From contig JAPSIA010000002.1 of assembly GCA_031179215.1 (NCBI GenBank), forward strand, positions 1 to 64,000: a DNA stretch of 64,000 bases. Reading direction: 5' to 3'. The notes below the pieces were generated by a model that was given only the letters and a program-made list of their open reading frames with translations, had not been told where the DNA came from and did no database searches. This DNA is from Agrococcus sp. (GTDB taxonomy: Bacteria; Actinomycetota; Actinomycetes; Actinomycetales; Microbacteriaceae). Made by a program: the position numbers and the translations under genes. Below are positions 1 through 64,000 of this stretch, in pieces; position 1 is the stretch's first letter; every line of letters begins with the position of its first letter.

Positions 1-430
1 GGCCGATGACGAGGTCGTGGTCGCGCGCGAGGGCCGCGTACTCCGTCTCCGAGACGTCGTGGTCGTGGATGTGCAGCTCGACCCCCTCGCCGAGGCCGGC
101 GATGAGCCCGGGCAGCAGCACGACCGCGGCGCTCGGGAGCGTGACGACATCGACGCGGCCGGCGACGCCCTGATGGAACGCCGCGAGCCGCGACTCCACT
201 CGGGCCACGACCTCGGCGACCTCGACCGCACCCGTCGCGAGCAGCCGGCCGGGCTCGGTGAGACGCACGCCACGACCGGCGGGCTCGATGAGGCGCAGCC
301 CGAGCGAGCGCTCGATGACGCGGATGCGCTGCGAGACCGCAGAGGGGGTCACGCGCAGCGCGCGAGCTGCCGCCGCCATGCTGCCCCGCTCGCCGAGCTC
401 TCGGAGCAGCGCGAGATCGCGGAGTTCCAT
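1..430 (-). CDS. LysR family transcriptional regulator (partial, C-terminus outside window)
   Basis: Reverse-strand translation MELRDLALLRELGERGSMAAAARALRVTPSAVSQRIRVIERSLGLRLIEPAGRGVRLTEPG is a LysR HTH. Confidence 0.9.
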   Translation of the reverse strand, partial: MELRDLALLRELGERGSMAAAARALRVTPSAVSQRIRVIERSLGLRLIEPAGRGVRLTEPGRLLATGAVEVAEVVARVESRLAAFHQGVAGRVDVVTLPSAAVVLLPGLIAGLGEGVELHIHDHDVSETEYAALARDHDLVIG

Positions 431-503
431 GCAGGAACGCTACACGGTCGGTTCTCGAACCTTCGCTGGTGCTGCACGATGGCGCCGTGCTCGAATGTGT
501 CGT

Positions 504-1487
504 GTGACGATCCGCGAACGCCTCCTCGGTGCGCTGGTGGCCATCCTCTGGGGCCTCAACTTCCTGGCGATCCACCTCTCCCTCGAGCAGTTCCCGCCCT
601 TCTTCCTCGTGGCGCTGCGGTTCGCGCTGCTCGCGCTCCCGACGCTCCTGCTCGTGCCGAGGCCCGACGTGCCGCTGCGATGGCTCATCGGCTACGGCCT
701 CGGCTTCGGCACGCTGCAGTTCCTCTTCCTGTACTGGGCGATGGCCACGGGCATGCCGACCGGGCTCGCCTCGCTCGTGCTGCAGGCATCCGCTCCCATG
801 ACCGTGCTGCTCGGCGCGACCGTGCTCCGCGAGCGGCTCGACCGGGGCCAGGTCGTGGGCATCCTGCTCGCGGTCGCCGGCCTGACGGTGATCGGCACGC
901 AGCAGCTGGGCACCGCAGCGCTCGGGCCCTTCCTGCTCACGCTGCTCGGCGCGCTCGGCTGGGCGCTCGGCAACCTCTCGAGCCGCTTGGCTCGGCCGTC
1001 GAAGCCGCTCCACCTCACCCTGTGGATGTCGGTGGTGCCCGTCGCGCCGATGGCGGCGGTCGCGCTCGTGATCGAGGGACCGGTCAGGATCGCCGACTCC
1101 TTCGTCGGGCTCACGGAGCCGACGGGGCTGTGGGCGCTCGCCGGCCTCGCCTACACCGTGCTGCTCGCGACCGTCGTCGGCAGCGGGCTCTGGACGTGGC
1201 TGCTGAGCCGCCATCCCTCCTCTCGAGTCGCGCCCTTCTCGATGCTCGTGCCCGTCGTGGGCCTGCTCACCGCGTGGATCGTGCTGGGCGAGACGCTGAC
1301 GCCGGTCGAGATCGCGGGCGCGTCCGTCGTGGTGCTCGGCGTGCTGCTCGGCTCCGGCTCGCTGTCGACGCTGCGCGCGGGTGCTCCGCGCCCCGCCGCG
1401 GCGAGCCGCTCGCATCCTGACGGCGAACCCCCCGAGCAGCAGGACGACGGGGACCGTCGCGCGGTCCCGGCCTCCGAGCGGACGTAG
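504..1487 (+). CDS. EamA/DMT family transporter
   Basis: VTIRERLLGALVAILWGLNFLAIHLSLEQFPPFFLVALRF, about 10 TM segments, EamA-like; divergent from LysR gene; start could be ATG 495. Confidence 0.9.
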   Translation: MTIRERLLGALVAILWGLNFLAIHLSLEQFPPFFLVALRFALLALPTLLLVPRPDVPLRWLIGYGLGFGTLQFLFLYWAMATGMPTGLASLVLQASAPMTVLLGATVLRERLDRGQVVGILLAVAGLTVIGTQQLGTAALGPFLLTLLGALGWALGNLSSRLARPSKPLHLTLWMSVVPVAPMAAVALVIEGPVRIADSFVGLTEPTGLWALAGLAYTVLLATVVGSGLWTWLLSRHPSSRVAPFSMLVPVVGLLTAWIVLGETLTPVEIAGASVVVLGVLLGSGSLSTLRAGAPRPAAASRSHPDGEPPEQQDDGDRRAVPASERT

Positions 1488-1523
1488 CATCGAGGAGATC
1501 GCGCTCGTACACCTGGAGGCACC

Positions 1524-2531
1524 GTGACCGACGTCGTCATCGCCGGAGCCTCGGGCTTCATGGGCAGGCACCTCGCCGCCGCGTTCCGGCGCGACGGCCG
1601 CGCGGTGCGCACGATCGGCAGGCGCACCGTCGGCGCCGGCGCAGCGGATGCGTCGTGGGGGGACGCGGATGCGCTCGCGCGAGCGGTCGACGGCGCCGCG
1701 CTCGTCATCAACCTCGCCGGCAAGCCCGTGCACGCGCGCTACGACGACGCGAGCCGCGACGAGATCCTGCGCTCTCGCGTCGCGACGACGAGGGAGCTGG
1801 GCGCAGCGATCGCGCGCGCCGCGGCGCCCCCTCCCGTGTGGCTCAACCAGTCGACGGCGACCGCCTACTCCCACACGACCGCTCGCGCCCACACCGAGGA
1901 CGACCCGATCGGGCAGCACGGCTTCTCGGAGGACGTCGCCCGCGCGTGGGAGCGCGAGCTCGAAGCTGCCCAGGTGCCCGGCACCCGCACGGTCGCGATG
2001 CGCACCGCGATCGTGCTCGGCCACGACAGCGAGGCGACGCAGCTGCTGCTGCGGCTCGCGCGGCTCGGCCTCGGCGGACCGCAGCTCGACGGCTGGTGGT
2101 TCCCCCACGAGCGCTACCGCTCCTTCGGCGCCGGCCGCGGCACCGAGGAGGCGCGGGCGCCGAGCCGCGGCCGCCCCACGCGCGGCCGCCAGCGCTTCTC
2201 GTGGATCCACATCGACGACGTCGTCGGCGCGGTCCGCCACCTCGAGGCGACGCCCGCGCTCGACGGCCCCGTGAACCTCGCGGCACCGGAGGCATCCACG
2301 AATCGCGAGCTCATGCGCCTGCTGCGCCGCACCGTGGGCATGCCGATCGGCATCCCCGCGCCGCGGTTCGTGCTCGAGGCCGCGACCTGGGCGCTGCGCA
2401 CCGAGAGCGAGCTGCTGCTCAAGAGCCGCTGGGTCGCGCCGTCGCGGCTGCTGGCCTCGGGATACCGGTTCCGGCAGCCGCGGCTCGATGCGGCGCTGCG
2501 GGCGATCTGGGCGGAGCGCCGCGCGCGCTGA
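1524..2531 (+). CDS. TIGR01777-type NAD(P)-binding epimerase (SDR39U1-like)
   Basis: IAGASGFMGRHLAAAFRRDGRAV, LVINLAGKPVHARYDDASRDEI, FSWIHIDDVV. Confidence 0.88.
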   Translation: MTDVVIAGASGFMGRHLAAAFRRDGRAVRTIGRRTVGAGAADASWGDADALARAVDGAALVINLAGKPVHARYDDASRDEILRSRVATTRELGAAIARAAAPPPVWLNQSTATAYSHTTARAHTEDDPIGQHGFSEDVARAWERELEAAQVPGTRTVAMRTAIVLGHDSEATQLLLRLARLGLGGPQLDGWWFPHERYRSFGAGRGTEEARAPSRGRPTRGRQRFSWIHIDDVVGAVRHLEATPALDGPVNLAAPEASTNRELMRLLRRTVGMPIGIPAPRFVLEAATWALRTESELLLKSRWVAPSRLLASGYRFRQPRLDAALRAIWAERRAR

Positions 2532-2576
2532 GCGCGTCGGAACGCGCGCCCGCGTGCCGTGCGCGCCAGAGCGAGC

Positions 2577-2616
2577 ATCCCGGGATCGCGGCTCGGCTCG
2601 AGCGCGATCCCGGGAT
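2577..2616. terminator. Bidirectional hairpin between convergent genes
   Basis: Perfect 14-bp inverted repeat ATCCCGGGATCGCG...CGCGATCCCGGGAT. Confidence 0.7.
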
Positions 2617-2624
2617 CGGCGGCG

Positions 2625-4208
2625 TCAGTGCTCGGTCGCCTTCTCCGCGCCCGCGCCCGTGAAGGAGCGCACCTCCATCTCGGCCTGCTTGCCGTCGTGG
2701 TCGGGCTCCGGCTTCGAGACGAACGTGCCGATGATGCCGAGCACGAACGCGAGCGGGATCGAGACGATGCCCGGGTTCGACAGCGGGAAGACGCTGAAGT
2801 CGGCGTCGGGGAACATCGACTTCGGGGTGCCGGAGACCGCTGGCGAGAAGACGATCAGCAGCACGCACGAGACGAGCCCCCCGTACATCGACCACAGCGC
2901 CCCACCCGTGTTGAAGCGGCGCCAGAAGAGCGAGTAGAGGATCGTCGGCAGGTTCGCGCTCGCGGCGACCGCGAACGCGAGGGCGACGAGGAACGCGACG
3001 TTCTGGTTCTGCGCGATGATCCCGCCGACGATCGCGACGACGCCGATCACGACGACGGTGATCCTCGCGACCTTGACCTCAGCGCCCGGCGCGACGTCGC
3101 CGCGCTTGATGATGGATGCGTAGATGTCGTGCGCGAAGGAGGTCGCGGCAGTGATCGCGAGCCCCGCGACGACCGCGAGGATCGTCGCGAACGCGACCGC
3201 GGAGATGAGCGCCATGAGGAACGGTCCCCCGAGCGCGAGCGCGAGCAGCGGCGCTGCCGCGTTCTCGCCGCCCGGGGCGTCGGTGAGCACCTCCGGGCCG
3301 ACGAGCGCCGCGGCGCCGAACCCGAGCACGAGCGTGAAGAGGTAGAAGATGCCGATGAGCCAGATGGCCCAGACGACGCTGCGCCGCGCCTCCTTCGCCG
3401 AGGGCACGGTGTAGAAGCGCATGAGCACGTGCGGCAGGCCCGCCGTGCCGAGCACGAGCGCGAGCCCGAGCGAGAGGAAGTCGACCGGGTTCGTGTACCG
3501 CAGCCCCGGGGCGAGGATCGCCTCCCCCTCCGGTGATGCCTCGACGGCGAGGCGCAGGAGCGCGTCGAAGTCGAAGCGCACGACGAAGAGCACCATGAGG
3601 GTCATGACGCACGCGCCCGTGATGAGCAGCGCGGCCTTGATGATCTGCACCCACGTGGTGCCCTTCATCCCGCCGAAGATGACGTAGACGATCATGAGCA
3701 GCCCCACCGCGGCGATCGTGACGTCCTTCGCGATCGGATCGGTGAACCCCATGAGCAGCGCGACGAGCGTGCCGGCGCCGGCCATCTGGGCGACGAGGTA
3801 GAAGAAGCACACGGCGAGGGTCGCGAGCGCCGCGGCCATCCGCACGGGCCGCTGCTTGAGCCGGAAGCTCAGCACGTCGGCCATCGTGAAGCGGCCGGTG
3901 TTGCGCAGCAGCTCGGCGACGAGCAGGAGCGCGACGAGCCACGCGACGAGGAAGCCGATCGAGTAGAGGAAGCCGTCGTAGCCGGCGATCGCGATCGCGC
4001 CGCAGATGCCGAGGAAGCTCGCCGCGGAGAGGTAGTCGCCGGCGATCGCGATGCCGTTCTGCCTGCCCGAGAACGACCGGCCCGCGGCGTAGAACTCGTT
4101 CTCGCTCGCCTTGCGGCGCGAGACGCGGAAGACGATGAAGAGCGTGACCGCGACGAACGCCGCGAACACGACCATGTTGATGACGGGGTTGATCTCCTGA
4201 TCCATCAC
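2625..4208 (-). CDS. actP: Cation/acetate symporter, SSS family (ActP-like)
   Basis: NEFYAAGRSFSGRQNGIAIAGDYLSAASFLGICGAIAIAGYDGFLYSIGFLVAW; adjacent DUF485 gene as typical of actP. Confidence 0.92.
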   Translation of the reverse strand: MMDQEINPVINMVVFAAFVAVTLFIVFRVSRRKASENEFYAAGRSFSGRQNGIAIAGDYLSAASFLGICGAIAIAGYDGFLYSIGFLVAWLVALLLVAELLRNTGRFTMADVLSFRLKQRPVRMAAALATLAVCFFYLVAQMAGAGTLVALLMGFTDPIAKDVTIAAVGLLMIVYVIFGGMKGTTWVQIIKAALLITGACVMTLMVLFVVRFDFDALLRLAVEASPEGEAILAPGLRYTNPVDFLSLGLALVLGTAGLPHVLMRFYTVPSAKEARRSVVWAIWLIGIFYLFTLVLGFGAAALVGPEVLTDAPGGENAAAPLLALALGGPFLMALISAVAFATILAVVAGLAITAATSFAHDIYASIIKRGDVAPGAEVKVARITVVVIGVVAIVGGIIAQNQNVAFLVALAFAVAASANLPTILYSLFWRRFNTGGALWSMYGGLVSCVLLIVFSPAVSGTPKSMFPDADFSVFPLSNPGIVSIPLAFVLGIIGTFVSKPEPDHDGKQAEMEVRSFTGAGAEKATEH

Positions 4209-4564
4209 GCCGCTCCCCGCTGCTCGCCCTGCTCCATCCGCGCCGCGAGCGGATCCGCCTGGGGGTCGTAGACGCGGTTCGCCCAGCGGCTGTAGAGCAT
4301 GGTGATCGCGAAGGTGGAGACGAACTGGCCGAGGCCGAACAGCAGGCCCACGGTGATGTGGCTCTCCCCCAGTCGCGCGGCGAAGAAGTCGGGCGCGAAT
4401 CCCGCGAGGAGCACGTAGGCGAGGTACCAGGCGAGGAAGAGGGCCGTCATCGGCAGGATGAAGGCCATGAAGGTGCGGCGGAGCCGCTGGAACTCCGGTG
4501 AGCGCTGCATCTCGACGCTGCGCTCGGCGATCGACGTGGATTCGGGCATGTGCGGCACTCCCAT
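4205..4564 (-). CDS. DUF485 domain membrane protein
   Basis: SPEFQRLRRTFMAFILPMTALFLAWYLAYVLLAGFAPDFFA; overlaps symporter start by 4 nt. Confidence 0.88.
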   Translation of the reverse strand: MGVPHMPESTSIAERSVEMQRSPEFQRLRRTFMAFILPMTALFLAWYLAYVLLAGFAPDFFAARLGESHITVGLLFGLGQFVSTFAITMLYSRWANRVYDPQADPLAARMEQGEQRGAA

Positions 4565-4660
4565 TCCCAGGCGCGACGCTGCGCCTGCTTCACCGATGAA
4601 GTGCCGCGATCCTATCCGCTGCTCAAGATGGCCTCAGGATCTCCGAGCGCGTCGTGCGCG

Positions 4661-4789
4661 TCACAGGTCGCGCGCCTGCTCCGCGGGCTCGGTCCCCTTG
4701 AAGCGGACGATGTTGACGATCGCCGCCGCGAGGCCGCCCCACAGGACGAGCATGCTGACGACCATCATGGCGATGGCTCCGGCAGTCAT
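4661..4789 (-). CDS. MetS-like small subunit of NSS-family transporter (42 aa)
   Basis: MTAGAIAMMVVSMLVLWGGLAAAIVNIVRFKGTEPAEQARDL; ATGA overlap with upstream NSS gene. Confidence 0.8.
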   Translation of the reverse strand: MTAGAIAMMVVSMLVLWGGLAAAIVNIVRFKGTEPAEQARDL

Positions 4790-6318
4790 CGGATCACCTC
4801 CTCGTCGTGCTGCGGTGCGTCGAGCGGCGTCGTCGCCTTCCACTTCGGGATCGAGAGCAGGATGCCGGCGATGAGCGCCGCGCCGGCCGTGCCCCAGCCG
4901 AAGACAGCGAGCATCCACGTCGGGTAGCCGCCGTAGGGCGTCGTGACGGCCGTCACGAGCTCGAGCACGAGCATGATCGCGATGAGCGCCGGCGTGATCC
5001 CGGTGACGAGCACGACCCACCATCGCCCGAGCCTGATCGAGCCGTAGCGACTCATGTGCTCGGCGAGCGAGGGCACGCGGCGCACGCCCCACGCGATCGC
5101 GAGCATCGCGACGAGCGCGACGAGCAGGATGCCGAAGCGGTTGATGAAGTAGTCGGCGATGTCGAGCACGAGCACGCCGCTCGTGGTCGAGAACAGCAGG
5201 ATGCTGACGGCCGCCATGGGGACCGTCACGACGAGCGTCGCCTGCACGCGACCGAGCTCGAGCTTGTCGCGCACCGCAGAGATGACGACCTCGAGGATGC
5301 TCACGAGCGACGTGAAGCCCGCGAGCACGAGCGAGGTGAAGAACAGCACGCCCAGGAGCGCGCCGAGCGGTGCCTGCGAGATGATCGCCGGGAAGGCGAC
5401 GAACGCGAGGCCGATGCCGGCCGCGACGACGTCGGCGACCGCCGCCCCCGACGCCTGCGCGAGGAAGCCGAGCGCCGAGAACACGCCGATGCCCGCGAGC
5501 AGCTCGAAGCCGGAGTTCGCGAACCCGACCACGAAGGCCGAGCCCGTCATGTCGACCTTGCGCCCCACGTAGGACGCGTAGGTGATCATGATGCCGAAGC
5601 CCACCGAGAGCGAGAAGAAGATCTGGCCGAAGGCGCTCGCCCACACCGCGGGGTCGAGCAGCGCGGCCCAGTTCGGGGCGAAGAGCGTCTCGAGGCCCTC
5701 GATCGCGCCGGGCAGCGAGAGCGCCTGCACGACGAGCGCGCCGAACGCCAGCAGCAGCACGGGGATGAAGACGACCGAGGTGGCGCCGATGCCCTTCTGC
5801 ACGCCCAGCGCCATCACGGCGATCGTGACGATCCAGATGATCGCCATGGGGATGAGCACGGCGGGCACGAACTGCAGCGTGACCTCGTTGTCGGCGGCCT
5901 GCAGGAACTCGCCGAAGAGGAAGCCCTCGGGATCCTCCCCCCACGCCTGCGTGAACGAGAAGCCGATGTACTGCGTCGACCAGGCGAGGATCGCGGCGTA
6001 GTAGACGGCGATCACGACGCAGATGGCGACCTGCCACCAGCCGATCCACTCGAGCTTGCGCGAGATGCGGGCGAAGGCCAGCGGCGCCGAGCCGCGCTGC
6101 GAGTGGCCGATGGCGTAGTCGAGCAGCAGCAGCGGGATGCCGGCGACGAGCAGCGCCACGAGGTACGGCAGGATGAACGCGCCGCCGCCGCCCTCGTACG
6201 CGACGTAGGGGAAGCGCCAGATGTTGCCGAGGCCGACGGCGGAGCCGATGGCGGCCATGATGAAGACGGTCTTGTTCGAGAACCGCCCGCGATCGATCGG
6301 GGCCCTGGTGACGGTCAT
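4786..6318 (-). CDS. Sodium-dependent neurotransmitter:sodium symporter family transporter (MetP-like)
   Basis: GRFSNKTVFIMAAIGSAVGLGNIWRFPYVAYEGGGGAFILPYLVALLVAGIPLLLLDYAIGH. Confidence 0.93.
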   Translation of the reverse strand: MTVTRAPIDRGRFSNKTVFIMAAIGSAVGLGNIWRFPYVAYEGGGGAFILPYLVALLVAGIPLLLLDYAIGHSQRGSAPLAFARISRKLEWIGWWQVAICVVIAVYYAAILAWSTQYIGFSFTQAWGEDPEGFLFGEFLQAADNEVTLQFVPAVLIPMAIIWIVTIAVMALGVQKGIGATSVVFIPVLLLAFGALVVQALSLPGAIEGLETLFAPNWAALLDPAVWASAFGQIFFSLSVGFGIMITYASYVGRKVDMTGSAFVVGFANSGFELLAGIGVFSALGFLAQASGAAVADVVAAGIGLAFVAFPAIISQAPLGALLGVLFFTSLVLAGFTSLVSILEVVISAVRDKLELGRVQATLVVTVPMAAVSILLFSTTSGVLVLDIADYFINRFGILLVALVAMLAIAWGVRRVPSLAEHMSRYGSIRLGRWWVVLVTGITPALIAIMLVLELVTAVTTPYGGYPTWMLAVFGWGTAGAALIAGILLSIPKWKATTPLDAPQHDEEVIR

Positions 6319-6485
6319 CGCGAGCTCTCCTCCGGCAGCGCCGACGCTGATGGGACGGGCACCACCATGCCACAGTTCTCGAGCCGTCGGGCGTCGTCTC
6401 CTTCACCGCTCCCGCGGTGAGGCCGCCGACGATGCACTCGGCGGATGGGCAGACGCGCTCAGGTGCATCCGCATAGCCTGGTGCC

Positions 6486-8138
6486 ATGACCGACGCATCG
6501 CTGCAGTCCGCCGCACAGGCCGCCTCCACCGCCGGTGCCGAGTGGTGGCGCTCCGCCGTCATCTACCAGATCTATCCCCGGTCCTTCGCCGACGCCTCGG
6601 GCGACGGCGTCGGCGACCTGCCGGGCATCGCCGCACGGCTGCCGCACGTCGCCGAGCTCGGCGTCGACGCCATCTGGCTGAGCCCCTTCTACCGCTCCCC
6701 GCAGCGGGACGCGGGCTACGACGTGAGCGACTACTGCGACGTCGACCCGCTGTTCGGCACGCTCGACGACTTCGACCGCATGCTCGAGACGGCGCACGGC
6801 CTCGGCCTGCGGGTGATCGTCGACCTCGTGCCCAACCACTCCTCGAGCGAGCACCCGTGGTTCCAGGAGGCGCTCGCCGCCGGCCCCGGGAGCGCGGCGC
6901 GAGCCCGCTACATCTTCCGCAAGGGCAAGGGCGAGCACGGCGAGCTGCCGCCCAACAACTGGCAGAGCGTCTTCGGCGGACCGGCGTGGACGCGCGTCGA
7001 GGACGGCGAGTGGTACCTGCACCTGTTCGACGCCTCGCAGCCCGACTTCGACTGGGAGCACCCGGAGGTCGGCGACATGTTCGTCGACGTGCTGCGGTTC
7101 TGGCTCGACCGGGGCGTCGACGGCTTCCGCGTCGACGTCGCCCACGGCAACGCGAAGGCGCCGGGGCTGCCCGACGTCGACGAGGCGCTGCTCGCGGCCG
7201 GCTCGATGGAGTCGCCCTACTTCGGCCAGGAGCACGTGCACGAGATCTACCGCCGCTGGCACGACGTGCTCGCCGAGTACGAGGGCGACCGCGTGCTGTG
7301 CGCCGAGGCGTGGGTGCAGCCGCTCGAGAAGATGGCGCGCTTCGTCCGCCCCGACGAGATGCACCAGGCGTTCAACTTCGTCTACCTCGAGACGCCGTGG
7401 GACGCTCGGCGCCTGCGCGCCGTCATCGACGAGTCGATCGAGGCCTTCGGCGCGGTCGGCGCGCCGCCCACCTGGGTGCTGTCGAACCACGACACCATCC
7501 GCCACCGCACGCGCCTCGCGCTCGTGCCGCCGCCACCGCACGGCGCGGGCATCGGCCCGACCTCCGTGTCGAAGGCCGACCCGACCGTCTCGCTGCGTCG
7601 CGGTCGCGCGGCGACGGCGCTGATGCTGGCACTGCCCGGCAGCGCCTACGTGTACCAGGGCGAGGAGCTCGGGCTGCCGGAGGTGACGGCGATCGAGCCG
7701 CACCAGCGGCAGGACCCGACCTTCCACCGCACGCAGGGCGAGCTGTGGGGCCGCGACGGCTGCCGCGTGCCGATCCCGTGGGAGGCGGACGCTCCCGCGT
7801 ACGGCTTCAGCTCCACGGGCGAGAGCTGGCTGCCGCAGCCGCCGGAGTGGGCGACCCTCGCTCGCGACGTGCAGGCCGGCGACCGGGGTTCGACGCTCGC
7901 GATGTACCGGCGCGCCCTCGAGCTGCGGCGGGAGCTGGGGCTCGGCACCGGCGAGCTCGAGTGGCTCGACGTCGGTCCGACCGCGCTCGCGTTCCGCAAC
8001 GGCTCGCTCACGGTGGTCGCGAACTTCGGCCACGACGCGGTCGACGTGCCCCGCGGCGAGATCGTGCTGAGCTCGTCGCCGCTCGACGCGGCCTCGCTCT
8101 CGGCCGACGAGGTCGTCTGGGTCAGGACCCGCGCGTAG
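6486..8138 (+). CDS. GH13 family alpha-glucosidase
   Basis: WWRSAVIYQIYPRSFADASGDGVGDLPGI, DGFRVDVAHG, VLSNHDTIRH; TAGCCT box 6 nt before ATG. Confidence 0.94.
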   Translation: MTDASLQSAAQAASTAGAEWWRSAVIYQIYPRSFADASGDGVGDLPGIAARLPHVAELGVDAIWLSPFYRSPQRDAGYDVSDYCDVDPLFGTLDDFDRMLETAHGLGLRVIVDLVPNHSSSEHPWFQEALAAGPGSAARARYIFRKGKGEHGELPPNNWQSVFGGPAWTRVEDGEWYLHLFDASQPDFDWEHPEVGDMFVDVLRFWLDRGVDGFRVDVAHGNAKAPGLPDVDEALLAAGSMESPYFGQEHVHEIYRRWHDVLAEYEGDRVLCAEAWVQPLEKMARFVRPDEMHQAFNFVYLETPWDARRLRAVIDESIEAFGAVGAPPTWVLSNHDTIRHRTRLALVPPPPHGAGIGPTSVSKADPTVSLRRGRAATALMLALPGSAYVYQGEELGLPEVTAIEPHQRQDPTFHRTQGELWGRDGCRVPIPWEADAPAYGFSSTGESWLPQPPEWATLARDVQAGDRGSTLAMYRRALELRRELGLGTGELEWLDVGPTALAFRNGSLTVVANFGHDAVDVPRGEIVLSSSPLDAASLSADEVVWVRTRA

Positions 8139-8306
8139 GCCGCGGAGCGCGCCGGGCACGGCTCGGCGCGCTGTGCGCGCGTGGCGTGCCGTGCCGGCCG
8201 CGGCGTGACGCGCTCCGCGCGCGCCACAAGCCGTGCGGGGCGCTATCGGCTGCACGCGGCATCCCGAGCCCGGACGTGGCCCGCCGCGCTCGCCGCGGCG
8301 CCGGCG

Positions 8307-9485
8307 TCAGCGGTGCTCGAGGTTCATCTCGCGCGTCTGCAGCCAGAGCAGCGGATCGAACGAGACGTACTCGGAGTTCTTGAGCTCGAGGTGCAGGTGC
8401 GGCCCCGTCGAGCGGCCCGAGCTGCCGACCTGCCCGATGACGTCGGTGATGTCGACGACCTGGCCGACCTCGACGTTGATGGAGCCCGGCGTCATGTGCG
8501 CGTACCAGGACTGCACGAACTGGCCGTCGATGTTGTGGTCGATGAAGACGGCGTAGCCGCCACCGCCCGGGTTGTTGCCCTGCCAGACCGCCGAGACGAC
8601 GCCGTTGGCGATGGGGCGGATGTCGGTGCCGAGCCCGGGCGTGAAGTCGCTGCCGCCGTGGAAGCCGCCGGGGCGGTAGCCGAAGCCGCTCGACATGGGC
8701 ACCTGGTCCATGCTCGGGAACGGCGTCTGCACGAAGCCCGTCTCGAGCATCTCCCACACCTGCGGGAACGCGGGGTCGCCCGTGTAGGACGGGCCGGGCC
8801 GCTCGCCGTCGGCGACGGCCTGGTAGGCCGCGCGCTCGCCCTCGGACATGCGCGCCGCCGCGACCTGATCGTTGACCGTGATGCCGTCGCGGGCGAAGTA
8901 CGTCGTCGTCTCCGTGGAGACGCTCTCGAGCATCTGCACGTCGTGGATCTGCGCGACCTCGGGGTCGAGCCCGTCGGGCTGCTGCACGGCCTGAGCGGGC
9001 AGGGAGGTGACGACGACGAGCGAGCCGATGAACAGCAGCGCGCCTCCGGCCGTGATCTTCTGCGCGATCTGGCGGCCCTTGCCGCTCGGCCGCGCGGGCG
9101 GCGCGATGGGAGCCTGGCGCACGACGCGCGGCGCGAAGGGGCGCGCGGGGCGCACACCGGGCACGGCGTCGCCGCCGGTGCCGAGCGAGGGGGCGTCGAC
9201 CGTGATGACCGGCGCCGTGAAGGTCGGCTCGGCCGTGGTGACGGCGAGCTCCTGCGCGACGCGCGTCGCAGCCTCGCGCATCGCGCGGCGGCTCGTGTAG
9301 AGCGGCGCGGAGCCCTCGACGACGGTGACGCGCGCGGCGGCGCGCGCCTCGGCGGCGGTGTGCGCGATGGCCTCGGCGGCGCGCTCGCGCTCCCGCAGCT
9401 CGCGGCGCGTGAGCTGGCGCTCCGTGTCGGGGCGCGCGGCGTCCACAGCAGACGAGCGCAGTGCTCGTCGAGTGGGGTGCGTCAC
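8307..9485 (-). CDS. M23 family metallopeptidase
   Basis: SSGFGYRPGGFHGGSDFTPGLGTDIRPIANGVVSAVWQ ... GRSTGPHLHLELK. Confidence 0.93.
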   Translation of the reverse strand: MTHPTRRALRSSAVDAARPDTERQLTRRELRERERAAEAIAHTAAEARAAARVTVVEGSAPLYTSRRAMREAATRVAQELAVTTAEPTFTAPVITVDAPSLGTGGDAVPGVRPARPFAPRVVRQAPIAPPARPSGKGRQIAQKITAGGALLFIGSLVVVTSLPAQAVQQPDGLDPEVAQIHDVQMLESVSTETTTYFARDGITVNDQVAAARMSEGERAAYQAVADGERPGPSYTGDPAFPQVWEMLETGFVQTPFPSMDQVPMSSGFGYRPGGFHGGSDFTPGLGTDIRPIANGVVSAVWQGNNPGGGGYAVFIDHNIDGQFVQSWYAHMTPGSINVEVGQVVDITDVIGQVGSSGRSTGPHLHLELKNSEYVSFDPLLWLQTREMNLEHR

Positions 9486-9638
9486 GCTTCGGCCGTCCTA
9501 CAGTCCTGGGTTGGGTTCCGGTCGCTCAGCGCCAGAGATGGCGGCTGGCGGCCTCGCCGGCATCGATCGTTGCATGAACCGGCTCGCACGCGCAAAGGGC
9601 ACGCTGCGCGGCGCCCGATGCGGTGGCTGACACTCAAA

Positions 9639-9673
9639 GGTAACAAAACGGTAACGGTGTCGCAAGGGTCACA
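9639..9673. promoter_or_regulatory. Direct-repeat motif GTAACA-N5-GTAACG plus GTCACA, possible MtrA-type site upstream of M23 gene
   Basis: GTAACA at 9640 and GTAACG at 9651 (11-bp periodicity), GTCACA at 9668; 155 nt upstream of M23 start. Confidence 0.4.
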
Positions 9674-10472
9674 CCTCGTCGGGTCGCAGCGGCGCGAGCA
9701 GCGCGGTGAGCTCGTCGGCGAGCGCCGGCGCAGCGGCGAGCAGGAACTCACGACTCGCTGGAGCGCCGTCCCAGCCGCGCACGGCACCGCCAGCCTCCTC
9801 CACGAGCAGGGCGCCAGCAGCCATGTCCCACGGCTGCAGCCCGCGCTCGAAGTAGGCGTTCAGCTGCCCGCTCGCGACTGCGGCGAGGTCGAGCGCAGCC
9901 GAGCCGATGCGGCGGATGTCGCGCACGGAGCCGATGAGCCCCTGCACGACCGCGGCCTGCCGCTGCCGGCGCTGCGCGTCGTACCCGAAGCCCGTGCCGA
10001 CGAGCGCGATCTCGGCCGGCACGGCATCCGCCACCCGGATCGGGCGACCGTCGCGCGTCGCGCCCGCGCCGCGACGCGCCGCGAACCGCGTGCCGGTCGC
10101 GGCGTTGACGACCGCGCCGGAGACCGCGCGCCACGTCGTCGGGTCGGGATCGCCCTCGACGAGCGCGAGCGAGACCGCGTAGGCGGGGATGTCGTAGAGG
10201 TAGTTGACCGTGCCGTCGATGGGGTCGATGACCCAGGTGAGGCCGGAGGTGCCCGCGACGCTCGTGCCCTCCTCGCCGAGGATGCCGTCGTCGGGGCGCG
10301 CGGCGCGGATGCGGTCGACGACGAGGCGCTCGACCTCGCGGTCGGCCTCGGTGACGATGTCGACGAGGCTCGACTTGCTCGCCGCGATCGAGACGCCCGC
10401 CTCGCGGCGGGTCCTCGCGAGCGTCGCGGCGTCGACGGCCACGCCGACGAGCAGGTCGTGGAGCTCGCGCAT
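9669..10472 (-). CDS. Inositol monophosphatase family protein
   Basis: DIVTEADREVERLVVDRI, WVIDPIDGTVNYLYDIPAYAVSLAL, QPWDMAAGALLVEEAGG. Confidence 0.93.
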   Translation of the reverse strand: MRELHDLLVGVAVDAATLARTRREAGVSIAASKSSLVDIVTEADREVERLVVDRIRAARPDDGILGEEGTSVAGTSGLTWVIDPIDGTVNYLYDIPAYAVSLALVEGDPDPTTWRAVSGAVVNAATGTRFAARRGAGATRDGRPIRVADAVPAEIALVGTGFGYDAQRRQRQAAVVQGLIGSVRDIRRIGSAALDLAAVASGQLNAYFERGLQPWDMAAGALLVEEAGGAVRGWDGAPASREFLLAAAPALADELTALLAPLRPDEV

Positions 10473-10563
10473 GCTTCGAACCTACCGCGCGCGGGAGGCC
10501 GCCCGCCGTCGTCGCCGGGCCCCCTGTTGGCCATGTATGCTGGACGGCGGCCTGCGCGGCCTC

Positions 10564-10648
10564 GGCGAGTTACCCAAGCGGCCAAAGGGATCTGACTGTA
10601 AATCAGCTGGCATTGCCTTCGGGGGTTCGAATCCCTCACTCGCCACCA
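10564..10648 (+). tRNA. tRNA-Tyr (GTA)
   Basis: GGCGAGT/ACTCGCC acceptor stem, CTGTAAA anticodon loop, TTCGAAT T-loop, long variable arm, encoded CCA. Confidence 0.95.
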
Positions 10649-10650
10649 CC

Positions 10651-10677
10651 GGAGCCCCGTCCTCGCGACGGGGCTCC
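10651..10677 (+). terminator. Hairpin directly 3' of tRNA-Tyr
   Basis: Perfect 11-bp stem GGAGCCCCGTC/GACGGGGCTCC, loop CTCGC. Confidence 0.75.
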
Positions 10678-10710
10678 GTCGCATCCCCGCCCTCCCGCCG
10701 CCCACCGGCC

Positions 10711-10890
10711 AGTGGCGCCTCCCGCGCTCGAGTGGCGCCTTCCACCACCCACTGGCGCCTCCCGCGCTCGAGTGGCGCCTCCCGCGCTTGAGTGGCGCCT
10801 CCCGCCACCCACTGGCGCCTCCCGCGATCCACTGGCGCCTCCCGGGATCGACTGGCGCCTCCCGCCACGTGCCGCCACATCCCGCTCGTC
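10711..10890 (+). repeat. Left arm of 20-nt tandem array (8 clear units plus 1 degenerate)
   Basis: Units start at 10711, 10731, ... 10851 exactly every 20 nt; consensus A(G/C)TGGCGCCTCCCGC(G)(C/A)TCG; unit at 10871 degenerate. Confidence 0.95.
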
Positions 10891-10915
10891 GCTGTTGGAC
10901 CCTCCACTCCGCCGG

Positions 10916-11115
10916 TCGATGCCGCAGGCGCCACTGAGCGCTGGGGCCCGCCACTCGCTGCTGGGAGCCGCCACTCGATGCTGGGAGCCGCCACTCAGCG
11001 CCAGGGAGCGCCACTCGGCGCTGGGACCCGCCACTCGGCGCTGCGAGCCGCCACTCGGCGCTGGGGGGCGCCACTCAGCGCTGGGAGGCGCCAGTGGATG
11101 CTGGGAGGCGCCACT
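10916..11115 (-). repeat. Right arm of 20-nt tandem array (10 units, inverted relative to left arm)
   Basis: Ten consecutive 20-nt units ending in CCACT/CCAGT, e.g. CGGCGCTGGGAGGCGCCACT; reverse complement AGTGGCGCCTCCCAGCGCCG matches left-arm unit. Confidence 0.95.
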
Positions 11116-11151
11116 CGATCGGCATCAGTCGCCGGTGCGTAGGATCAGGGC

Positions 11152-11640
11152 ATGGCAGATTCCTCGTTCGATGTGGTCAGCAAGGTCGACAAGATGGAGG
11201 CCGAGAACGCCGTCAACCAGGCGCGCAAGGAGGTCGAGCAGCGCTACGACTTCAAGGGCGTCGGCGCCGACGTGTCGTGGAGCGGCGACAAGCTGCTGCT
11301 GAAGGCGTCGTCCGAGGAGCGCGTCAAGGCCGTGCTCGACGTCGTGCAGTCGAAGTTCATCAAGCGCGGCATCGACCTGAAGATGCTCGACCAGGGCGAC
11401 CCCTACCCTTCCGGCAAGGAGTTCCGCATCGAGGTGAGCCTCAAGGACGGCATCTCGAGCGAGAACGCCAAGAAGGTCACGAAGCTCATCCGCGAGCAGG
11501 GGCCGAAGTCCGTCAAGAGCCAGATCCAGGGCGACGAGGTCCGCGTGACCTCGAAGAGCCGCGACGACCTCCAGGCGACGATCGCGCTGCTCAAGGGCGC
11601 CGACCTCGACATCGACCTGCAGTTCATCAACTTCCGCTGA
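11152..11640 (+). CDS. yajQ: YajQ family cyclic di-GMP-binding protein
   Basis: [48 protein letters not shown]. Confidence 0.95.
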
Positions 11641-11659
11641 TCGCCGCGCTCGAGCCGCA

Positions 11660-13111
11660 GTGGAGCTGAACCTGGCGCAGGCGCTCACCGCGCTCTTCTT
11701 CACGGTCGACATCGCGCTGCGGCTCGCGGCGCTCGTCCTCGTGCCCTACAACCGCCGACCCGCGTCGGCGATCGCGTGGCTGCTCGTCATCATGATCCAG
11801 CCGATCCTCGGATGGATCGTCTTCGGGATGCTCGGCAACACGCGGCTCTCGAAGGGCCGTCGCACGAAGATGGCCGCCATCCAGGAGCTCATCGGCGAGA
11901 GCATGCTCGACGTCCCCGACGCCGAGCCGCGCCGCGATCGGCCCGACTGGCTGCCCGGCGTCATCGAGCTCAACCGCACCCTCTCGTCGATGCCGCACGT
12001 GGGTCCCACGAGCGGCGTCGTCTGGGGCGAGTTCGACGCGCAGCTCGAGGCGATGGCGCGCCGCATCGACGAGGCCGAGCGCTTCGTGCACGTCGAGTTC
12101 TACCTCATCGTCGCCTCCGAGCGCACCGAGGTCTTCTTCGCGGCGCTCGAGCGGGCGACCGCCCGCGGCGTGAGCGTGCGCGTGCTCGTCGACCACCTCA
12201 CGAGCGTGCGCTACCCGCGCCGCAAGGAGACCGTCGCCCGCCTCGAGGCGATGGGCGCAGAGCTGCGCGACATGCTGCCGCTGCGCCCCTGGCGCGGCCA
12301 GTGGCAGCGGCCCGACCTGCGCAACCACCGCAAGCTCGTCGTCATCGACGGCAAGGTGGGCTTCACCGGATCGCTCAACCTCATCGACCCCTCCTACCTG
12401 TGGCGCCGCAACCTCCGGCGCGGCCTGCAGTGGCGCGACACGTGGGTCGAGATCACGGGCCAGCCGGTGCGGGCGCTCGCGATCCTGTTCTGGTCCGACT
12501 GGTGGGCGGAGACGAACGAGCTCGTGGAGCTCGCGACCGAGGCGCCCGCGACCGGCGGCGACCTCAACGCCTCGGTCGTGCCGTCGGGTCCGGGCTTCGA
12601 GGGCGAGATCAACCTGCGCGTCTTCCTCGAGCTCGTGCACGCGGCCGAGCGGCGCATCACGATCGTGAGCCCCTACTTCGTGCCCGACGAGGCGATGCGC
12701 TACGCGATCACCTCCGCGGCGATGCGCGGCATCCACGTCGAGCTGTTCGCGAGCGAGATCGGCGACCAGTTCTGGACGCACCACGCGCAGCGCTCCTACT
12801 ACGAGGAGCTGCTGCGGGCGGGCGTGCGGATCACGCTCTTCGCGAAGCCGACGGTGCTGCACTCGAAGTTCATGACCTTCGACGAGCACGTCTCGATCAT
12901 CGGCTCGTCGAACATCGACATGCGGTCGTTCGGCCTGAACTTCGAGGCGTCGATGCTCATCGAGGGCGCGTCGATGGTCGCGCAGCTGCAGGGCATCGCG
13001 GATGGCTACCGGCTGCAGTCGACGGAGCTCACGCTCGAGGCGTGGATGGCCAGGCCCCGCGTCGCGCAGGCGTTCGACAGCGTCGCCCGCCTCACCTCCG
13101 CGCTGCAGTAG
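11660..13111 (+). CDS. cls: Cardiolipin synthase
   Basis: Two HKD motifs (NHRKLVVIDGKVGFTGSLNL; LHSKFMTFDEHVSIIGSSNIDMRSF). Confidence 0.93.
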   Translation: MELNLAQALTALFFTVDIALRLAALVLVPYNRRPASAIAWLLVIMIQPILGWIVFGMLGNTRLSKGRRTKMAAIQELIGESMLDVPDAEPRRDRPDWLPGVIELNRTLSSMPHVGPTSGVVWGEFDAQLEAMARRIDEAERFVHVEFYLIVASERTEVFFAALERATARGVSVRVLVDHLTSVRYPRRKETVARLEAMGAELRDMLPLRPWRGQWQRPDLRNHRKLVVIDGKVGFTGSLNLIDPSYLWRRNLRRGLQWRDTWVEITGQPVRALAILFWSDWWAETNELVELATEAPATGGDLNASVVPSGPGFEGEINLRVFLELVHAAERRITIVSPYFVPDEAMRYAITSAAMRGIHVELFASEIGDQFWTHHAQRSYYEELLRAGVRITLFAKPTVLHSKFMTFDEHVSIIGSSNIDMRSFGLNFEASMLIEGASMVAQLQGIADGYRLQSTELTLEAWMARPRVAQAFDSVARLTSALQ

Positions 13112-13118
13112 CCGCGGC

Positions 13119-13889
13119 TCAGCCCAGCAGCATGGAGATCGCCACGGAGAGCGCGAAGCCGATCACCACGAGGCGCAGCAGCCAGCCCGGCACGCGGCGC
13201 GAGAGCCAGCCGCCCGCGAGCCCGCCGACGAGCGAGCACGCGAGCATGACGAGCACCACGCCCCAGTGCACGAGCGGCGAGAAGGCGAGGATCGCCGCGC
13301 CCGTGCCGTTGATGACCGCGGCCATGACGTTCTTCAGCGCGTTGTGGTGCTGGAGCGAGTCGTGGATGAGGAGGCCGAGCATCGCGAGCATCATGACGCC
13401 GATGCCGGCGCCGAAGTAGGAGCCGTAGACGCCGATGAGCACGAAGGCGGCCTTCGCCGGCCAGCCGCCGGTCGACTCGGTGTCGAACGCGTCGCCCGCC
13501 GAGCGGCCGAGGCCCTTGGCGACGAGCGGCTGCGCGGCGAACAGCGCTGCGGCGGCGAGCACGAGCCACGGCACGACCGCGGTGAACGCGTCGGCGGGCG
13601 TGAGCAGCAGCAGCACCGCGCCGAGCGCGCCCCCGGCAGCGGCGAACGGCGCGTTGACGAGGAAGCGGCGACGCTGGCGGCGCAGCTCCTCGCGGTAGCT
13701 CCACGCGCCGCCGAGCGTGCCGAACAGCAGCCCGATCGAGGAGGTCATGTTGGCAGCGAGCGGGCTCATGCCGGCGGCGAGCATCGCCGGGAACGTGATG
13801 AGGGTGCCGCCGCCTGCCGCGGCGTTGATCGCGCCGGCGCCGATCGACGCGAGGCCGATCAGCAGGAAGCCGGTGAGGTCGAGCTCCAA
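13119..13889 (-). CDS. TauE/SafE family sulfite exporter/permease
   Basis: GAGAINAAAGGGTLITFPAMLAAGMSPLAANMTSSIGL. Confidence 0.9.
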   Translation of the reverse strand: MELDLTGFLLIGLASIGAGAINAAAGGGTLITFPAMLAAGMSPLAANMTSSIGLLFGTLGGAWSYREELRRQRRRFLVNAPFAAAGGALGAVLLLLTPADAFTAVVPWLVLAAAALFAAQPLVAKGLGRSAGDAFDTESTGGWPAKAAFVLIGVYGSYFGAGIGVMMLAMLGLLIHDSLQHHNALKNVMAAVINGTGAAILAFSPLVHWGVVLVMLACSLVGGLAGGWLSRRVPGWLLRLVVIGFALSVAISMLLG

Positions 13890-13890
13890 G

Positions 13891-15243
13891 TCAGCGCTCG
13901 TCGCGGGAGATGGCGATCATCTCCTCGCGCGGCACGACCTTGACGCGCTCTCGGCCGTGCGGCTCGCCGAGCGACTTCTCGTGGTCGTCGAGGCGGATCC
14001 ACCCGGCGATGTCCGTCCACGCGACGCCGCGCTGCGCGAGCAGCCCGGGCACGGCGCCCTCGGCGTAGGGCTCCGGCCTCCACCAGGAGTGCTCGTCGCC
14101 GAGCAGCTGCTCGATCGTCTCCTTGGCGTCGGACTTCGTGTGGCCGATGAGGCCCACGGGGCCGCGCTTGATCCAGCCGGTCGCGTACATGCCGGGCATC
14201 GGCCGCATGCCGTCCACGACACGACCCGCCTCGTTCGGGATGACGCCGCGGCGCTCGTCGAAGGGCACCTCCGGCAGCGGCGACGAGAAGTAGCCGACCG
14301 CGCGGTAGACGGCCTGCACCGGGAACTCCCGGTACTCCCCCGTGCCGACGAGGCCCTCGGGCGTCGGCGCCGTGCGCTCGACGCGGAGCGCCTCGACCTT
14401 GCCGTCCCCGAGCACCGCATCCGGCCTCGACCACCAGTGCAGGTGCAGTCGGCGCGACGCCGTGCCCGTCTCGCGCTGCCGCCACTGCTCGAGCACGCGC
14501 GAGATGACGAGGATCTGCTTGTTCTGCTTGAGGGTCTCCTCGTCGGGGTCGACGCCGAAGTCCTCGTCGTGCAGGATCATGTCGACGTCGCGCAGCTCGC
14601 CGAGCTCGCGCAGCTCGAGCGGCGTGAACTTGACGCCGAGCGGGCCGCGGCGGCCGAACACGTGCACGTCGGTCACCGGCGACGCCTGCAGGCCCGCGAC
14701 GACGTTCGCCGGCACCTCGGTCGGCAGCAGGTCCTCGGGGTGCTTGACGAGCATCCGGGCGACGTCGAGCGCGACGTTGCCGTTGCCGATCACCGCGATC
14801 TCGCGCGCCTCGAGCGGCCAGTCGCGCGGCACGTCGGGGTGGCCGTCGTACCAGGAGACGAAGTCGGCGGCACCGTAGGAGCCGGGGAGCTCGATGCCGG
14901 GGATCTCGAGCGGGGCGTCCTTCGTCGCGCCGGTCGCGAAGATGACGCCGTGGTAGAGCCGCTGGAGGTCCTCGAGCAGGATGTCCTCGCCGAAGCGCAC
15001 GTTGCCGAACAGCCGCACGACGCCCGACTCGAGCACCTCGCGGAGCGCCGCGATGATGCCCTTGATGCGCGGGTGGTCGGGGGCGACGCCGTAGCGCACG
15101 AGCCCGTACGGTGCCGGCAGCTGCTCGAACAGGTCGATGAAGACGTCGCGGCCGTGCTCGGCGGCCGACTTCTTGAGGATGTCGGCGGCGTAGATGCCGG
15201 CGGGGCCGGCGCCGACCACGGCGATGCGGAGCGGTGCGCTCAC
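13891..15243 (-). CDS. FAD-dependent ferredoxin-NADP reductase (FprA-like)
   Basis: LRIAVVGAGPAGIYAADILKKSAAEHGRDVFIDLFEQLPAPYGLVRYGVAPDHPRIKGI. Confidence 0.92.
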   Translation of the reverse strand: MSAPLRIAVVGAGPAGIYAADILKKSAAEHGRDVFIDLFEQLPAPYGLVRYGVAPDHPRIKGIIAALREVLESGVVRLFGNVRFGEDILLEDLQRLYHGVIFATGATKDAPLEIPGIELPGSYGAADFVSWYDGHPDVPRDWPLEAREIAVIGNGNVALDVARMLVKHPEDLLPTEVPANVVAGLQASPVTDVHVFGRRGPLGVKFTPLELRELGELRDVDMILHDEDFGVDPDEETLKQNKQILVISRVLEQWRQRETGTASRRLHLHWWSRPDAVLGDGKVEALRVERTAPTPEGLVGTGEYREFPVQAVYRAVGYFSSPLPEVPFDERRGVIPNEAGRVVDGMRPMPGMYATGWIKRGPVGLIGHTKSDAKETIEQLLGDEHSWWRPEPYAEGAVPGLLAQRGVAWTDIAGWIRLDDHEKSLGEPHGRERVKVVPREEMIAISRDER

Positions 15244-15292
15244 GGTTCTCCTTGCGTGCGTGGGGCGGCGCGGCCGCCCGGTGGTTCTCTCG

Positions 15293-16300
15293 TCAGCGGG
15301 TGCGGGCGACGACGTGCTCGGCGAACGCCTCGAGGCCGCGGCGGACGGTGCCGGCCGGCAGCGGATCGAGCGCCTCGAGCGCGCGCCGCTGCCAGCGCTC
15401 GGCCTCGGCGACCGCCTCGTCGACGACGGGATGCGCGGCGAGCTCGGCGATCGCGGCGCGCAGCTCGGCCTCGTCGCCGGAGGCGAGCCGCGCGCGCAGC
15501 GACGCCGAGGCCTCGTCGTCGCGCTTGGCCAGCAGCAGCACGGGCAGCGTCGTGACGCCCGCCCGCACATCCGTGCCCTGATCCTTGCCGGTCTCCGGGT
15601 CGTCGGAGAGGTCGATCACGTCGTCGACGAGCTGGAACGCGACGCCGATGCGCTCGCCGAACTCGCGCAGCGGAGCGCGGTAGGCGTCGTCGGCCTCGCT
15701 CACGACGATGCCGAGCTCGGCGGCGGCCGCGATGAGGGAGCCCGTCTTGTCGCTCAGCACCTGCAGGTAGTGCTCGACCGGGTCGGCGTCGCCGGGGCCG
15801 AGCGTCTCGTGCAGCTGGCCGAGGCACAGCCGCTCGAACGTGCGCGCCTGCAGCGACGCCACCTGCGCGCCGAGCGGTGCGGAGACGGCGCCGGCGCGCG
15901 CGAACAGCAGGTCGCCGGCGAGGATCGCGACGGAGTTGCTCCACGCGACGTGCGCGGCGGGCACCCCGCGACGCGTCTCCGCCTCGTCCATGACGTCGTC
16001 GTGGTACAGGCTCGCGAGGTGCGTGATCTCGACCACCTCGGCGGCCGCGAGCACCTCGTCGTCGATGCCGCGGCCCAGGTGCGCGGCGAGCATGAGCAGG
16101 AGCGGCCGCGCCCGCTTGCCCCCGGCCTCCTTGAGGTAGCGGGCCACCGCATCCGCTACCGGGTCGGCGATGCGCAGGTGCTCGTCGAGCAGCACCTCGA
16201 GCCGGTCGAGGCCGGTCTCGACGGCGTCGATGACGCGGCGGTCGGCGGGCGTCGCGAACCGCGGCCCGCGGAGCCCGAAGGTCTCGGCGATCGAAGGCAT
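15293..16300 (-). CDS. Polyprenyl diphosphate synthase
   Basis: GGKRARPLLLMLAAHLG, HLASLYHDDVMDEAETRRG, FQLVDDVIDLSDDPETGKDQGTDVRAG. Confidence 0.94.
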   Translation of the reverse strand: MPSIAETFGLRGPRFATPADRRVIDAVETGLDRLEVLLDEHLRIADPVADAVARYLKEAGGKRARPLLLMLAAHLGRGIDDEVLAAAEVVEITHLASLYHDDVMDEAETRRGVPAAHVAWSNSVAILAGDLLFARAGAVSAPLGAQVASLQARTFERLCLGQLHETLGPGDADPVEHYLQVLSDKTGSLIAAAAELGIVVSEADDAYRAPLREFGERIGVAFQLVDDVIDLSDDPETGKDQGTDVRAGVTTLPVLLLAKRDDEASASLRARLASGDEAELRAAIAELAAHPVVDEAVAEAERWQRRALEALDPLPAGTVRRGLEAFAEHVVARTR

Positions 16301-17052
16301 CAGGCGCCCTGCTCCTCCTGCTGCGCGTGGCGCGCCAGGCGCATGGCGTTCGTGCTCTCGCTGGGCTTGCGGCCGCGGTGCAGCGCGACGACGCCCATCG
16401 TGAGGTTGCGGTGCGCGACGCGGGTGAAGCCAGCGGTGCGGATCCACTGCGAGAGCGTCTGCTGGTCGGGCCACGAGCGGATGGACTCGACGAGGTAGCG
16501 GTAGGCCTCGGGGTTCGAGCTCGCGACGCGCGCCATCCCCGGCAGCACCGTGCGCAGGTAGAGCTCGTAGCCCTTGCGCACGACGTCGACCGGCGGCTGC
16601 GAGAACTCGCAGATGAGGAGGCGGCCGTTGGGCTTGAGCACGCGGTGGAACTCCGAGAGCGCGGTGCGCGGCTGCTGCACGTTGCGCAGGCCGAACGAGA
16701 TGGTGACGGCGTCGAAGGTGTCGTCGGCGAACGGCAGCTCCTCGGCCGAGCCGTGCACGAACTCGATGTCGGGATGGCGCTTGCGGCCCTCCTCGAGCAT
16801 GCCGGGGCTGATGTCGAGCGCGGTGACGAGCGCGCCCGCCTTCGCCATCGGCGCGGCCGAGGCGCCCGTGCCCGCGGCGACGTCGAGGATGCGCTCGCCG
16901 GGCTGCGGCCGCACGGCGCGCTGCATGTGGATGCGCCACAGCTTGTCGTTGCCGCCCGAGAGCAGCGAGTTCAGCAGGTCGTAGCGCTTGGCCGTCGCGT
17001 CGAACATGCCCGCGACCTCATCCGGGTCCTTCTGCATGTCCGCTCGGCTCAC
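16300..17052 (-). CDS. menG: Demethylmenaquinone methyltransferase
   Basis: DEVAGMFDATAKRYDLLNSLLSGGNDKLWRIHMQRAVRPQPGERILDVAAGTG. Confidence 0.95.
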   Translation of the reverse strand: MSRADMQKDPDEVAGMFDATAKRYDLLNSLLSGGNDKLWRIHMQRAVRPQPGERILDVAAGTGASAAPMAKAGALVTALDISPGMLEEGRKRHPDIEFVHGSAEELPFADDTFDAVTISFGLRNVQQPRTALSEFHRVLKPNGRLLICEFSQPPVDVVRKGYELYLRTVLPGMARVASSNPEAYRYLVESIRSWPDQQTLSQWIRTAGFTRVAHRNLTMGVVALHRGRKPSESTNAMRLARHAQQEEQGA

Positions 17053-17178
17053 CCCTCCATCCTAGGCGAGCCGCCCATGGCGGCAGCCCGGGGGCGCGTA
17101 CGACGGACGGGAGCGCCGACGCTCCGGCGGCTCGGCCGCCGACCGGCGCGCGTGCGCCGCGCGCGTAGGCTTGCGGGT

Positions 17179-18420
17179 ATGCCAGGCCTGCGGGTGCGCA
17201 CCGAGCGCGCGGAGCTCGGGCGCCTGCTGGAGCACGCCGACCCGCGCTTCCCGCTCGCCGTCCGTCGCGGCGCCGACGGCGTCGTGGGCCGCGGCGAGGC
17301 CCTGCGCCTCGAGTTCCGCGGCGCCTCGCGCTTCACCGACGCGGCGGATGCGTGGCGTCGCGTCGCGCGCCAGGCGCACGTCGACGACGCGGTCGCCGTG
17401 CCCGGCACGGGGCTCATCGCCTTCGGCGCCTTCGCGTTCGACGACGCCTCGAGCGCGACGAGCGTGCTCATCGTGCCGCGCGTCGTCGTCGGCCGCCGCG
17501 GCGACGACGAGTGGGTGACGTGGATCGGCGAGGAGGGCCGCCTGCACCCGACCGCGATCGACGAGGTGCGGGTGGAGCTCGCCGACGGCGCGATCGACGC
17601 CGCGCGGTACCGCGCCGTCGTCGCGGAGGCCACCGAGCGCATCCGCGCCGGTGCGGCGGAGAAGGTGGTCGTCGCGCGGGATCGCGTGGGACGGCTGCCC
17701 GAGGGCGCCGACGTGCGCTCGGTGGCCGTCGGGCTCGTGCAGCGCTACCCCGACGCGGTGACGTACGCCGTCGACGGCCTCATCGGCGCGAGCCCAGAGA
17801 CGCTCGTCGCCGCGCACCGCGGGCACTTCTTCTCGCGCGTGCTCGCCGGCACCGCGGCGCGCGGGGCGACGCCCGCCGTGGACGCCGAGATCGCCGAGGC
17901 GCTCGCCTCCGGCGACAAGGACCTCCGCGAGCATCGCTTCGCGGCCGACTCGGCCATCGAGGTGCTGCGCGAGCTCGCGCCCGACGCGCGAGCCTCCGAG
18001 CCGTTCCCGCTGCAGCTGCCGAACCTGTGGCACCTCGCGACCGACATCACCGGCACGCTCGGCGACCGCTCGACGCTCGACGTGCTCGCCCGGCTGCACC
18101 CCACCGCGGCGGTCGCGGGCACGCCGCGCGCCGCGTCGCTCGCGATCATCCGCGAGCTCGAGGGCGTCGACCGCGGCCGCTACGCGGGCCCCGTGGGATG
18201 GATCGACGGCGACGGCGGCGGGGAGTGGGTCATCGCGCTGCGCGGGGCCGACATCGCCGCCGACGGCTCGATCCGCGCCTTCGCGGGCGCCGGCATCGTC
18301 GCGGGCAGCGACCCCGACGCCGAGCTCGCCGAGACCTCGGTGAAGCTGCGGCCGATCACCGACGCGCTCGCCGACCCGCTGCCCTCGGCGCGGCCCGAGA
18401 CGCCGCCGACGCGGCCCTAG
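17179..18420 (+). CDS. menF: Isochorismate synthase
   Basis: EKVVVARDRVG, ASPETLVAAHRGHFFSRVLAGTAARG, LHPTAAVAGTPR. Confidence 0.92.
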   Translation: MPGLRVRTERAELGRLLEHADPRFPLAVRRGADGVVGRGEALRLEFRGASRFTDAADAWRRVARQAHVDDAVAVPGTGLIAFGAFAFDDASSATSVLIVPRVVVGRRGDDEWVTWIGEEGRLHPTAIDEVRVELADGAIDAARYRAVVAEATERIRAGAAEKVVVARDRVGRLPEGADVRSVAVGLVQRYPDAVTYAVDGLIGASPETLVAAHRGHFFSRVLAGTAARGATPAVDAEIAEALASGDKDLREHRFAADSAIEVLRELAPDARASEPFPLQLPNLWHLATDITGTLGDRSTLDVLARLHPTAAVAGTPRAASLAIIRELEGVDRGRYAGPVGWIDGDGGGEWVIALRGADIAADGSIRAFAGAGIVAGSDPDAELAETSVKLRPITDALADPLPSARPETPPTRP

Positions 18421-18591
18421 CGAGCCCAGCGACGCGGCGGCATCGCCGGGGGTCGCGGAGCGTGCACAGGGAGAGGTCGTCGTGCGCTCGCGTCACGAGG
18501 GGAGGTCGGACTGCGCCTCGCGCGCCGGAAGCACCTCGTCCTGTGCAGCCGGCCGCACCGCGCCCCGCGCAGCCCGGCCCGCACCGTTCCG

Positions 18592-19446
18592 CTAGGCGCG
18601 CTCCGCGGGCACCCCGGTCGCGAGCAGCCGGGCACGCTCGGCGGCGACGTCGAAGTCGGCCACGGGCCACTGCGGGTCGATGCGCTCGAGCGCCTCGACG
18701 AGCAGCTCGTGCACGGCGAGCCGCGCGTACCACTTCCGGTCGGCGGGCACGACGTGCCAGGGCGCCGAGGCGCTGGCCGTGCGGCGGATCGCGATCTCGT
18801 ACGCCTCCATGTAGTCGTCCCAGTGCCGGCGCTCGTCGATGTCGCCGGGGTTGAACTTCCAGTGCTTGTCGGGCCGGTCGAGCCGCTCGAGCAGCCGTTC
18901 GCCCTGCTCGGCGGAGGAGACGTGCAGCATGACCTTGACGAGCACGGTGCCGCGCTCGGCGATCCGTCGCTCGAAGTCGACGATGCGCTCGTAGCGCCCC
19001 TCGATCTCGTCGGCGGGCGTGAGCCCGTGCACCCGGTGGATGAGCACGTCCTCGTAGTGCGAGCGGTCGAAGACGCCGATCATGCCCGGCGCCGGCAGCT
19101 CGCGCTCGATGCGCCAGAGGAAGTCGTGCGCGCGCTCCTCCTCGGAGGGCGCCTTGAACGCCGTGATGCGCACGCCCTGCGGGTCGACCTGGCCGACGAC
19201 GTGGCGCATGATGCCGCCCTTGCCGGAGGTGTCCATGCCCTGCACCATGAGCAGCACCGAGCCCGCACCGCCCGCGGTGCTCGCGGCGAAGAGGCGCTCC
19301 TGGAGCTCGGCCGCGCGGGCGGCTCCCGCCGCGAGCGCCGCCTCCCCGTCGGCCTTCGCGCCGTCGAAGCCCGGAGTGGATGCGGCGTCGATGTCGGCGA
19401 GGCGCACGGGGCCGGTGACGCGCAGCGCGTCGGTGATCGCGGTCAT
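18592..19446 (-). CDS. PPK2 family polyphosphate kinase
   Basis: VLLMVQGMDTSGKGGIMRHVVGQVDPQGVRITAFKAPSEEERAHDFLWRI. Confidence 0.93.
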   Translation of the reverse strand: MTAITDALRVTGPVRLADIDAASTPGFDGAKADGEAALAAGAARAAELQERLFAASTAGGAGSVLLMVQGMDTSGKGGIMRHVVGQVDPQGVRITAFKAPSEEERAHDFLWRIERELPAPGMIGVFDRSHYEDVLIHRVHGLTPADEIEGRYERIVDFERRIAERGTVLVKVMLHVSSAEQGERLLERLDRPDKHWKFNPGDIDERRHWDDYMEAYEIAIRRTASASAPWHVVPADRKWYARLAVHELLVEALERIDPQWPVADFDVAAERARLLATGVPAERA

Positions 19447-19496
19447 GCCGCAGACCCTACCGAGGCCCCGCGTGCGGGGCCTGACGGTCCGAGGGC

Positions 19497-20708
19497 CTAG
19501 GGCTGCGGCGGCCTGCCCGGCAGCCGCGCGGCGCCGCCCGCGTCGGAGCTCAGGCGCCCGCCCGCCACGCCCTGCCCGATCGCCTTGCCGAGCTTGCCGG
19601 GGCTCGGCCGGTCGAGCTTGTTCGCGATGAGCTTGCCGACCCACGCGAGCTTCGGATCCGGGTCGATGAGCAGCGTCTTCACCGCGAGCGTCGCCGGCAG
19701 CGCGAGCAGCGCGCCGACGGGGCCGAGCGCGTACGCCCACACGAGCAGCGACAGGAACGACGTCGCGGGCGTGACGCCCACCGCGTCTCCCGCCACCTTC
19801 GGCTGGATGAGCGACTGCATGACGAAGTTGATGACGCTGAACAGGATCGCCGTCAGCAGCGCGTTGATGGGGCCGTTGGCGAGCAGCGCCATGAGCGTCG
19901 GCGGGATCGCGCCGAGCACGAAGCCGACGTTGGGGATGTAGTTGGTGACGAAGGCGAACACCGCCCACACGAGCGCGAGCGGCACCCCGAGCGCCGCGAG
20001 CGCGACGAGGTCGAGCGCCGAGACGATGAGGCCGAAGACGGTCGCGACGACCCAGTAGCGCTGCACGCCCGCGGCGAAGCGGTCGACGCCGCGCACGATG
20101 CCGGGGTTCGAGACGGCGATGCGCTTGACGCGCTCGGGCAGCCCCATGGAGTCCCACGCGAGGAAGAAGATGACGACGAACAGCGTCGCGAGGAACCCGA
20201 GCGCGCTGCCGGCGTCGGAGGCCACGGCGCCCACGGCGCTCGCGATGGCGCTCGGGCTGAAGGCGCTCTCGAGCTGCTGGAGGGCTTCGTCCTGCGAGAC
20301 GCCGAGCGACTCGAGCCATCCGAGCATGTCGCGGTACATCTGGTCGAACTCGGCCGAGTAGCCGGGCAGCTCGCTCACGAGCGACTGCACCGACCAGTAG
20401 ATGGACCACAGGAGCGCGATGAGGAAGCCGTAGATCGTCAGCAGCGACGCGAGCGCCGCCACGACCTTTGGGGTGCCGATGCGCAGGAGCCACTGCTGCA
20501 GCGGCATGACGGCGATGACGAGGTTGATGCCGAGGAAGACGGGCGCGACGAAGGTGGCCACCTGGCTGAGCAGGATGAGCACCGCGATCGCCGCGATGAT
20601 CGACAGCAGCACGATGAGCGTGCGCGGCAGCATCCATCGCTGCTCGACGACGGGCGGTGGCGCGGGCGGGGCGGGCGGCACCTCGCGCCGCTGCCACGGC
20701 CAGCGCAT
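19497..20708 (-). CDS. AI-2E family transporter
   Basis: FVTNYIPNVGFVLGAIPPTLMALLANGPINALLTAILFSVINFVMQSLIQPK. Confidence 0.9.
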   Translation of the reverse strand: MRWPWQRREVPPAPPAPPPVVEQRWMLPRTLIVLLSIIAAIAVLILLSQVATFVAPVFLGINLVIAVMPLQQWLLRIGTPKVVAALASLLTIYGFLIALLWSIYWSVQSLVSELPGYSAEFDQMYRDMLGWLESLGVSQDEALQQLESAFSPSAIASAVGAVASDAGSALGFLATLFVVIFFLAWDSMGLPERVKRIAVSNPGIVRGVDRFAAGVQRYWVVATVFGLIVSALDLVALAALGVPLALVWAVFAFVTNYIPNVGFVLGAIPPTLMALLANGPINALLTAILFSVINFVMQSLIQPKVAGDAVGVTPATSFLSLLVWAYALGPVGALLALPATLAVKTLLIDPDPKLAWVGKLIANKLDRPSPGKLGKAIGQGVAGGRLSSDAGGAARLPGRPPQP

Positions 20709-20774
20709 CAGCGGCTCCCGGCGGCGCGCGCGCCGCATCCCGACTCGAGCGCCTGCAGACGCTTCACCCCACGG

Positions 20775-22701
20775 TCACAGCTGCTGCGCATCCGTCTCTC
20801 CTCCCAGCACAGCCTCGATGATGCCCGGTCGCGACTGCGAGAGCGCCCGGCGGAGCCCGGCCCGATCGGCGACGCGCTCGAAGGGCCAGCCGAACGCCGC
20901 GGCGAGCTGCTCGAGGTCGACGTCGTGCGGCGTGCGCTGCACGCGCGCGAAGTCGTCGGCGTGCGCGCTGCCGGCGACCTCGAGCAGCTCGAAGAGGCTG
21001 CCGCCGCGGTCGTTGCCGACGATGATCTGCAGGCGGGGCCGCTCCTCCCCCGGCGGCACGTGCAGGCCGCCGGCGTCGTGCAGCAGCGCGAGGTCGCCGA
21101 TGAGCAGGCGCGTGAGGCCCGCCCCGCTCGAGCGCTCGTGCGCGAGGGCGATGCCGCTCGCGGTGCTGACGGTGCCGTCGATGCCCGCGAGGCCGCGGTT
21201 GGCGCGCGCCGTGACGGCCTTGGGGCCCGCCCACGCGTCGAGCTCGCGGATGAGCCGGCTCGCGGCGACGACGAGCCGGTCGTGCGGCCACGTGCGATCC
21301 CACACCTGCGTGACGAGCTCGCGCCGGGTGATGGGCGTGCGGCCCTCGGCGAGCTCGGCGCGCGCGTACTCGGCGCGCGAGAGCGCGGAGTCGGGCGCAG
21401 CCTCGGCGTCGCGCTCGGCTGCGAGGGCCCGCCCGGCGGCGATCCAGCGCTCGATCCACGCGCTGCCGACGTCCTCGGCCTCATCCTCGGCCGGCTCGAC
21501 CTCGATGCGGCCGGTGAGCACGGTCGTCGTGCCGGTGCCGCGCACGTTGTCCTGCCCCGCGCGGCCGATCGCGACGACCTCGACGTCGGGGCGGCGGATG
21601 AGGCTCGTGACGGCCCGCGAGAGCGTCGGGTGACCGAGCACGACGACGCGCCGCACCGATGCGCCCAAGCGCGCGAGCACGTCGCGCGCGTGGGGCACGA
21701 GCGCGCGGCCGAAGCGGGCGCCGGAGGTGGGCTCGGCGATGAGCGGCGCGCCGATCGCCTCGGCGAGCGCCACCGCGCCCGCGCCGGCGTCGGCGCCGGC
21801 GATCACGATCGTCGCGGGAGCGGGCCGCAGCGCCGCGACGGGCATCGGCGGCCGCTCGACGCGCTCGACGGGCGCCGCCGTCGCGGGCTCGCCGCCCGAG
21901 AGCGGCTCGCGGAAGGCGACGTTCAGCTGCACGGGGCCGGGCTCCGTGTGGCCCGCGTCGGTGCGCGCGGGCTCGTCGGCGCCGAGCGCGCGGGGCGGCT
22001 CGCTGCGGCGCGCCCCGGCGGAGCCGCCGCGCGGGGCGTCGATCGCGGTGCCGCGCCAGCCGAGCGCGGCGCGCACGGCGCGCACGGCGTCGCCCTCGGG
22101 ATCGCGCAGCGCATCCGCGCTCACGTCGAGCACGACGCGCGCGGCCTCGCCGAAGATGCCGGGCTGGCGGGTCGTCTGGTTGGCTCGGATGCCCTGCAGC
22201 TCGGCGGGCCGGTCTGCGGTGATGGCGATGAGGGGCACGTCGCTGTGGTGCGCCTCGAGCATCGCGGGGTGCAGGTTGGCCAGCGCGGTGCCGCTCGTGA
22301 CGACGATGCCGACGGGGCTGCCGGTCTCGCGCGCGAGGCCGAGCGCGAGGAACGCGGCGCTGCGCTCGTCGACGCGCACGTGCAGGTGGAGGTCGCCGGC
22401 GCGCGCGGCGCGCGCGGCTGCGAGCGCGATCGCCTGCGAGCGCGAGCCCGGGCAGACGACGAGGTCGACGACGCCCGCGGCGGCGAGCGAGGCGACGAGC
22501 CGATCGGCGTAGGCGGCGGCCGCGAGCGGCGCGGCGTCGGAGGCGGGAGCGGGCGCGGCGTCGGTCGTCGACGCGGTCGCCCAGCCCGCCGGCAGCGGCG
22601 CGGCGCGGGTCGGCTGCGGCGCAGCCTCGATCGGGTGCGGCCCGGCGTCGCCGGGGCGCTGCTGCTCGGCAGCGGCGGTCGCGGGCCCTGCCTGCGCGCC
22701 G

Positions 22702-22727
<26 letters not shown>
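20775..22727 (-). CDS. menD: 2-succinyl-5-enolpyruvyl-6-hydroxy-3-cyclohexene-1-carboxylate synthase
   Basis: VVDLVVCPGSRSQAIALA, VDERSAAFLALGLARETGSPVGIVVTSGTALANLHPAMLEA. Confidence 0.93.
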
Positions 22728-23202
<475 letters not shown>

Positions 23203-23250
23203 GGCTCCAGCGTACGACCCTTCGCTATGGGTCGCTCATAGACTTGGTGC

Positions 23251-23550
23251 ATGGCCCCCTCGATGCGCTACCTCGTCGTGCGCGCTCTCCTGTTCGCGCT
23301 GCCCTTCGCCGTGCTCATGGTGGCGCAGGTGCCGGTGTGGCTCTCCCTCCTGGTCTCGATCGTCTTCGCGTTCGCGGCATCCGTCGTCTTCTTCCCCAAG
23401 CTCCGCGATGAGGCGGCTGCCGACCTGCAGCGGATGCGCGCCCGCAAGCGCGAGCGGGCGGGCGCGACGGACGACGCGGCCGAGGACGCCGCGCTCGGCG
23501 ACGCCGACGGCGACGAGCCCGACGACCGGGGCGCATCCGCCCGCCCGTGA
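23251..23550 (+). CDS. DUF4229-like small membrane protein
   Basis: MRYLVVRALLFALPFAVLMVAQVPVWLSLLVSIVFAFAASVVFF. Confidence 0.75.
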   Translation: MAPSMRYLVVRALLFALPFAVLMVAQVPVWLSLLVSIVFAFAASVVFFPKLRDEAAADLQRMRARKRERAGATDDAAEDAALGDADGDEPDDRGASARP

Positions 23551-23560
23551 CGAGCGGCGC

Positions 23561-24517
23561 TCAGGACGCGACGAAGCCTGCCGGGCCGCCCCAGATGGCG
23601 ATCGCGAGCCCGACGCCGTAGAGCAGCGCCGTGAGGCCGGTGAGGCCGAGCGCCGTGATGAGGTCGCGAGGCGTGCGCGCGAGCGCCACGATCACCATCG
23701 CCGGGCCCGCGAGCAGCAGCACGGCGAAGACCGCGACGGCGTAGACGAGCGCGTGGGCGAAGATCCACAGGATCACGAACGGCACGAGCATCAGCAGCAC
23801 GTAGAGCGCCTTCGAGGCGCGGCGGCCGATGAGGGTGGCGAGGCTGCGCTTGCCCGCGGCGCGATCGGTGTCGATGTCGCGGAGGTTGTTGCAGAGCATG
23901 AGCGCGGCCGAGATCGCGCCGATCGCGACGCCGAGCGCGATCGAGTCCTCGGTGATGCGGCCGATGATCGCGTACGTCGTGCCGGCGACGGCGACGGGCC
24001 CGAAGAACAGGAAGGCCATGAGCTCGCCGAGCGCCATGTAGCCGTAGGGGCGCTTGCCGCCCGTGTACGTCCAGGCCGCGACGATGCAGACGACGCCGAC
24101 GAGCAGCAGCCACCAGCGGCCCGAGAGCAGCACGACGACGAGCCCTGCGACGGCCGCTGCGGCGAGGAAGGCGAGCGCCACGTTCCGCACGGTGCGCGGC
24201 TGGGCCTTCCCGGCCCCGACGAGGCGCCCCGGGCCGACGCGCACGGCGTCCGTGCCCTTGACGCCGTCGGAGTAGTCGTTGGCGAAGTTCACGCCGATCT
24301 GCAGGCACAGCGCGAGCACGAGGCACGCGAGCGCGATCCCGAGGTGGTACCCCTCGGCGTTGAACGCCGCGGCGGTGCCGAGCGCCACGGGGGCGATCGC
24401 CATGCCGAGCGTGCGCGGCCGCGCGGCGGCGATCCAGTCGCGGGGTGTCGCGGGGCGCGGCGCGGTGCCGGCCGACTGCGCGCGCTTGGCGGGGTTGCCG
24501 GATCGAGGGGAGGCCAT
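23561..24517 (-). CDS. menA: 1,4-dihydroxy-2-naphthoate polyprenyltransferase
   Basis: WIAAARPRTLGMAIAPVALGTAAAF, NFANDYSDGVKGTDAVRVGPGRLVGAG. Confidence 0.94.
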   Translation of the reverse strand: MASPRSGNPAKRAQSAGTAPRPATPRDWIAAARPRTLGMAIAPVALGTAAAFNAEGYHLGIALACLVLALCLQIGVNFANDYSDGVKGTDAVRVGPGRLVGAGKAQPRTVRNVALAFLAAAAVAGLVVVLLSGRWWLLLVGVVCIVAAWTYTGGKRPYGYMALGELMAFLFFGPVAVAGTTYAIIGRITEDSIALGVAIGAISAALMLCNNLRDIDTDRAAGKRSLATLIGRRASKALYVLLMLVPFVILWIFAHALVYAVAVFAVLLLAGPAMVIVALARTPRDLITALGLTGLTALLYGVGLAIAIWGGPAGFVAS

Positions 24518-24544
24518 CGAAGCGATGCTAGCCGCCCCTCCACG

Positions 24545-24603
24545 CAACGGCCATGTCGCGCCCATGTGCACCCACGGTGCACATCGGGCGCGAATGGCCG
24601 TTG
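24545..24603. terminator. Long imperfect palindrome between menE and menA
   Basis: CAACGGCCATGTCGCGCCCATGTGCACC / GGTGCACATCGGGCGCGAATGGCCGTTG, about 28-nt arms with few mismatches, CAC loop. Confidence 0.65.
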
Positions 24604-24609
24604 AGGGCG

Positions 24610-25608
24610 CTAGCCGAAGAAGCCGCGCCGGCGCTCCTGCGTGCGGCTCGCCACGAGGCGCGCGAGGCGCTTGCGGTCGGGCTTGCCGGATGCGGTGGTC
24701 GGGATCACCGAGACCGTCACGAGGTGGTTGGGGCGGGCGGGCTTGCCGAGCGCGTTCGCGACCGCGGCGCGGATCTCGGCGAGCGAGGGCTTGAGGGTCG
24801 TCACGACCGCGGGCACCTCGCCCCACTCGGGGTGCGGTGCGGCGACGACGACCGCGTCGGGCGCGAAGGTCTGCACGACGTGCTCGACGGCGGCGAGCGA
24901 GATCTTGATGCCGCCGGAGTTGATGACGTCGTCGATGCGGCCCGAGACCTGCAGCGTGCCGCCGATGAGCGAGCCCGCGTCGCCCGTCTTGTACCAGCGC
25001 GTGCCCGTGCCGTCGGTGTGGAAGCGCTGCGCCGTGAGCTCGGGGTCCTCGTAGCCGTCGGCGAGCTGCGGGCCCGAGATCTCGATCTGGTCGGTGAGGC
25101 GCACCTTGACGTCGCGCAGCGGGATGCCGTCCCAGACGCATCCGCCGACCGTCTCGGTCGCGCCGTACGTGCGGGTGATGCGCCAGCCGAGCCGAGCCGC
25201 GCGCTCGATGAGCCCGAAGGGCGCGCGCTGCCCGCCGAGCAGGATGCGGTCGAGCCGCGCGATCGGCCCGATGAACGAGCGGTCGAGGGCGGCGGCGTCG
25301 ACGAGTCGCGCGAGCTGGGTGGGCACGAGCGAGGTGTACTTGCGCTCGTGCTCGAGGCTCAGCACGGCCTCGACGAAGGCCTCTGCCGTGAAGGCGCCCT
25401 CGGTGCGCACGAGCGGCGCGCCGCTCACCTCGTTGCGCCAGATGACGTTGAGGCCGGCGATGTAGTGGTCGGGCAGCGCGAGGACCCACTGCCCGGGCGC
25501 GCCGAGCCGCTCGATCGCCGCCTCGGTCGAGGCGCGGATGGCCTCGTCGGAGATGATCACGCGCTTGGGCACGCCGCTGGAGCCGCTCGTCTCGACGACG
25601 ATCCCCAC
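24610..25608 (-). CDS. menE: o-succinylbenzoate--CoA ligase
   Basis: MGIVVETSGSSGVPKRVIIS, GWRITRTYGATETVGGCVWDG, GRIDDVINSGGIKISLAAVE; SD AAGGAGG upstream. Confidence 0.93.
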   Translation of the reverse strand: MGIVVETSGSSGVPKRVIISDEAIRASTEAAIERLGAPGQWVLALPDHYIAGLNVIWRNEVSGAPLVRTEGAFTAEAFVEAVLSLEHERKYTSLVPTQLARLVDAAALDRSFIGPIARLDRILLGGQRAPFGLIERAARLGWRITRTYGATETVGGCVWDGIPLRDVKVRLTDQIEISGPQLADGYEDPELTAQRFHTDGTGTRWYKTGDAGSLIGGTLQVSGRIDDVINSGGIKISLAAVEHVVQTFAPDAVVVAAPHPEWGEVPAVVTTLKPSLAEIRAAVANALGKPARPNHLVTVSVIPTTASGKPDRKRLARLVASRTQERRRGFFG

Positions 25609-25662
25609 GGTGCACCTCCTTGTCGTGATTCTCCGGTTCGGGCTCTCGCTCAGTGTGGCTGA

Positions 25663-26562
<900 letters not shown>

Positions 26563-26615
26563 CCCGCCAGCCTACCGAGCACCCGCCGCGGCAGCGTGAG
26601 CGGTCGCTGAACCGC

Positions 26616-27662
26616 TCACGGCAGCAACGGGCACGGATCGGCGGGATCGCCGTGGTCGCCCGGCGGCGCGCACAGCCAGCGCGCGGGCGCGCCCTCGGCG
26701 TCGGTCTCGAGCCGGAGGCGCACCTCGAACCACTGCTGCTGGACGTCGGCGGAGGCCAGCTGCACGCCGAGGTCGAGCCAGCCGTCGGCACCGCCGTAGA
26801 CGGCGGCGTGCGCGACCTCGAGCTCGACCTCCGGCGGGATCTCGCACGACGGCGCCGCCTGGCACTCGCGCGCCACGGCGAGGCCGAGGGCGCTCGCATC
26901 GTCGTGGACCTCGGGCGTCAGCTGCGCGTCGACGAACACCTCCGTCGGCGTGGCCGTGTCGCCGTCGACCGCGAACGGCTCGCTGCGCACGCGCATGATG
27001 GGGCTCTCGGTCTCGTCGACCTCGTAGAGCCCGGGGTAGAGGTGCAGCGGGCGGCCCACGACGAGCGGCGTGCCGGCGAGGCTCACCTGCGTGTCGAAGG
27101 AGAAGTACATGGCCTCGACCGGCTCGGCGAGCGACGTCGTGAGCCACCAGTCGCCCGCGACCCGCTCCGCGTCGAGCGTGCGCGCGGTCTCGACCGCGCC
27201 GACCTCGTACCGCACCTCGACCGAGCCGATGTCGCCGTCGACGCGTACGAGCCGCACCTCGGCCGCGTCGATGCGGCGTGCCGACTGCAGCGCCGCATCC
27301 GTCGCCTCCTCCGCGCGAGCCGGCAGCGGCACCATCGCGCTCGCGTCGCTCGCCCGGCCGTCGGCGATCGCGGCGAGGTACGCGGTGGCGACCTGCCGCA
27401 GGCCCGCCTCGTCGGCGTTCGCGGCAGCGCGCTCCCCGAGCTCGATGCCCCCGGGGATCGCGGCGCCGACGATGGCTCCGACGACGCCCGCGGCGAGCAG
27501 CTGCCGCCAGCCGGTGCCACGTAACGGCTCGAGGTGGGATGCGTCGGGCTCGGCGGTGTGCGCGGGCCTCGCCGTCGCGCGCTCGCCCGGGTCGGGCCGC
27601 ACGGGCGCCACGGCGCGCGGCGGCGGCGCCGCGGGCATCTCGAACTCGGGCATCGACGACAC
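26616..27662 (-). CDS. Uncharacterized membrane-anchored protein (paralog A)
   Basis: MSSMPEFEMP...GWRQLLAAGVVGAIVGAAIPGGIEL...VATAYLAAIADGRA; single TM, conserved with 27738-28823. Confidence 0.8.
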   Translation of the reverse strand: MSSMPEFEMPAAPPPRAVAPVRPDPGERATARPAHTAEPDASHLEPLRGTGWRQLLAAGVVGAIVGAAIPGGIELGERAAANADEAGLRQVATAYLAAIADGRASDASAMVPLPARAEEATDAALQSARRIDAAEVRLVRVDGDIGSVEVRYEVGAVETARTLDAERVAGDWWLTTSLAEPVEAMYFSFDTQVSLAGTPLVVGRPLHLYPGLYEVDETESPIMRVRSEPFAVDGDTATPTEVFVDAQLTPEVHDDASALGLAVARECQAAPSCEIPPEVELEVAHAAVYGGADGWLDLGVQLASADVQQQWFEVRLRLETDAEGAPARWLCAPPGDHGDPADPCPLLP

Positions 27663-27737
27663 ACCCTCATCATCGCCCGCACGCAGCGCTCGTCGCGCGC
27701 GAGCGGGCGATCGTTGCGGAAGCGTTGCCGTCGGTCG

Positions 27738-28823
27738 TCAGAGGCCGCACGCGCGGAGCGCCCCGCCCTCCTCGCCCGGCTCGCCGCAGCGCCACTCGAC
27801 CGGCGCGCCGTCGGCATCGACGATCGCCCGCAGCCGCACCTCGAACCACTCGGTGTCCTCGCCGTCGCGCGCCATGATCGGCACCGAGAGGTCGATCGCT
27901 CCGGCCTCGGCGTCGACGTCGATCGGGTAGGGCTCGCCGACGGGCAGCAGCCGCGAGCCGTGCCCGACCGGGCATCCCGCGCGCATCTGGCAGTCGGCGA
28001 CCGCGTCGAGCGCGAGCTCGGTCGCGTAGTCGCGGATGCGCGGCACGACGCCCGCCGTCACGTACGGCGCCGTCGGCGTGCTCGGGTCGCCGTCGACGAC
28101 GAACTCGTCGCCGCCGGAGAGGAAGAAGGGGCCGGAGAAGGCGTCGACGCGGTACGCGCCGGGGTAGAGCAGCAGCGGCTCGGCGTCGTCGAGCGGCACG
28201 CCGGCGACCTGCACGCGCGCGATCGGGTCGGTGAAGGTCACGTCGGCGACCTCCGCGAGCGTCGTCTCGAGGCGCCACTCCCCCTCGACCTCGCGCGCCT
28301 CGAGCGTGCGGAAGACCTCGGTGCCGCCCACCCGGTAGCGCACATCCGCCGAGCCCGCGTCGCCGTCGACCTGCACGAGCTGCACCGCCGCGTCAGTGAT
28401 GGGATCGGCCGACTGCAGCACGGCATCCGGCGCCACGCGCCCGCTGTCGCGCACCGGCGCGAGCTCGGTCGCGACGCCGGCTCGGCCGCTCGCGATCGCA
28501 GCGAGGTACTCCGCCGCCACGGCGCGGAGGCGCTCGACCTGCTCGCCGGCGGCAGCGTCGTCGATGCGGTGCAGCGCGGCGGGCACCGCGCCGCCGGCGA
28601 GGGCCCCGACGAGGCCCGCGACGACCAGCTGGCGCCAGCCGAACCGCAGGCTCGAGCGCCTCGGGTCGGCCGGGTCGGCGGGATCGGCCGGATCGGCGGG
28701 CTCGGCCGGATGGGACGGCTCCCCCGGCGGTGCGTCGACGGCCTCGTGGTGCGCGGTGCCGTCGGGCCGAGCCGGATCCTCCGCTCGTGGCGGCATCTCG
28801 AACTGCGGCATCGCCGTCGACAC
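27738..28823 (-). CDS. Uncharacterized membrane-anchored protein (paralog B)
   Basis: MSTAMPQFEMP...GWRQLVVAGLVGALAGGAVPAALHR...VAAEYLAAIASGRA; same architecture as 26616-27662. Confidence 0.8.
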   Translation of the reverse strand: MSTAMPQFEMPPRAEDPARPDGTAHHEAVDAPPGEPSHPAEPADPADPADPADPRRSSLRFGWRQLVVAGLVGALAGGAVPAALHRIDDAAAGEQVERLRAVAAEYLAAIASGRAGVATELAPVRDSGRVAPDAVLQSADPITDAAVQLVQVDGDAGSADVRYRVGGTEVFRTLEAREVEGEWRLETTLAEVADVTFTDPIARVQVAGVPLDDAEPLLLYPGAYRVDAFSGPFFLSGGDEFVVDGDPSTPTAPYVTAGVVPRIRDYATELALDAVADCQMRAGCPVGHGSRLLPVGEPYPIDVDAEAGAIDLSVPIMARDGEDTEWFEVRLRAIVDADGAPVEWRCGEPGEEGGALRACGL

Positions 28824-28883
28824 GTGCCCATTGTCGCGCCGCCGCGCGAGCGGTGGAAGAGGGCAGTCGGCGGCCGCCGGGCG

Positions 28884-29267
28884 TCAGAGGGGCGCGGAGA
28901 GCGCCTCGAGGAAGCCCCAGCCGAACGACGTCGCCGCCGCGAACAGCACGAGGAACGCGATGCCGAGCGCCGCGCCGAACACGCCCGAGCGGCGCCCTCG
29001 CGCCGTCGTCGCGCCGAGCAGGCCGCTCACGACGCCCGCGCAGCCGGTGAGCGAGGCGAGCACGACGACCGCGATGACGAGCGGCAGCTCGCCCGGCCGG
29101 GGCGCGAAGAGGTAGCTGAGCTGCTGCGCGAGCGAGACGACCTGGAGCACGACAGCGGCGAGCAGGAGCCAGAGCGAGAGCGGACCGAGGCGCGCGCGGC
29201 GCCGATCGCGCGAAGAGCGCGGCGCGGGGCGGCCAGCGGGGGCGGCGCGCTGCAGGTCGTCGATCAC
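28884..29267 (-). CDS. Hypothetical membrane protein
   Basis: Several TM segments: LGPLSLWLLLAAVVLQVVSLAQQLSYLF. Confidence 0.7.
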   Translation of the reverse strand: MIDDLQRAAPAGRPAPRSSRDRRRARLGPLSLWLLLAAVVLQVVSLAQQLSYLFAPRPGELPLVIAVVVLASLTGCAGVVSGLLGATTARGRRSGVFGAALGIAFLVLFAAATSFGWGFLEALSAPL

Positions 29268-29322
29268 TCGGCGAGCCTACGAGCGGCACCCGGCGCGCCC
29301 GGGGAGGCGCGCCCCGCATCCG

Positions 29323-29652
29323 CTACTGCACGAGACCGAGCGCGAAGCCGATGATGAGGAAGACGACGGGGTTGGAGATGACGAGCAGCCCGCCCGTGAT
29401 CGCGGCCATCGTGATGTTGGCGGTGCCGCGCTTGGAGAACGCGGTGATCGCGAAGGCGAGCGCGAGCAGCGTGATGATGCCCCACACGGGCAGGAGCCAG
29501 ACGACGAGCCCGTCGAGGTCGATCCACGAGACGCCCATCGCGACGAGGAAGCACGCGCCGCACAGCGTCGCGGCGACGAGGGCGACGATGCCCCACACGG
29601 GGTTCCGTCGGGTGGCGGTGCGCGTCTCGATCACCCAGGGCAGCTCGGTCAC
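29323..29652 (-). CDS. Hypothetical small membrane protein
   Basis: VTELPWVIETRTATRRNPVWGIVALVAATLCGACFLVAMGVSW, 3-4 TM. Confidence 0.75.
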   Translation of the reverse strand: MTELPWVIETRTATRRNPVWGIVALVAATLCGACFLVAMGVSWIDLDGLVVWLLPVWGIITLLALAFAITAFSKRGTANITMAAITGGLLVISNPVVFLIIGFALGLVQ

Positions 29653-29686
29653 GCGTCGATCATGGCAGGCATGCGAGCATGGGCGC

Positions 29687-30658
29687 GTGGATCTCGCCTT
29701 CGAGCGGCTCGCCGACCGCATGCACGTCGTGTCGCTGCCCCTCGCGACGCGCTTCCGCGGCGTCGACGAGCGCGAGGTCGCGCTCGTCTCCGGCGAGGCC
29801 GGATGGGGCGAGTGGAGCCCGTTCCTCGAGTACGGGCCCGAGGAGGCGGCGCGCTGGCTGCGCGCCGCGCTCGAGGACGCCGACGTCGAGCGCCCGGCGC
29901 TCCTGCGCGACCGCGTGCCCGTGAACGCGACGCTGCCCGCGGTCGCGCCGGCAGCGGTCGCCGGCGTGCTCGCGCGCTACGACGGGTGCCGCACCGTCAA
30001 GGTCAAGGTCGCCGAGCGCGGGCAGTCGCTCGAGGACGACATCGCGCGCGTGGCCGAGGTGCGGGCGCTCCTGCCGGATGCGCGCATCCGCGTGGACGCG
30101 AACGGCGCGTGGAGCGTCGACGAGGCCGAGACGGCGGTGCGGGCGCTCGAGCGCTTCGACCTCGAGTACGTCGAGCAGCCGTGCGCGAGCGTGCCGGAGC
30201 TCGCGGAGCTGCGCGCGCGGCTGCATCGGCTCGCCATCCCGATCGCCGCCGACGAGTCGGTGCGCAAGGCGACCGATCCGCTGCTCGTCGCTCGCGCGGG
30301 CGCGGCCGACGTCGTCGTGGTCAAGGCGCAGCCGCTCGGCGGCATCCGCGCGGCCCTCGCGATCGTCGCCGAGGCGGGGCTGCCGGCCGTCGTCTCGAGC
30401 GCCCTCGACTCGTCGATCGGTCTCTCGCTCGGCGCCGCGCTCGCCGGCGCGCTGCCCGAGCTCCCCTACGACTGCGGCCTCGGCACCGGCGCGCTGCTCG
30501 CCAGCGACGTGACGCCCTCGCCGCTCGTGCCGGTCGACGGCGCCATCGCGGCGGCGCGCGTGCACCCCGATCCCGCGCTCCTCGCTCGCCACGCGGCCGC
30601 GCCCGAGCGCGTCGAGCACTGGCGCGCCCGCCTCGCCGCCTGCCTCCCCCACCTCTGA
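29687..30658 (+). CDS. menC: o-succinylbenzoate synthase
   Basis: CRTVKVKVAERG, IRVDANGAWSVDEAE, VEQPCASVPELAELR, IAADESVRKATDP. Confidence 0.93.
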   Translation: MDLAFERLADRMHVVSLPLATRFRGVDEREVALVSGEAGWGEWSPFLEYGPEEAARWLRAALEDADVERPALLRDRVPVNATLPAVAPAAVAGVLARYDGCRTVKVKVAERGQSLEDDIARVAEVRALLPDARIRVDANGAWSVDEAETAVRALERFDLEYVEQPCASVPELAELRARLHRLAIPIAADESVRKATDPLLVARAGAADVVVVKAQPLGGIRAALAIVAEAGLPAVVSSALDSSIGLSLGAALAGALPELPYDCGLGTGALLASDVTPSPLVPVDGAIAAARVHPDPALLARHAAAPERVEHWRARLAACLPHL

Positions 30659-30894
30659 CCCTCCACTCGCTCTGGGCCGGCGTGCGCCGCAGTGGCCGCT
30701 GCGCGGCCGCCGGCTCGCTCCTCGGCTCCGCAAGCGGATGGAGCGGCTGTGGCGCCACGCGCCGAGCCGGCGTGCACGCCGCCCACAGCGACGCAGTGCG
30801 GCGTCGGCGCGCCGATCGCGAGCGCCACCCGCCGCTCTCCACAGCCGCCCCGCGGCGCCCGACGCCCGCGCGCCGCTCGCTCCACGATGCGGAT

Positions 30895-31764
30895 GTGGAC
30901 TTCCTCGGCTGGCTGCGGGTCGTCGGCGGCGTGTGCACCGTCGTCGCCGCCCGCGAGCACGCCTCGAGCGACGAGCTGCGTCGCCTCCGCGCGCGCGGTG
31001 CGCTGTGGGTGCCGTTGCGAGGGTGGGTGGCGCTGGCCGAGGGGCACGGCGACGTCACGCGAGCGCTGCAGCTGGGCGGGGTGGCGACCTGTGTGAGCGC
31101 GCTCCGCCGCCACGGGCTGTGGACGCCGCACGGCGACAGCGATCTGCACGTGCGCGTGCCTCGAGCGACGCGCACCGCCCGCGTCGCGGGCGCCGACGCG
31201 CTCGAGGACGTCCGGGTGCACCGCCTGCACGAGCGCCTGCCGGAGGAGCGGCCGTGGGACGGCGTCGACGGCATCCGGACGGCCCTCGCGGTGGCGTCGG
31301 GTTGTGTCGGGGCCGACGACCTCCTCGCAGCCGCCGAGAGCGCGCTGCAGCAGGGCAGGCTGCAGCGCGAGGCGCTGCTCGAGCTCGCCGCGAAGATCCC
31401 GCGACGGTGCCGTGTCGTCCTGGAGCGGGCGAGCGCGCTCTCGGGCTCCGGCTCGGAGTCGACGTTCGCCGCGATGCTGCGCCGGGCTCACATCAGGTTC
31501 GTGCAGCAGGCGGAGCTGCTGCCCGGCGAGTTCTTCGACTTCCTCATCGGCACGTCGCTCGTCGTCGAAGTCGATTCGCTCGAGTGGCACGGCTCACGAG
31601 CGCAGATGGCTCGCGACCGCGCGCGCGACGCTCGGTTGACGGCGCTGGGCTACCGCGTCGTGCGCTTCACCTACGAGCAGGTCATGTTCGAGCGCGAGTC
31701 CGTGCTGCAGACCGTGCTGGACCTCGTGCGGCGCGACATGCACGAGCGCAAGGTTCGTCGGTAG
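30895..31764 (+). CDS. DUF559/VSR-like endonuclease-fold hypothetical protein
   Basis: SGSGSESTFAAMLRRAHI...VVEVDSLEWHGSRAQMARDRARDARLTALGYRVVRFTYEQVMFE. Confidence 0.75.
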   Translation: MDFLGWLRVVGGVCTVVAAREHASSDELRRLRARGALWVPLRGWVALAEGHGDVTRALQLGGVATCVSALRRHGLWTPHGDSDLHVRVPRATRTARVAGADALEDVRVHRLHERLPEERPWDGVDGIRTALAVASGCVGADDLLAAAESALQQGRLQREALLELAAKIPRRCRVVLERASALSGSGSESTFAAMLRRAHIRFVQQAELLPGEFFDFLIGTSLVVEVDSLEWHGSRAQMARDRARDARLTALGYRVVRFTYEQVMFERESVLQTVLDLVRRDMHERKVRR

Positions 31765-31806
31765 CGCGACGACGGGCACCGCGACGACGGGTAGCGCGAC
31801 GACGAA
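31762..31806. repeat. 15-nt direct repeat, 3 copies, starting at the DUF559 stop codon
   Basis: TAGCGCGACGACGGG / CACCGCGACGACGGG / TAGCGCGACGACGAA. Confidence 0.8.
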
Positions 31807-31859
31807 CTCGGCCCCTGGTAGCGCGAGCGGATCAGCAGGCCCCGCAGCCACCCGCCGAG

Positions 31860-31942
31860 CCGACGAGCGGCACCCGGCCGCCGGGCGGCACGTCGGGCCG
31901 ACGAGCGGCTTCCGGCCTCCGGGCGGCGCACCGGGCCGCCGG
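31860..31942. repeat. Tandem hairpin repeat between convergent genes (2 copies, period about 38 nt)
   Basis: CCGACGAGCGGCACCCGGCCGCCGGGCGGCAC / CCGACGAGCGGCTTCCGGCCTCCGGGCGGCGC. Confidence 0.7.
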
Positions 31943-31948
31943 CGCGAG

Positions 31949-32875
31949 TCAGAGGCCGCTGTAGGCGTGCAGGCCCGCGAAGAACTGGTTGACGATCGTG
32001 AAGTTGAAGATGATCGCGGCGAAGCCGATGATCTGCAGCCACGCCGAGCGCGAGCCGCGCCAGCCGCGCGTCGCGCGCGCGTGGATGTAGCCGGCGTAGA
32101 CGACCCAGATCACGAAGGTCCAGACCTCCTTGGTGTCCCAGCCCCAGTAGCGGCCCCACGCGTGCTCCGCCCAGATGGCGCCCGCGATGAGCGTGAAGGT
32201 CCAGAAGATGAATCCGATGACACCGACGCGGTACGCGAGGTCCTCGAGCTGCACGGCCGAGGGCAGCGAGCGCAGGAAGCCGTTGTCGCGCCGCTCCTTG
32301 ATGAGCTGCAGCACGCTGAGCGCGGTGCCGAGGCCGAGGAAGCCCGTCGCGAGCGTCGCGACGAAGACGTGGATGACGAGCCAGTACGACTGCAGCGCCG
32401 GCGGCAGCGGCGTCGGCGTGACGTAGTAGTTGACGGTCGCGACGCCGAGGAAGACGGTCGCGAGGCCCGTGAAGAAGACGCCGAGGAAGTTGAGGTCGCG
32501 CCACAGCCGCGAGAGCACGAAGACGCCGACGATCACGGCGATGCCGGTGAGCGCGAACTCGTACATGTTCGACCACGGCACGCGCCCGGCCGCGAGGCCG
32601 CGCAGCACGGTGCCCGCGACGTGCAGCGCCCACGCGAGCACGGTGAGCGTGAACCCGATGCGCGCGCCGCGGCCCGCGGCCGCGACGGGGGCGGATGCGG
32701 CCGGCTCGGCGATCGGCGCGCCGGCACCGACGAGCTCGCGCACCTCTGCGGGCACGGGCTTGGCCGCCGAGCGCCGCGCGACGTCCACCGCGTAGGCGAT
32801 GAACGCGAGCGTGTACACCGCCATCGCCGAGTAGACGAGCAGCAGCGAGTAGGAGTCGAGTTCAGCCACGGGCAT
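31949..32875 (-). CDS. ccsB: Cytochrome c biogenesis protein CcsB
   Basis: WSNMYEFALTG, WAEHAWGRYWGWDTKEVWTFVIWVVYAGYIHARATRGWRG. Confidence 0.95.
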   Translation of the reverse strand: MPVAELDSYSLLLVYSAMAVYTLAFIAYAVDVARRSAAKPVPAEVRELVGAGAPIAEPAASAPVAAAGRGARIGFTLTVLAWALHVAGTVLRGLAAGRVPWSNMYEFALTGIAVIVGVFVLSRLWRDLNFLGVFFTGLATVFLGVATVNYYVTPTPLPPALQSYWLVIHVFVATLATGFLGLGTALSVLQLIKERRDNGFLRSLPSAVQLEDLAYRVGVIGFIFWTFTLIAGAIWAEHAWGRYWGWDTKEVWTFVIWVVYAGYIHARATRGWRGSRSAWLQIIGFAAIIFNFTIVNQFFAGLHAYSGL

Positions 32876-32896
32876 CCTGCAATCGTACTCTCGGGG

Positions 32897-34678
32897 TCAC
32901 GAGCGGGCCGGGTCGGATCCGTCGTCCGAGAGGCCGCCGGGGCCGCCCGCCGCGGCATCGCGCGCGCCTCGCTCGGCGGTCGCGGAGCCGCCGCCCGAGC
33001 CGCCCGAGCCGCCCGAGCCGCCCGCCGCGGCGTCGCCCGCGCCTCGCTCGGCGGCCGCGGAGCCGCCGCCCGAGCCGCCCGAGCCGCCCGAGCCGCCCGA
33101 GCCGCCCGCCGCATCCTCCGCGAGCCGCTTCGCGAGGTCGTCGACCGCGCGCTCGAGCGTGGGGTCCTCGCCGCGCGCGAGGCCCGCGACCTCGAGCCGC
33201 CCATCCGCCGCCTTGACCCACATGCGGCGGCGCGGGATGAGCAGCGATCCGAGCAGCGAGGCGAGGATGAGCATCGCGATCCAGAACACCGGCGCCTGCG
33301 TGTGGTCGACGTGCACCTCGATCACGCCGTAGCGGCGCACGTCCTCGAACGTGATCGTGCCGAGCCCGCCCGGGATCTCCACCGTCTCGCCCGGCACCAT
33401 CGTGAGCGCCTCGACGTCCGCCTCGCCGCCGGCGATCGGCGTCATCGCGTCGGTCTCGAGCGCGTAGACCGATCGCGGGATGCCCGCGTCGAGCCCGAGG
33501 TCGCCCGTGAACGCCTGCAGCGACAGCACGGGGTTGACGAGGTCGGGGTAGCCGGAGGCGAGCGCGCCGGTCTCCTGCTGGAAGGCGGTCGGGTAGAAGA
33601 AGCCGCGCAGGCCGAGCTGCTCGTCGAGGCCGTCGGCGACCTTGATGACGCCGAGGCTCGTCATGAGGTCGTCCTGCGCGAGGAAGGGCGTGTACTCGTC
33701 GTAGACGAGGTCGCCCTCGGCGTCGCGCACCGAGATCCGCGGGGCGTAGCCGTTGGAGATGAGGTAGAGGTCGGCGCCGGCGACCGACAGCGGCTCGTTC
33801 ACCTTGATCTGCGCCTGGCGCTCCTCGCCGCCCTCGGTGACCGCGACGTGCGCGGTGAAGTCGAGCGGTGCGCCGATCGCGTTGGGGTTCTCGGTCTCGT
33901 AGACGACGTCGAGCTCGTCGAGCTGCAGGGCGAAGGGCGCGAGCGCGGCGTCATCGAACCACTGCCCCGACGAGAAGGTGTCGTAGCTCGAGAGCGCGTT
34001 CGCGAAGCCGCGGCCCTCGACGAGCAGCCGCTGCCCGTTGTAGCCGAAGCCCGAGCCGAGGCCGACGACGACGATGATCGCGAGCATCGCGATGTGGAAC
34101 AGGAGGTTCCCGGTCTCGCGCAGGTAGCCCCGCTCGGCCGAGACCGACTCGCCGTAGCGCGCGGTGCGGTAGCCGAGGCGGCGCAGCACCCGCTCGGCGC
34201 GGTCGAGGTCGGATGCGTCGCCCGGCACGGTCTGGAACCCCACGAGGCGCGAGAGCCTGGCGGGGGTGCGCGGCGGCTGCGCCCGCATGGCGCGCCAGTG
34301 GTGCACGAGGCGCGGGATGACGCAGCCGACGAGCGACGTGAACAGCAGGATGTAGATGGCCGAGAACCACGGGCTCGAGTAGACGTCGTGGAGCGAGAGC
34401 GCGTCGTAGAGCCAGACGAGGTCGGGGTTGTCGGCACGCACCTGGATGACGCCGTTGGGGTCGCTCGAGCGCTGCGGCACGAGGCTGCCGGGGATCGCGC
34501 CGACCGCGAGCAGCAGCAGGAGCACGATCGCCGTGCGCATCGACGTGAGCTGCCGCCAGAGGAACCGGAGCCAGCCGGCGACGCCCAGGCGCGGCCCGCC
34601 GGGTGCCGCGGGCGCGGCCTCCGGCGCGTCGATGTGGTCGCCCGGGCGCAGCGGGTCGGAGCTAGATGATCGTGACAA
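32897..34678 (-). CDS. resB: Cytochrome c biogenesis protein ResB
   Basis: WRQLTSMRTAIVLLLLLAVGAIPGSLVPQRSSDP, LHDVYSSPWFSAIYILLFTSLVGCVIPR. Confidence 0.93.
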   Translation of the reverse strand: MSRSSSSDPLRPGDHIDAPEAAPAAPGGPRLGVAGWLRFLWRQLTSMRTAIVLLLLLAVGAIPGSLVPQRSSDPNGVIQVRADNPDLVWLYDALSLHDVYSSPWFSAIYILLFTSLVGCVIPRLVHHWRAMRAQPPRTPARLSRLVGFQTVPGDASDLDRAERVLRRLGYRTARYGESVSAERGYLRETGNLLFHIAMLAIIVVVGLGSGFGYNGQRLLVEGRGFANALSSYDTFSSGQWFDDAALAPFALQLDELDVVYETENPNAIGAPLDFTAHVAVTEGGEERQAQIKVNEPLSVAGADLYLISNGYAPRISVRDAEGDLVYDEYTPFLAQDDLMTSLGVIKVADGLDEQLGLRGFFYPTAFQQETGALASGYPDLVNPVLSLQAFTGDLGLDAGIPRSVYALETDAMTPIAGGEADVEALTMVPGETVEIPGGLGTITFEDVRRYGVIEVHVDHTQAPVFWIAMLILASLLGSLLIPRRRMWVKAADGRLEVAGLARGEDPTLERAVDDLAKRLAEDAAGGSGGSGGSGGSGGGSAAAERGAGDAAAGGSGGSGGSGGGSATAERGARDAAAGGPGGLSDDGSDPARS

Positions 34679-35465
34679 CGGAGGCGATCCATCCCTGGAG
34701 CGATTGCATGATGGCGTTCCACGCGCCCGTCACCATCAGCACGCCGATGGCGATGAGCATCGCGCCGCCGAGGATGTTGACGAGGCGGATGTGTCGGCGC
34801 AGCCACGCGACGGCGCCGCCGGCCCAGCCGAGCCCGAGCGCGATGAGCAGGAACGGGATGCCGAGCCCGAGCGCGTACGCGAGGCCGAGGATCGCGCCCT
34901 GCCAGGCGCTGCCGGTCGTGACGGTGAGCGCGCTGATCGCGGCGAGCGTCGGGCCGGAGCACGGCGTCCACCCGAGGGCGAAGACGATGCCGACGAGCGG
35001 CGCGGCCCACATGCCGCCCGCCTTGACCTGCTGCGGCTTCCAGACGCGCTGGAGGAAGGAGAACTGCCCGACGAAGACGAGGCCGAGGAGCACGAGCACG
35101 ACGCCGAGGATGCGCACGAGCAGGTCGGCGTGCTGCAGCAGGAAGCCGCTCGCGGCGCCCACGACGGCGTTGCCGAGCACGAACACGAGCGTGAAGCCGG
35201 CGATGAACAGGGCGACGCCCGCGGCGAGCCGGCCGCGACCGGTCTCCCTGTCGCCCACGAGCGAGCCGACGAGCCCGAGGTAGCCGGGCACGAGCGGCAG
35301 GATGCACGGGCTCGCGAACGAGACGAGCCCCGCGAGCAGGGCGATGGGCACCGAGACGAGCAGCTGGCCGCTCAGCACCGCGCCCGCGGGGTCGAAGCCG
35401 GCGAGCGGGGCCGCACCGAGGATCGGCAGCGGAGCGAGCGCGGCGAGAGCGGGAACGGGCGTCAC
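34662..35465 (-). CDS. ccdA: Cytochrome c biogenesis protein CcdA
   Basis: GLVSFASPCILPLVPGYLGLVGSL, FALGWTPCSGPTLAAI. Confidence 0.94.
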   Translation of the reverse strand: MTPVPALAALAPLPILGAAPLAGFDPAGAVLSGQLLVSVPIALLAGLVSFASPCILPLVPGYLGLVGSLVGDRETGRGRLAAGVALFIAGFTLVFVLGNAVVGAASGFLLQHADLLVRILGVVLVLLGLVFVGQFSFLQRVWKPQQVKAGGMWAAPLVGIVFALGWTPCSGPTLAAISALTVTTGSAWQGAILGLAYALGLGIPFLLIALGLGWAGGAVAWLRRHIRLVNILGGAMLIAIGVLMVTGAWNAIMQSLQGWIASVVTII

Positions 35466-36031
35466 CGCTCGAGCTCCTCCCGCAGCAGGGTCGAGAGGAT
35501 GCTCGTGTCGGTCACGGCGCCGGAGACGCGAGCCGCGACGCGGCCCTCGGCGTCGAGGATGATCGTCGACGGCACCGCGTTCGGGGCGATGATGCCCGTG
35601 AAGGCGAGCTGCGCCTGCGCCGACTCGTCGTCGAGGATCGACGGGTACTCGACGCCGAACTGCTCCTCGAATGCGGCCGCCTGCGCGGCGCCGTCGCGCG
35701 TGTTGACGCCGAGGAAGTCGACCCGATCGCCGAACTCGGCGTGGAGCTCGGCGAGCACGGGGGCCTCGACGCGGCACGGCGGGCACGCGGCGTACCAGAA
35801 GTTGACGAGCGCGACGCCGTCGAGCGACGAGGAGTCGAACTCGCCCCCGTCGACGAGCGGGCCGGAGAAGGCGCTCGGCGCCGCGCGCTGCTCGGGCGCG
35901 ACCTCGGTGACGACGCCGTCACCGGCGATGTAGCCGGCGTCGCCGACCTGGCCGGCCACGCCGTCGGCCGACGCGCAGCCCGCGAGGGCGACCGCGGCGA
36001 CGACGGTTCCGAACGCGGCCGCGACCCGCAT
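35462..36031 (-). CDS. resA: TlpA-family thiol-disulfide reductase
   Basis: Lipoprotein signal AVALAGCASA; VALVNFWYAACPPCRVEAPVLAELHAEF. Confidence 0.9.
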   Translation of the reverse strand: MRVAAAFGTVVAAVALAGCASADGVAGQVGDAGYIAGDGVVTEVAPEQRAAPSAFSGPLVDGGEFDSSSLDGVALVNFWYAACPPCRVEAPVLAELHAEFGDRVDFLGVNTRDGAAQAAAFEEQFGVEYPSILDDESAQAQLAFTGIIAPNAVPSTIILDAEGRVAARVSGAVTDTSILSTLLREELER

Positions 36032-36057
36032 CCGACGGCCCCGCACGATGCCCCGGC

Positions 36058-36711
36058 TCACACCGCTCCGTTGTCGACGGCGTCGACCGCTGCGGCCGGC
36101 TCGACGTAGCCGATCTCGGTGAAGCGGCCCTCGATGCGGGTGAAGGAGGTGATGGAGGAGAGCCCGCAGCGCCGCGTGCGCGGGTCGTGCCACAAGCGCT
36201 TGCCGGCGATGTCGAGGTGCGCGATCCAGATGGGCGACTGGTGGCTGACCATGACGATGTCGCCGTCGTCGCCCGACTCCTCGAGCTCGTCCCACGCGTC
36301 CTCCATCGCCGCGCGCATGCGCTGCGCGATGGCGCGGTAGGGCTCGCCCCACGAGGGCTTGAAGGGATTGCGCAGCAGCGGCCACGACGCCGGGTGCGAG
36401 AGCGCTCCGGAGGCCTCGAAGGTCTTGCCCTCGAACGCGTTCACGGGCTCGATGATGCGGTGCTCGGTGCGGATCTCGAGGCCGAACGCGTCGGCCCAGT
36501 GCTGCGCCGACTGCTGCGCGCGCTCGAGCGGGCTCGCCGCGAGCCGCACGACGGGCCTGGCCGCCGCGCCGCTCGAGAGGTGGCCGGAGGCGAGCTGCGC
36601 CATGCGGTGCCCGCGCTCGGAGAGCACGAAGCCCGGCATGCGCCCGTAGAGCACGCCGTCGGGGTTGTGCACCTCGCCATGGCGCACGAGATGGAGGCGA
36701 CGGGCGGGCAT
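36058..36711 (-). CDS. Histidine phosphatase family protein
   Basis: RRLHLVRHGEVHNPDGVLYGRMPGFVLSERGHRMAQL. Confidence 0.92.
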   Translation of the reverse strand: MPARRLHLVRHGEVHNPDGVLYGRMPGFVLSERGHRMAQLASGHLSSGAAARPVVRLAASPLERAQQSAQHWADAFGLEIRTEHRIIEPVNAFEGKTFEASGALSHPASWPLLRNPFKPSWGEPYRAIAQRMRAAMEDAWDELEESGDDGDIVMVSHQSPIWIAHLDIAGKRLWHDPRTRRCGLSSITSFTRIEGRFTEIGYVEPAAAVDAVDNGAV

Positions 36712-36766
36712 GGCCGCCATCGTACCGGGCGAGCCTATGGACTCCGGGACCGGCAGAATGGCCCGC

Positions 36767-37042
36767 ATGCCCCTGCTCGTGCCGCTGCTGATCGCCCTCG
36801 TCGTGGTGCTCGCGGCGACGATGCTGTGGGTGTGGTCGGGCTCGATCGCGCGCGTGCGCCACGGGCTCCCGGTCGCGCTCGGCGTCGCCGCGCTCGCCGC
36901 GGGCGGCGTGTGGCTGCTCGTCGCCTCCGAGACGACGGATGGGGTGGCGGCCTGGGCGGGCTGGGCGATGCTCGCGGCGTCGGCGCTCGCCCTCGTCGCC
37001 GGATGGGTCGCGCTCGCGCGCTGGGGCTCGCCCCGGTCGTAG
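36767..37042 (+). CDS. Hypothetical small membrane protein
   Basis: MPLLVPLLIALVVVLAATMLWVWSGSIARVRHGLPVALGV. Confidence 0.7.
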   Translation: MPLLVPLLIALVVVLAATMLWVWSGSIARVRHGLPVALGVAALAAGGVWLLVASETTDGVAAWAGWAMLAASALALVAGWVALARWGSPRS

Positions 37043-37071
37043 GTGCCGCGCGCATCGGTAGGATCGAGCGC

Positions 37072-38379
37072 GTGACTCAGCGGACGCTCATCAAGGACCT
37101 CGCATCGCTCCCCGACGGACCCGTGAAGGTGGCGGGCTGGGTCGAGAAGGTGCGCGACCAGAAGCGGGTGCAGTTCGTCATCCTGCGCGACGAGTCTGGC
37201 TCCGCGCAGCTCGTCAACCCGGTGAACGAGGAGACGACCGAGACCGCGGCGACGATCTCGTCGCTCATGCACGGCTCCTTCATCTCCGTCGAGGGCGACC
37301 TCAAGGCCGATGAGCGCGTCAAGCTCGGCGGGCTCGAGGTGAAGGTGCGCTCGCTCACGGTCGAGTCGGTCGCCAAGGACTCGCCGATCGCCGAGGACTC
37401 CTCGATCGACAAGCGGCTCGACTGGCGCTTCCTCGACCTGCGCCGCCCGGAGGCGCAGCTCATCTTCCGCGTGCAGACGACGATCGAGCACGCGCTGCGC
37501 CAGCACTGGATCGACGAGGGCTTCATCGAGCTGCACACGCCCAAGCTCATGGCGACCGCCTCCGAGTCGCGCGCAGAGCTCTTCGAGGTGCCCTACTTCG
37601 AGACGACGGCCTACCTCGCGCAGTCGCCGCAGCTGTTCAAGCAGATGGCGCAGTCGGCGGGCTTCGGCAAGATCTTCGAGATCGCGCCGGCCTTCCGCGC
37701 CGACCCCTCGTTCACGAGCCGCCACGCCACCGAGTTCACGTCGGTCGACAGCGAGATCTCGTGGATCGAGAGCCACGAGGACGTCATGCAGCTCCACGAG
37801 ACGCTGCTGACGAAGGCGATCGCCGCGGTCGTCGAGCGGCACGGCGCCGACATCCAGCAGCACTTCGGCATCGAGCTCCAGGTGCCCACCACGCCCTTCC
37901 CGCGCATCCCGCACGCCGAGGTCAAGCGGATCGTCGAGGCGCGCGGCCACCGCATCGAGCGCGCCGACGGCGACCTCGACCCCGAGGCGGAGCGCCAGAT
38001 CTCGCAGCACGTCCAGGAGCAGCTCGGCCACGACTTCGTCTTCGTGACCGAGTACCCCGCGAGCGTGCGGCCGTTCTACCACCTGCGCCCCGAGGGACGC
38101 CCGGAGGTCACGAACTCCTACGACCTCATCTACAACGGCGTCGAGATCTCGACGGGCGCGCAGCGCGAGCACCGCGTCGACGTGCTCGAGGCGCAGATCG
38201 CCGAGAAGGGCATGGATGCGGCCGAGCTCGAGGAGTACCTCGACTTCTTCCGCTACGGCGTGCCGCCGCACGGCGGCTTCGGCATGGGGCTCGCCCGCGT
38301 CGTCATGCTCATGCTGGGGCTCAGCTCGATCCGCGAGTCGACCTACCTCTTCCGCGGTCCGACGCGCCTCACGCCCTAG
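37072..38379 (+). CDS. aspS: Aspartate--tRNA ligase, archaeal/nondiscriminating type
   Basis: GPVKVAGWVEKVRDQKRVQFVILRD, short (about 435 aa, no room for bacterial GAD insertion), GGFGMGLARVVMLMLGLSSIRESTYLFRGPTRLTP. Confidence 0.93.
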   Translation: MTQRTLIKDLASLPDGPVKVAGWVEKVRDQKRVQFVILRDESGSAQLVNPVNEETTETAATISSLMHGSFISVEGDLKADERVKLGGLEVKVRSLTVESVAKDSPIAEDSSIDKRLDWRFLDLRRPEAQLIFRVQTTIEHALRQHWIDEGFIELHTPKLMATASESRAELFEVPYFETTAYLAQSPQLFKQMAQSAGFGKIFEIAPAFRADPSFTSRHATEFTSVDSEISWIESHEDVMQLHETLLTKAIAAVVERHGADIQQHFGIELQVPTTPFPRIPHAEVKRIVEARGHRIERADGDLDPEAERQISQHVQEQLGHDFVFVTEYPASVRPFYHLRPEGRPEVTNSYDLIYNGVEISTGAQREHRVDVLEAQIAEKGMDAAELEEYLDFFRYGVPPHGGFGMGLARVVMLMLGLSSIRESTYLFRGPTRLTP

Positions 38380-38469
38380 CGGCGCGCTCGCGCCTCGAGG
38401 CCCGCTCGGGCCTCGAGGCCCGCTCGAGCCTCGCGGTCGTCGCGAGCGCCGCCCTGCGCGGGCGCGCGC

Positions 38470-38727
38470 TCACCCGACGGTCGCGATGCGCTGCCGGATG
38501 CGGTCGGTGAGCTTCGCGGGGTCGACGCGCCACGAGGAGTGGGGGCGCCCGTCGATGAGCACGACCGGGATGTCGTCGGACCAGCGGGCCTCGAGGGCGG
38601 GATCGTCGAGGATCGAGACCTCGGTGAGCGTCACGTCGTCGAAGCCGGCGACGACGCGCTCGACGACGGGCCTCGCCTCGTCGCACAAGTGGCAGCCCGG
38701 CTTGGCGATGAGCGTGATCTCGACCAT
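38470..38727 (-). CDS. Glutaredoxin family protein
   Basis: MVEITLIAKPGCHLCDEARPVVERVVAGF. Confidence 0.92.
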   Translation of the reverse strand: MVEITLIAKPGCHLCDEARPVVERVVAGFDDVTLTEVSILDDPALEARWSDDIPVVLIDGRPHSSWRVDPAKLTDRIRQRIATVG

Positions 38728-38792
38728 GCAGCCAGCCTAGACATGCGAGAGCCGGGAGCCTGCGGCTGCAGGTCCCGGCTCACGACTCCGCG

Positions 38793-38891
38793 CTACTTGC
38801 GGTTGCGACGCTGGTGGCGCGTCTTGCGAAGCAGCTTGCGGTGCTTCTTCTTCGCCATGCGCTTGCGGCGCTTCTTGACCACAGAACCCAT
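38793..38891 (-). CDS. bS22-type ribosomal protein (AURKAIP1/COX24-domain, 32 aa)
   Basis: MGSVVKKRRKRMAKKKHRKLLRKTRHQRRNRK. Confidence 0.9.
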   Translation of the reverse strand: MGSVVKKRRKRMAKKKHRKLLRKTRHQRRNRK

Positions 38892-39073
38892 TGAGGTTCC
38901 TCACTTCCGGTTGAGATTGCTCGTCGACGCTGCGCGATCGGCCCCGCCAGCAGGCGAGCCGACATCAGCGCAGGGAAAACGCTCGGGACAGCGTACCGGA
39001 ATCCGGCATCCTCCCGCATGTCGAGGCTCGTCGGAGCACCGCGACCAGGCGGCAGCGGCCGTGCGTCGCCGGC

Positions 39074-39787
39074 TCAGTCGAGTCTGGCGTCGTCGCCGTC
39101 TCGAGCGGAGCGCCCGTCGGCCTCGAGCTCATCCGCTGCCCACGCGGCGGGCTCGTCGCCCGGCACGTCGTCGCGGTCGCGCTTCTTGCCGCGCGCCTCG
39201 TCGATGCGCTGCGACGCGCGCGACTGCATCTCGTGCAGGCGATCCTGCACCTCGGTGATGCGGTCCCTCGCCTCCTGCATGCGCTCGCGCAGGTCGTGCG
39301 CGCTCTCGGCGGCCCTGCGCCCGAGCGAGGCACCGACGGGCGCGGGGTGCTCGACGCGCTCCGAGACGCGAGCGAGAGCCTGCTCCGCGGCGATGCGGGC
39401 CTGCTCGGCCGCCTGCCGGGCCTGGTCGGCGGCCGCGCGCAGCGGTGCCTGCACGTTCACCCCGGCCCACGCGGCGAAGGCGGCGGCGCCCAGGCTCGTC
39501 TGATCCTGGTCGCCCTCCGCGAAGATGAACGGCATGAGCCAGTCGTCGATCTCGTCGAAGGGCGAGAGCACGATCGCGTAGAAGCGGTGCTGGCCGTCCT
39601 CCCGCACGGTCACGAGCCCCGCGTCGCGGAGCGTGCGCAGGTGCTTCGAGACGGTCGGCTGCGGCACGCCGAGGGCGTCGACGATCTGGCTCACGCTCGC
39701 CTCGCCCGTCGTTCCGCGTCGTTCGAGGAGCACGCTCAGGATGTCGCGTCGCGTGCTGTCCGCGATGACGCTGAAGATGTCGGCCAT
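39074..39787 (-). CDS. ArsR-type HTH transcriptional regulator with Ala-rich C-terminal helix
   Basis: MADIFSVIADSTRRDILSVLLERRGTTGEASVSQIVDALGVPQPTVSKHLRTLRDAGLV. Confidence 0.88.
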   Translation of the reverse strand: MADIFSVIADSTRRDILSVLLERRGTTGEASVSQIVDALGVPQPTVSKHLRTLRDAGLVTVREDGQHRFYAIVLSPFDEIDDWLMPFIFAEGDQDQTSLGAAAFAAWAGVNVQAPLRAAADQARQAAEQARIAAEQALARVSERVEHPAPVGASLGRRAAESAHDLRERMQEARDRITEVQDRLHEMQSRASQRIDEARGKKRDRDDVPGDEPAAWAADELEADGRSARDGDDARLD

Positions 39788-39916
39788 GCGGAAAGCATGC
39801 CAGCGGGGCGGGAGCGCGACAAACCCGGCGGCACCGAGCCCATCCGGCTGGAAGGACTACGCTAAGCCCGTTTGGCGCCGCCGGCGCCCACGGTTCCCGC
39901 GGGAGGGGCGCACCAC

Positions 39917-41347
39917 GTGGCTCAGCAGCGGACCTCCTCCGAGGGGTCGTTCCTCGAGCGCTCGCGCGACCTGCTCGACGAGTTCGCCAACTCCTACCCG
40001 GCGCGCTTCGCGATCCTCGTCTTCGCGAGTCTGAACCTCCTGTTCACGGTCCTGCTCGCGACGCCCTGGGCCTCCGCCGACGGCACGCCGACGCCGATCG
40101 TCGACGCCTTCTTCCAAGCGGTGAGCGTCGTGTGCGTCACGGGCCTCACCGTCGTCGACATGGCTACCCACTGGAGTCCCTTCGGCAACGCGATGGTGAT
40201 GATCGGCGTCGAGGTCGGCGGCATCGGCGTGCTGACCCTCGCCTCGCTGCTCGGCATGACCGTCGCCCGCCGGCTCGGCCTCCGGCAGCGCCTCATGGCG
40301 GCGAGCGACACGAACCCGTCGCGCGTGCGCAAGGGCGTCGTGAAGGAGGGCCAGGCCATCCGGCTCGGCGAGGTCGGCGGGTTGCTGCGCATCGTCGCCC
40401 TGTCGGTGCTCGTGTTCGAGGCCGCCCTCGTCGTGCTGCTGTACCCGCGCGTGCTCATGGAGGGCAAGGATCCGCTCGCCGCGCTCTACGAGGCGACCTA
40501 CTGGGCGATCATGGGGTTCACGAACTCGGGCTTCGTCCCGACGGTCGAGGGGCTCGAGCCGTATGCGACCGACCCCTGGTTCCTCATCGTGCTCATGCTC
40601 GGCGTCTTCACGGGCTCGCTGGGGTTCCCCGTCTACTTCGTGCTGCTCAAGCACCTCGGCCACCCGCGCCAGTGGTCGCTGCACGTGAAGCTGACGATCT
40701 CGGTCTCGATCATGCTCTTCCTCGCGGGCGGCCTCGTCTACCTCGTGCTCGAGTGGGGCAACCCCGACTCGTGGGGCACGCGCGACTTCGGCCAGCAGCT
40801 GCTGCACGCCTTCTTCCTCTCGTCGATGGCACGCTCCGGCGGCTTCGCGATCGACGACCTCGGCCTGCTGCACAACTCGAGCCTGCTCGTGACCGACATG
40901 CTCATGTTCGTCGGCGGCGGCTCCGCCTCGACCGCGGGCGGCATCAAGGTGACGACGCTCGCGATCCTGTTCCTCGCTGCGGTCGCCGAGGCGCGGGGGC
41001 GCCGGTCGATGGAGGCGTTCGATCGCCGCATCCCCTCCGACGTGCTGCGCCTGGCCGTCTCGGTCACGCTGTGGAGCGCGACGATCATCGCGACCGTCAC
41101 GGTCGTGCTGCTCGAGATCACGGGCGCGCCGATGTCGTTCGTGCTCTTCGACGTCATCAGCGCCTTCGGCACCGTGGGGCTCTCGACGGGCTTCACCCAC
41201 TCGGGGCTCGAGGACAGCGCGAAGGTGATCCTCGCGCTGACGATGTTCGCCGGGCGCATTGGTAGTGTGACGCTCGCCGCGGCGCTGGCCGCCAGCCAGC
41301 GCACGCAGCTGTTCACGCGCCCCGAGGAGAGGCCGATCGTTGGTTGA
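39917..41347 (+). CDS. TrkH/KtrB family potassium uptake protein
   Basis: FFQAVSVVCVTGLTVVDMATHW, GFTNSGFVPT, GGGSASTAGGIKVTT, SAFGTVGLSTG. Confidence 0.94.
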   Translation: MAQQRTSSEGSFLERSRDLLDEFANSYPARFAILVFASLNLLFTVLLATPWASADGTPTPIVDAFFQAVSVVCVTGLTVVDMATHWSPFGNAMVMIGVEVGGIGVLTLASLLGMTVARRLGLRQRLMAASDTNPSRVRKGVVKEGQAIRLGEVGGLLRIVALSVLVFEAALVVLLYPRVLMEGKDPLAALYEATYWAIMGFTNSGFVPTVEGLEPYATDPWFLIVLMLGVFTGSLGFPVYFVLLKHLGHPRQWSLHVKLTISVSIMLFLAGGLVYLVLEWGNPDSWGTRDFGQQLLHAFFLSSMARSGGFAIDDLGLLHNSSLLVTDMLMFVGGGSASTAGGIKVTTLAILFLAAVAEARGRRSMEAFDRRIPSDVLRLAVSVTLWSATIIATVTVVLLEITGAPMSFVLFDVISAFGTVGLSTGFTHSGLEDSAKVILALTMFAGRIGSVTLAAALAASQRTQLFTRPEERPIVG

Positions 41348-42011
41348 CAGGATTCCGCACGACGCGCCCGTGCTCGTGATCGGGCTCGGGCGGTTCGGCG
41401 CCGCGACGGCCGGGCAGCTCGCTCGCCTCGATCGAGAGGTGCTCGCCATCGACGGCGACATCAACCTCGTGCAGAAGTGGTCGGAGCGGCTCACGCACAC
41501 GGTGCAGGCCGACGCTCGCTCGCTCGACGCGCTGCGGCAGCTCGGCGCGCAGGACTTCTCGATCGCGGTCTGCGCGGTCGGCTCCTCGATCGAGGCCTCC
41601 GTGCTCATCGTCGCCAACCTCGTCGACCTCGGCATCCCGCAGATCTGGGCGAAGGCGATCAGCCAGTCGCACGGCAAGATCCTCAGCCGCATCGGCGCCA
41701 ACCACGTCATCTACCCCGAGGCGGAGGCCGGCGAGCGCGTCGCGCACCTCGTCTCGGGCCGCATGCTCGACTACATCCAGTTCGACGACCAGTTCGCGAT
41801 CGTGAAGATGTACCCGCCCAAGCGCATCCGGGGCATCTCGCTCGCCGAGTCGCAGGTGCGCTCGAAGTACCACCTCACGGTCGTGGGCGTGAAGAGCCCC
41901 GGCGGCGCCTTCACCTACGCGACGCCCGAGACGGTCGTCTCGAACCACGACCTCATCATCGTCTCGGGCAACCAGGCGGACATCGAGCGCTTCGCCGGCC
42001 TCGGCTCGTGA
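41340..42011 (+). CDS. TrkA/KtrA family potassium uptake regulatory protein
   Basis: APVLVIGLGRFGAATAGQLARLDREVLAIDGD; TTG start overlapping ktrB-like gene. Confidence 0.93.
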   Translation: MVDRIPHDAPVLVIGLGRFGAATAGQLARLDREVLAIDGDINLVQKWSERLTHTVQADARSLDALRQLGAQDFSIAVCAVGSSIEASVLIVANLVDLGIPQIWAKAISQSHGKILSRIGANHVIYPEAEAGERVAHLVSGRMLDYIQFDDQFAIVKMYPPKRIRGISLAESQVRSKYHLTVVGVKSPGGAFTYATPETVVSNHDLIIVSGNQADIERFAGLGS

Positions 42012-42077
42012 CGCGCACCGTGGCCCGGCTCGTCGTGCGCGCCGCGGCAGGCTCGTGAGCCGGGCAGGGGCCGCCTC

Positions 42078-42473
42078 GTGACCGCGGCGCTCGGCGACGC
42101 CGCGCGCTGCCCGTGCGGCACGGGCCTGCCGTTCGGCGAGTGCTGCGCGCCCATCCACCGCGGCGAGCGCGCGGCGGCGACGGCCGAGTCGCTCATGCGC
42201 TCGCGGTACTCGGCCTTCGCCGTCGGGAACGCCGACTGGCTGCTCGCCTCGTGGCACGCGTCCACCCGCCCCCGCTCGCTCGAGCTCGATGCGGGCATCC
42301 GCTGGCTGCGCCTCGACGTGCTCGGCGCCACGGGCGGCGGGCCGTTCGACCGGGAGGGCACGGTGGCGTTCGAGGCGCACTGGATCGCCGACGGCACGCG
42401 CGGCTCGCTGCGGGAGTCGAGCCGGTTCCGCCGCGACGCCGGCTGGCAGTACGTCGACGGCACGAGCCTTTGA
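42078..42473 (+). CDS. YchJ-family (SEC-C motif) protein
   Basis: CPCGTGLPFGECCAPIHRGERAAATAESLMRSRYSAFAVGNADWLLASWH. Confidence 0.9.
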   Translation: MTAALGDAARCPCGTGLPFGECCAPIHRGERAAATAESLMRSRYSAFAVGNADWLLASWHASTRPRSLELDAGIRWLRLDVLGATGGGPFDREGTVAFEAHWIADGTRGSLRESSRFRRDAGWQYVDGTSL

Positions 42474-42544
42474 CGCGCCTCCGAGTGGCGCGCTGGGGCT
42501 GCCGTGCCCCTGGGCGCGCGTTCCCTTCGGGCTGCTGACGCGGC

Positions 42545-43369
42545 TCAGCCGGCCGCGAGCTCGCGAGCCCGCTCGAGCGCCGCGGCGGTCGCGCGGTCGA
42601 AGACCTCCCCCAGGCGCGCCTCCTGCAGCACGCCGATCGCTCGCTCGGTCGTGCCCTTGGGGCTCGTCACGCGCCGACGCAGCTCCGCGGGCTCCGCGCC
42701 GTCGGCGGCGAGCAGCTCCGCCGCGCCGCGGAAGGTGCCCTGCACCATCGTGGCCGCCTGCTCGGGCGCGAAGCCCATCCGCTCCGCCGTGCCCGTGAGC
42801 TCCTCGATGAGCAGGAACACGTAGGCCGGTCCCGAGCCCGAGATCGTCGAGAGCGCGTCGATCTGCGCCTCGTCGAGCACGATGACCTCGCCGACCGCCT
42901 CGAACATCCGCGCGACGAGCGCGACGTCCTCGGCGCTCGAGCGGCTGCCGCCCGCGACGCCCGTGACGCCGAGCCCGACCGTCGACGGCGTGTTCGGCAT
43001 CGCGCGCACCACCGAGACGGACGCGGGCAGGACGGCCTCGATGGACGCGGTCGTGGTGCCCGCGGCGATCGAGACCACCACGGCATCCGCGGCCAGGTGC
43101 GGCCCGATCTCGCGCGCGAGGTCGACGATGCCCGCGGGCTTGACGCCGAGCACGACGAGCTTCGCCCCCGCGACCGCGCGCGCGTTGCCGCCCGGCTCGT
43201 CGGCGAGCGCGATCGACTCGACGCCGTCGAGGCGGAGCCGCGCGGCCTTCTCGGGGCTGCGGTTGGTGACGACGATCGACTCGGCGCCGTGCCGCACGAG
43301 GCCCTGCAGGATCGCGCCGCCCATGGAGCCGACGCCGAGCATGGCGATGGGAGGGAGGAGGTCGCTCAT
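42545..43369 (-). CDS. proC: Pyrroline-5-carboxylate reductase
   Basis: IAMLGVGSMGGAILQGLVRHG, VVRAMPNTPSTVGLGVTGV, ALSTISGSGPAYVFLLIEEL. Confidence 0.93.
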   Translation of the reverse strand: MSDLLPPIAMLGVGSMGGAILQGLVRHGAESIVVTNRSPEKAARLRLDGVESIALADEPGGNARAVAGAKLVVLGVKPAGIVDLAREIGPHLAADAVVVSIAAGTTTASIEAVLPASVSVVRAMPNTPSTVGLGVTGVAGGSRSSAEDVALVARMFEAVGEVIVLDEAQIDALSTISGSGPAYVFLLIEELTGTAERMGFAPEQAATMVQGTFRGAAELLAADGAEPAELRRRVTSPKGTTERAIGVLQEARLGEVFDRATAAALERARELAAG

Positions 43370-43427
43370 GCGGCCAGGCTAGCGGCGGCGCCCTGACGCT
43401 CAGGGCCGTGCGGCGTAGAATCGCGCC

Positions 43428-44390
43428 GTGAGCGCATCCCACGGTACGAAGGCGGTCGTCGCGGCGTTCCTCGCGAACACCGGCATCGCCATCACGAAGT
43501 TCGTCGCCTGGTTCTTCTCGGGCTCCGCGTCGATGCTCGCCGAGGCGATCCACTCGGTCGCCGACGCCGGCAACCAGCTGCTGCTGCTGCTCGGCGGGCG
43601 GCTCGCGAAGCGCAAGGCTGACGTCGAGCACCCGTTCGGCTACGGGCGCGAGCGCTACATCTGGGCGTTCATCGTCGCGCTCGTGCTCTTCTCGGTCGGC
43701 GGCCTCTTCTCGATCTACGAGGGCATCGACAAGCTGCAGCACCCGCACGAGCTCGAGCTGTGGTGGCTGCCGCTGCTCGTGCTCGGCATCGCGATCGTGC
43801 TCGAGAGCTTCTCGCTGCGCACCGCGGTCAGGGAGGCGAACCTCGTGCGCGGCAAGGCGCGCTGGGTCGACTTCATCCGCAAGGCGAAGAGTCCCGAGCT
43901 GCCCGTCGTGCTGCTCGAGGACATCGCGGCGCTGCTCGGCCTCGTGTTCGCGTTCGTCGCCGTCGGCCTCACGGCGCTCACCGGCAACCCCGTCTTCGAC
44001 GCGATCGGCACGCTGTGCATCGGCGTGCTGCTCATCCTCGTGGCGATCGTGCTCGCGATCGAGATGAAGTCGCTGCTCATCGGCGAGGGCGCGACGCCCG
44101 AGGACCACGCGCGCATCCAGCGCATCCTCAACGCGAACGCGGGCGTCGAGTCGCTCATCCACATGAAGACGCTCTACCTCGGCCCCGATGAGCTCATGGT
44201 CGCGGCGAAGGTGGCCTTCCCGCCGCAGTCGGACATCGAGCACATCGCGACGACGATCAACGACCTCGAGTCGACGCTGCGCACCGAGGTGCCGCACGCT
44301 CGCGTCATCTACATCGAGCCCGACCTCTACATCGAGCAGCCCGAGATCGCGCCCTCGACCGACCACATCGTCATCCAGTCGGGCAACTGA
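43428..44390 (+). CDS. Cation diffusion facilitator family transporter
   Basis: VVAAFLANTGIAITKFVAWFFSGSASMLAEAIHSVADAGNQLLLLLG. Confidence 0.93.
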   Translation: MSASHGTKAVVAAFLANTGIAITKFVAWFFSGSASMLAEAIHSVADAGNQLLLLLGGRLAKRKADVEHPFGYGRERYIWAFIVALVLFSVGGLFSIYEGIDKLQHPHELELWWLPLLVLGIAIVLESFSLRTAVREANLVRGKARWVDFIRKAKSPELPVVLLEDIAALLGLVFAFVAVGLTALTGNPVFDAIGTLCIGVLLILVAIVLAIEMKSLLIGEGATPEDHARIQRILNANAGVESLIHMKTLYLGPDELMVAAKVAFPPQSDIEHIATTINDLESTLRTEVPHARVIYIEPDLYIEQPEIAPSTDHIVIQSGN

Positions 44391-44422
44391 CTCGCGCCAG
44401 CGGCCGTGTGTAGGCTGGCTAC

Positions 44423-44842
44423 ATGGACTTCCTGCACGCCCTCCTCCTCGCCGCGCACCTGATCGGCCTCTCGCTGCTCGTCGGCACGTTCTTCGTGCAG
44501 ATGCGCGCGAAGTCCGGCTTCAGCTTCGCGATCCTGCTCACGGGCGCCTCGATCCAGCTCGTCTCGGGCGTCGCGCTCTACGGGCTGGCGATGGCGGGCG
44601 ACGAGGAGCCGAACCACATGAAGCTCGGCATCAAGGGCATCATCGCGCTCGTCGTGTTCGTCGCCGCGCTCGTCGGATTCCTGCGCCAGCGGGCGATCCG
44701 CGCCGAGAAGGCGAGCCTCAAGGCCGGCGGCGCGGTCTCGGTCGCGGACGTCGAGCTGCCCGAGCGCCGCTTGAAGACCCTCTTCCACATCGCGGGCGGC
44801 CTCGCGGTGCTCAACCTGCTCATCGCCGTCTTCTGGGGCTGA
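44423..44842 (+). CDS. Hypothetical integral membrane protein
   Basis: [51 protein letters not shown], 4 TM. Confidence 0.8.
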
Positions 44843-44849
44843 CGCCGGC

Positions 44850-45311
44850 TCAGCGGCGGGCGGCGAAGAACGCGCGCAGCTGCGCCTCGGCCTCGTCGGC
44901 GAGCACGCCCGCGACGACCTCGACGCGGTGCGGCAGCCGCCGCTCGCGCAGCACGTCGACGACGCTGCCCGCGGCCCCCGCCTTCTCGTCCCACGCCCCG
45001 AAGACGACGCGCTCGACGCGGCTCGCGAGGATCGCGCCGGCGCACATGACACACGGCTCGAGCGTGACGACGAGCGTGCATCCGTCGAGCCGCCACGAGC
45101 CGCCGCGCGCCGCCGCCTCGCGCAGCGCCACGACCTCGGCGTGGGCCGTCGGGTCGTGCCGAGCCTCGCGCTCGTTGCGGCCGGTGCCGATGACGGTGCC
45201 GGATGCGTCGACGACGACCGCGCCGACGGGCACGTCGGCGGTCGTCTCGGCCGCCGCGGCCTGCTCGAGCGCCAGGCGCATGAGCGCCTCGTCGCGCGCC
45301 GCTGGCCGCAT
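44850..45311 (-). CDS. tadA: tRNA adenosine/nucleoside deaminase
   Basis: [55 protein letters not shown]. Confidence 0.9.
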
Positions 45312-45398
45312 CCGCTCTCCTCGTCTCGAGCCGCGGGCCTCCGCGCCCGCGCCCGCTCCTGCGCGACGCGCCCGCACGGGGCCACTACCCTGAACCCT

Positions 45399-46037
45399 AT
45401 GCGAGTCCACGTCGCCCACCACCCGCTCATCACGCACAAGCTGACCGTGCTGCGCGATGCGGCGACCCCCTCCCCCACGTTCCGCGCGCTCGTGGGCGAG
45501 CTCATGACGCTGCTGGCCTACGAGGCCACCCGCAACGTGCGCGTCGCGCCCAAGGAGATCCGGACGCCCGTGACGACCACGACGGGCGTCGCGATCGCTG
45601 AGCCGCGGCCGCTCGTCGTGCCGATCCTGCGCGCCGGCCTCGGCATGCTCGAGGGGATGACGGCGCTCGTGCCGACCGCCGAGGTCGGCTTCCTCGGCAT
45701 GGCGCGCAACGAGGAGACGCTCGAGCCCGCGACGTACGCCGAGCGGCTGCCCGACGACCTCTCGGACCGCCAGTGCTTCGTGCTCGACCCCATGCTCGCC
45801 ACGGGCGGCTCGCTCTCCGGCGCGATGCAGTTCCTGTTCGACCGCGGCGCGGTCGACGTCACCGCCATCTGCCTGCTCGGCACGCCCGAGGGGCTCGCGC
45901 GCGTCGAGCGCGAGATGGAGGGGCGCGACGTGACCGTCGTGCTCGGTGCGCTCGACGAGGGCCTCGACGAGCGCGGCTTCATCGTGCCGGGCCTCGGCGA
46001 CGCGGGCGACCGGCTCTACGGCACGGTCGGCGACTGA
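45399..46037 (+). CDS. upp: Uracil phosphoribosyltransferase
   Basis: [62 protein letters not shown]. Confidence 0.95.
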
Positions 46038-46088
46038 CGCCGAGGCGAGCGGGGCGAGCGCTCGTGCTGGGGCGCACTGCCGCGGCGT

Positions 46089-46118
46089 TTGACATCGCGC
46101 GACCGAAGCGGCGATACT
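46089..46118 (+). promoter_or_regulatory. Sigma-70-like promoter TTGACA-N18-GATACT
   Basis: -35 at 46089-46094, -10 at 46113-46118; start codon 7 nt after -10, implying a leaderless transcript. Confidence 0.7.
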
Positions 46119-46125
46119 GGCAGGC

Positions 46126-46221
46126 ATGACGACCACCTTCCGCCCCCAGTCCGTCCTCGCGACGAACGGGACGAACGGCATGATGATGCCGATGGTCGAC
46201 ATGCGTCGAATGTGTGCTTGA
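46126..46221 (+). CDS. Leaderless small ORF / candidate leader peptide (31 aa)
   Basis: MTTTFRPQSVLATNGTNGMMMPMVDMRRMCA*, directly at predicted TSS; upstream of winged-helix regulator. Confidence 0.55.
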   Translation: MTTTFRPQSVLATNGTNGMMMPMVDMRRMCA

Positions 46222-46351
46222 GCGCAGCTCGCACCGCCCGACCGCTCCTTGAGGAGTCGCTGACGCGCTCGCGTCGCACGCCTCCGGCCTGAGCAGCCAC
46301 CGGGTCCCCACCCCGGAGCGGTCGCAGAACCAGCAGGTTCGCCCCGACACC

Positions 46352-46381
46352 TCGACCTCGCGGTCGACACCCCTCGTCGAC
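46352..46381 (+). promoter_or_regulatory. Two mutually exclusive hairpins in the leader between sORF and winged-helix gene
   Basis: TCGACC-TCGC-GGTCGA (46352-46367) versus GTCGAC-ACCCCTC-GTCGAC (46363-46381) share 46363-46367. Confidence 0.4.
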
Positions 46382-46447
46382 GGCCTCATCGCCCTTGCCC
46401 GCGCACGCGCGGCTCGGTCGCCGCCGACTCACGCCGGAAGGCCCATC

Positions 46448-47185
46448 ATGACCATCACCGACATCGCCGCTCCCCTCGCCACCCGCACCCGCCGCCCCTC
46501 GCGCGAGCACGCCGCCTTCGGCTCGAGCGCGACCAAGGGCTCGACCGCCCTCGCACCCGAGCGCATCCGCCCCGCCGCCCCTGCCTCCAGCCCCGTGCGG
46601 GCCGTGCCCGAGGGCACCGAGGCGCGCGGCTTCGTGCTCTACGTCGGCCTGGGCGAGGACGCCGCGGCCGCCGACCGCGTCGAGCTCGCGCGCCTCGTCG
46701 GCGAGCTGCGCGCGCTGACCGCGAAGCTCGCGCCGAGCGCGCAGACGCACGCCGCGGTCGCGCTCGCGCCGGCGGGCGCCGGTGGCCGCGACGTCGACGT
46801 CGTGCGTCGCGCGCTCGGCGACCCTGCCGTGCAGCAGCCGGCCACCGAGGCCGACGCCGGCATCGTCATCGACCTCACCCGCAAGCGCGTCGCGCTCGGC
46901 GACGAGATCGCGCCGCTCACCTACCGCGAGTTCGAGCTCCTGCAGCACATCGTGCTGCGCGAGGGCACGACGGTCGGGCGCTGCGAGATCATCGACGCGC
47001 TGTGGGACGCCGACGCCGCGGACCGACCCAACGAGCGCACGATCGACGTGCACGTGCGCCGCCTCCGCGCGAAGCTCGGCGACTATGCAGAGATCATCCG
47101 CACGGTGCGCGGCGCCGGGTACCGCTTCGACCGGCACGCCGACGTCACCGTGCTCGCGAGCGGACCGAGCCCCGACCGCTTCTGA
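46448..47185 (+). CDS. Winged helix (OmpR/PhoB-type DNA-binding) transcriptional regulator
   Basis: VIDLTRKRVALGDEIAPLTYREFELLQHIVLREGTTVGRCEIIDALWDADAADRPNERTIDVHVRRLRAKLGDYAEIIRTVRGAGYRF. Confidence 0.9.
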   Translation: MTITDIAAPLATRTRRPSREHAAFGSSATKGSTALAPERIRPAAPASSPVRAVPEGTEARGFVLYVGLGEDAAAADRVELARLVGELRALTAKLAPSAQTHAAVALAPAGAGGRDVDVVRRALGDPAVQQPATEADAGIVIDLTRKRVALGDEIAPLTYREFELLQHIVLREGTTVGRCEIIDALWDADAADRPNERTIDVHVRRLRAKLGDYAEIIRTVRGAGYRFDRHADVTVLASGPSPDRF

Positions 47186-47330
47186 GGGCGCGGGCCACAC
47201 ACCACAGGAAGATCACAGGGCGTTCTAGGCGCGCTCGTTATCGATCCGTTATATCGTCGAAGCACGTTGATCGTAGTGCTGTGGCGGTCAGCGGAAGCGA
47301 TGGTCATGCCTCGCTTGGTGCAAGGGACTG

Positions 47331-47358
47331 GGGCCGGCTGAGGGGACTCGGCCGGCCC
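47331..47358. terminator. 12-bp hairpin with GGGA (GNRA) tetraloop
   Basis: GGGCCGGCTGAG-GGGA-CTCGGCCGGCCC, one G-U wobble. Confidence 0.6.
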
Positions 47359-47427
47359 TCTGCACGTCGCGGCGACGGCGCGTTGGCATGCCGCTCCCGC
47401 TCCTGCCGGAGTGCCCCTCGCCGCTCC

Positions 47428-48189
47428 TCAGCCGCCGAGCTGCTGCGCGAGGAAGGCGGATGCGGTGCGCCGGAAGGCGCCCGAGGTCGGCGCGTTCATG
47501 TGGTTGCGTCCCGGGATGGGCTCGAACGCTCCCCGCGGCAGGAGTGGCAGCAGCGCTCGCGTGTCGTCCGCCCTGTCGTCCTCGTCGCCGGTCATGAGCA
47601 GGGTCGGCACCTCCGGCGGCGCCTTCTCCGGGTCGAACAGCGTCCCCGAGACCTCGCCCGCGAGCGTCACGAGCGTCGCCGGGTCGTGCTCGGGGAAGAT
47701 GCCCGCGAGCTCAACGACGAACGTCTCCATCGGGCCCGGCTCCGCCTCACCCGCGAGCGCCCTGCGCGCCAGCTCGAGGTCGAAGCGCTGGAACGGGTCG
47801 TCCGCGGGCAGCCCGCCGAGCACGAGCGCCCGGAACGCGAACGGCCTGGTGCCCGCATGGCGCCACAGGAGCCTCGCTCCCATCGAGTACCCGATCGCCC
47901 CCGGCGGCTCGTCGAGCGCGAGCTGCTCGAGCACCGCGTCGACGTCGTCGATGAAGCGCGCGACCTCGTAGCCGGTGGAGGGGCGGGCGCTCTCGCCATG
48001 CCCGCGCAGATCCATGCCGATCCCGCGCAGACCGGCCGAGGCCAGCGCGTCGCTCCACCCGGTGTCGATCCAGTTGCGGCGCGTGTTCGAGGAGAAGCCG
48101 TGGATCATGAGCACCGGCTGGCCGCTCGGATCCCCGAGCTCGTGCAGGGCGATCCTCACGCCGTCGGGGGCCATGGCGAAGACGGTCAT
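47428..48189 (-). CDS. Alpha/beta hydrolase
   Basis: GQPVLMIHGFSSNTRRNWIDTGW, GIGMDLRGHGESA, PGAIGYSMGARLLWRHA. Confidence 0.92.
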   Translation of the reverse strand: MTVFAMAPDGVRIALHELGDPSGQPVLMIHGFSSNTRRNWIDTGWSDALASAGLRGIGMDLRGHGESARPSTGYEVARFIDDVDAVLEQLALDEPPGAIGYSMGARLLWRHAGTRPFAFRALVLGGLPADDPFQRFDLELARRALAGEAEPGPMETFVVELAGIFPEHDPATLVTLAGEVSGTLFDPEKAPPEVPTLLMTGDEDDRADDTRALLPLLPRGAFEPIPGRNHMNAPTSGAFRRTASAFLAQQLGG

Positions 48190-48270
48190 GGCTTCAGGCT
48201 AACCGGCGCGCAGCGGCGCGGACGCTGCTCGGGAGGGGTGGTGGGCCATCACGGCGCGCCGCGGCACCCG

Positions 48271-49188
48271 TCAGAACGCGACCCGCAGGATGCCGACCGG
48301 CACGTCGGCGCTCAGCTGCACGAGCCCGAGCGGCGCCGCGAGCCGGTCGAGCGTGCCCGCCGGGATCGCGCCGGCTCGCTCGAGCAGCGCGAGCGCGACG
48401 GGCGCGCCGGCCCGGCGCGCGCCGTCGGCGGTCTTCACGACCGCCGTCGTGCCGTCGGGCGCGACGATCGCCTGCGTGCCCTCGGCGCCGAACTTCGTCG
48501 CGCATCCGGTCTCGGCGATCACGACGGCGTCAGGCTTGCCCGCGCCGTCGATGAGGGTCGGATGCGCGCGCATGGCGTCGCCGACGAATCGGTGGGCACC
48601 CGTGCCGTCCGGGGCGAGGCGGCGGAAGGCGCGCGCGAAGCCCACGGGGGTGGTCGGGAAGACGACGGCGCCGCAGCCGTCGTGCGCGAGCCGCTGGATC
48701 GGCTCGTCGGCGGCCGCCGCGAGGCCGTCGCGCAGCACGCCGACGAGCGGATGGTCGTCGCTCCAGTAGTCGGCCGATGCGCCCATCGCCCGAGCCGCGG
48801 CGGCGAGGGCGATGTGCTTGCCAGCGCACAGGTGGGCGAAGCGGCGCAGCGCGCCGTCGGGCGCGCGCATCGGCGGGCAGCGCAGCTCGGCCTCGTCGAC
48901 GCCGAGCGCCGCAGCCATCGCCTCGGCCGTGTCGAGGTGCTCCTGCTGCGCGTGGTGGCTCGCGCTCGCGAGCGCCGCGTGGGCGGGCTCGAGCTCGATG
49001 AGCCCGGCATCGAGCAGCGCCGCCGCGTAGAGGGGCTTGAGGCTGCTGCGAGCGAGGAACGGCTGCGCAACGTCGCCGAACGACTCGAGCATGCGGCCGT
49101 CGGGGCCGACGAGCACGGCGACCCCGCGGTGCTCGGATTCGATGAAGCCGTCGCGCTCGACGACGGCGAGGAGCTCGGTGGTGGGCAC
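48271..49188 (-). CDS. Asparaginase (L-asparaginase II family)
   Basis: VVERDGFIESEHRGVAVLVGPDGRMLESFGDVAQPFLARSSLKPLYAAALL, CAGKHIALA. Confidence 0.9.
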   Translation of the reverse strand: MPTTELLAVVERDGFIESEHRGVAVLVGPDGRMLESFGDVAQPFLARSSLKPLYAAALLDAGLIELEPAHAALASASHHAQQEHLDTAEAMAAALGVDEAELRCPPMRAPDGALRRFAHLCAGKHIALAAAARAMGASADYWSDDHPLVGVLRDGLAAAADEPIQRLAHDGCGAVVFPTTPVGFARAFRRLAPDGTGAHRFVGDAMRAHPTLIDGAGKPDAVVIAETGCATKFGAEGTQAIVAPDGTTAVVKTADGARRAGAPVALALLERAGAIPAGTLDRLAAPLGLVQLSADVPVGILRVAF

Positions 49189-49233
49189 GCCTCCACGGTA
49201 TCGGCGCCGGCCTCCGATGCAGCGCGGCTCGGC

Positions 49234-49869
49234 CTACTCAGGCATCGCTTCTGCCTCCCGCTCGCCGCGCGCGGCGCCCGACTCGAGCCCCAGCAGCCGC
49301 CGCTTTGCTTCGACGCCGCCCACGTACTGCCCGAGCTGCCCGTCGCTGCGCACGACGCGGTGGCACGGGATGGCGATCGGCAACGGGTTGCGGCGGCACG
49401 CCGTGCCGACGGCGCGCACGGCGCGCGGCGAGCCGATCGACGCCGCCACCTGCGCATAGCTGCGCGTCTCGCCGTACGGGATCCGCTGCAGCTGCTCGAT
49501 GACCTGCCGGCCGAAGCCGCGCGCGAGCGAGAGGTCGAGCCGCCCCTCGAAGCGGCGCGCGCGACCGTCGATGAGGCGCGCCAGCCCTCGCGCGGCGTCG
49601 TCGAGCCGCGCGGGCGCCTCGAGCACGCGCGGGCTCACCGCGACCGCGAGCCGCTCGAGGGTCGCGTCGGGGTGGTCGCCGTCGAAGGTGACCGAGACGA
49701 GGCCCTCGGGCGTCGAGGCGAGCAGCAGCGAACCCAGCTCGGTCTCGAGCGAGCGGTAGGCGACGTCGAGCAGGCCGCTCGCGGCGGCCCGCTCGGCGAG
49801 CGTCGCGCGCAGCGCGTCGAGCCTCGGCGCCGGCAGCGCTGCCGCGATGTCGTCGATCGGCTCAGCCAT
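49234..49869 (-). CDS. Methylated-DNA--protein-cysteine methyltransferase
   Basis: IPYGETRSYAQVAASIGSPRAVRAVGTACRRNPLPIAIPCHRVVRSDG. Confidence 0.92.
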   Translation of the reverse strand: MAEPIDDIAAALPAPRLDALRATLAERAAASGLLDVAYRSLETELGSLLLASTPEGLVSVTFDGDHPDATLERLAVAVSPRVLEAPARLDDAARGLARLIDGRARRFEGRLDLSLARGFGRQVIEQLQRIPYGETRSYAQVAASIGSPRAVRAVGTACRRNPLPIAIPCHRVVRSDGQLGQYVGGVEAKRRLLGLESGAARGEREAEAMPE

Positions 49870-50326
49870 CGGATCCTCCCATCAGGTGGCGCAGCCGACG
49901 CATGCCGTCGGATGAGGCGCGCCGCGCCGCATCCGCCGAGCTGCCGAGGGCGAGCGCGACGTCGACGAAGGGCAGCCCGCCGAGGTGGTGCAGCACGACC
50001 GCCTCGCGCTGGCGCTCGGGCAGCTGCGCGAGCGCGCGGGCGAGGTCGAGGTCGCGCCCGCGCTGGGGGGCGATCCGCTCGGGAACCTCGCCGACGACGA
50101 GCCGTGCGCGACGACGCAGCACGTCGATCGCCTTCCGGTGCGCGATCGTCACGAGCCAGCCTTCGATGCTCCGCTCGTGCGCGAGTCGCGGGTAGGCCTC
50201 GAGCGCGGCGAGGAAGGTGTCGCTCCATGCGTCCTCGGCATCGGGCTCGTCGAGCAGCGCCCGACACACGCGCCACACCCGTGCGCCGTGCAGGGCGACG
50301 ATCGCGTCGAAGGGCGCACGGCTCAC
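49862..50326 (-). CDS. ECF-type RNA polymerase sigma factor
   Basis: DEPDAEDAWSDTFLAALEAYPRLAHERSIEGWLVTIAHRKAIDVLRRR, LPERQREAVVLHHLGGLPFVDVALALG. Confidence 0.88.
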   Translation of the reverse strand: MSRAPFDAIVALHGARVWRVCRALLDEPDAEDAWSDTFLAALEAYPRLAHERSIEGWLVTIAHRKAIDVLRRRARLVVGEVPERIAPQRGRDLDLARALAQLPERQREAVVLHHLGGLPFVDVALALGSSADAARRASSDGMRRLRHLMGGSDG

Positions 50327-50823
50327 GCGACCGAATCTAGCCCGGGCGCGAGGGCCGCGCCCGACTCGTGGTCGAGCAGGAAGCGCTTGCGCTCGACGCC
50401 GCCCGCGTAGCCGGTCAGCGCTCCCCTCGCGCCGACGACGCGGTGGCACGGCACGATGATCGAGAGCGGGTTGCGGCTGTTCGCGAGCCCGACCGCGCGC
50501 ACGGCGGTCGGCTGCCCGACCGCGGCGGCGATCGAGCCGTAGGTGCGGGTCTCGCCGTAGGGGATGGAGCGCAGCGCCTCCCACACCCGCAGCTGGAACG
50601 GCGTCCCCGCCGGGGCGAGCGGCAGGTCGAACGCCCTGCGCTCCCCCGCCCAGTACTCGCCGAGCTGCCGCGCGGCGTCGGCGAGCGCGGCGTCGTCGCG
50701 CTCGCCGAAGCGCGCCTCGTCGGGCGTGGGCCGGTGCTCGAGCATGAACACGCCGGTGAGGCCCGCCTCGTCGCGGACGAGCGTGATGGCCCCGATGGGG
50801 CTGTCGATGATGCTGTGGGTCAT
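50323..50823 (-). CDS. Methylated-DNA--protein-cysteine methyltransferase
   Basis: IPYGETRTYGSIAAAVGQPTAVRAVGLANSRNPLSIIVPCHRVVGARG. Confidence 0.93.
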   Translation of the reverse strand: MTHSIIDSPIGAITLVRDEAGLTGVFMLEHRPTPDEARFGERDDAALADAARQLGEYWAGERRAFDLPLAPAGTPFQLRVWEALRSIPYGETRTYGSIAAAVGQPTAVRAVGLANSRNPLSIIVPCHRVVGARGALTGYAGGVERKRFLLDHESGAALAPGLDSVA

Positions 50824-50934
50824 GGCTGCATTCCTCCCATACTCTGCCAACGGCGCAGCGCGGCGGAATGTGAGCCTGTGGATGGGAGCCGGTGCTCCGC
50901 CGAGCGGCCTGGCCGGCGGCACTAGGCTCGGGCC

Positions 50935-51476
50935 ATGGAGATCGCGCTCGTCAGACACGGTCAGACCGACTGGAACTTCAACCGTCGCCTCCAGGGCACG
51001 AGCGACATCCCACTCAACGAGACCGGCATCGGGCAGGCGCACGAGGCCGCGCGGCTGCTCGCCGACGAGCACTGGGACGCCGTGGTCTCCTCGCCGCTGC
51101 AGCGCGCCGCCGTCACGGCCGACATCATCGCGGCCGCGCTCGACCTCGAGGTCGCCGGCCGGTACGAGAGCCTCATCGAGCGCGCCTACGGCGAGGCGGA
51201 GGGGCTGACGAAGGAGGAGGCGCAGGCGCGCTTCGGCACCGATTGGCCGGGCGAAGAGGACTTCGACGACCTGCAGCGGCGCGCGGTCGACGCGGTCGAC
51301 GACGTCGCGGCGCGCAACCCGGTCGACGCCCTCGTCATCGTGGGGCACGGCACCTTCATCCGTGCCTTCGCCGACCACGTCACGGGTCTCGAGACCGAGA
51401 CTCCCGACAACGCGCACTCGGTGCGCTTCACGGGCACGCCGGGCGCGTGGACCCTCACCGAAGGGCTCGTGCTGCG

Positions 51477-51480
<4 letters not shown>
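50935..51480 (+). CDS. Histidine phosphatase family protein
   Basis: MEIALVRHGQTDWNFNRRLQGTSDIPLNETGIGQAHEAARLL. Confidence 0.93.
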
Positions 51481-52838
<1,358 letters not shown>

Positions 52839-52966
52839 CCGAGTCGAGGTTCGGCGCACGAGTCGCCGCTCGCAGGACGCAGAACCCCAGCTGATCCGGG
52901 CCGCTGCGCGCGCCCCGGCGTCGAGCCGCTACCGACGCCCGGGACGGGCGTCGGCGCTGGCGTCGC

Positions 52967-52990
52967 GGGGAGGCCCGAAAGGGCCTCCCC
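52967..52990 (-). terminator. Perfect 10-bp hairpin with GAAA tetraloop downstream of FKBP gene
   Basis: GGGGAGGCCC-GAAA-GGGCCTCCCC; second hairpin GACGCCCG-GGA-CGGGCGTC nearby at about 52934. Confidence 0.7.
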
Positions 52991-53005
52991 ATGAGCTCCA
53001 GCGCG

Positions 53006-53377
53006 CTACTTGACGGCGACGAGGTCGCAGACGAAGATCAGCGTCTCGTTCGGGCCGATGACGCCGCCGGCGCCGCGCTCGCCGTAGGCGAGGTGCGGCG
53101 GGATCACGAGCTTGCGGCGGCCGCCGACGCGCATGCCCTCGATGCCCTGCTCCCAGCCCTTGATCACCATGCCGACCCCGAGCGGGAACTCGAGGGGCGC
53201 GCCGCGGTTGTAGGAGGCGTCGAACTCCTCGCCGGTCGAGTGCGTCACGCCGACGTAGTGCACGCTGACCTGCTTGCCGGTCACCGCCTCGTCGCCGTCG
53301 CCGACGGTGATGTCGGTGATCTCCAGGTCGGTGGGCGCGGGGCCCTCGGGGGCGTCGATCTCGGGCTTCTCAGTCAT
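53006..53377 (-). CDS. FKBP-type peptidyl-prolyl cis-trans isomerase
   Basis: VSVHYVGVTHSTGEEFDASYNRGAPLEFPLGVGMVIKGWEQGIEGMRVGGRRKLVIPPHLAYG. Confidence 0.95.
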   Translation of the reverse strand: MTEKPEIDAPEGPAPTDLEITDITVGDGDEAVTGKQVSVHYVGVTHSTGEEFDASYNRGAPLEFPLGVGMVIKGWEQGIEGMRVGGRRKLVIPPHLAYGERGAGGVIGPNETLIFVCDLVAVK

Positions 53378-53505
53378 GCGGCCATCCTCCCACGCGTGGC
53401 GTGCGAGGGCTCCTTGCCCTTCTGACCTGGCCTGCCCAGGCGGGCGTGCGTAGCCTGGGGACGCCGATGCATCCACGTCGTCGGCTGCAGACTCAAGGAG
53501 GAATC

Positions 53506-53928
53506 ATGGCCATCACCTCGAACGCCAGCGCCGTCTGGAACGGCGACCTCGGCAGCGGCAGCGGCACCGCGACGCTCGCGTCCGGATCGAGCTTCGACAT
53601 GACCTGGAAGGCGCGCGCCGAGGGCGCAGGCGGTTCGACGCCCGAGGAGCTCATCGCCGGCGCGCACGCGGCGTGCTTCTCCATGGCGCTCTCGCACGCG
53701 CTCTCGGAGGCCGGGCACACGGCGGAGTCGCTCGCGACCTCGGCGAAGGTCTCGTTCGTCGCCGGCAAGGGCATCACGACGAGCGTGCTCGCCGTGACCG
53801 GGCGGGTGCCCGGCATCGACCAGGAGCAGTTCCAGGAGCTCGCCGAGCAGGCCAAGGCCGGCTGCCCCGTCTCGCAGGCACTCGCGGGCGTCGAGATCGA
53901 GCTCGAGTCGGTGACCCTGCAGAGCTGA
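53506..53928 (+). CDS. OsmC family peroxiredoxin
   Basis: SAVWNGDLGSGSGTATLASG, TPEELIAGAHAACFSMALSHALSEAGHTAESLATSAKVSF; SD AAGGAGG. Confidence 0.93.
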   Translation: MAITSNASAVWNGDLGSGSGTATLASGSSFDMTWKARAEGAGGSTPEELIAGAHAACFSMALSHALSEAGHTAESLATSAKVSFVAGKGITTSVLAVTGRVPGIDQEQFQELAEQAKAGCPVSQALAGVEIELESVTLQS

Positions 53929-54019
53929 CTTTCCGGGGTCGCAAGATTCGCCCTAGCCGAACCGGCGTCCACCGTGTATGAACAGAGGTGACGGGGTTTC
54001 CGGCCGACGAAGGAGCGAC

Positions 54020-54124
54020 ATGAAGAACACCCGACAGCTGCCCACACACCTGCTCATCGCGCTCGGTGGCGACGACGACATCATCATGTCGAGCATCGCC
54101 GGCGACGACGACATCATCATGTGA
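54020..54124 (+). CDS. Small ORF with duplicated core (34 aa), possible precursor peptide
   Basis: MKNTRQLPTHLLIALGGDDDIIMSSIAGDDDIIM*; SD AAGGAG 4-9 nt upstream; strong hairpin 17 nt after stop. Confidence 0.6.
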   Translation: MKNTRQLPTHLLIALGGDDDIIMSSIAGDDDIIM

Positions 54125-54141
54125 CGATCCATCGCATGAGC

Positions 54142-54185
54142 CCGCGGCCGCGGCGCTGACTCACACAGTCGGCCCGCGGCCGCGG
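54142..54185 (+). terminator. Strong GC hairpin after small ORF
   Basis: CCGCGGCCGCGG...CCGCGGCCGCGG arms with inner GC(T/G)GAC pairing and TCACACA loop. Confidence 0.6.
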
Positions 54186-54334
54186 TGCGTCCGGCGCCGG
54201 CTGCGCGTCGTCTCCCGGCCCTGACCTCGCGGTCGCGCACGATGTGCGACCCGCGCCTTCCGCCTCCACGAGCGCGTCATCCTCGCGATCGGCAGTCGCA
54301 TCCTGCACCGACCGGCGGCCTTGGCGGAGCCCAC

Positions 54335-54434
54335 GCCGCCACATCGTGCAGGCGCCCTCGGCCCACCTGCACGGATCGGCTGCCTCCCCGGAGCAGGAGC
54401 CGCCACATCGTGCAGGCGCCCTCGGCCCATCTGC
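54335..54434. repeat. 36-nt direct repeat, 2 copies, 64 nt apart
   Basis: GCCGCCACATCGTGCAGGCGCCCTCGGCCCA(C/T)CTGC at 54335-54370 and 54399-54434; one mismatch. Confidence 0.9.
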
Positions 54435-54458
54435 GCGCACCGGCGCCCCACGGCGACC

Positions 54459-54586
54459 CTGCTGCCGACGCCAGCGCCGTCGCGAACCTGCTCGCGCGGC
54501 TGACGAGCGAGGAGGACCTCTCGGTGACCGGCCAGGTGATCTTCACCGACGGCGGTGCCGAGGCGATGCCGCCCGAGCTCGCCTGA
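54459..54586 (+). pseudogene. C-terminal remnant of an SDR-family oxidoreductase
   Basis: VANLLARLTSEEDLSVTGQVIFTDGGAEAMPPELA* matches SDR C-terminal consensus (VTGQ-DGG); no SDR body upstream in any frame. Confidence 0.65.
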
Positions 54587-54643
54587 GCGCAGTGTGGGCG
54601 GCGGCGCCCGCGCGGCTCCGACCAAGAGCCCGCGCGGCTCCGA

Positions 54644-55111
54644 CTAGTCGGACACCTCCAGCTCGATGGTCGCGTGGGCAACGATGACGGTCGCAGCACC
54701 TCGCGCGGCGTCGGTCGGGACGGCGAAGCGGACCGACATCGGCGATCCGTCGTTGGTGTGGACGCTCGCGACGGTGCTCTCCGCGCCGCCTTGTGACCAG
54801 ACGACGTCGACCAGAACGGCTTCGTGCGTGGGTGCGGGCTCTCCTGCGACGCGCGCGTCATGGCACTCGTGCATGAGTGCCTCGGCGGTGAGCACGACGG
54901 TGTCCCCGGGGCGCACGACGGGAGCCTGCCCCTCGGCCAGCAGCAGGCTCGGCGCCGGGCATGCGCTGCCTGCAGCCCCGTCGACCGGATCCTCCACAGG
55001 ATCGACGGCGCACCCCGCGACGACTCCGAGCACCACCGCGACGAGCGCCACCCTCGCTGCTATGCCTGCCGCCGCGGCACGCGGGCGCAGCAGCGGAGTC
55101 GAGGACGTCAT
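54644..55111 (-). CDS. Hypothetical lipoprotein
   Basis: MTSSTPLLRPRAAAAGIAARVALVAVVLGVVAGCAVDPVEDPV lipobox. Confidence 0.75.
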   Translation of the reverse strand: MTSSTPLLRPRAAAAGIAARVALVAVVLGVVAGCAVDPVEDPVDGAAGSACPAPSLLLAEGQAPVVRPGDTVVLTAEALMHECHDARVAGEPAPTHEAVLVDVVWSQGGAESTVASVHTNDGSPMSVRFAVPTDAARGAATVIVAHATIELEVSD

Positions 55112-55303
55112 GTCGGCATGATGCCCCGTCGGCGCGCTCGGGTTCTCGATGGATGCGAGATCGTGACGCATGCGGGCCGCGGACCGCCAGCTCGAACGCC
55201 TCGCTCGCACGTCCGTGGCCGGATCGGTGCACCGGCGAAGCCTGGGTGATCGAGCGGCCGGGCCGGCCCGCCGTCGGGCGCGACGACGGACCGGCCGTCG
55301 GCG

Positions 55304-56308
55304 TCAGTAGGTCGACTCACCGCCGTCGGAGGCGAGGATCGCGCCCTGCACGTTGACCCCGTCATCGCTCAGCAGGAAGGTGATGGACGCCGCGAGGTGC
55401 TCAGGCAGCGCGATCGGCACGGGAGCGCTGAAGCTGCGGACGCGCGAGGCGCCGAAGCCCTCGACCGCGGGCGGTCGCATCCCGGTGAGCGTGCCGCCTG
55501 GCGCGACCGTGTTGACGCGGATCCCCGACGGCTCGTACATGAAGGCCATGCTTCGCGTGACGCCGAGGACCGCATGCTTCGAGGCGGTGTAGGCGACGCC
55601 CGCGGACGAGCCACGGAGGGCGGCCTCGGAGGCGACGTTCACGATGCTGCCCCGACCCGCTTCGAGCATCACCGGCACGATCGCGCGCGTCAGGCGGATG
55701 AGTCCGAAGACGTTCACCTCGAACACCCGCGCGAGCATCGCGTCGCTCACCTCGTGGATGGCACTGAAGTCGTCGGGCAGCCCGGCGATGTTCGCGAGGC
55801 CGTCGATCCTCCCGCCAGCGGCCTCGACGACGCGGGCGATCGCGGTCTCATCGGTGATGTCGGCGGCGACCGGGCGGATCGCGCCCTCGGGCCGGGCGTC
55901 CGCGAGTTCGCCCAAGCGCTGCTCTGAGAGGTCGACGGCGACGACGACGCCGCCCTCGTTCGCGATGCGCGCGGCGACCGCACGGCCGATGCCGGAAGCC
56001 GCTCCGGTCACGACGACGGTCTGGCCGTCGAAGCGACCCGGCACGATCCGCTCGCGCCAGCCGGCCTCGTCCGAGGACTGCGAGCCGGCGTCGCCGAGCT
56101 GCGCGACGAGCGCCCGCGCGACGCCTTCGGCGTCAGGCGCGCCCGTCGCGCCGAGCATGCGCGACAGCGGCAGGTTCCGCATCATCGCGAGCGTCGCGGC
56201 ATCCATGCCCGCCTGCGCCGCGAACCCGTCGAGGATGCGCGAACCGACGGGATGCTGCGACCAGGCCCCGATCGTGCTGTCTGCGGAGAGCGTTCGTGTG
56301 GTGGTCAT
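55304..56308 (-). CDS. SDR family oxidoreductase with about 95-aa N-terminal helical extension
   Basis: TVVVTGAASGIGRAVAARIANEGGVVVAVDLSEQRL, YTASKHAVLGVTRSMAF, NTVAPGGTLTGM. Confidence 0.92.
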   Translation of the reverse strand: MTTTRTLSADSTIGAWSQHPVGSRILDGFAAQAGMDAATLAMMRNLPLSRMLGATGAPDAEGVARALVAQLGDAGSQSSDEAGWRERIVPGRFDGQTVVVTGAASGIGRAVAARIANEGGVVVAVDLSEQRLGELADARPEGAIRPVAADITDETAIARVVEAAGGRIDGLANIAGLPDDFSAIHEVSDAMLARVFEVNVFGLIRLTRAIVPVMLEAGRGSIVNVASEAALRGSSAGVAYTASKHAVLGVTRSMAFMYEPSGIRVNTVAPGGTLTGMRPPAVEGFGASRVRSFSAPVPIALPEHLAASITFLLSDDGVNVQGAILASDGGESTY

Positions 56309-56321
56309 GGTGGTGCCTTTC

Positions 56322-56690
56322 TCAAGCGGCGAACGGGATGGGGTGGAGGTCGTCGGCACGCTGGAGGAGGGCGCCGACGTCGGCGTCGGGCAGCGCGATG
56401 ACGCCGCGCGGCCCGAGCCCCTCGATGATCGAGCGAGCGGACGTCGCCGCCGCCCGCTCGAGCACGACGAAGGCGAAGGAGTCGGAAGCCCGCAGCCGCG
56501 CGTCGAGGCCCATGCCGCTGGCGTCGTCCGCGGTGACCGACCGGCTGCCGCTGCGGAACCGCGCTCCGTCCACCACGGCCGCGCGGAGGATCGCTCTGAC
56601 ATGCCGAGCCGTCACGGCCGCCACGGCCCGCGCCGCGGCCCGGCGCGACGGGAACGCCGCGACGAGGATCTGAGGGATCGAGGACTGCAT
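56322..56690 (-). CDS. Hypothetical protein
   Basis: MQSSIPQILVAAFPSRRAAARAVAAVTARHVRAILRAAVVDG; 14 nt upstream of SDR start, likely cotranscribed. Confidence 0.6.
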   Translation of the reverse strand: MQSSIPQILVAAFPSRRAAARAVAAVTARHVRAILRAAVVDGARFRSGSRSVTADDASGMGLDARLRASDSFAFVVLERAAATSARSIIEGLGPRGVIALPDADVGALLQRADDLHPIPFAA

Positions 56691-56873
56691 GGTGCTCCTC
56701 CTTCTGGTGCCCTTGCGGGCGGTGACTGCTGATGCTCCTATGCTCCGGCGCTCCGTTGCCCGAGCCGTCGTCGTGCCGAACCGTCCCTCGTCATCCATCC
56801 GCAGTAGGCACGTCCGCGGTCGACAGCGCGAGCGGTGACGGAAGGCCGTCGTCGTCCGCGTACGGCGGAGGAG

Positions 56874-57425
56874 TCAGTGACCCAGCACGAGCACGAGGAC
56901 GGCGATCGCGCCGGCCCCCGCGAGCACCGCGACCGATGCGAGCTGCTGGCGCCAGCTCAGCCGCGTTCGCCGCGCCGCGACGAGCACGACGACGGCCAGG
57001 GCGAGGAAGTAGAGGCCGATCGCGATGAGGAGCGCCGTACCCACGGGCAGCAGGCCCACGACAGCGGCTGAGAGCGCGACGAACGGGAGCAGCGCCGAGG
57101 AGATCGCGCCGCAGGCGACCCGGAGCATCCGGGCGAGCGACTTCGGCGCGGGGTAGGACCCCTCCCCCACCTGGTGCGCGATCACCTCCGCGACGAGCCC
57201 CGCGCCCACGATGCCGAGCACGCCTGCCGCGAGCGCGAGCATCGCTTCTCGAGCGTCGTGGTGATCGCCGAGCGCCGCGGCGGTCACGATGGCCAGCCCG
57301 GTGAGCGTGGCGTAGATGCGCTCCTTGAGCGCAGCCGCTCGGTCAGCGGACGAGCGTGCGCCGAACGCGATCCGGAAGCGCGAGCGAAGCGTCGTGTCGC
57401 TCGGGTCGGTGTCGGTCTCGATCAC
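56874..57425 (-). CDS. Hypothetical membrane protein
   Basis: AALKERIYATLTGLAIVTAAALGDHHDAREAMLALAAGVLGIVGAGLVAEVIAHQV, several TM. Confidence 0.75.
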   Translation of the reverse strand: MIETDTDPSDTTLRSRFRIAFGARSSADRAAALKERIYATLTGLAIVTAAALGDHHDAREAMLALAAGVLGIVGAGLVAEVIAHQVGEGSYPAPKSLARMLRVACGAISSALLPFVALSAAVVGLLPVGTALLIAIGLYFLALAVVVLVAARRTRLSWRQQLASVAVLAGAGAIAVLVLVLGH

Positions 57426-57529
57426 GCGCGAGCGAGCGCGGGGAGGTCTACCAGCACCGCTCCTGCGTCGAGCCACGAGCAGCCAGCGCTCGGCGATCGG
57501 TCATCCGTGGGGACATCGGCGCGGTACAT
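57422..57529 (-). CDS. Small ORF (35 aa) translationally coupled to downstream membrane protein
   Basis: MYRADVPTDDRSPSAGCSWLDAGAVLVDLPALARA*; AGGAGG 6 nt upstream of ATG; GTGA overlap with 56874-57425 start. Confidence 0.5.
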   Translation of the reverse strand: MYRADVPTDDRSPSAGCSWLDAGAVLVDLPALARA

Positions 57530-57640
57530 GGTCGTCCTCCTGGTCTCGCGTTCGTTCGACCCGTCCAGGCTCTCCCGATCCGCTGCGCGCCGCGTCGTGC
57601 GTACGGACGCACGGCTCTACTGCGCTGGCAGTACGTGCGC

Positions 57641-58297
57641 TCAGCCCAGGCCCGCTCGGTGCGCGAAGGCGATGAGCTGGGCGCGATCGCGGGCGCCGAC
57701 CTTGGCCATCGCTCGGTTGACGTGCGTCTTCACCGTGAACGGCGACACGAAGAGCGCCCCGGCGATCTCGTCGTTCGAGTCACCGCTGAGAGCCGCGACG
57801 ACCACTTCGTGCTCACGCGGGGTGAGAGCGCCGAAGCGGGCGCGCATCTCGTCGTCGATCTCTGGTGCCTTGCCCGTCGCGACGTGATCGATCAGGGCGG
57901 CGGCGACCGAGGCCGAGAGGGCGCCACCCCCGCGCACCACAGCGCGGACGGCCTGCGCCAGTTCCTCCGGCCCGGCAGCCTTGTTGAGGAAGCCACCGGC
58001 TCCGGCCCGAAGCGCCGCCAGGATGTTCCGATCGTCGTCGAAGGTCGTGAGGACCACCACGTGCGGGTGACCGGCGCCTCGCTCTTGACGGATGCGGCGC
58101 GTGGTCTCGACGCCATCGATCCCCGGCATGCGGATGTCCATGAGGATGACGTCGGGAACGAGCTCCTCGAGCGCTCGGAGGGCCGCGAATCCGTCGGGCA
58201 CGGCGGCGATGACTTCGAGGTCGTCGAACGAGCCGAGCACCGCAGACAGTCCGATGCGGATCATCTCCTGGTCATCGACGATCATGATGCGGATCAC
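57641..58297 (-). CDS. NarL/LuxR-family response regulator
   Basis: IRIMIVDDQEMIRIGLSAVLGSFDDLEVIAAVPDG, LTPREHEVVVAALSGDSNDEIAGALFVSPFTVKTHVNRAMAKVG. Confidence 0.95.
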   Translation of the reverse strand: MIRIMIVDDQEMIRIGLSAVLGSFDDLEVIAAVPDGFAALRALEELVPDVILMDIRMPGIDGVETTRRIRQERGAGHPHVVVLTTFDDDRNILAALRAGAGGFLNKAAGPEELAQAVRAVVRGGGALSASVAAALIDHVATGKAPEIDDEMRARFGALTPREHEVVVAALSGDSNDEIAGALFVSPFTVKTHVNRAMAKVGARDRAQLIAFAHRAGLG

Positions 58298-59472
58298 GAG
58301 ACCGCCCTTCCGTCCAGCCTGATCGTCGCCTCGATGCTGAAGCGCTCCCCATCCTGCTCCACCGTGAGGATGCCGCCGACCGACTCGATCCGCTCGCGCA
58401 GCCCGACCAACCCATAGCCGCGCCCCTCGTCCGCATCGCGTTCAGCGTGCCCGATCAGGTTGTCGACTCGCAGCAGCAGCTCCTGACCGCGGACGGCGAG
58501 CGCGACGCGAGCTCGTCCGGCTCCATGGCGGTGCGCGTTCGTGAGCGCCTCTTGGAGCACCCGATAGACGGTGGCGCCCACCCCGTCGTCGGTCGACGCT
58601 GGGACGTCGTCGATCGACGACTCGACCTCCAGCCCGATGGAGCGGTAGGTCGCGATGAGGTCTCCGATCCGGCCGATGCTCGGCACCGGCGCGTTCGCAG
58701 GATCCGCCTCGTCCCCTCCGCGTCGGAGGACATCGAGGATGCGCTGGCTCTCGTGCAGGATCGATCGGACGCCGGTGCGCGCCTCTGCCAGGAACCGGCG
58801 ACTCTCGGCGGCGCCCTCGGGCAGCGCGACCTCCGCCATGCTGATGTGCATGTTGACGACCGCGACTTGGTGCCCGACGAGGTCGTGCAGATCGCGCGCG
58901 ATGCGGAGACGCTCGGCAGTGAGCCGGGCGGTGCCCTCCAGCTCGCGAGTCCGCACTGCGTCTCGAGCTCGGGCGCGAAGCGCATCGAGGAAGCGGAAGT
59001 GCTCGCGGATCGAGCTGCCGGTGGCGGCCGCCGCAACCGTGACACCGAGCGCGGCGAAGGCGGAGGGGGACACGTACGCCTCCGCCGAGACGAGCGCTTC
59101 CGACGCGTATGCGACCGCACCAGCCAGCGGCCCCAACCACCTGGCCTGACCGCCCCGGAGCGTGATGAGGAGCATGCCCATGGCGAGGATGCTCCAGGTC
59201 ACGACGACGCCGGCGTCGAGCATCGCCGCGACGAGGGGGCTCGCGAGCAGCACGGCGGCGCCGATGGGGCGCCATCGCCAGGCGAGCATGACGCCGAGCG
59301 CTGCGAGCAGCGGTGGGAGCACCCCGATGCCGGGCCCGCTGCCGAGCTGCACACCGGCGCCGGTCAGCGCGGCGAGGGCCACGAGCGCGAGCAGCCCTCG
59401 TTCCAGACGCGCGGTGTCTCGGAGGCCGAACCGGTAGCGCAGGGGCAGCTTCGACGGAGGAGTTTCCAGCAC
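58294..59472 (-). CDS. Sensor histidine kinase
   Basis: RLRIARDLHDLVGHQVAVVNMHISMAE, VLQEALTNAHRHG, GRGYGLVGLRERIESVGG. Confidence 0.95.
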   Translation of the reverse strand: MLETPPSKLPLRYRFGLRDTARLERGLLALVALAALTGAGVQLGSGPGIGVLPPLLAALGVMLAWRWRPIGAAVLLASPLVAAMLDAGVVVTWSILAMGMLLITLRGGQARWLGPLAGAVAYASEALVSAEAYVSPSAFAALGVTVAAAATGSSIREHFRFLDALRARARDAVRTRELEGTARLTAERLRIARDLHDLVGHQVAVVNMHISMAEVALPEGAAESRRFLAEARTGVRSILHESQRILDVLRRGGDEADPANAPVPSIGRIGDLIATYRSIGLEVESSIDDVPASTDDGVGATVYRVLQEALTNAHRHGAGRARVALAVRGQELLLRVDNLIGHAERDADEGRGYGLVGLRERIESVGGILTVEQDGERFSIEATIRLDGRAVS

Positions 59473-59605
59473 ACTCGATTGTCGACGCGCGCCAGTCCGT
59501 CCGCGTACAGCGTCTGCAGTAGGCGCAACGCTCCTCCTCGACGAGGACCCGAGGGAGCGGCTCGAGGAGGCTGATGGAGCAGGACGGACTACGCAGGGAG
59601 CCTCG

Positions 59606-59857
59606 ATGACTACCACGACCCACATCGGCCAAGCGCGCGCGGTCGCCACTGCGGTGGACGAGTGGCCGCTGACCGACCCCCGCGCAGAGCAGCGGCGAGG
59701 ACAGCACGGCCCGGCGGGCTCCCTCCTCGTCGGCGCACAGGTCGCTGCCGACCTCCTCTGGGTGCTCGCGGCGATCGCCGAGGGCTCCCTCAGGTGGACG
59801 CTGCGCAGGGCCGGGCGAGCGGTCCGACGCTCCACGAGCCCGCGCGCAGAGCGGTGA
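59606..59857 (+). CDS. Hypothetical small protein
   Basis: MTTTTHIGQARAVATAVDEWPLTDPRAEQRRGQHG...VAADLLWVLAAIAEGSLRW; GTGA overlap with next gene. Confidence 0.55.
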   Translation: MTTTTHIGQARAVATAVDEWPLTDPRAEQRRGQHGPAGSLLVGAQVAADLLWVLAAIAEGSLRWTLRRAGRAVRRSTSPRAER

Positions 59858-61287
59858 GCCGCCTCGCGACGCTGGGCAGCTTCGACGATGCCCGCGCACG
59901 CCAGCGGCGCACGGCACTCGTGCGCCTCGGCGCGTCGACCGCCGGCAGCGCGGCGATGGTCGCGTGGAAGGCGATCGCGCTGATGGTCGCGCCTTCGACG
60001 CTCCTGCTCGCCTCCATCGTCGCCGCCCTCGGGTTGACCGCGATCAAGGGCTGCACGGTCGCCACGATGCGCCGTGCGACGCGACACCCCGATGGCCGAG
60101 GGCGACCCGTTCGGCAAGCGCGTCGTGCGGGTGCGGTGATCATCGTCGCCTCGCTCGCGTTCCTGCTCGCGGCCCTCGACGGCTCCGGTCTCGGAGTGCG
60201 CTCGCATCTGCCCGAGGCGATCCTGCTCTCGCTCGCCGTCGTCATCGAGCTCGTCAGCGCCTGCATCGGTCTGGCGCGCGACCGCGGGACGCATGCGCCG
60301 TTGCGGCACGTCCGGCTCGCGTCGCTCGCGGTCGGGATCATGCTGCTCGCGCTCGTGCAGAGCGCGCTCGTGTCCGCGACGGGCGGCGATGGCTCGGCGA
60401 TCGTGCCCAGCCTCGGCGCGACGACAGCCGTCGCCGGACTCGCGATAGGCGTGTCGCTGCTTCGCCGCCGAACGTCGGTGCCGGACGCGGTGCCCTCGTC
60501 GATCCGCAGCACCCCGACCCGTCCGTCCGACGAGCGCTGTCAGCAGCGGCAGCGGCAGGGTCGCTCGGCCTCAGTCGTCCGCGCGGAGGACGACGTCGAG
60601 CGCGGCGGCGTAGCGCGAGACGATCGCGGCTCGGTCGTCGCGGAGCAGCGCCTGGTCGTCGATGAGCCACAGCACGGTCATGAGGCCATGCACCTGAGCG
60701 GCGAAGAGCCTGGCGCGCAGCTCTGCCTCGGCACCCTCGAGCCGAGCCGCGATCGGTCGGACGAACTGCTCCTCCATGCTCTGCGCGAGCCGCGATCGGA
60801 TCGATGGGCTGTCCGAGGCTCGGACGAGCGCGGCGAAGACCTGGCGCCCTCGCCCCGCCGCATCGGCGTCGAGCAGCGCCGTGACGACGGCGACAGCGAG
60901 CTCCTCGAGCGGCGTCTCCACCAGATCCCGCCACTCGTTGTGCTGCTGAACGACCTCGAGGAACAGCGCTTCCTTGGAGCCGAAGTGATACTTCACGAGC
61001 GCGGGATCAGCTCCCGCTGCGGCGGCGATGTCGCGCACCGTCGCGTGCGTGAAGCCGCGCTCGGCGAACAGTCGCGCCGCGGCACCGAGGATCGCGGCCC
61101 GCGCGGAGCCTCGGCGCAGGGGCCGGCGGTCGGACGGGGCGTCAGCGAGCTGCATCTGGATCTCCCATGGATCGCATCGGAACGGGGCGACAGCCTCGAC
61201 TCTACGGCCGCAATCTTCTACGGTGTTGAACTCAACGGCGTTGAAGTAGGCGCCACGAATCGGAGGACTGCGGATGACACACGATGA
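59854..61287 (+). CDS. Hypothetical membrane protein; true 3' end uncertain (frame stays open antisense to tetR)
   Basis: TM-rich up to about 60470 (VSRLATLGSFDDARARQRRTALVRLGASTAGSAAMVAWKAIALM...), then low-complexity antisense tail. Confidence 0.5.
   Translation: MSRLATLGSFDDARARQRRTALVRLGASTAGSAAMVAWKAIALMVAPSTLLLASIVAALGLTAIKGCTVATMRRATRHPDGRGRPVRQARRAGAVIIVASLAFLLAALDGSGLGVRSHLPEAILLSLAVVIELVSACIGLARDRGTHAPLRHVRLASLAVGIMLLALVQSALVSATGGDGSAIVPSLGATTAVAGLAIGVSLLRRRTSVPDAVPSSIRSTPTRPSDERCQQRQRQGRSASVVRAEDDVERGGVARDDRGSVVAEQRLVVDEPQHGHEAMHLSGEEPGAQLCLGTLEPSRDRSDELLLHALREPRSDRWAVRGSDERGEDLAPSPRRIGVEQRRDDGDSELLERRLHQIPPLVVLLNDLEEQRFLGAEVILHERGISSRCGGDVAHRRVREAALGEQSRRGTEDRGPRGASAQGPAVGRGVSELHLDLPWIASERGDSLDSTAAIFYGVELNGVEVGATNRRTADDTR
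60571..61155 (-). CDS. TetR/AcrR family transcriptional regulator
   Basis: RAAILGAAARLFAERGFTHATVRDIAAAAGADPALVKYHFGSKEALFLEVV. Confidence 0.93.
   Translation of the reverse strand: MQLADAPSDRRPLRRGSARAAILGAAARLFAERGFTHATVRDIAAAAGADPALVKYHFGSKEALFLEVVQQHNEWRDLVETPLEELAVAVVTALLDADAAGRGRQVFAALVRASDSPSIRSRLAQSMEEQFVRPIAARLEGAEAELRARLFAAQVHGLMTVLWLIDDQALLRDDRAAIVSRYAAALDVVLRADD
61221..61250. promoter_or_regulatory. Overlapping palindromes, candidate TetR operator
   Basis: GTTGA-AC-TCAAC (61225-61236) and CAACG-G-CGTTG (61233-61243) in the tetR/monooxygenase divergent intergenic region. Confidence 0.55.
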
Positions 61288-63082
61288 CCACGCCACCATC
61301 GACCTCGAGGCGCTGCGAGCGAAGTACGCACAGGAGCGGGCTCGACGACTGCGACCCGACGGCCTGCGGCAGTACCGCGGCGCGCGCGGCGAGTTCGGCT
61401 ACTACGCGAAGGACCCGTACACCGAGCAGAGGGCTCGCCCGACCCAGCATGACCACGTCGAGGTGCTCGTGGTCGGCGCCGGCTTCGGAGGCTTGCTGCT
61501 GGCAGCCCGCCTGCGCGAATCAGGTGTCGAGTCCGTCAGGCTCATCGACGAGGCCGGTGACGTCGGCGGCACCTGGTACTGGAACCGCTACCCCGGCATC
61601 CACTGCGACATCGAGTCCTACGTGTACATGCCGCTCCTCGAGGAGCTCGAGGTGATGCCCTCGAAGCGCTACGCGCCGGGCGAGGAGATCCGGCAGCACG
61701 CGGTCCGCATCGCTGAGCGCTACGACCTGTACCGCGACGCGCTCTTCCACACGCGCGCCACGTCCCTCGATTGGGACGACGATCGATGGGTCGTGCAGAC
61801 CGACCGCGGTGACCGCTTCACCGCGCAGCACGTCGCCGTCTCGTCCGGCACCCTCACGCAGCCGAAGCTGCCGGCGATCGACGGCATCGCCGACTTCCGC
61901 GGGCACACCTTCCACACGAGCCGATGGGACTACGCGTACACGGGAGGCACCGCCGACGGCGGCCTCGTCGGGCTCGCCGACAAGCGCGTCGGCGTGGTGG
62001 GCACCGGAGCCACCGGGTTGCAGATCATCCCGCACCTCGCGCGCGACGCGCAGCACCTCACCGTGTTCCAGCGCACGCCCTCGACCGTCGACGTCCGGGA
62101 CAACCGAGATACCGATCCCGAGTGGTTCGCGTCGCTCCCCCCGGGGTGGCAACGCGAGCGCATGGACAACTTCCTGTCGGTGCTCGCCGGCGAACCGGTC
62201 GATCGCGACCTCGTGGACGACTCCTGGACGAAGACCGCGCGCCTGCAGCGGCAGATCGTCTCGGGAGCCGTCGACGACTCGATCGACCCTGCCGAGCGCG
62301 AGCTGCGCGACGAGCTGGCCGACGCCCGGGTCATGGAGCGCCTGCGCCGTCGAGTCCAGGACGTGGTGCCGGATCCCGCGACCGCAGCGGCGCTGCAGCC
62401 CTGGTACCGCTACATGTGCAAGCGTCCCGGCTTCAGCGACGAGTACCTGCAGGCCTTCGCTCGCGACGACGTGCGGCTCGTCGACACCGCCGACACCGGC
62501 GGCATCACGGGCATGACCGAGCGCGGTGTGCTGGTCGGGGACCGGGAGTACGAGGTCGACTGCCTCATCTTCGCCACCGGCTTCGAGGTCGGCATCTCGG
62601 GCGTGATGTCGGGCTCGCTCCCGGTCACGGGTCGCAGCGGCGCGACCCTGCTCGAGCACTGGGCGCGCGGCCCGCGCACGCTCCATGGGTTCTGGAGCCA
62701 CGGCTTCCCGAACCTGCATCACCTCGCTGCCATGCAGAACGCCAACTCGGTCAACTTCGTGCACGTGCTCCAGGAGCAGGCCGAGCACATCGCCGAGGTC
62801 ATCGCGCACGCGAGGAGGCGCGGCGCGGTCGTCGAGCCGACGAGCGAGGCGGAGGATGCGTGGGGGCGGACGGTGCGCGAGACCGCGATCGACAACCGCT
62901 CGTTCCAGCGCGCCTGCACGCCGGGCTACTACAACGGCGAGGGGACCAGGGAGATCGCCGGCATCACCTACAGCCCGGGTCCCGTGGCGTTCCACCGCCT
63001 CCTCGCCGAGTGGCGCGAGCGGCAGATGGACGAGGTGCTCGTCGGCGGCGCCATCCCGAGCCTCTCGGGCGCGGGGCGCTGA
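61274..63082 (+). CDS. Flavin-containing (Baeyer-Villiger type) monooxygenase
   Basis: VLVVGAGFGGLLLAARLRESGVESVRLIDEAGDVGGTWYWNRYPGIHCDIESYVYMP. Confidence 0.94.
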   Translation: MTHDDHATIDLEALRAKYAQERARRLRPDGLRQYRGARGEFGYYAKDPYTEQRARPTQHDHVEVLVVGAGFGGLLLAARLRESGVESVRLIDEAGDVGGTWYWNRYPGIHCDIESYVYMPLLEELEVMPSKRYAPGEEIRQHAVRIAERYDLYRDALFHTRATSLDWDDDRWVVQTDRGDRFTAQHVAVSSGTLTQPKLPAIDGIADFRGHTFHTSRWDYAYTGGTADGGLVGLADKRVGVVGTGATGLQIIPHLARDAQHLTVFQRTPSTVDVRDNRDTDPEWFASLPPGWQRERMDNFLSVLAGEPVDRDLVDDSWTKTARLQRQIVSGAVDDSIDPAERELRDELADARVMERLRRRVQDVVPDPATAAALQPWYRYMCKRPGFSDEYLQAFARDDVRLVDTADTGGITGMTERGVLVGDREYEVDCLIFATGFEVGISGVMSGSLPVTGRSGATLLEHWARGPRTLHGFWSHGFPNLHHLAAMQNANSVNFVHVLQEQAEHIAEVIAHARRRGAVVEPTSEAEDAWGRTVRETAIDNRSFQRACTPGYYNGEGTREIAGITYSPGPVAFHRLLAEWRERQMDEVLVGGAIPSLSGAGR

Positions 63083-63169
63083 TCCTGACGCGGATGCGCG
63101 TTGCGCGAGTGCGGCTCGAGTCGAACGAGCGCAACGCGGGCGACGGTGCGCGCGCTCGTCGGCGTGCTG

Positions 63170-63742
63170 TCATGCTCCGTGCTGGAGCTCCGATCGCCGG
63201 CAGCGAGCGACCACGTGTGCGGCGACGTCGCCGGCGGGCTCGGTGAGCACGACCCGGAAGCCGGGCTCGTCAGCACCGAGCGGCTCGAGCGCCTGCAGCT
63301 GAGAATCGAGGAGCGACGGTGGCATGAAGTGCCCCTTCCGATCGCGCATCCGCTGCTCGAGCGTTCGGCGGTCGCCGTCCAGGTGCACGAACAGGAGGGG
63401 GACGCCTGCCGCGCCCGCGATGCGCTCGCGGTACGCCCGCTTCAAGGCGGAGCAGGCGACGACGCTGCCGACGCCGCCGCGGCTCTCGGCGGCCAGCAAT
63501 CCCCCGAGGCTCTCGAGCCACCGCCAGCGGTCGTCGTCCGTCAGCGGCACGCCCGCCTTCATCTTCGCCACGTTCCGGGGCGGGTGCAGGTCGTCCGCGT
63601 CGTGGAACGGGACACCCAGCAGCGCGGCGACGAGGATCCCGACCGTCGTCTTGCCGCTTCCGGAGACCCCCATGAGGACGATGCTCGGACGAGGCGGGAC
63701 GCCGTCGGCAGCGTCGATCCCCGAGCGGTGGGGGCCGATCAC
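63170..63742 (-). CDS. Gluconokinase
   Basis: SIVLMGVSGSGKTTVGILVAALLGVPFHDADDLHPPRNVAKMKAGVPLTDDDRWRWLESL; GTGA overlap with upstream SDR stop. Confidence 0.93.
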   Translation of the reverse strand: MIGPHRSGIDAADGVPPRPSIVLMGVSGSGKTTVGILVAALLGVPFHDADDLHPPRNVAKMKAGVPLTDDDRWRWLESLGGLLAAESRGGVGSVVACSALKRAYRERIAGAAGVPLLFVHLDGDRRTLEQRMRDRKGHFMPPSLLDSQLQALEPLGADEPGFRVVLTEPAGDVAAHVVARCRRSELQHGA

Positions 63743-64000
63743 TGCACGGACCACCCGCCGTCGCTCGCGAGCACGGCACCGTTGATGTTGACCGCGTCGT
63801 CCGAGAGGAGGAACGTGATCGACGCCGCCAGCGCCTCGGCCGTCGCGACCGTCGGGATCTGCGCTTGGAACGGCCCGAGCCGCTGCTTGCCCGCCGCCGA
63901 GACGTTCGGCGGGAACGGGATGCCCGTGGCGACGCCTCCTGGCGCCACCGCGTTGACGCGGATGCCGGCCGGGCCGTACATGAAGGCAGCGGACTTCGTG
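63739..64000 (-). CDS. SDR family oxidoreductase (partial, N-terminus outside window)
   Basis: AAFMYGPAGIRVNAVAPGGVATGI...LAASITFLLSDDAVNINGAVLASDGGWSVQ. Confidence 0.9.
   Translation of the reverse strand, partial: TKSAAFMYGPAGIRVNAVAPGGVATGIPFPPNVSAAGKQRLGPFQAQIPTVATAEALAASITFLLSDDAVNINGAVLASDGGWSVQ

Follow-up and report, generated by a model that had tools for sequence, protein, structure and literature searches.

A putative young microprotein gene family behind osmC in Agrococcus carries one to three identical acidic-hydrophobic motifs

On comparative sequence evidence, we believe that the small ORF directly behind osmC in the window (the whole 64,000-nucleotide stretch of Agrococcus sp. 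DNA that was analysed) is a real, young, genus-restricted microprotein gene family. Among 24 genomes placed in the genus (the Agrococcus group), osmC was found in 22, and in 17 of these an intact homolog lies directly 3' of it; the homolog loci include A. baldri, A. sediminis, sp. KRD186 and sp. HG114. The first-pass annotation had described the ORF as an orphan and named homologs with a conserved frame as a check on its reading; these 17 intact genes supply them. The small ORF trailed osmC by roughly 90–175 nt and its frame was 32–38 aa, and both the ribosome site and the following hairpin were present in every homolog as judged from sequence (17/17 each). Fewer replacement than silent changes were found in this conserved frame, and by that measure the small ORF behaves as a protein-coding gene.

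The features of the locus are listed in Table 1. The coordinates reported earlier for the Shine-Dalgarno site, the start codon and the 34-aa frame proved exact when the window was read again: the ATG is at 54020, the frame runs from 54020 to 54121, the TGA occupies 54122–54124, and osmC precedes the frame by 91 nt on the same strand. The 22-nt segment GGCGACGACGACATCATCATGT was likewise confirmed in two identical copies (54068–54089 and 54101–54122), 33 nt apart, and the hairpin, said to begin 17 nt after the stop codon, was located there as the inverted repeat CCGCGGCCGCGG at 54142–54153 and 54174–54185. The exact 22-nt repeat is not exceptional by itself; the same test picked out a small number of further short-period repeats ≥22 nt long elsewhere in the window. 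It is raised above chance because 17 genomes keep the frame, ribosome site, position and hairpin and because pN is 0 in both copies across seven clade-A species.

Table 1. Features of the osmC–small gene locus in the window
Feature	Position	Strand	Basis or remark
osmC, OsmC-family peroxide-detoxification protein, 140 aa	53506..53928	+	Pfam PF02566, 8.4e-17
Intergenic element, possible promoter or activator site (putative function)	53941..54000	+	Upstream-region alignment
Shine-Dalgarno AAGGAG	54010..54015	+	Purine-rich ribosome site kept in 17/17 homologs
34-aa microprotein gene MKNTRQLPTHLLIALGGDDDIIMSSIAGDDDIIM	54020..54124	+	
N-terminal QLPTHLL-x-x-L-G, residues 6–16	54035..54067	+	Predicted short helix, low confidence
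Motif copy 1, GDDDIIM	54068..54088	+	Clade A pN 0, pS 0.26
Spacer SSIA, drifting freely	54089..54100	+	pN 0.31, pS 0.23
Motif copy 2, GDDDIIM	54101..54121	+	Clade A pN 0, pS 0.31
GC-rich hairpin, probably terminating both osmC and the small gene	54142..54185	+	Fold energy

The repeated unit has the consensus [G/E/D]-D-[D/G/P]-[F/W/D]-I-I-M. GDDDIIM was found in seven genomes and EDDFIIM or DDDFIIM in six, GDDFIIM occurred in two copies in G006 and in three in G001, and GDGWIIM was found twice in G007 and GDPWIIM once in G017. The variable number of units, another check named by the first-pass annotation, was thus observed, with one to three identical units behind a distinct N-terminal part. 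The distance between copies was 7, 8, 9, 11 or 13 residues, and neither the residue before the unit nor the residue after it (S, G, D, R or stop) was constant. The QLPTHLL-x-x-L-G segment was conserved in clades A and B and replaced in the deeper lineages; the N-terminal part was replaced in G001, G006, G007 and G017, all of which keep the unit. Within the genus, D-x-[F/W]-I-I-M was met only in the small-gene family, the few other matches being D-x-C-I-I-M.

In the 16 multi-copy genomes, the copies were always the same in amino acids and differed only silently, and the units varied between lineages. Therefore, the copies change together, and the selection acts on the peptide rather than on a DNA or RNA repeat. 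Across 12 distinct copy pairs, each compared within its genome, 15 differences were silent and none was a replacement; this would have a probability of about 7e-13 if changes were random, a figure that ignores shared ancestry. Over the whole frame of seven clade-A species, pN was 0.098 and pS was 0.334; by segment, pN was 0 in both motif copies, 0.06 in QLPTHLLxTLG and 0.37 in residues 2–5. Replacement changes were suppressed and silent ones were not, a pattern that comes out in favour of a gene in the dN/dS check proposed earlier and contradicts the alternative of a duplicated RNA or DNA element offered with it. Copy-specific silent differences (GGT/GGC) were kept in G006, G019, G010, G018 and G007 beside replacements common to both copies, and copy-specific GAT/GAC was found in G014 and G020, which differ by G to N in both copies. 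The persistence of these marks suggests matched selection and not copying between copies, although the pattern may instead stem from conversion over very short tracts or from silent changes that recurred.

The small ORF was absent behind osmC in five osmC-bearing genomes (G008, G021, G023, G012 and G003), and the most divergent form of the family, used as a query, gave only chance-level matches elsewhere in these five. When 400 Microbacteriaceae genomes were searched with a profile, only chance-level matches within long unrelated frames were found outside the genus. The weak matches across the family (E 5e-4 to 0.1) were rejected as relatives because they lay inside such frames; the one exception fell in a 50-aa frame that a stop codon interrupts. 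The region directly behind osmC was inspected in 25 other genera, and in none did it contain a similar small ORF preceded by a ribosome site. The search of viral contigs, phages and plasmids found no credible relative; the single weak plasmid match was rejected because it was a response regulator. Pfam, NCBIfam, PHROGs, PDB and Rfam gave nothing credible for the small gene, and a literature search on the motif strings found no paper. In the osmC tree, G008, G021 and G023 clustered with the outgroups, and G003 and G012 were long-branched and of unsure placement. The simplest reading of this weak tree would be that the small gene was gained once, at the base of the main Agrococcus clade, and was then retained.

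The gene next to the small gene was osmC in 17/17 small-gene-bearing genomes. In the 16-kb neighbourhoods, the left flank comprised FKBP, an antiporter and osmC, and the right flank was variable. By eye, the gene between fkbp and osmC in 8/17 genomes (e.g., L056 and L057) is cation/proton antiporter-like and about 570–600 aa long; such a gene was also found beside osmC in G008, G021 and G023 and is not at that place in the window. The hairpin of the window folds at −49.5 kcal/mol (z = −4.3), and a similar fold was found 3' of the small gene in 17/17 genomes, with two-sided changes at 7 of 16 consensus pairs. In 16/17 genomes, the strong hairpin came after the small gene and none that strong was found between osmC and the small gene; in G007, a strong hairpin separates the two genes. 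Where the small gene is missing (five genomes), osmC was followed at a short distance by a hairpin of comparable strength (−33 to −40 kcal/mol). From these positions, the small gene appears to lie between osmC and the terminator of osmC. We believe that osmC and the small gene are probably co-transcribed. In L073 (G023), an array of repeats of about 40–60 nt (CACCAGCACCGCTCGGTGAGGTGCGAGCGCAGCGAGC..) was seen behind osmC where the small gene would be.

The alignment of the upstream regions of 17 genomes contained a conserved intergenic element, which reads in most lineages GCAAA/GGAAACTTTGC .. TAGCSGAAA (TAGCGGAAA) .. TATAAACAG. The element includes the near-palindrome GSAAASTTTSC; clade B has CCTACATTCAGCAGTAG in place of the element, and the copy in the window is diverged (cgcaagattcgccctagccgaac..tatgaacag). 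No match to the sigma-70 consensus was found in the element. It may give the small gene its own promoter, and if the element is an independent promoter, co-regulation with osmC may be wrong.

We speculated that the small gene encodes a disordered multivalent docking peptide that works unmodified and acts with osmC in the same condition, a reading to which we give close to, though short of, an even chance. The peptide would be intrinsically disordered and would be a multivalent ligand of short length: one to three identical acidic-hydrophobic motifs (D-x-[F/W/D]-I-I-M) would dock, together with the basic N-terminus, on a single partner surface. If all motif copies bind that surface, they have to remain alike and evolve jointly, and a change in the surface would be followed by all of them. 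AlphaFold gave the peptide alone no stable fold (pLDDT 54.6), and the variable spacing of the copies fits independent motifs, not a fold. G017 has a single copy, so multivalency would not be essential there. The peptide would be made with OsmC and is therefore probably active in the same condition, with peroxide or envelope stress as the probable one. By position, OsmC is the first partner candidate. More broadly, we hold the tentative view, which we rate somewhat below half-likely, that this is an undescribed microprotein family born in the genus, in which the motif copies co-evolve with a receptor, either as a multivalent ligand that works inside the cell in connection with peroxide defence or as a released multi-copy peptide signal made without the tested RiPP enzyme families.

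A multi-core precursor, in which the N-terminus is a leader and the motif copies are excised, with or without modification, to be released as a small peptide signal or antimicrobial, is unlikely in our opinion and is still to be weighed seriously. It would account for copies that number one to three, are the same within a genome and differ between species, and for the distinct N-terminal part. Such precursors are known, and those of the microviridins are described in PMC5934393 as carrying several cores. The small gene resembles multi-core RiPP precursors in its short ORF, distinct N-terminus, near-identical repeated units and variable copy number, but it has no cognate enzyme or exporter nearby. 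When the 16-kb neighbourhoods were compared, no modifying enzyme was found near the small gene in any genome, in agreement with the earlier remark that none was recognisable nearby, and no enzyme or exporter was common to these neighbourhoods, for which conserved neighbours had earlier been proposed as a check. PqqD/RRE, SPASM, YcaO, MNIO and the C39 peptidase PF03412 were each found in 0/24 genomes, with positive controls, in a scan for these five families; a remotely encoded enzyme of another family (P450, ATP-grasp, LanC-like, lasso cyclase, non-SPASM radical SAM or a general protease) may exist. Ser, Thr, Cys and Lys are all absent from the unit, so that the usual acceptor residues are missing. 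In RiPP precursors, the leader is usually conserved and the core variable, whereas here conservation was higher in the "core" than in the "leader", and the residues beside the units lacked the conservation expected of a cleavage site. A double-glycine exported peptide was rejected because GG stands ahead of the unit in only part of the homologs and PF03412 is missing from all 24 genomes. Thus, the part of the earlier modified-peptide proposal that stood is the selected peptide gene with one to three units and a distinct N-terminus; against its precursor role stand the missing enzymes and the greater conservation of the core.

The constant position of osmC directly upstream, the shared terminator 3' of the small gene and the varying right flank would also suit a microprotein that binds and regulates OsmC itself. 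We regard this as rather improbable: most OsmC-bearing bacteria, including five genomes of the group, have no such peptide, and in AlphaFold the chain of OsmC, linker and peptide left the peptide unplaced (pLDDT about 50), in a run of low power with 34 sequences and no OsmC dimer. The docking chain was the G019 locus read through two stop codons, solely as a docking device. A dual-function or regulatory RNA, with the ORF incidental or an attenuator leader, would be in keeping with a short transcript that ends in a very stable conserved hairpin and with a unit that is also a nucleotide repeat; the suppression of replacement but not silent changes, the lack of a constant downstream gene to regulate and the lack of an Rfam match make it quite implausible. 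The candidate of a cis-regulatory leader peptide or attenuator was rejected because the right flank is not conserved and a terminator-like hairpin directly follows the ORF. That a spurious ORF has undergone neutral tandem duplication and gene conversion is hardly credible; the exact 22-nt repeat within 33 nt of GC-rich DNA and the other simple repeats of the window would allow it, but 17 intact homologs, a pN of 0 in the units and silent inter-copy differences argue against it.

One known kind of bacterial microprotein works by binding to a larger protein. The small gene is like this kind in its length of <50 aa, conserved frame, lack of a domain and constant neighbour gene, and differs in its one to three identical units that change in step and in its occurrence in one genus group. 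RTX or beta-roll calcium repeats (GGxGxDxUx) also consist of repeated glycine-aspartate followed by hydrophobic residues, as in the small-gene unit. An RTX repeat was rejected because the spacing of 7, 8, 9, 11 or 13 is not the fixed 9, there are at most three units and Pfam gave no match below 0.3. We believe that the small gene is a clean, small example of a bacterial gene that is young, confined to one lineage and strongly selected, in which natural variation in the motif (DDDIIM, DDFIIM, DGWIIM and DPWIIM) and in copy number (1, 2 and 3) forms a built-in experiment. It also indicates that the appearance of a leader plus a repeated core is not sufficient to call a RiPP precursor.

Some minor observations were made in the window. 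On the + strand at about 54460–54586, a frame looks by eye like the C-terminal end of a short-chain dehydrogenase (..LTSEEDLSVTGQVIFTDGGAEAMPPELA) whose remaining part is absent; it is perhaps a remnant, and no Pfam match was obtained for the longer ORF that contains it. A tandem pair of 64-nt copies with 84% identity (CCTGCACCGACCGG..CATCGTGCAGGCGCCCTCGGCCCA) lies at 54302–54429, just 3' of the hairpin. About seven 20-nt units form an array at 10710–10845 (ASTGGCGCCTCCCGC..), and nine-base tandem repeats (gccgcccga) were seen inside longer repeated blocks at 32990–33110.
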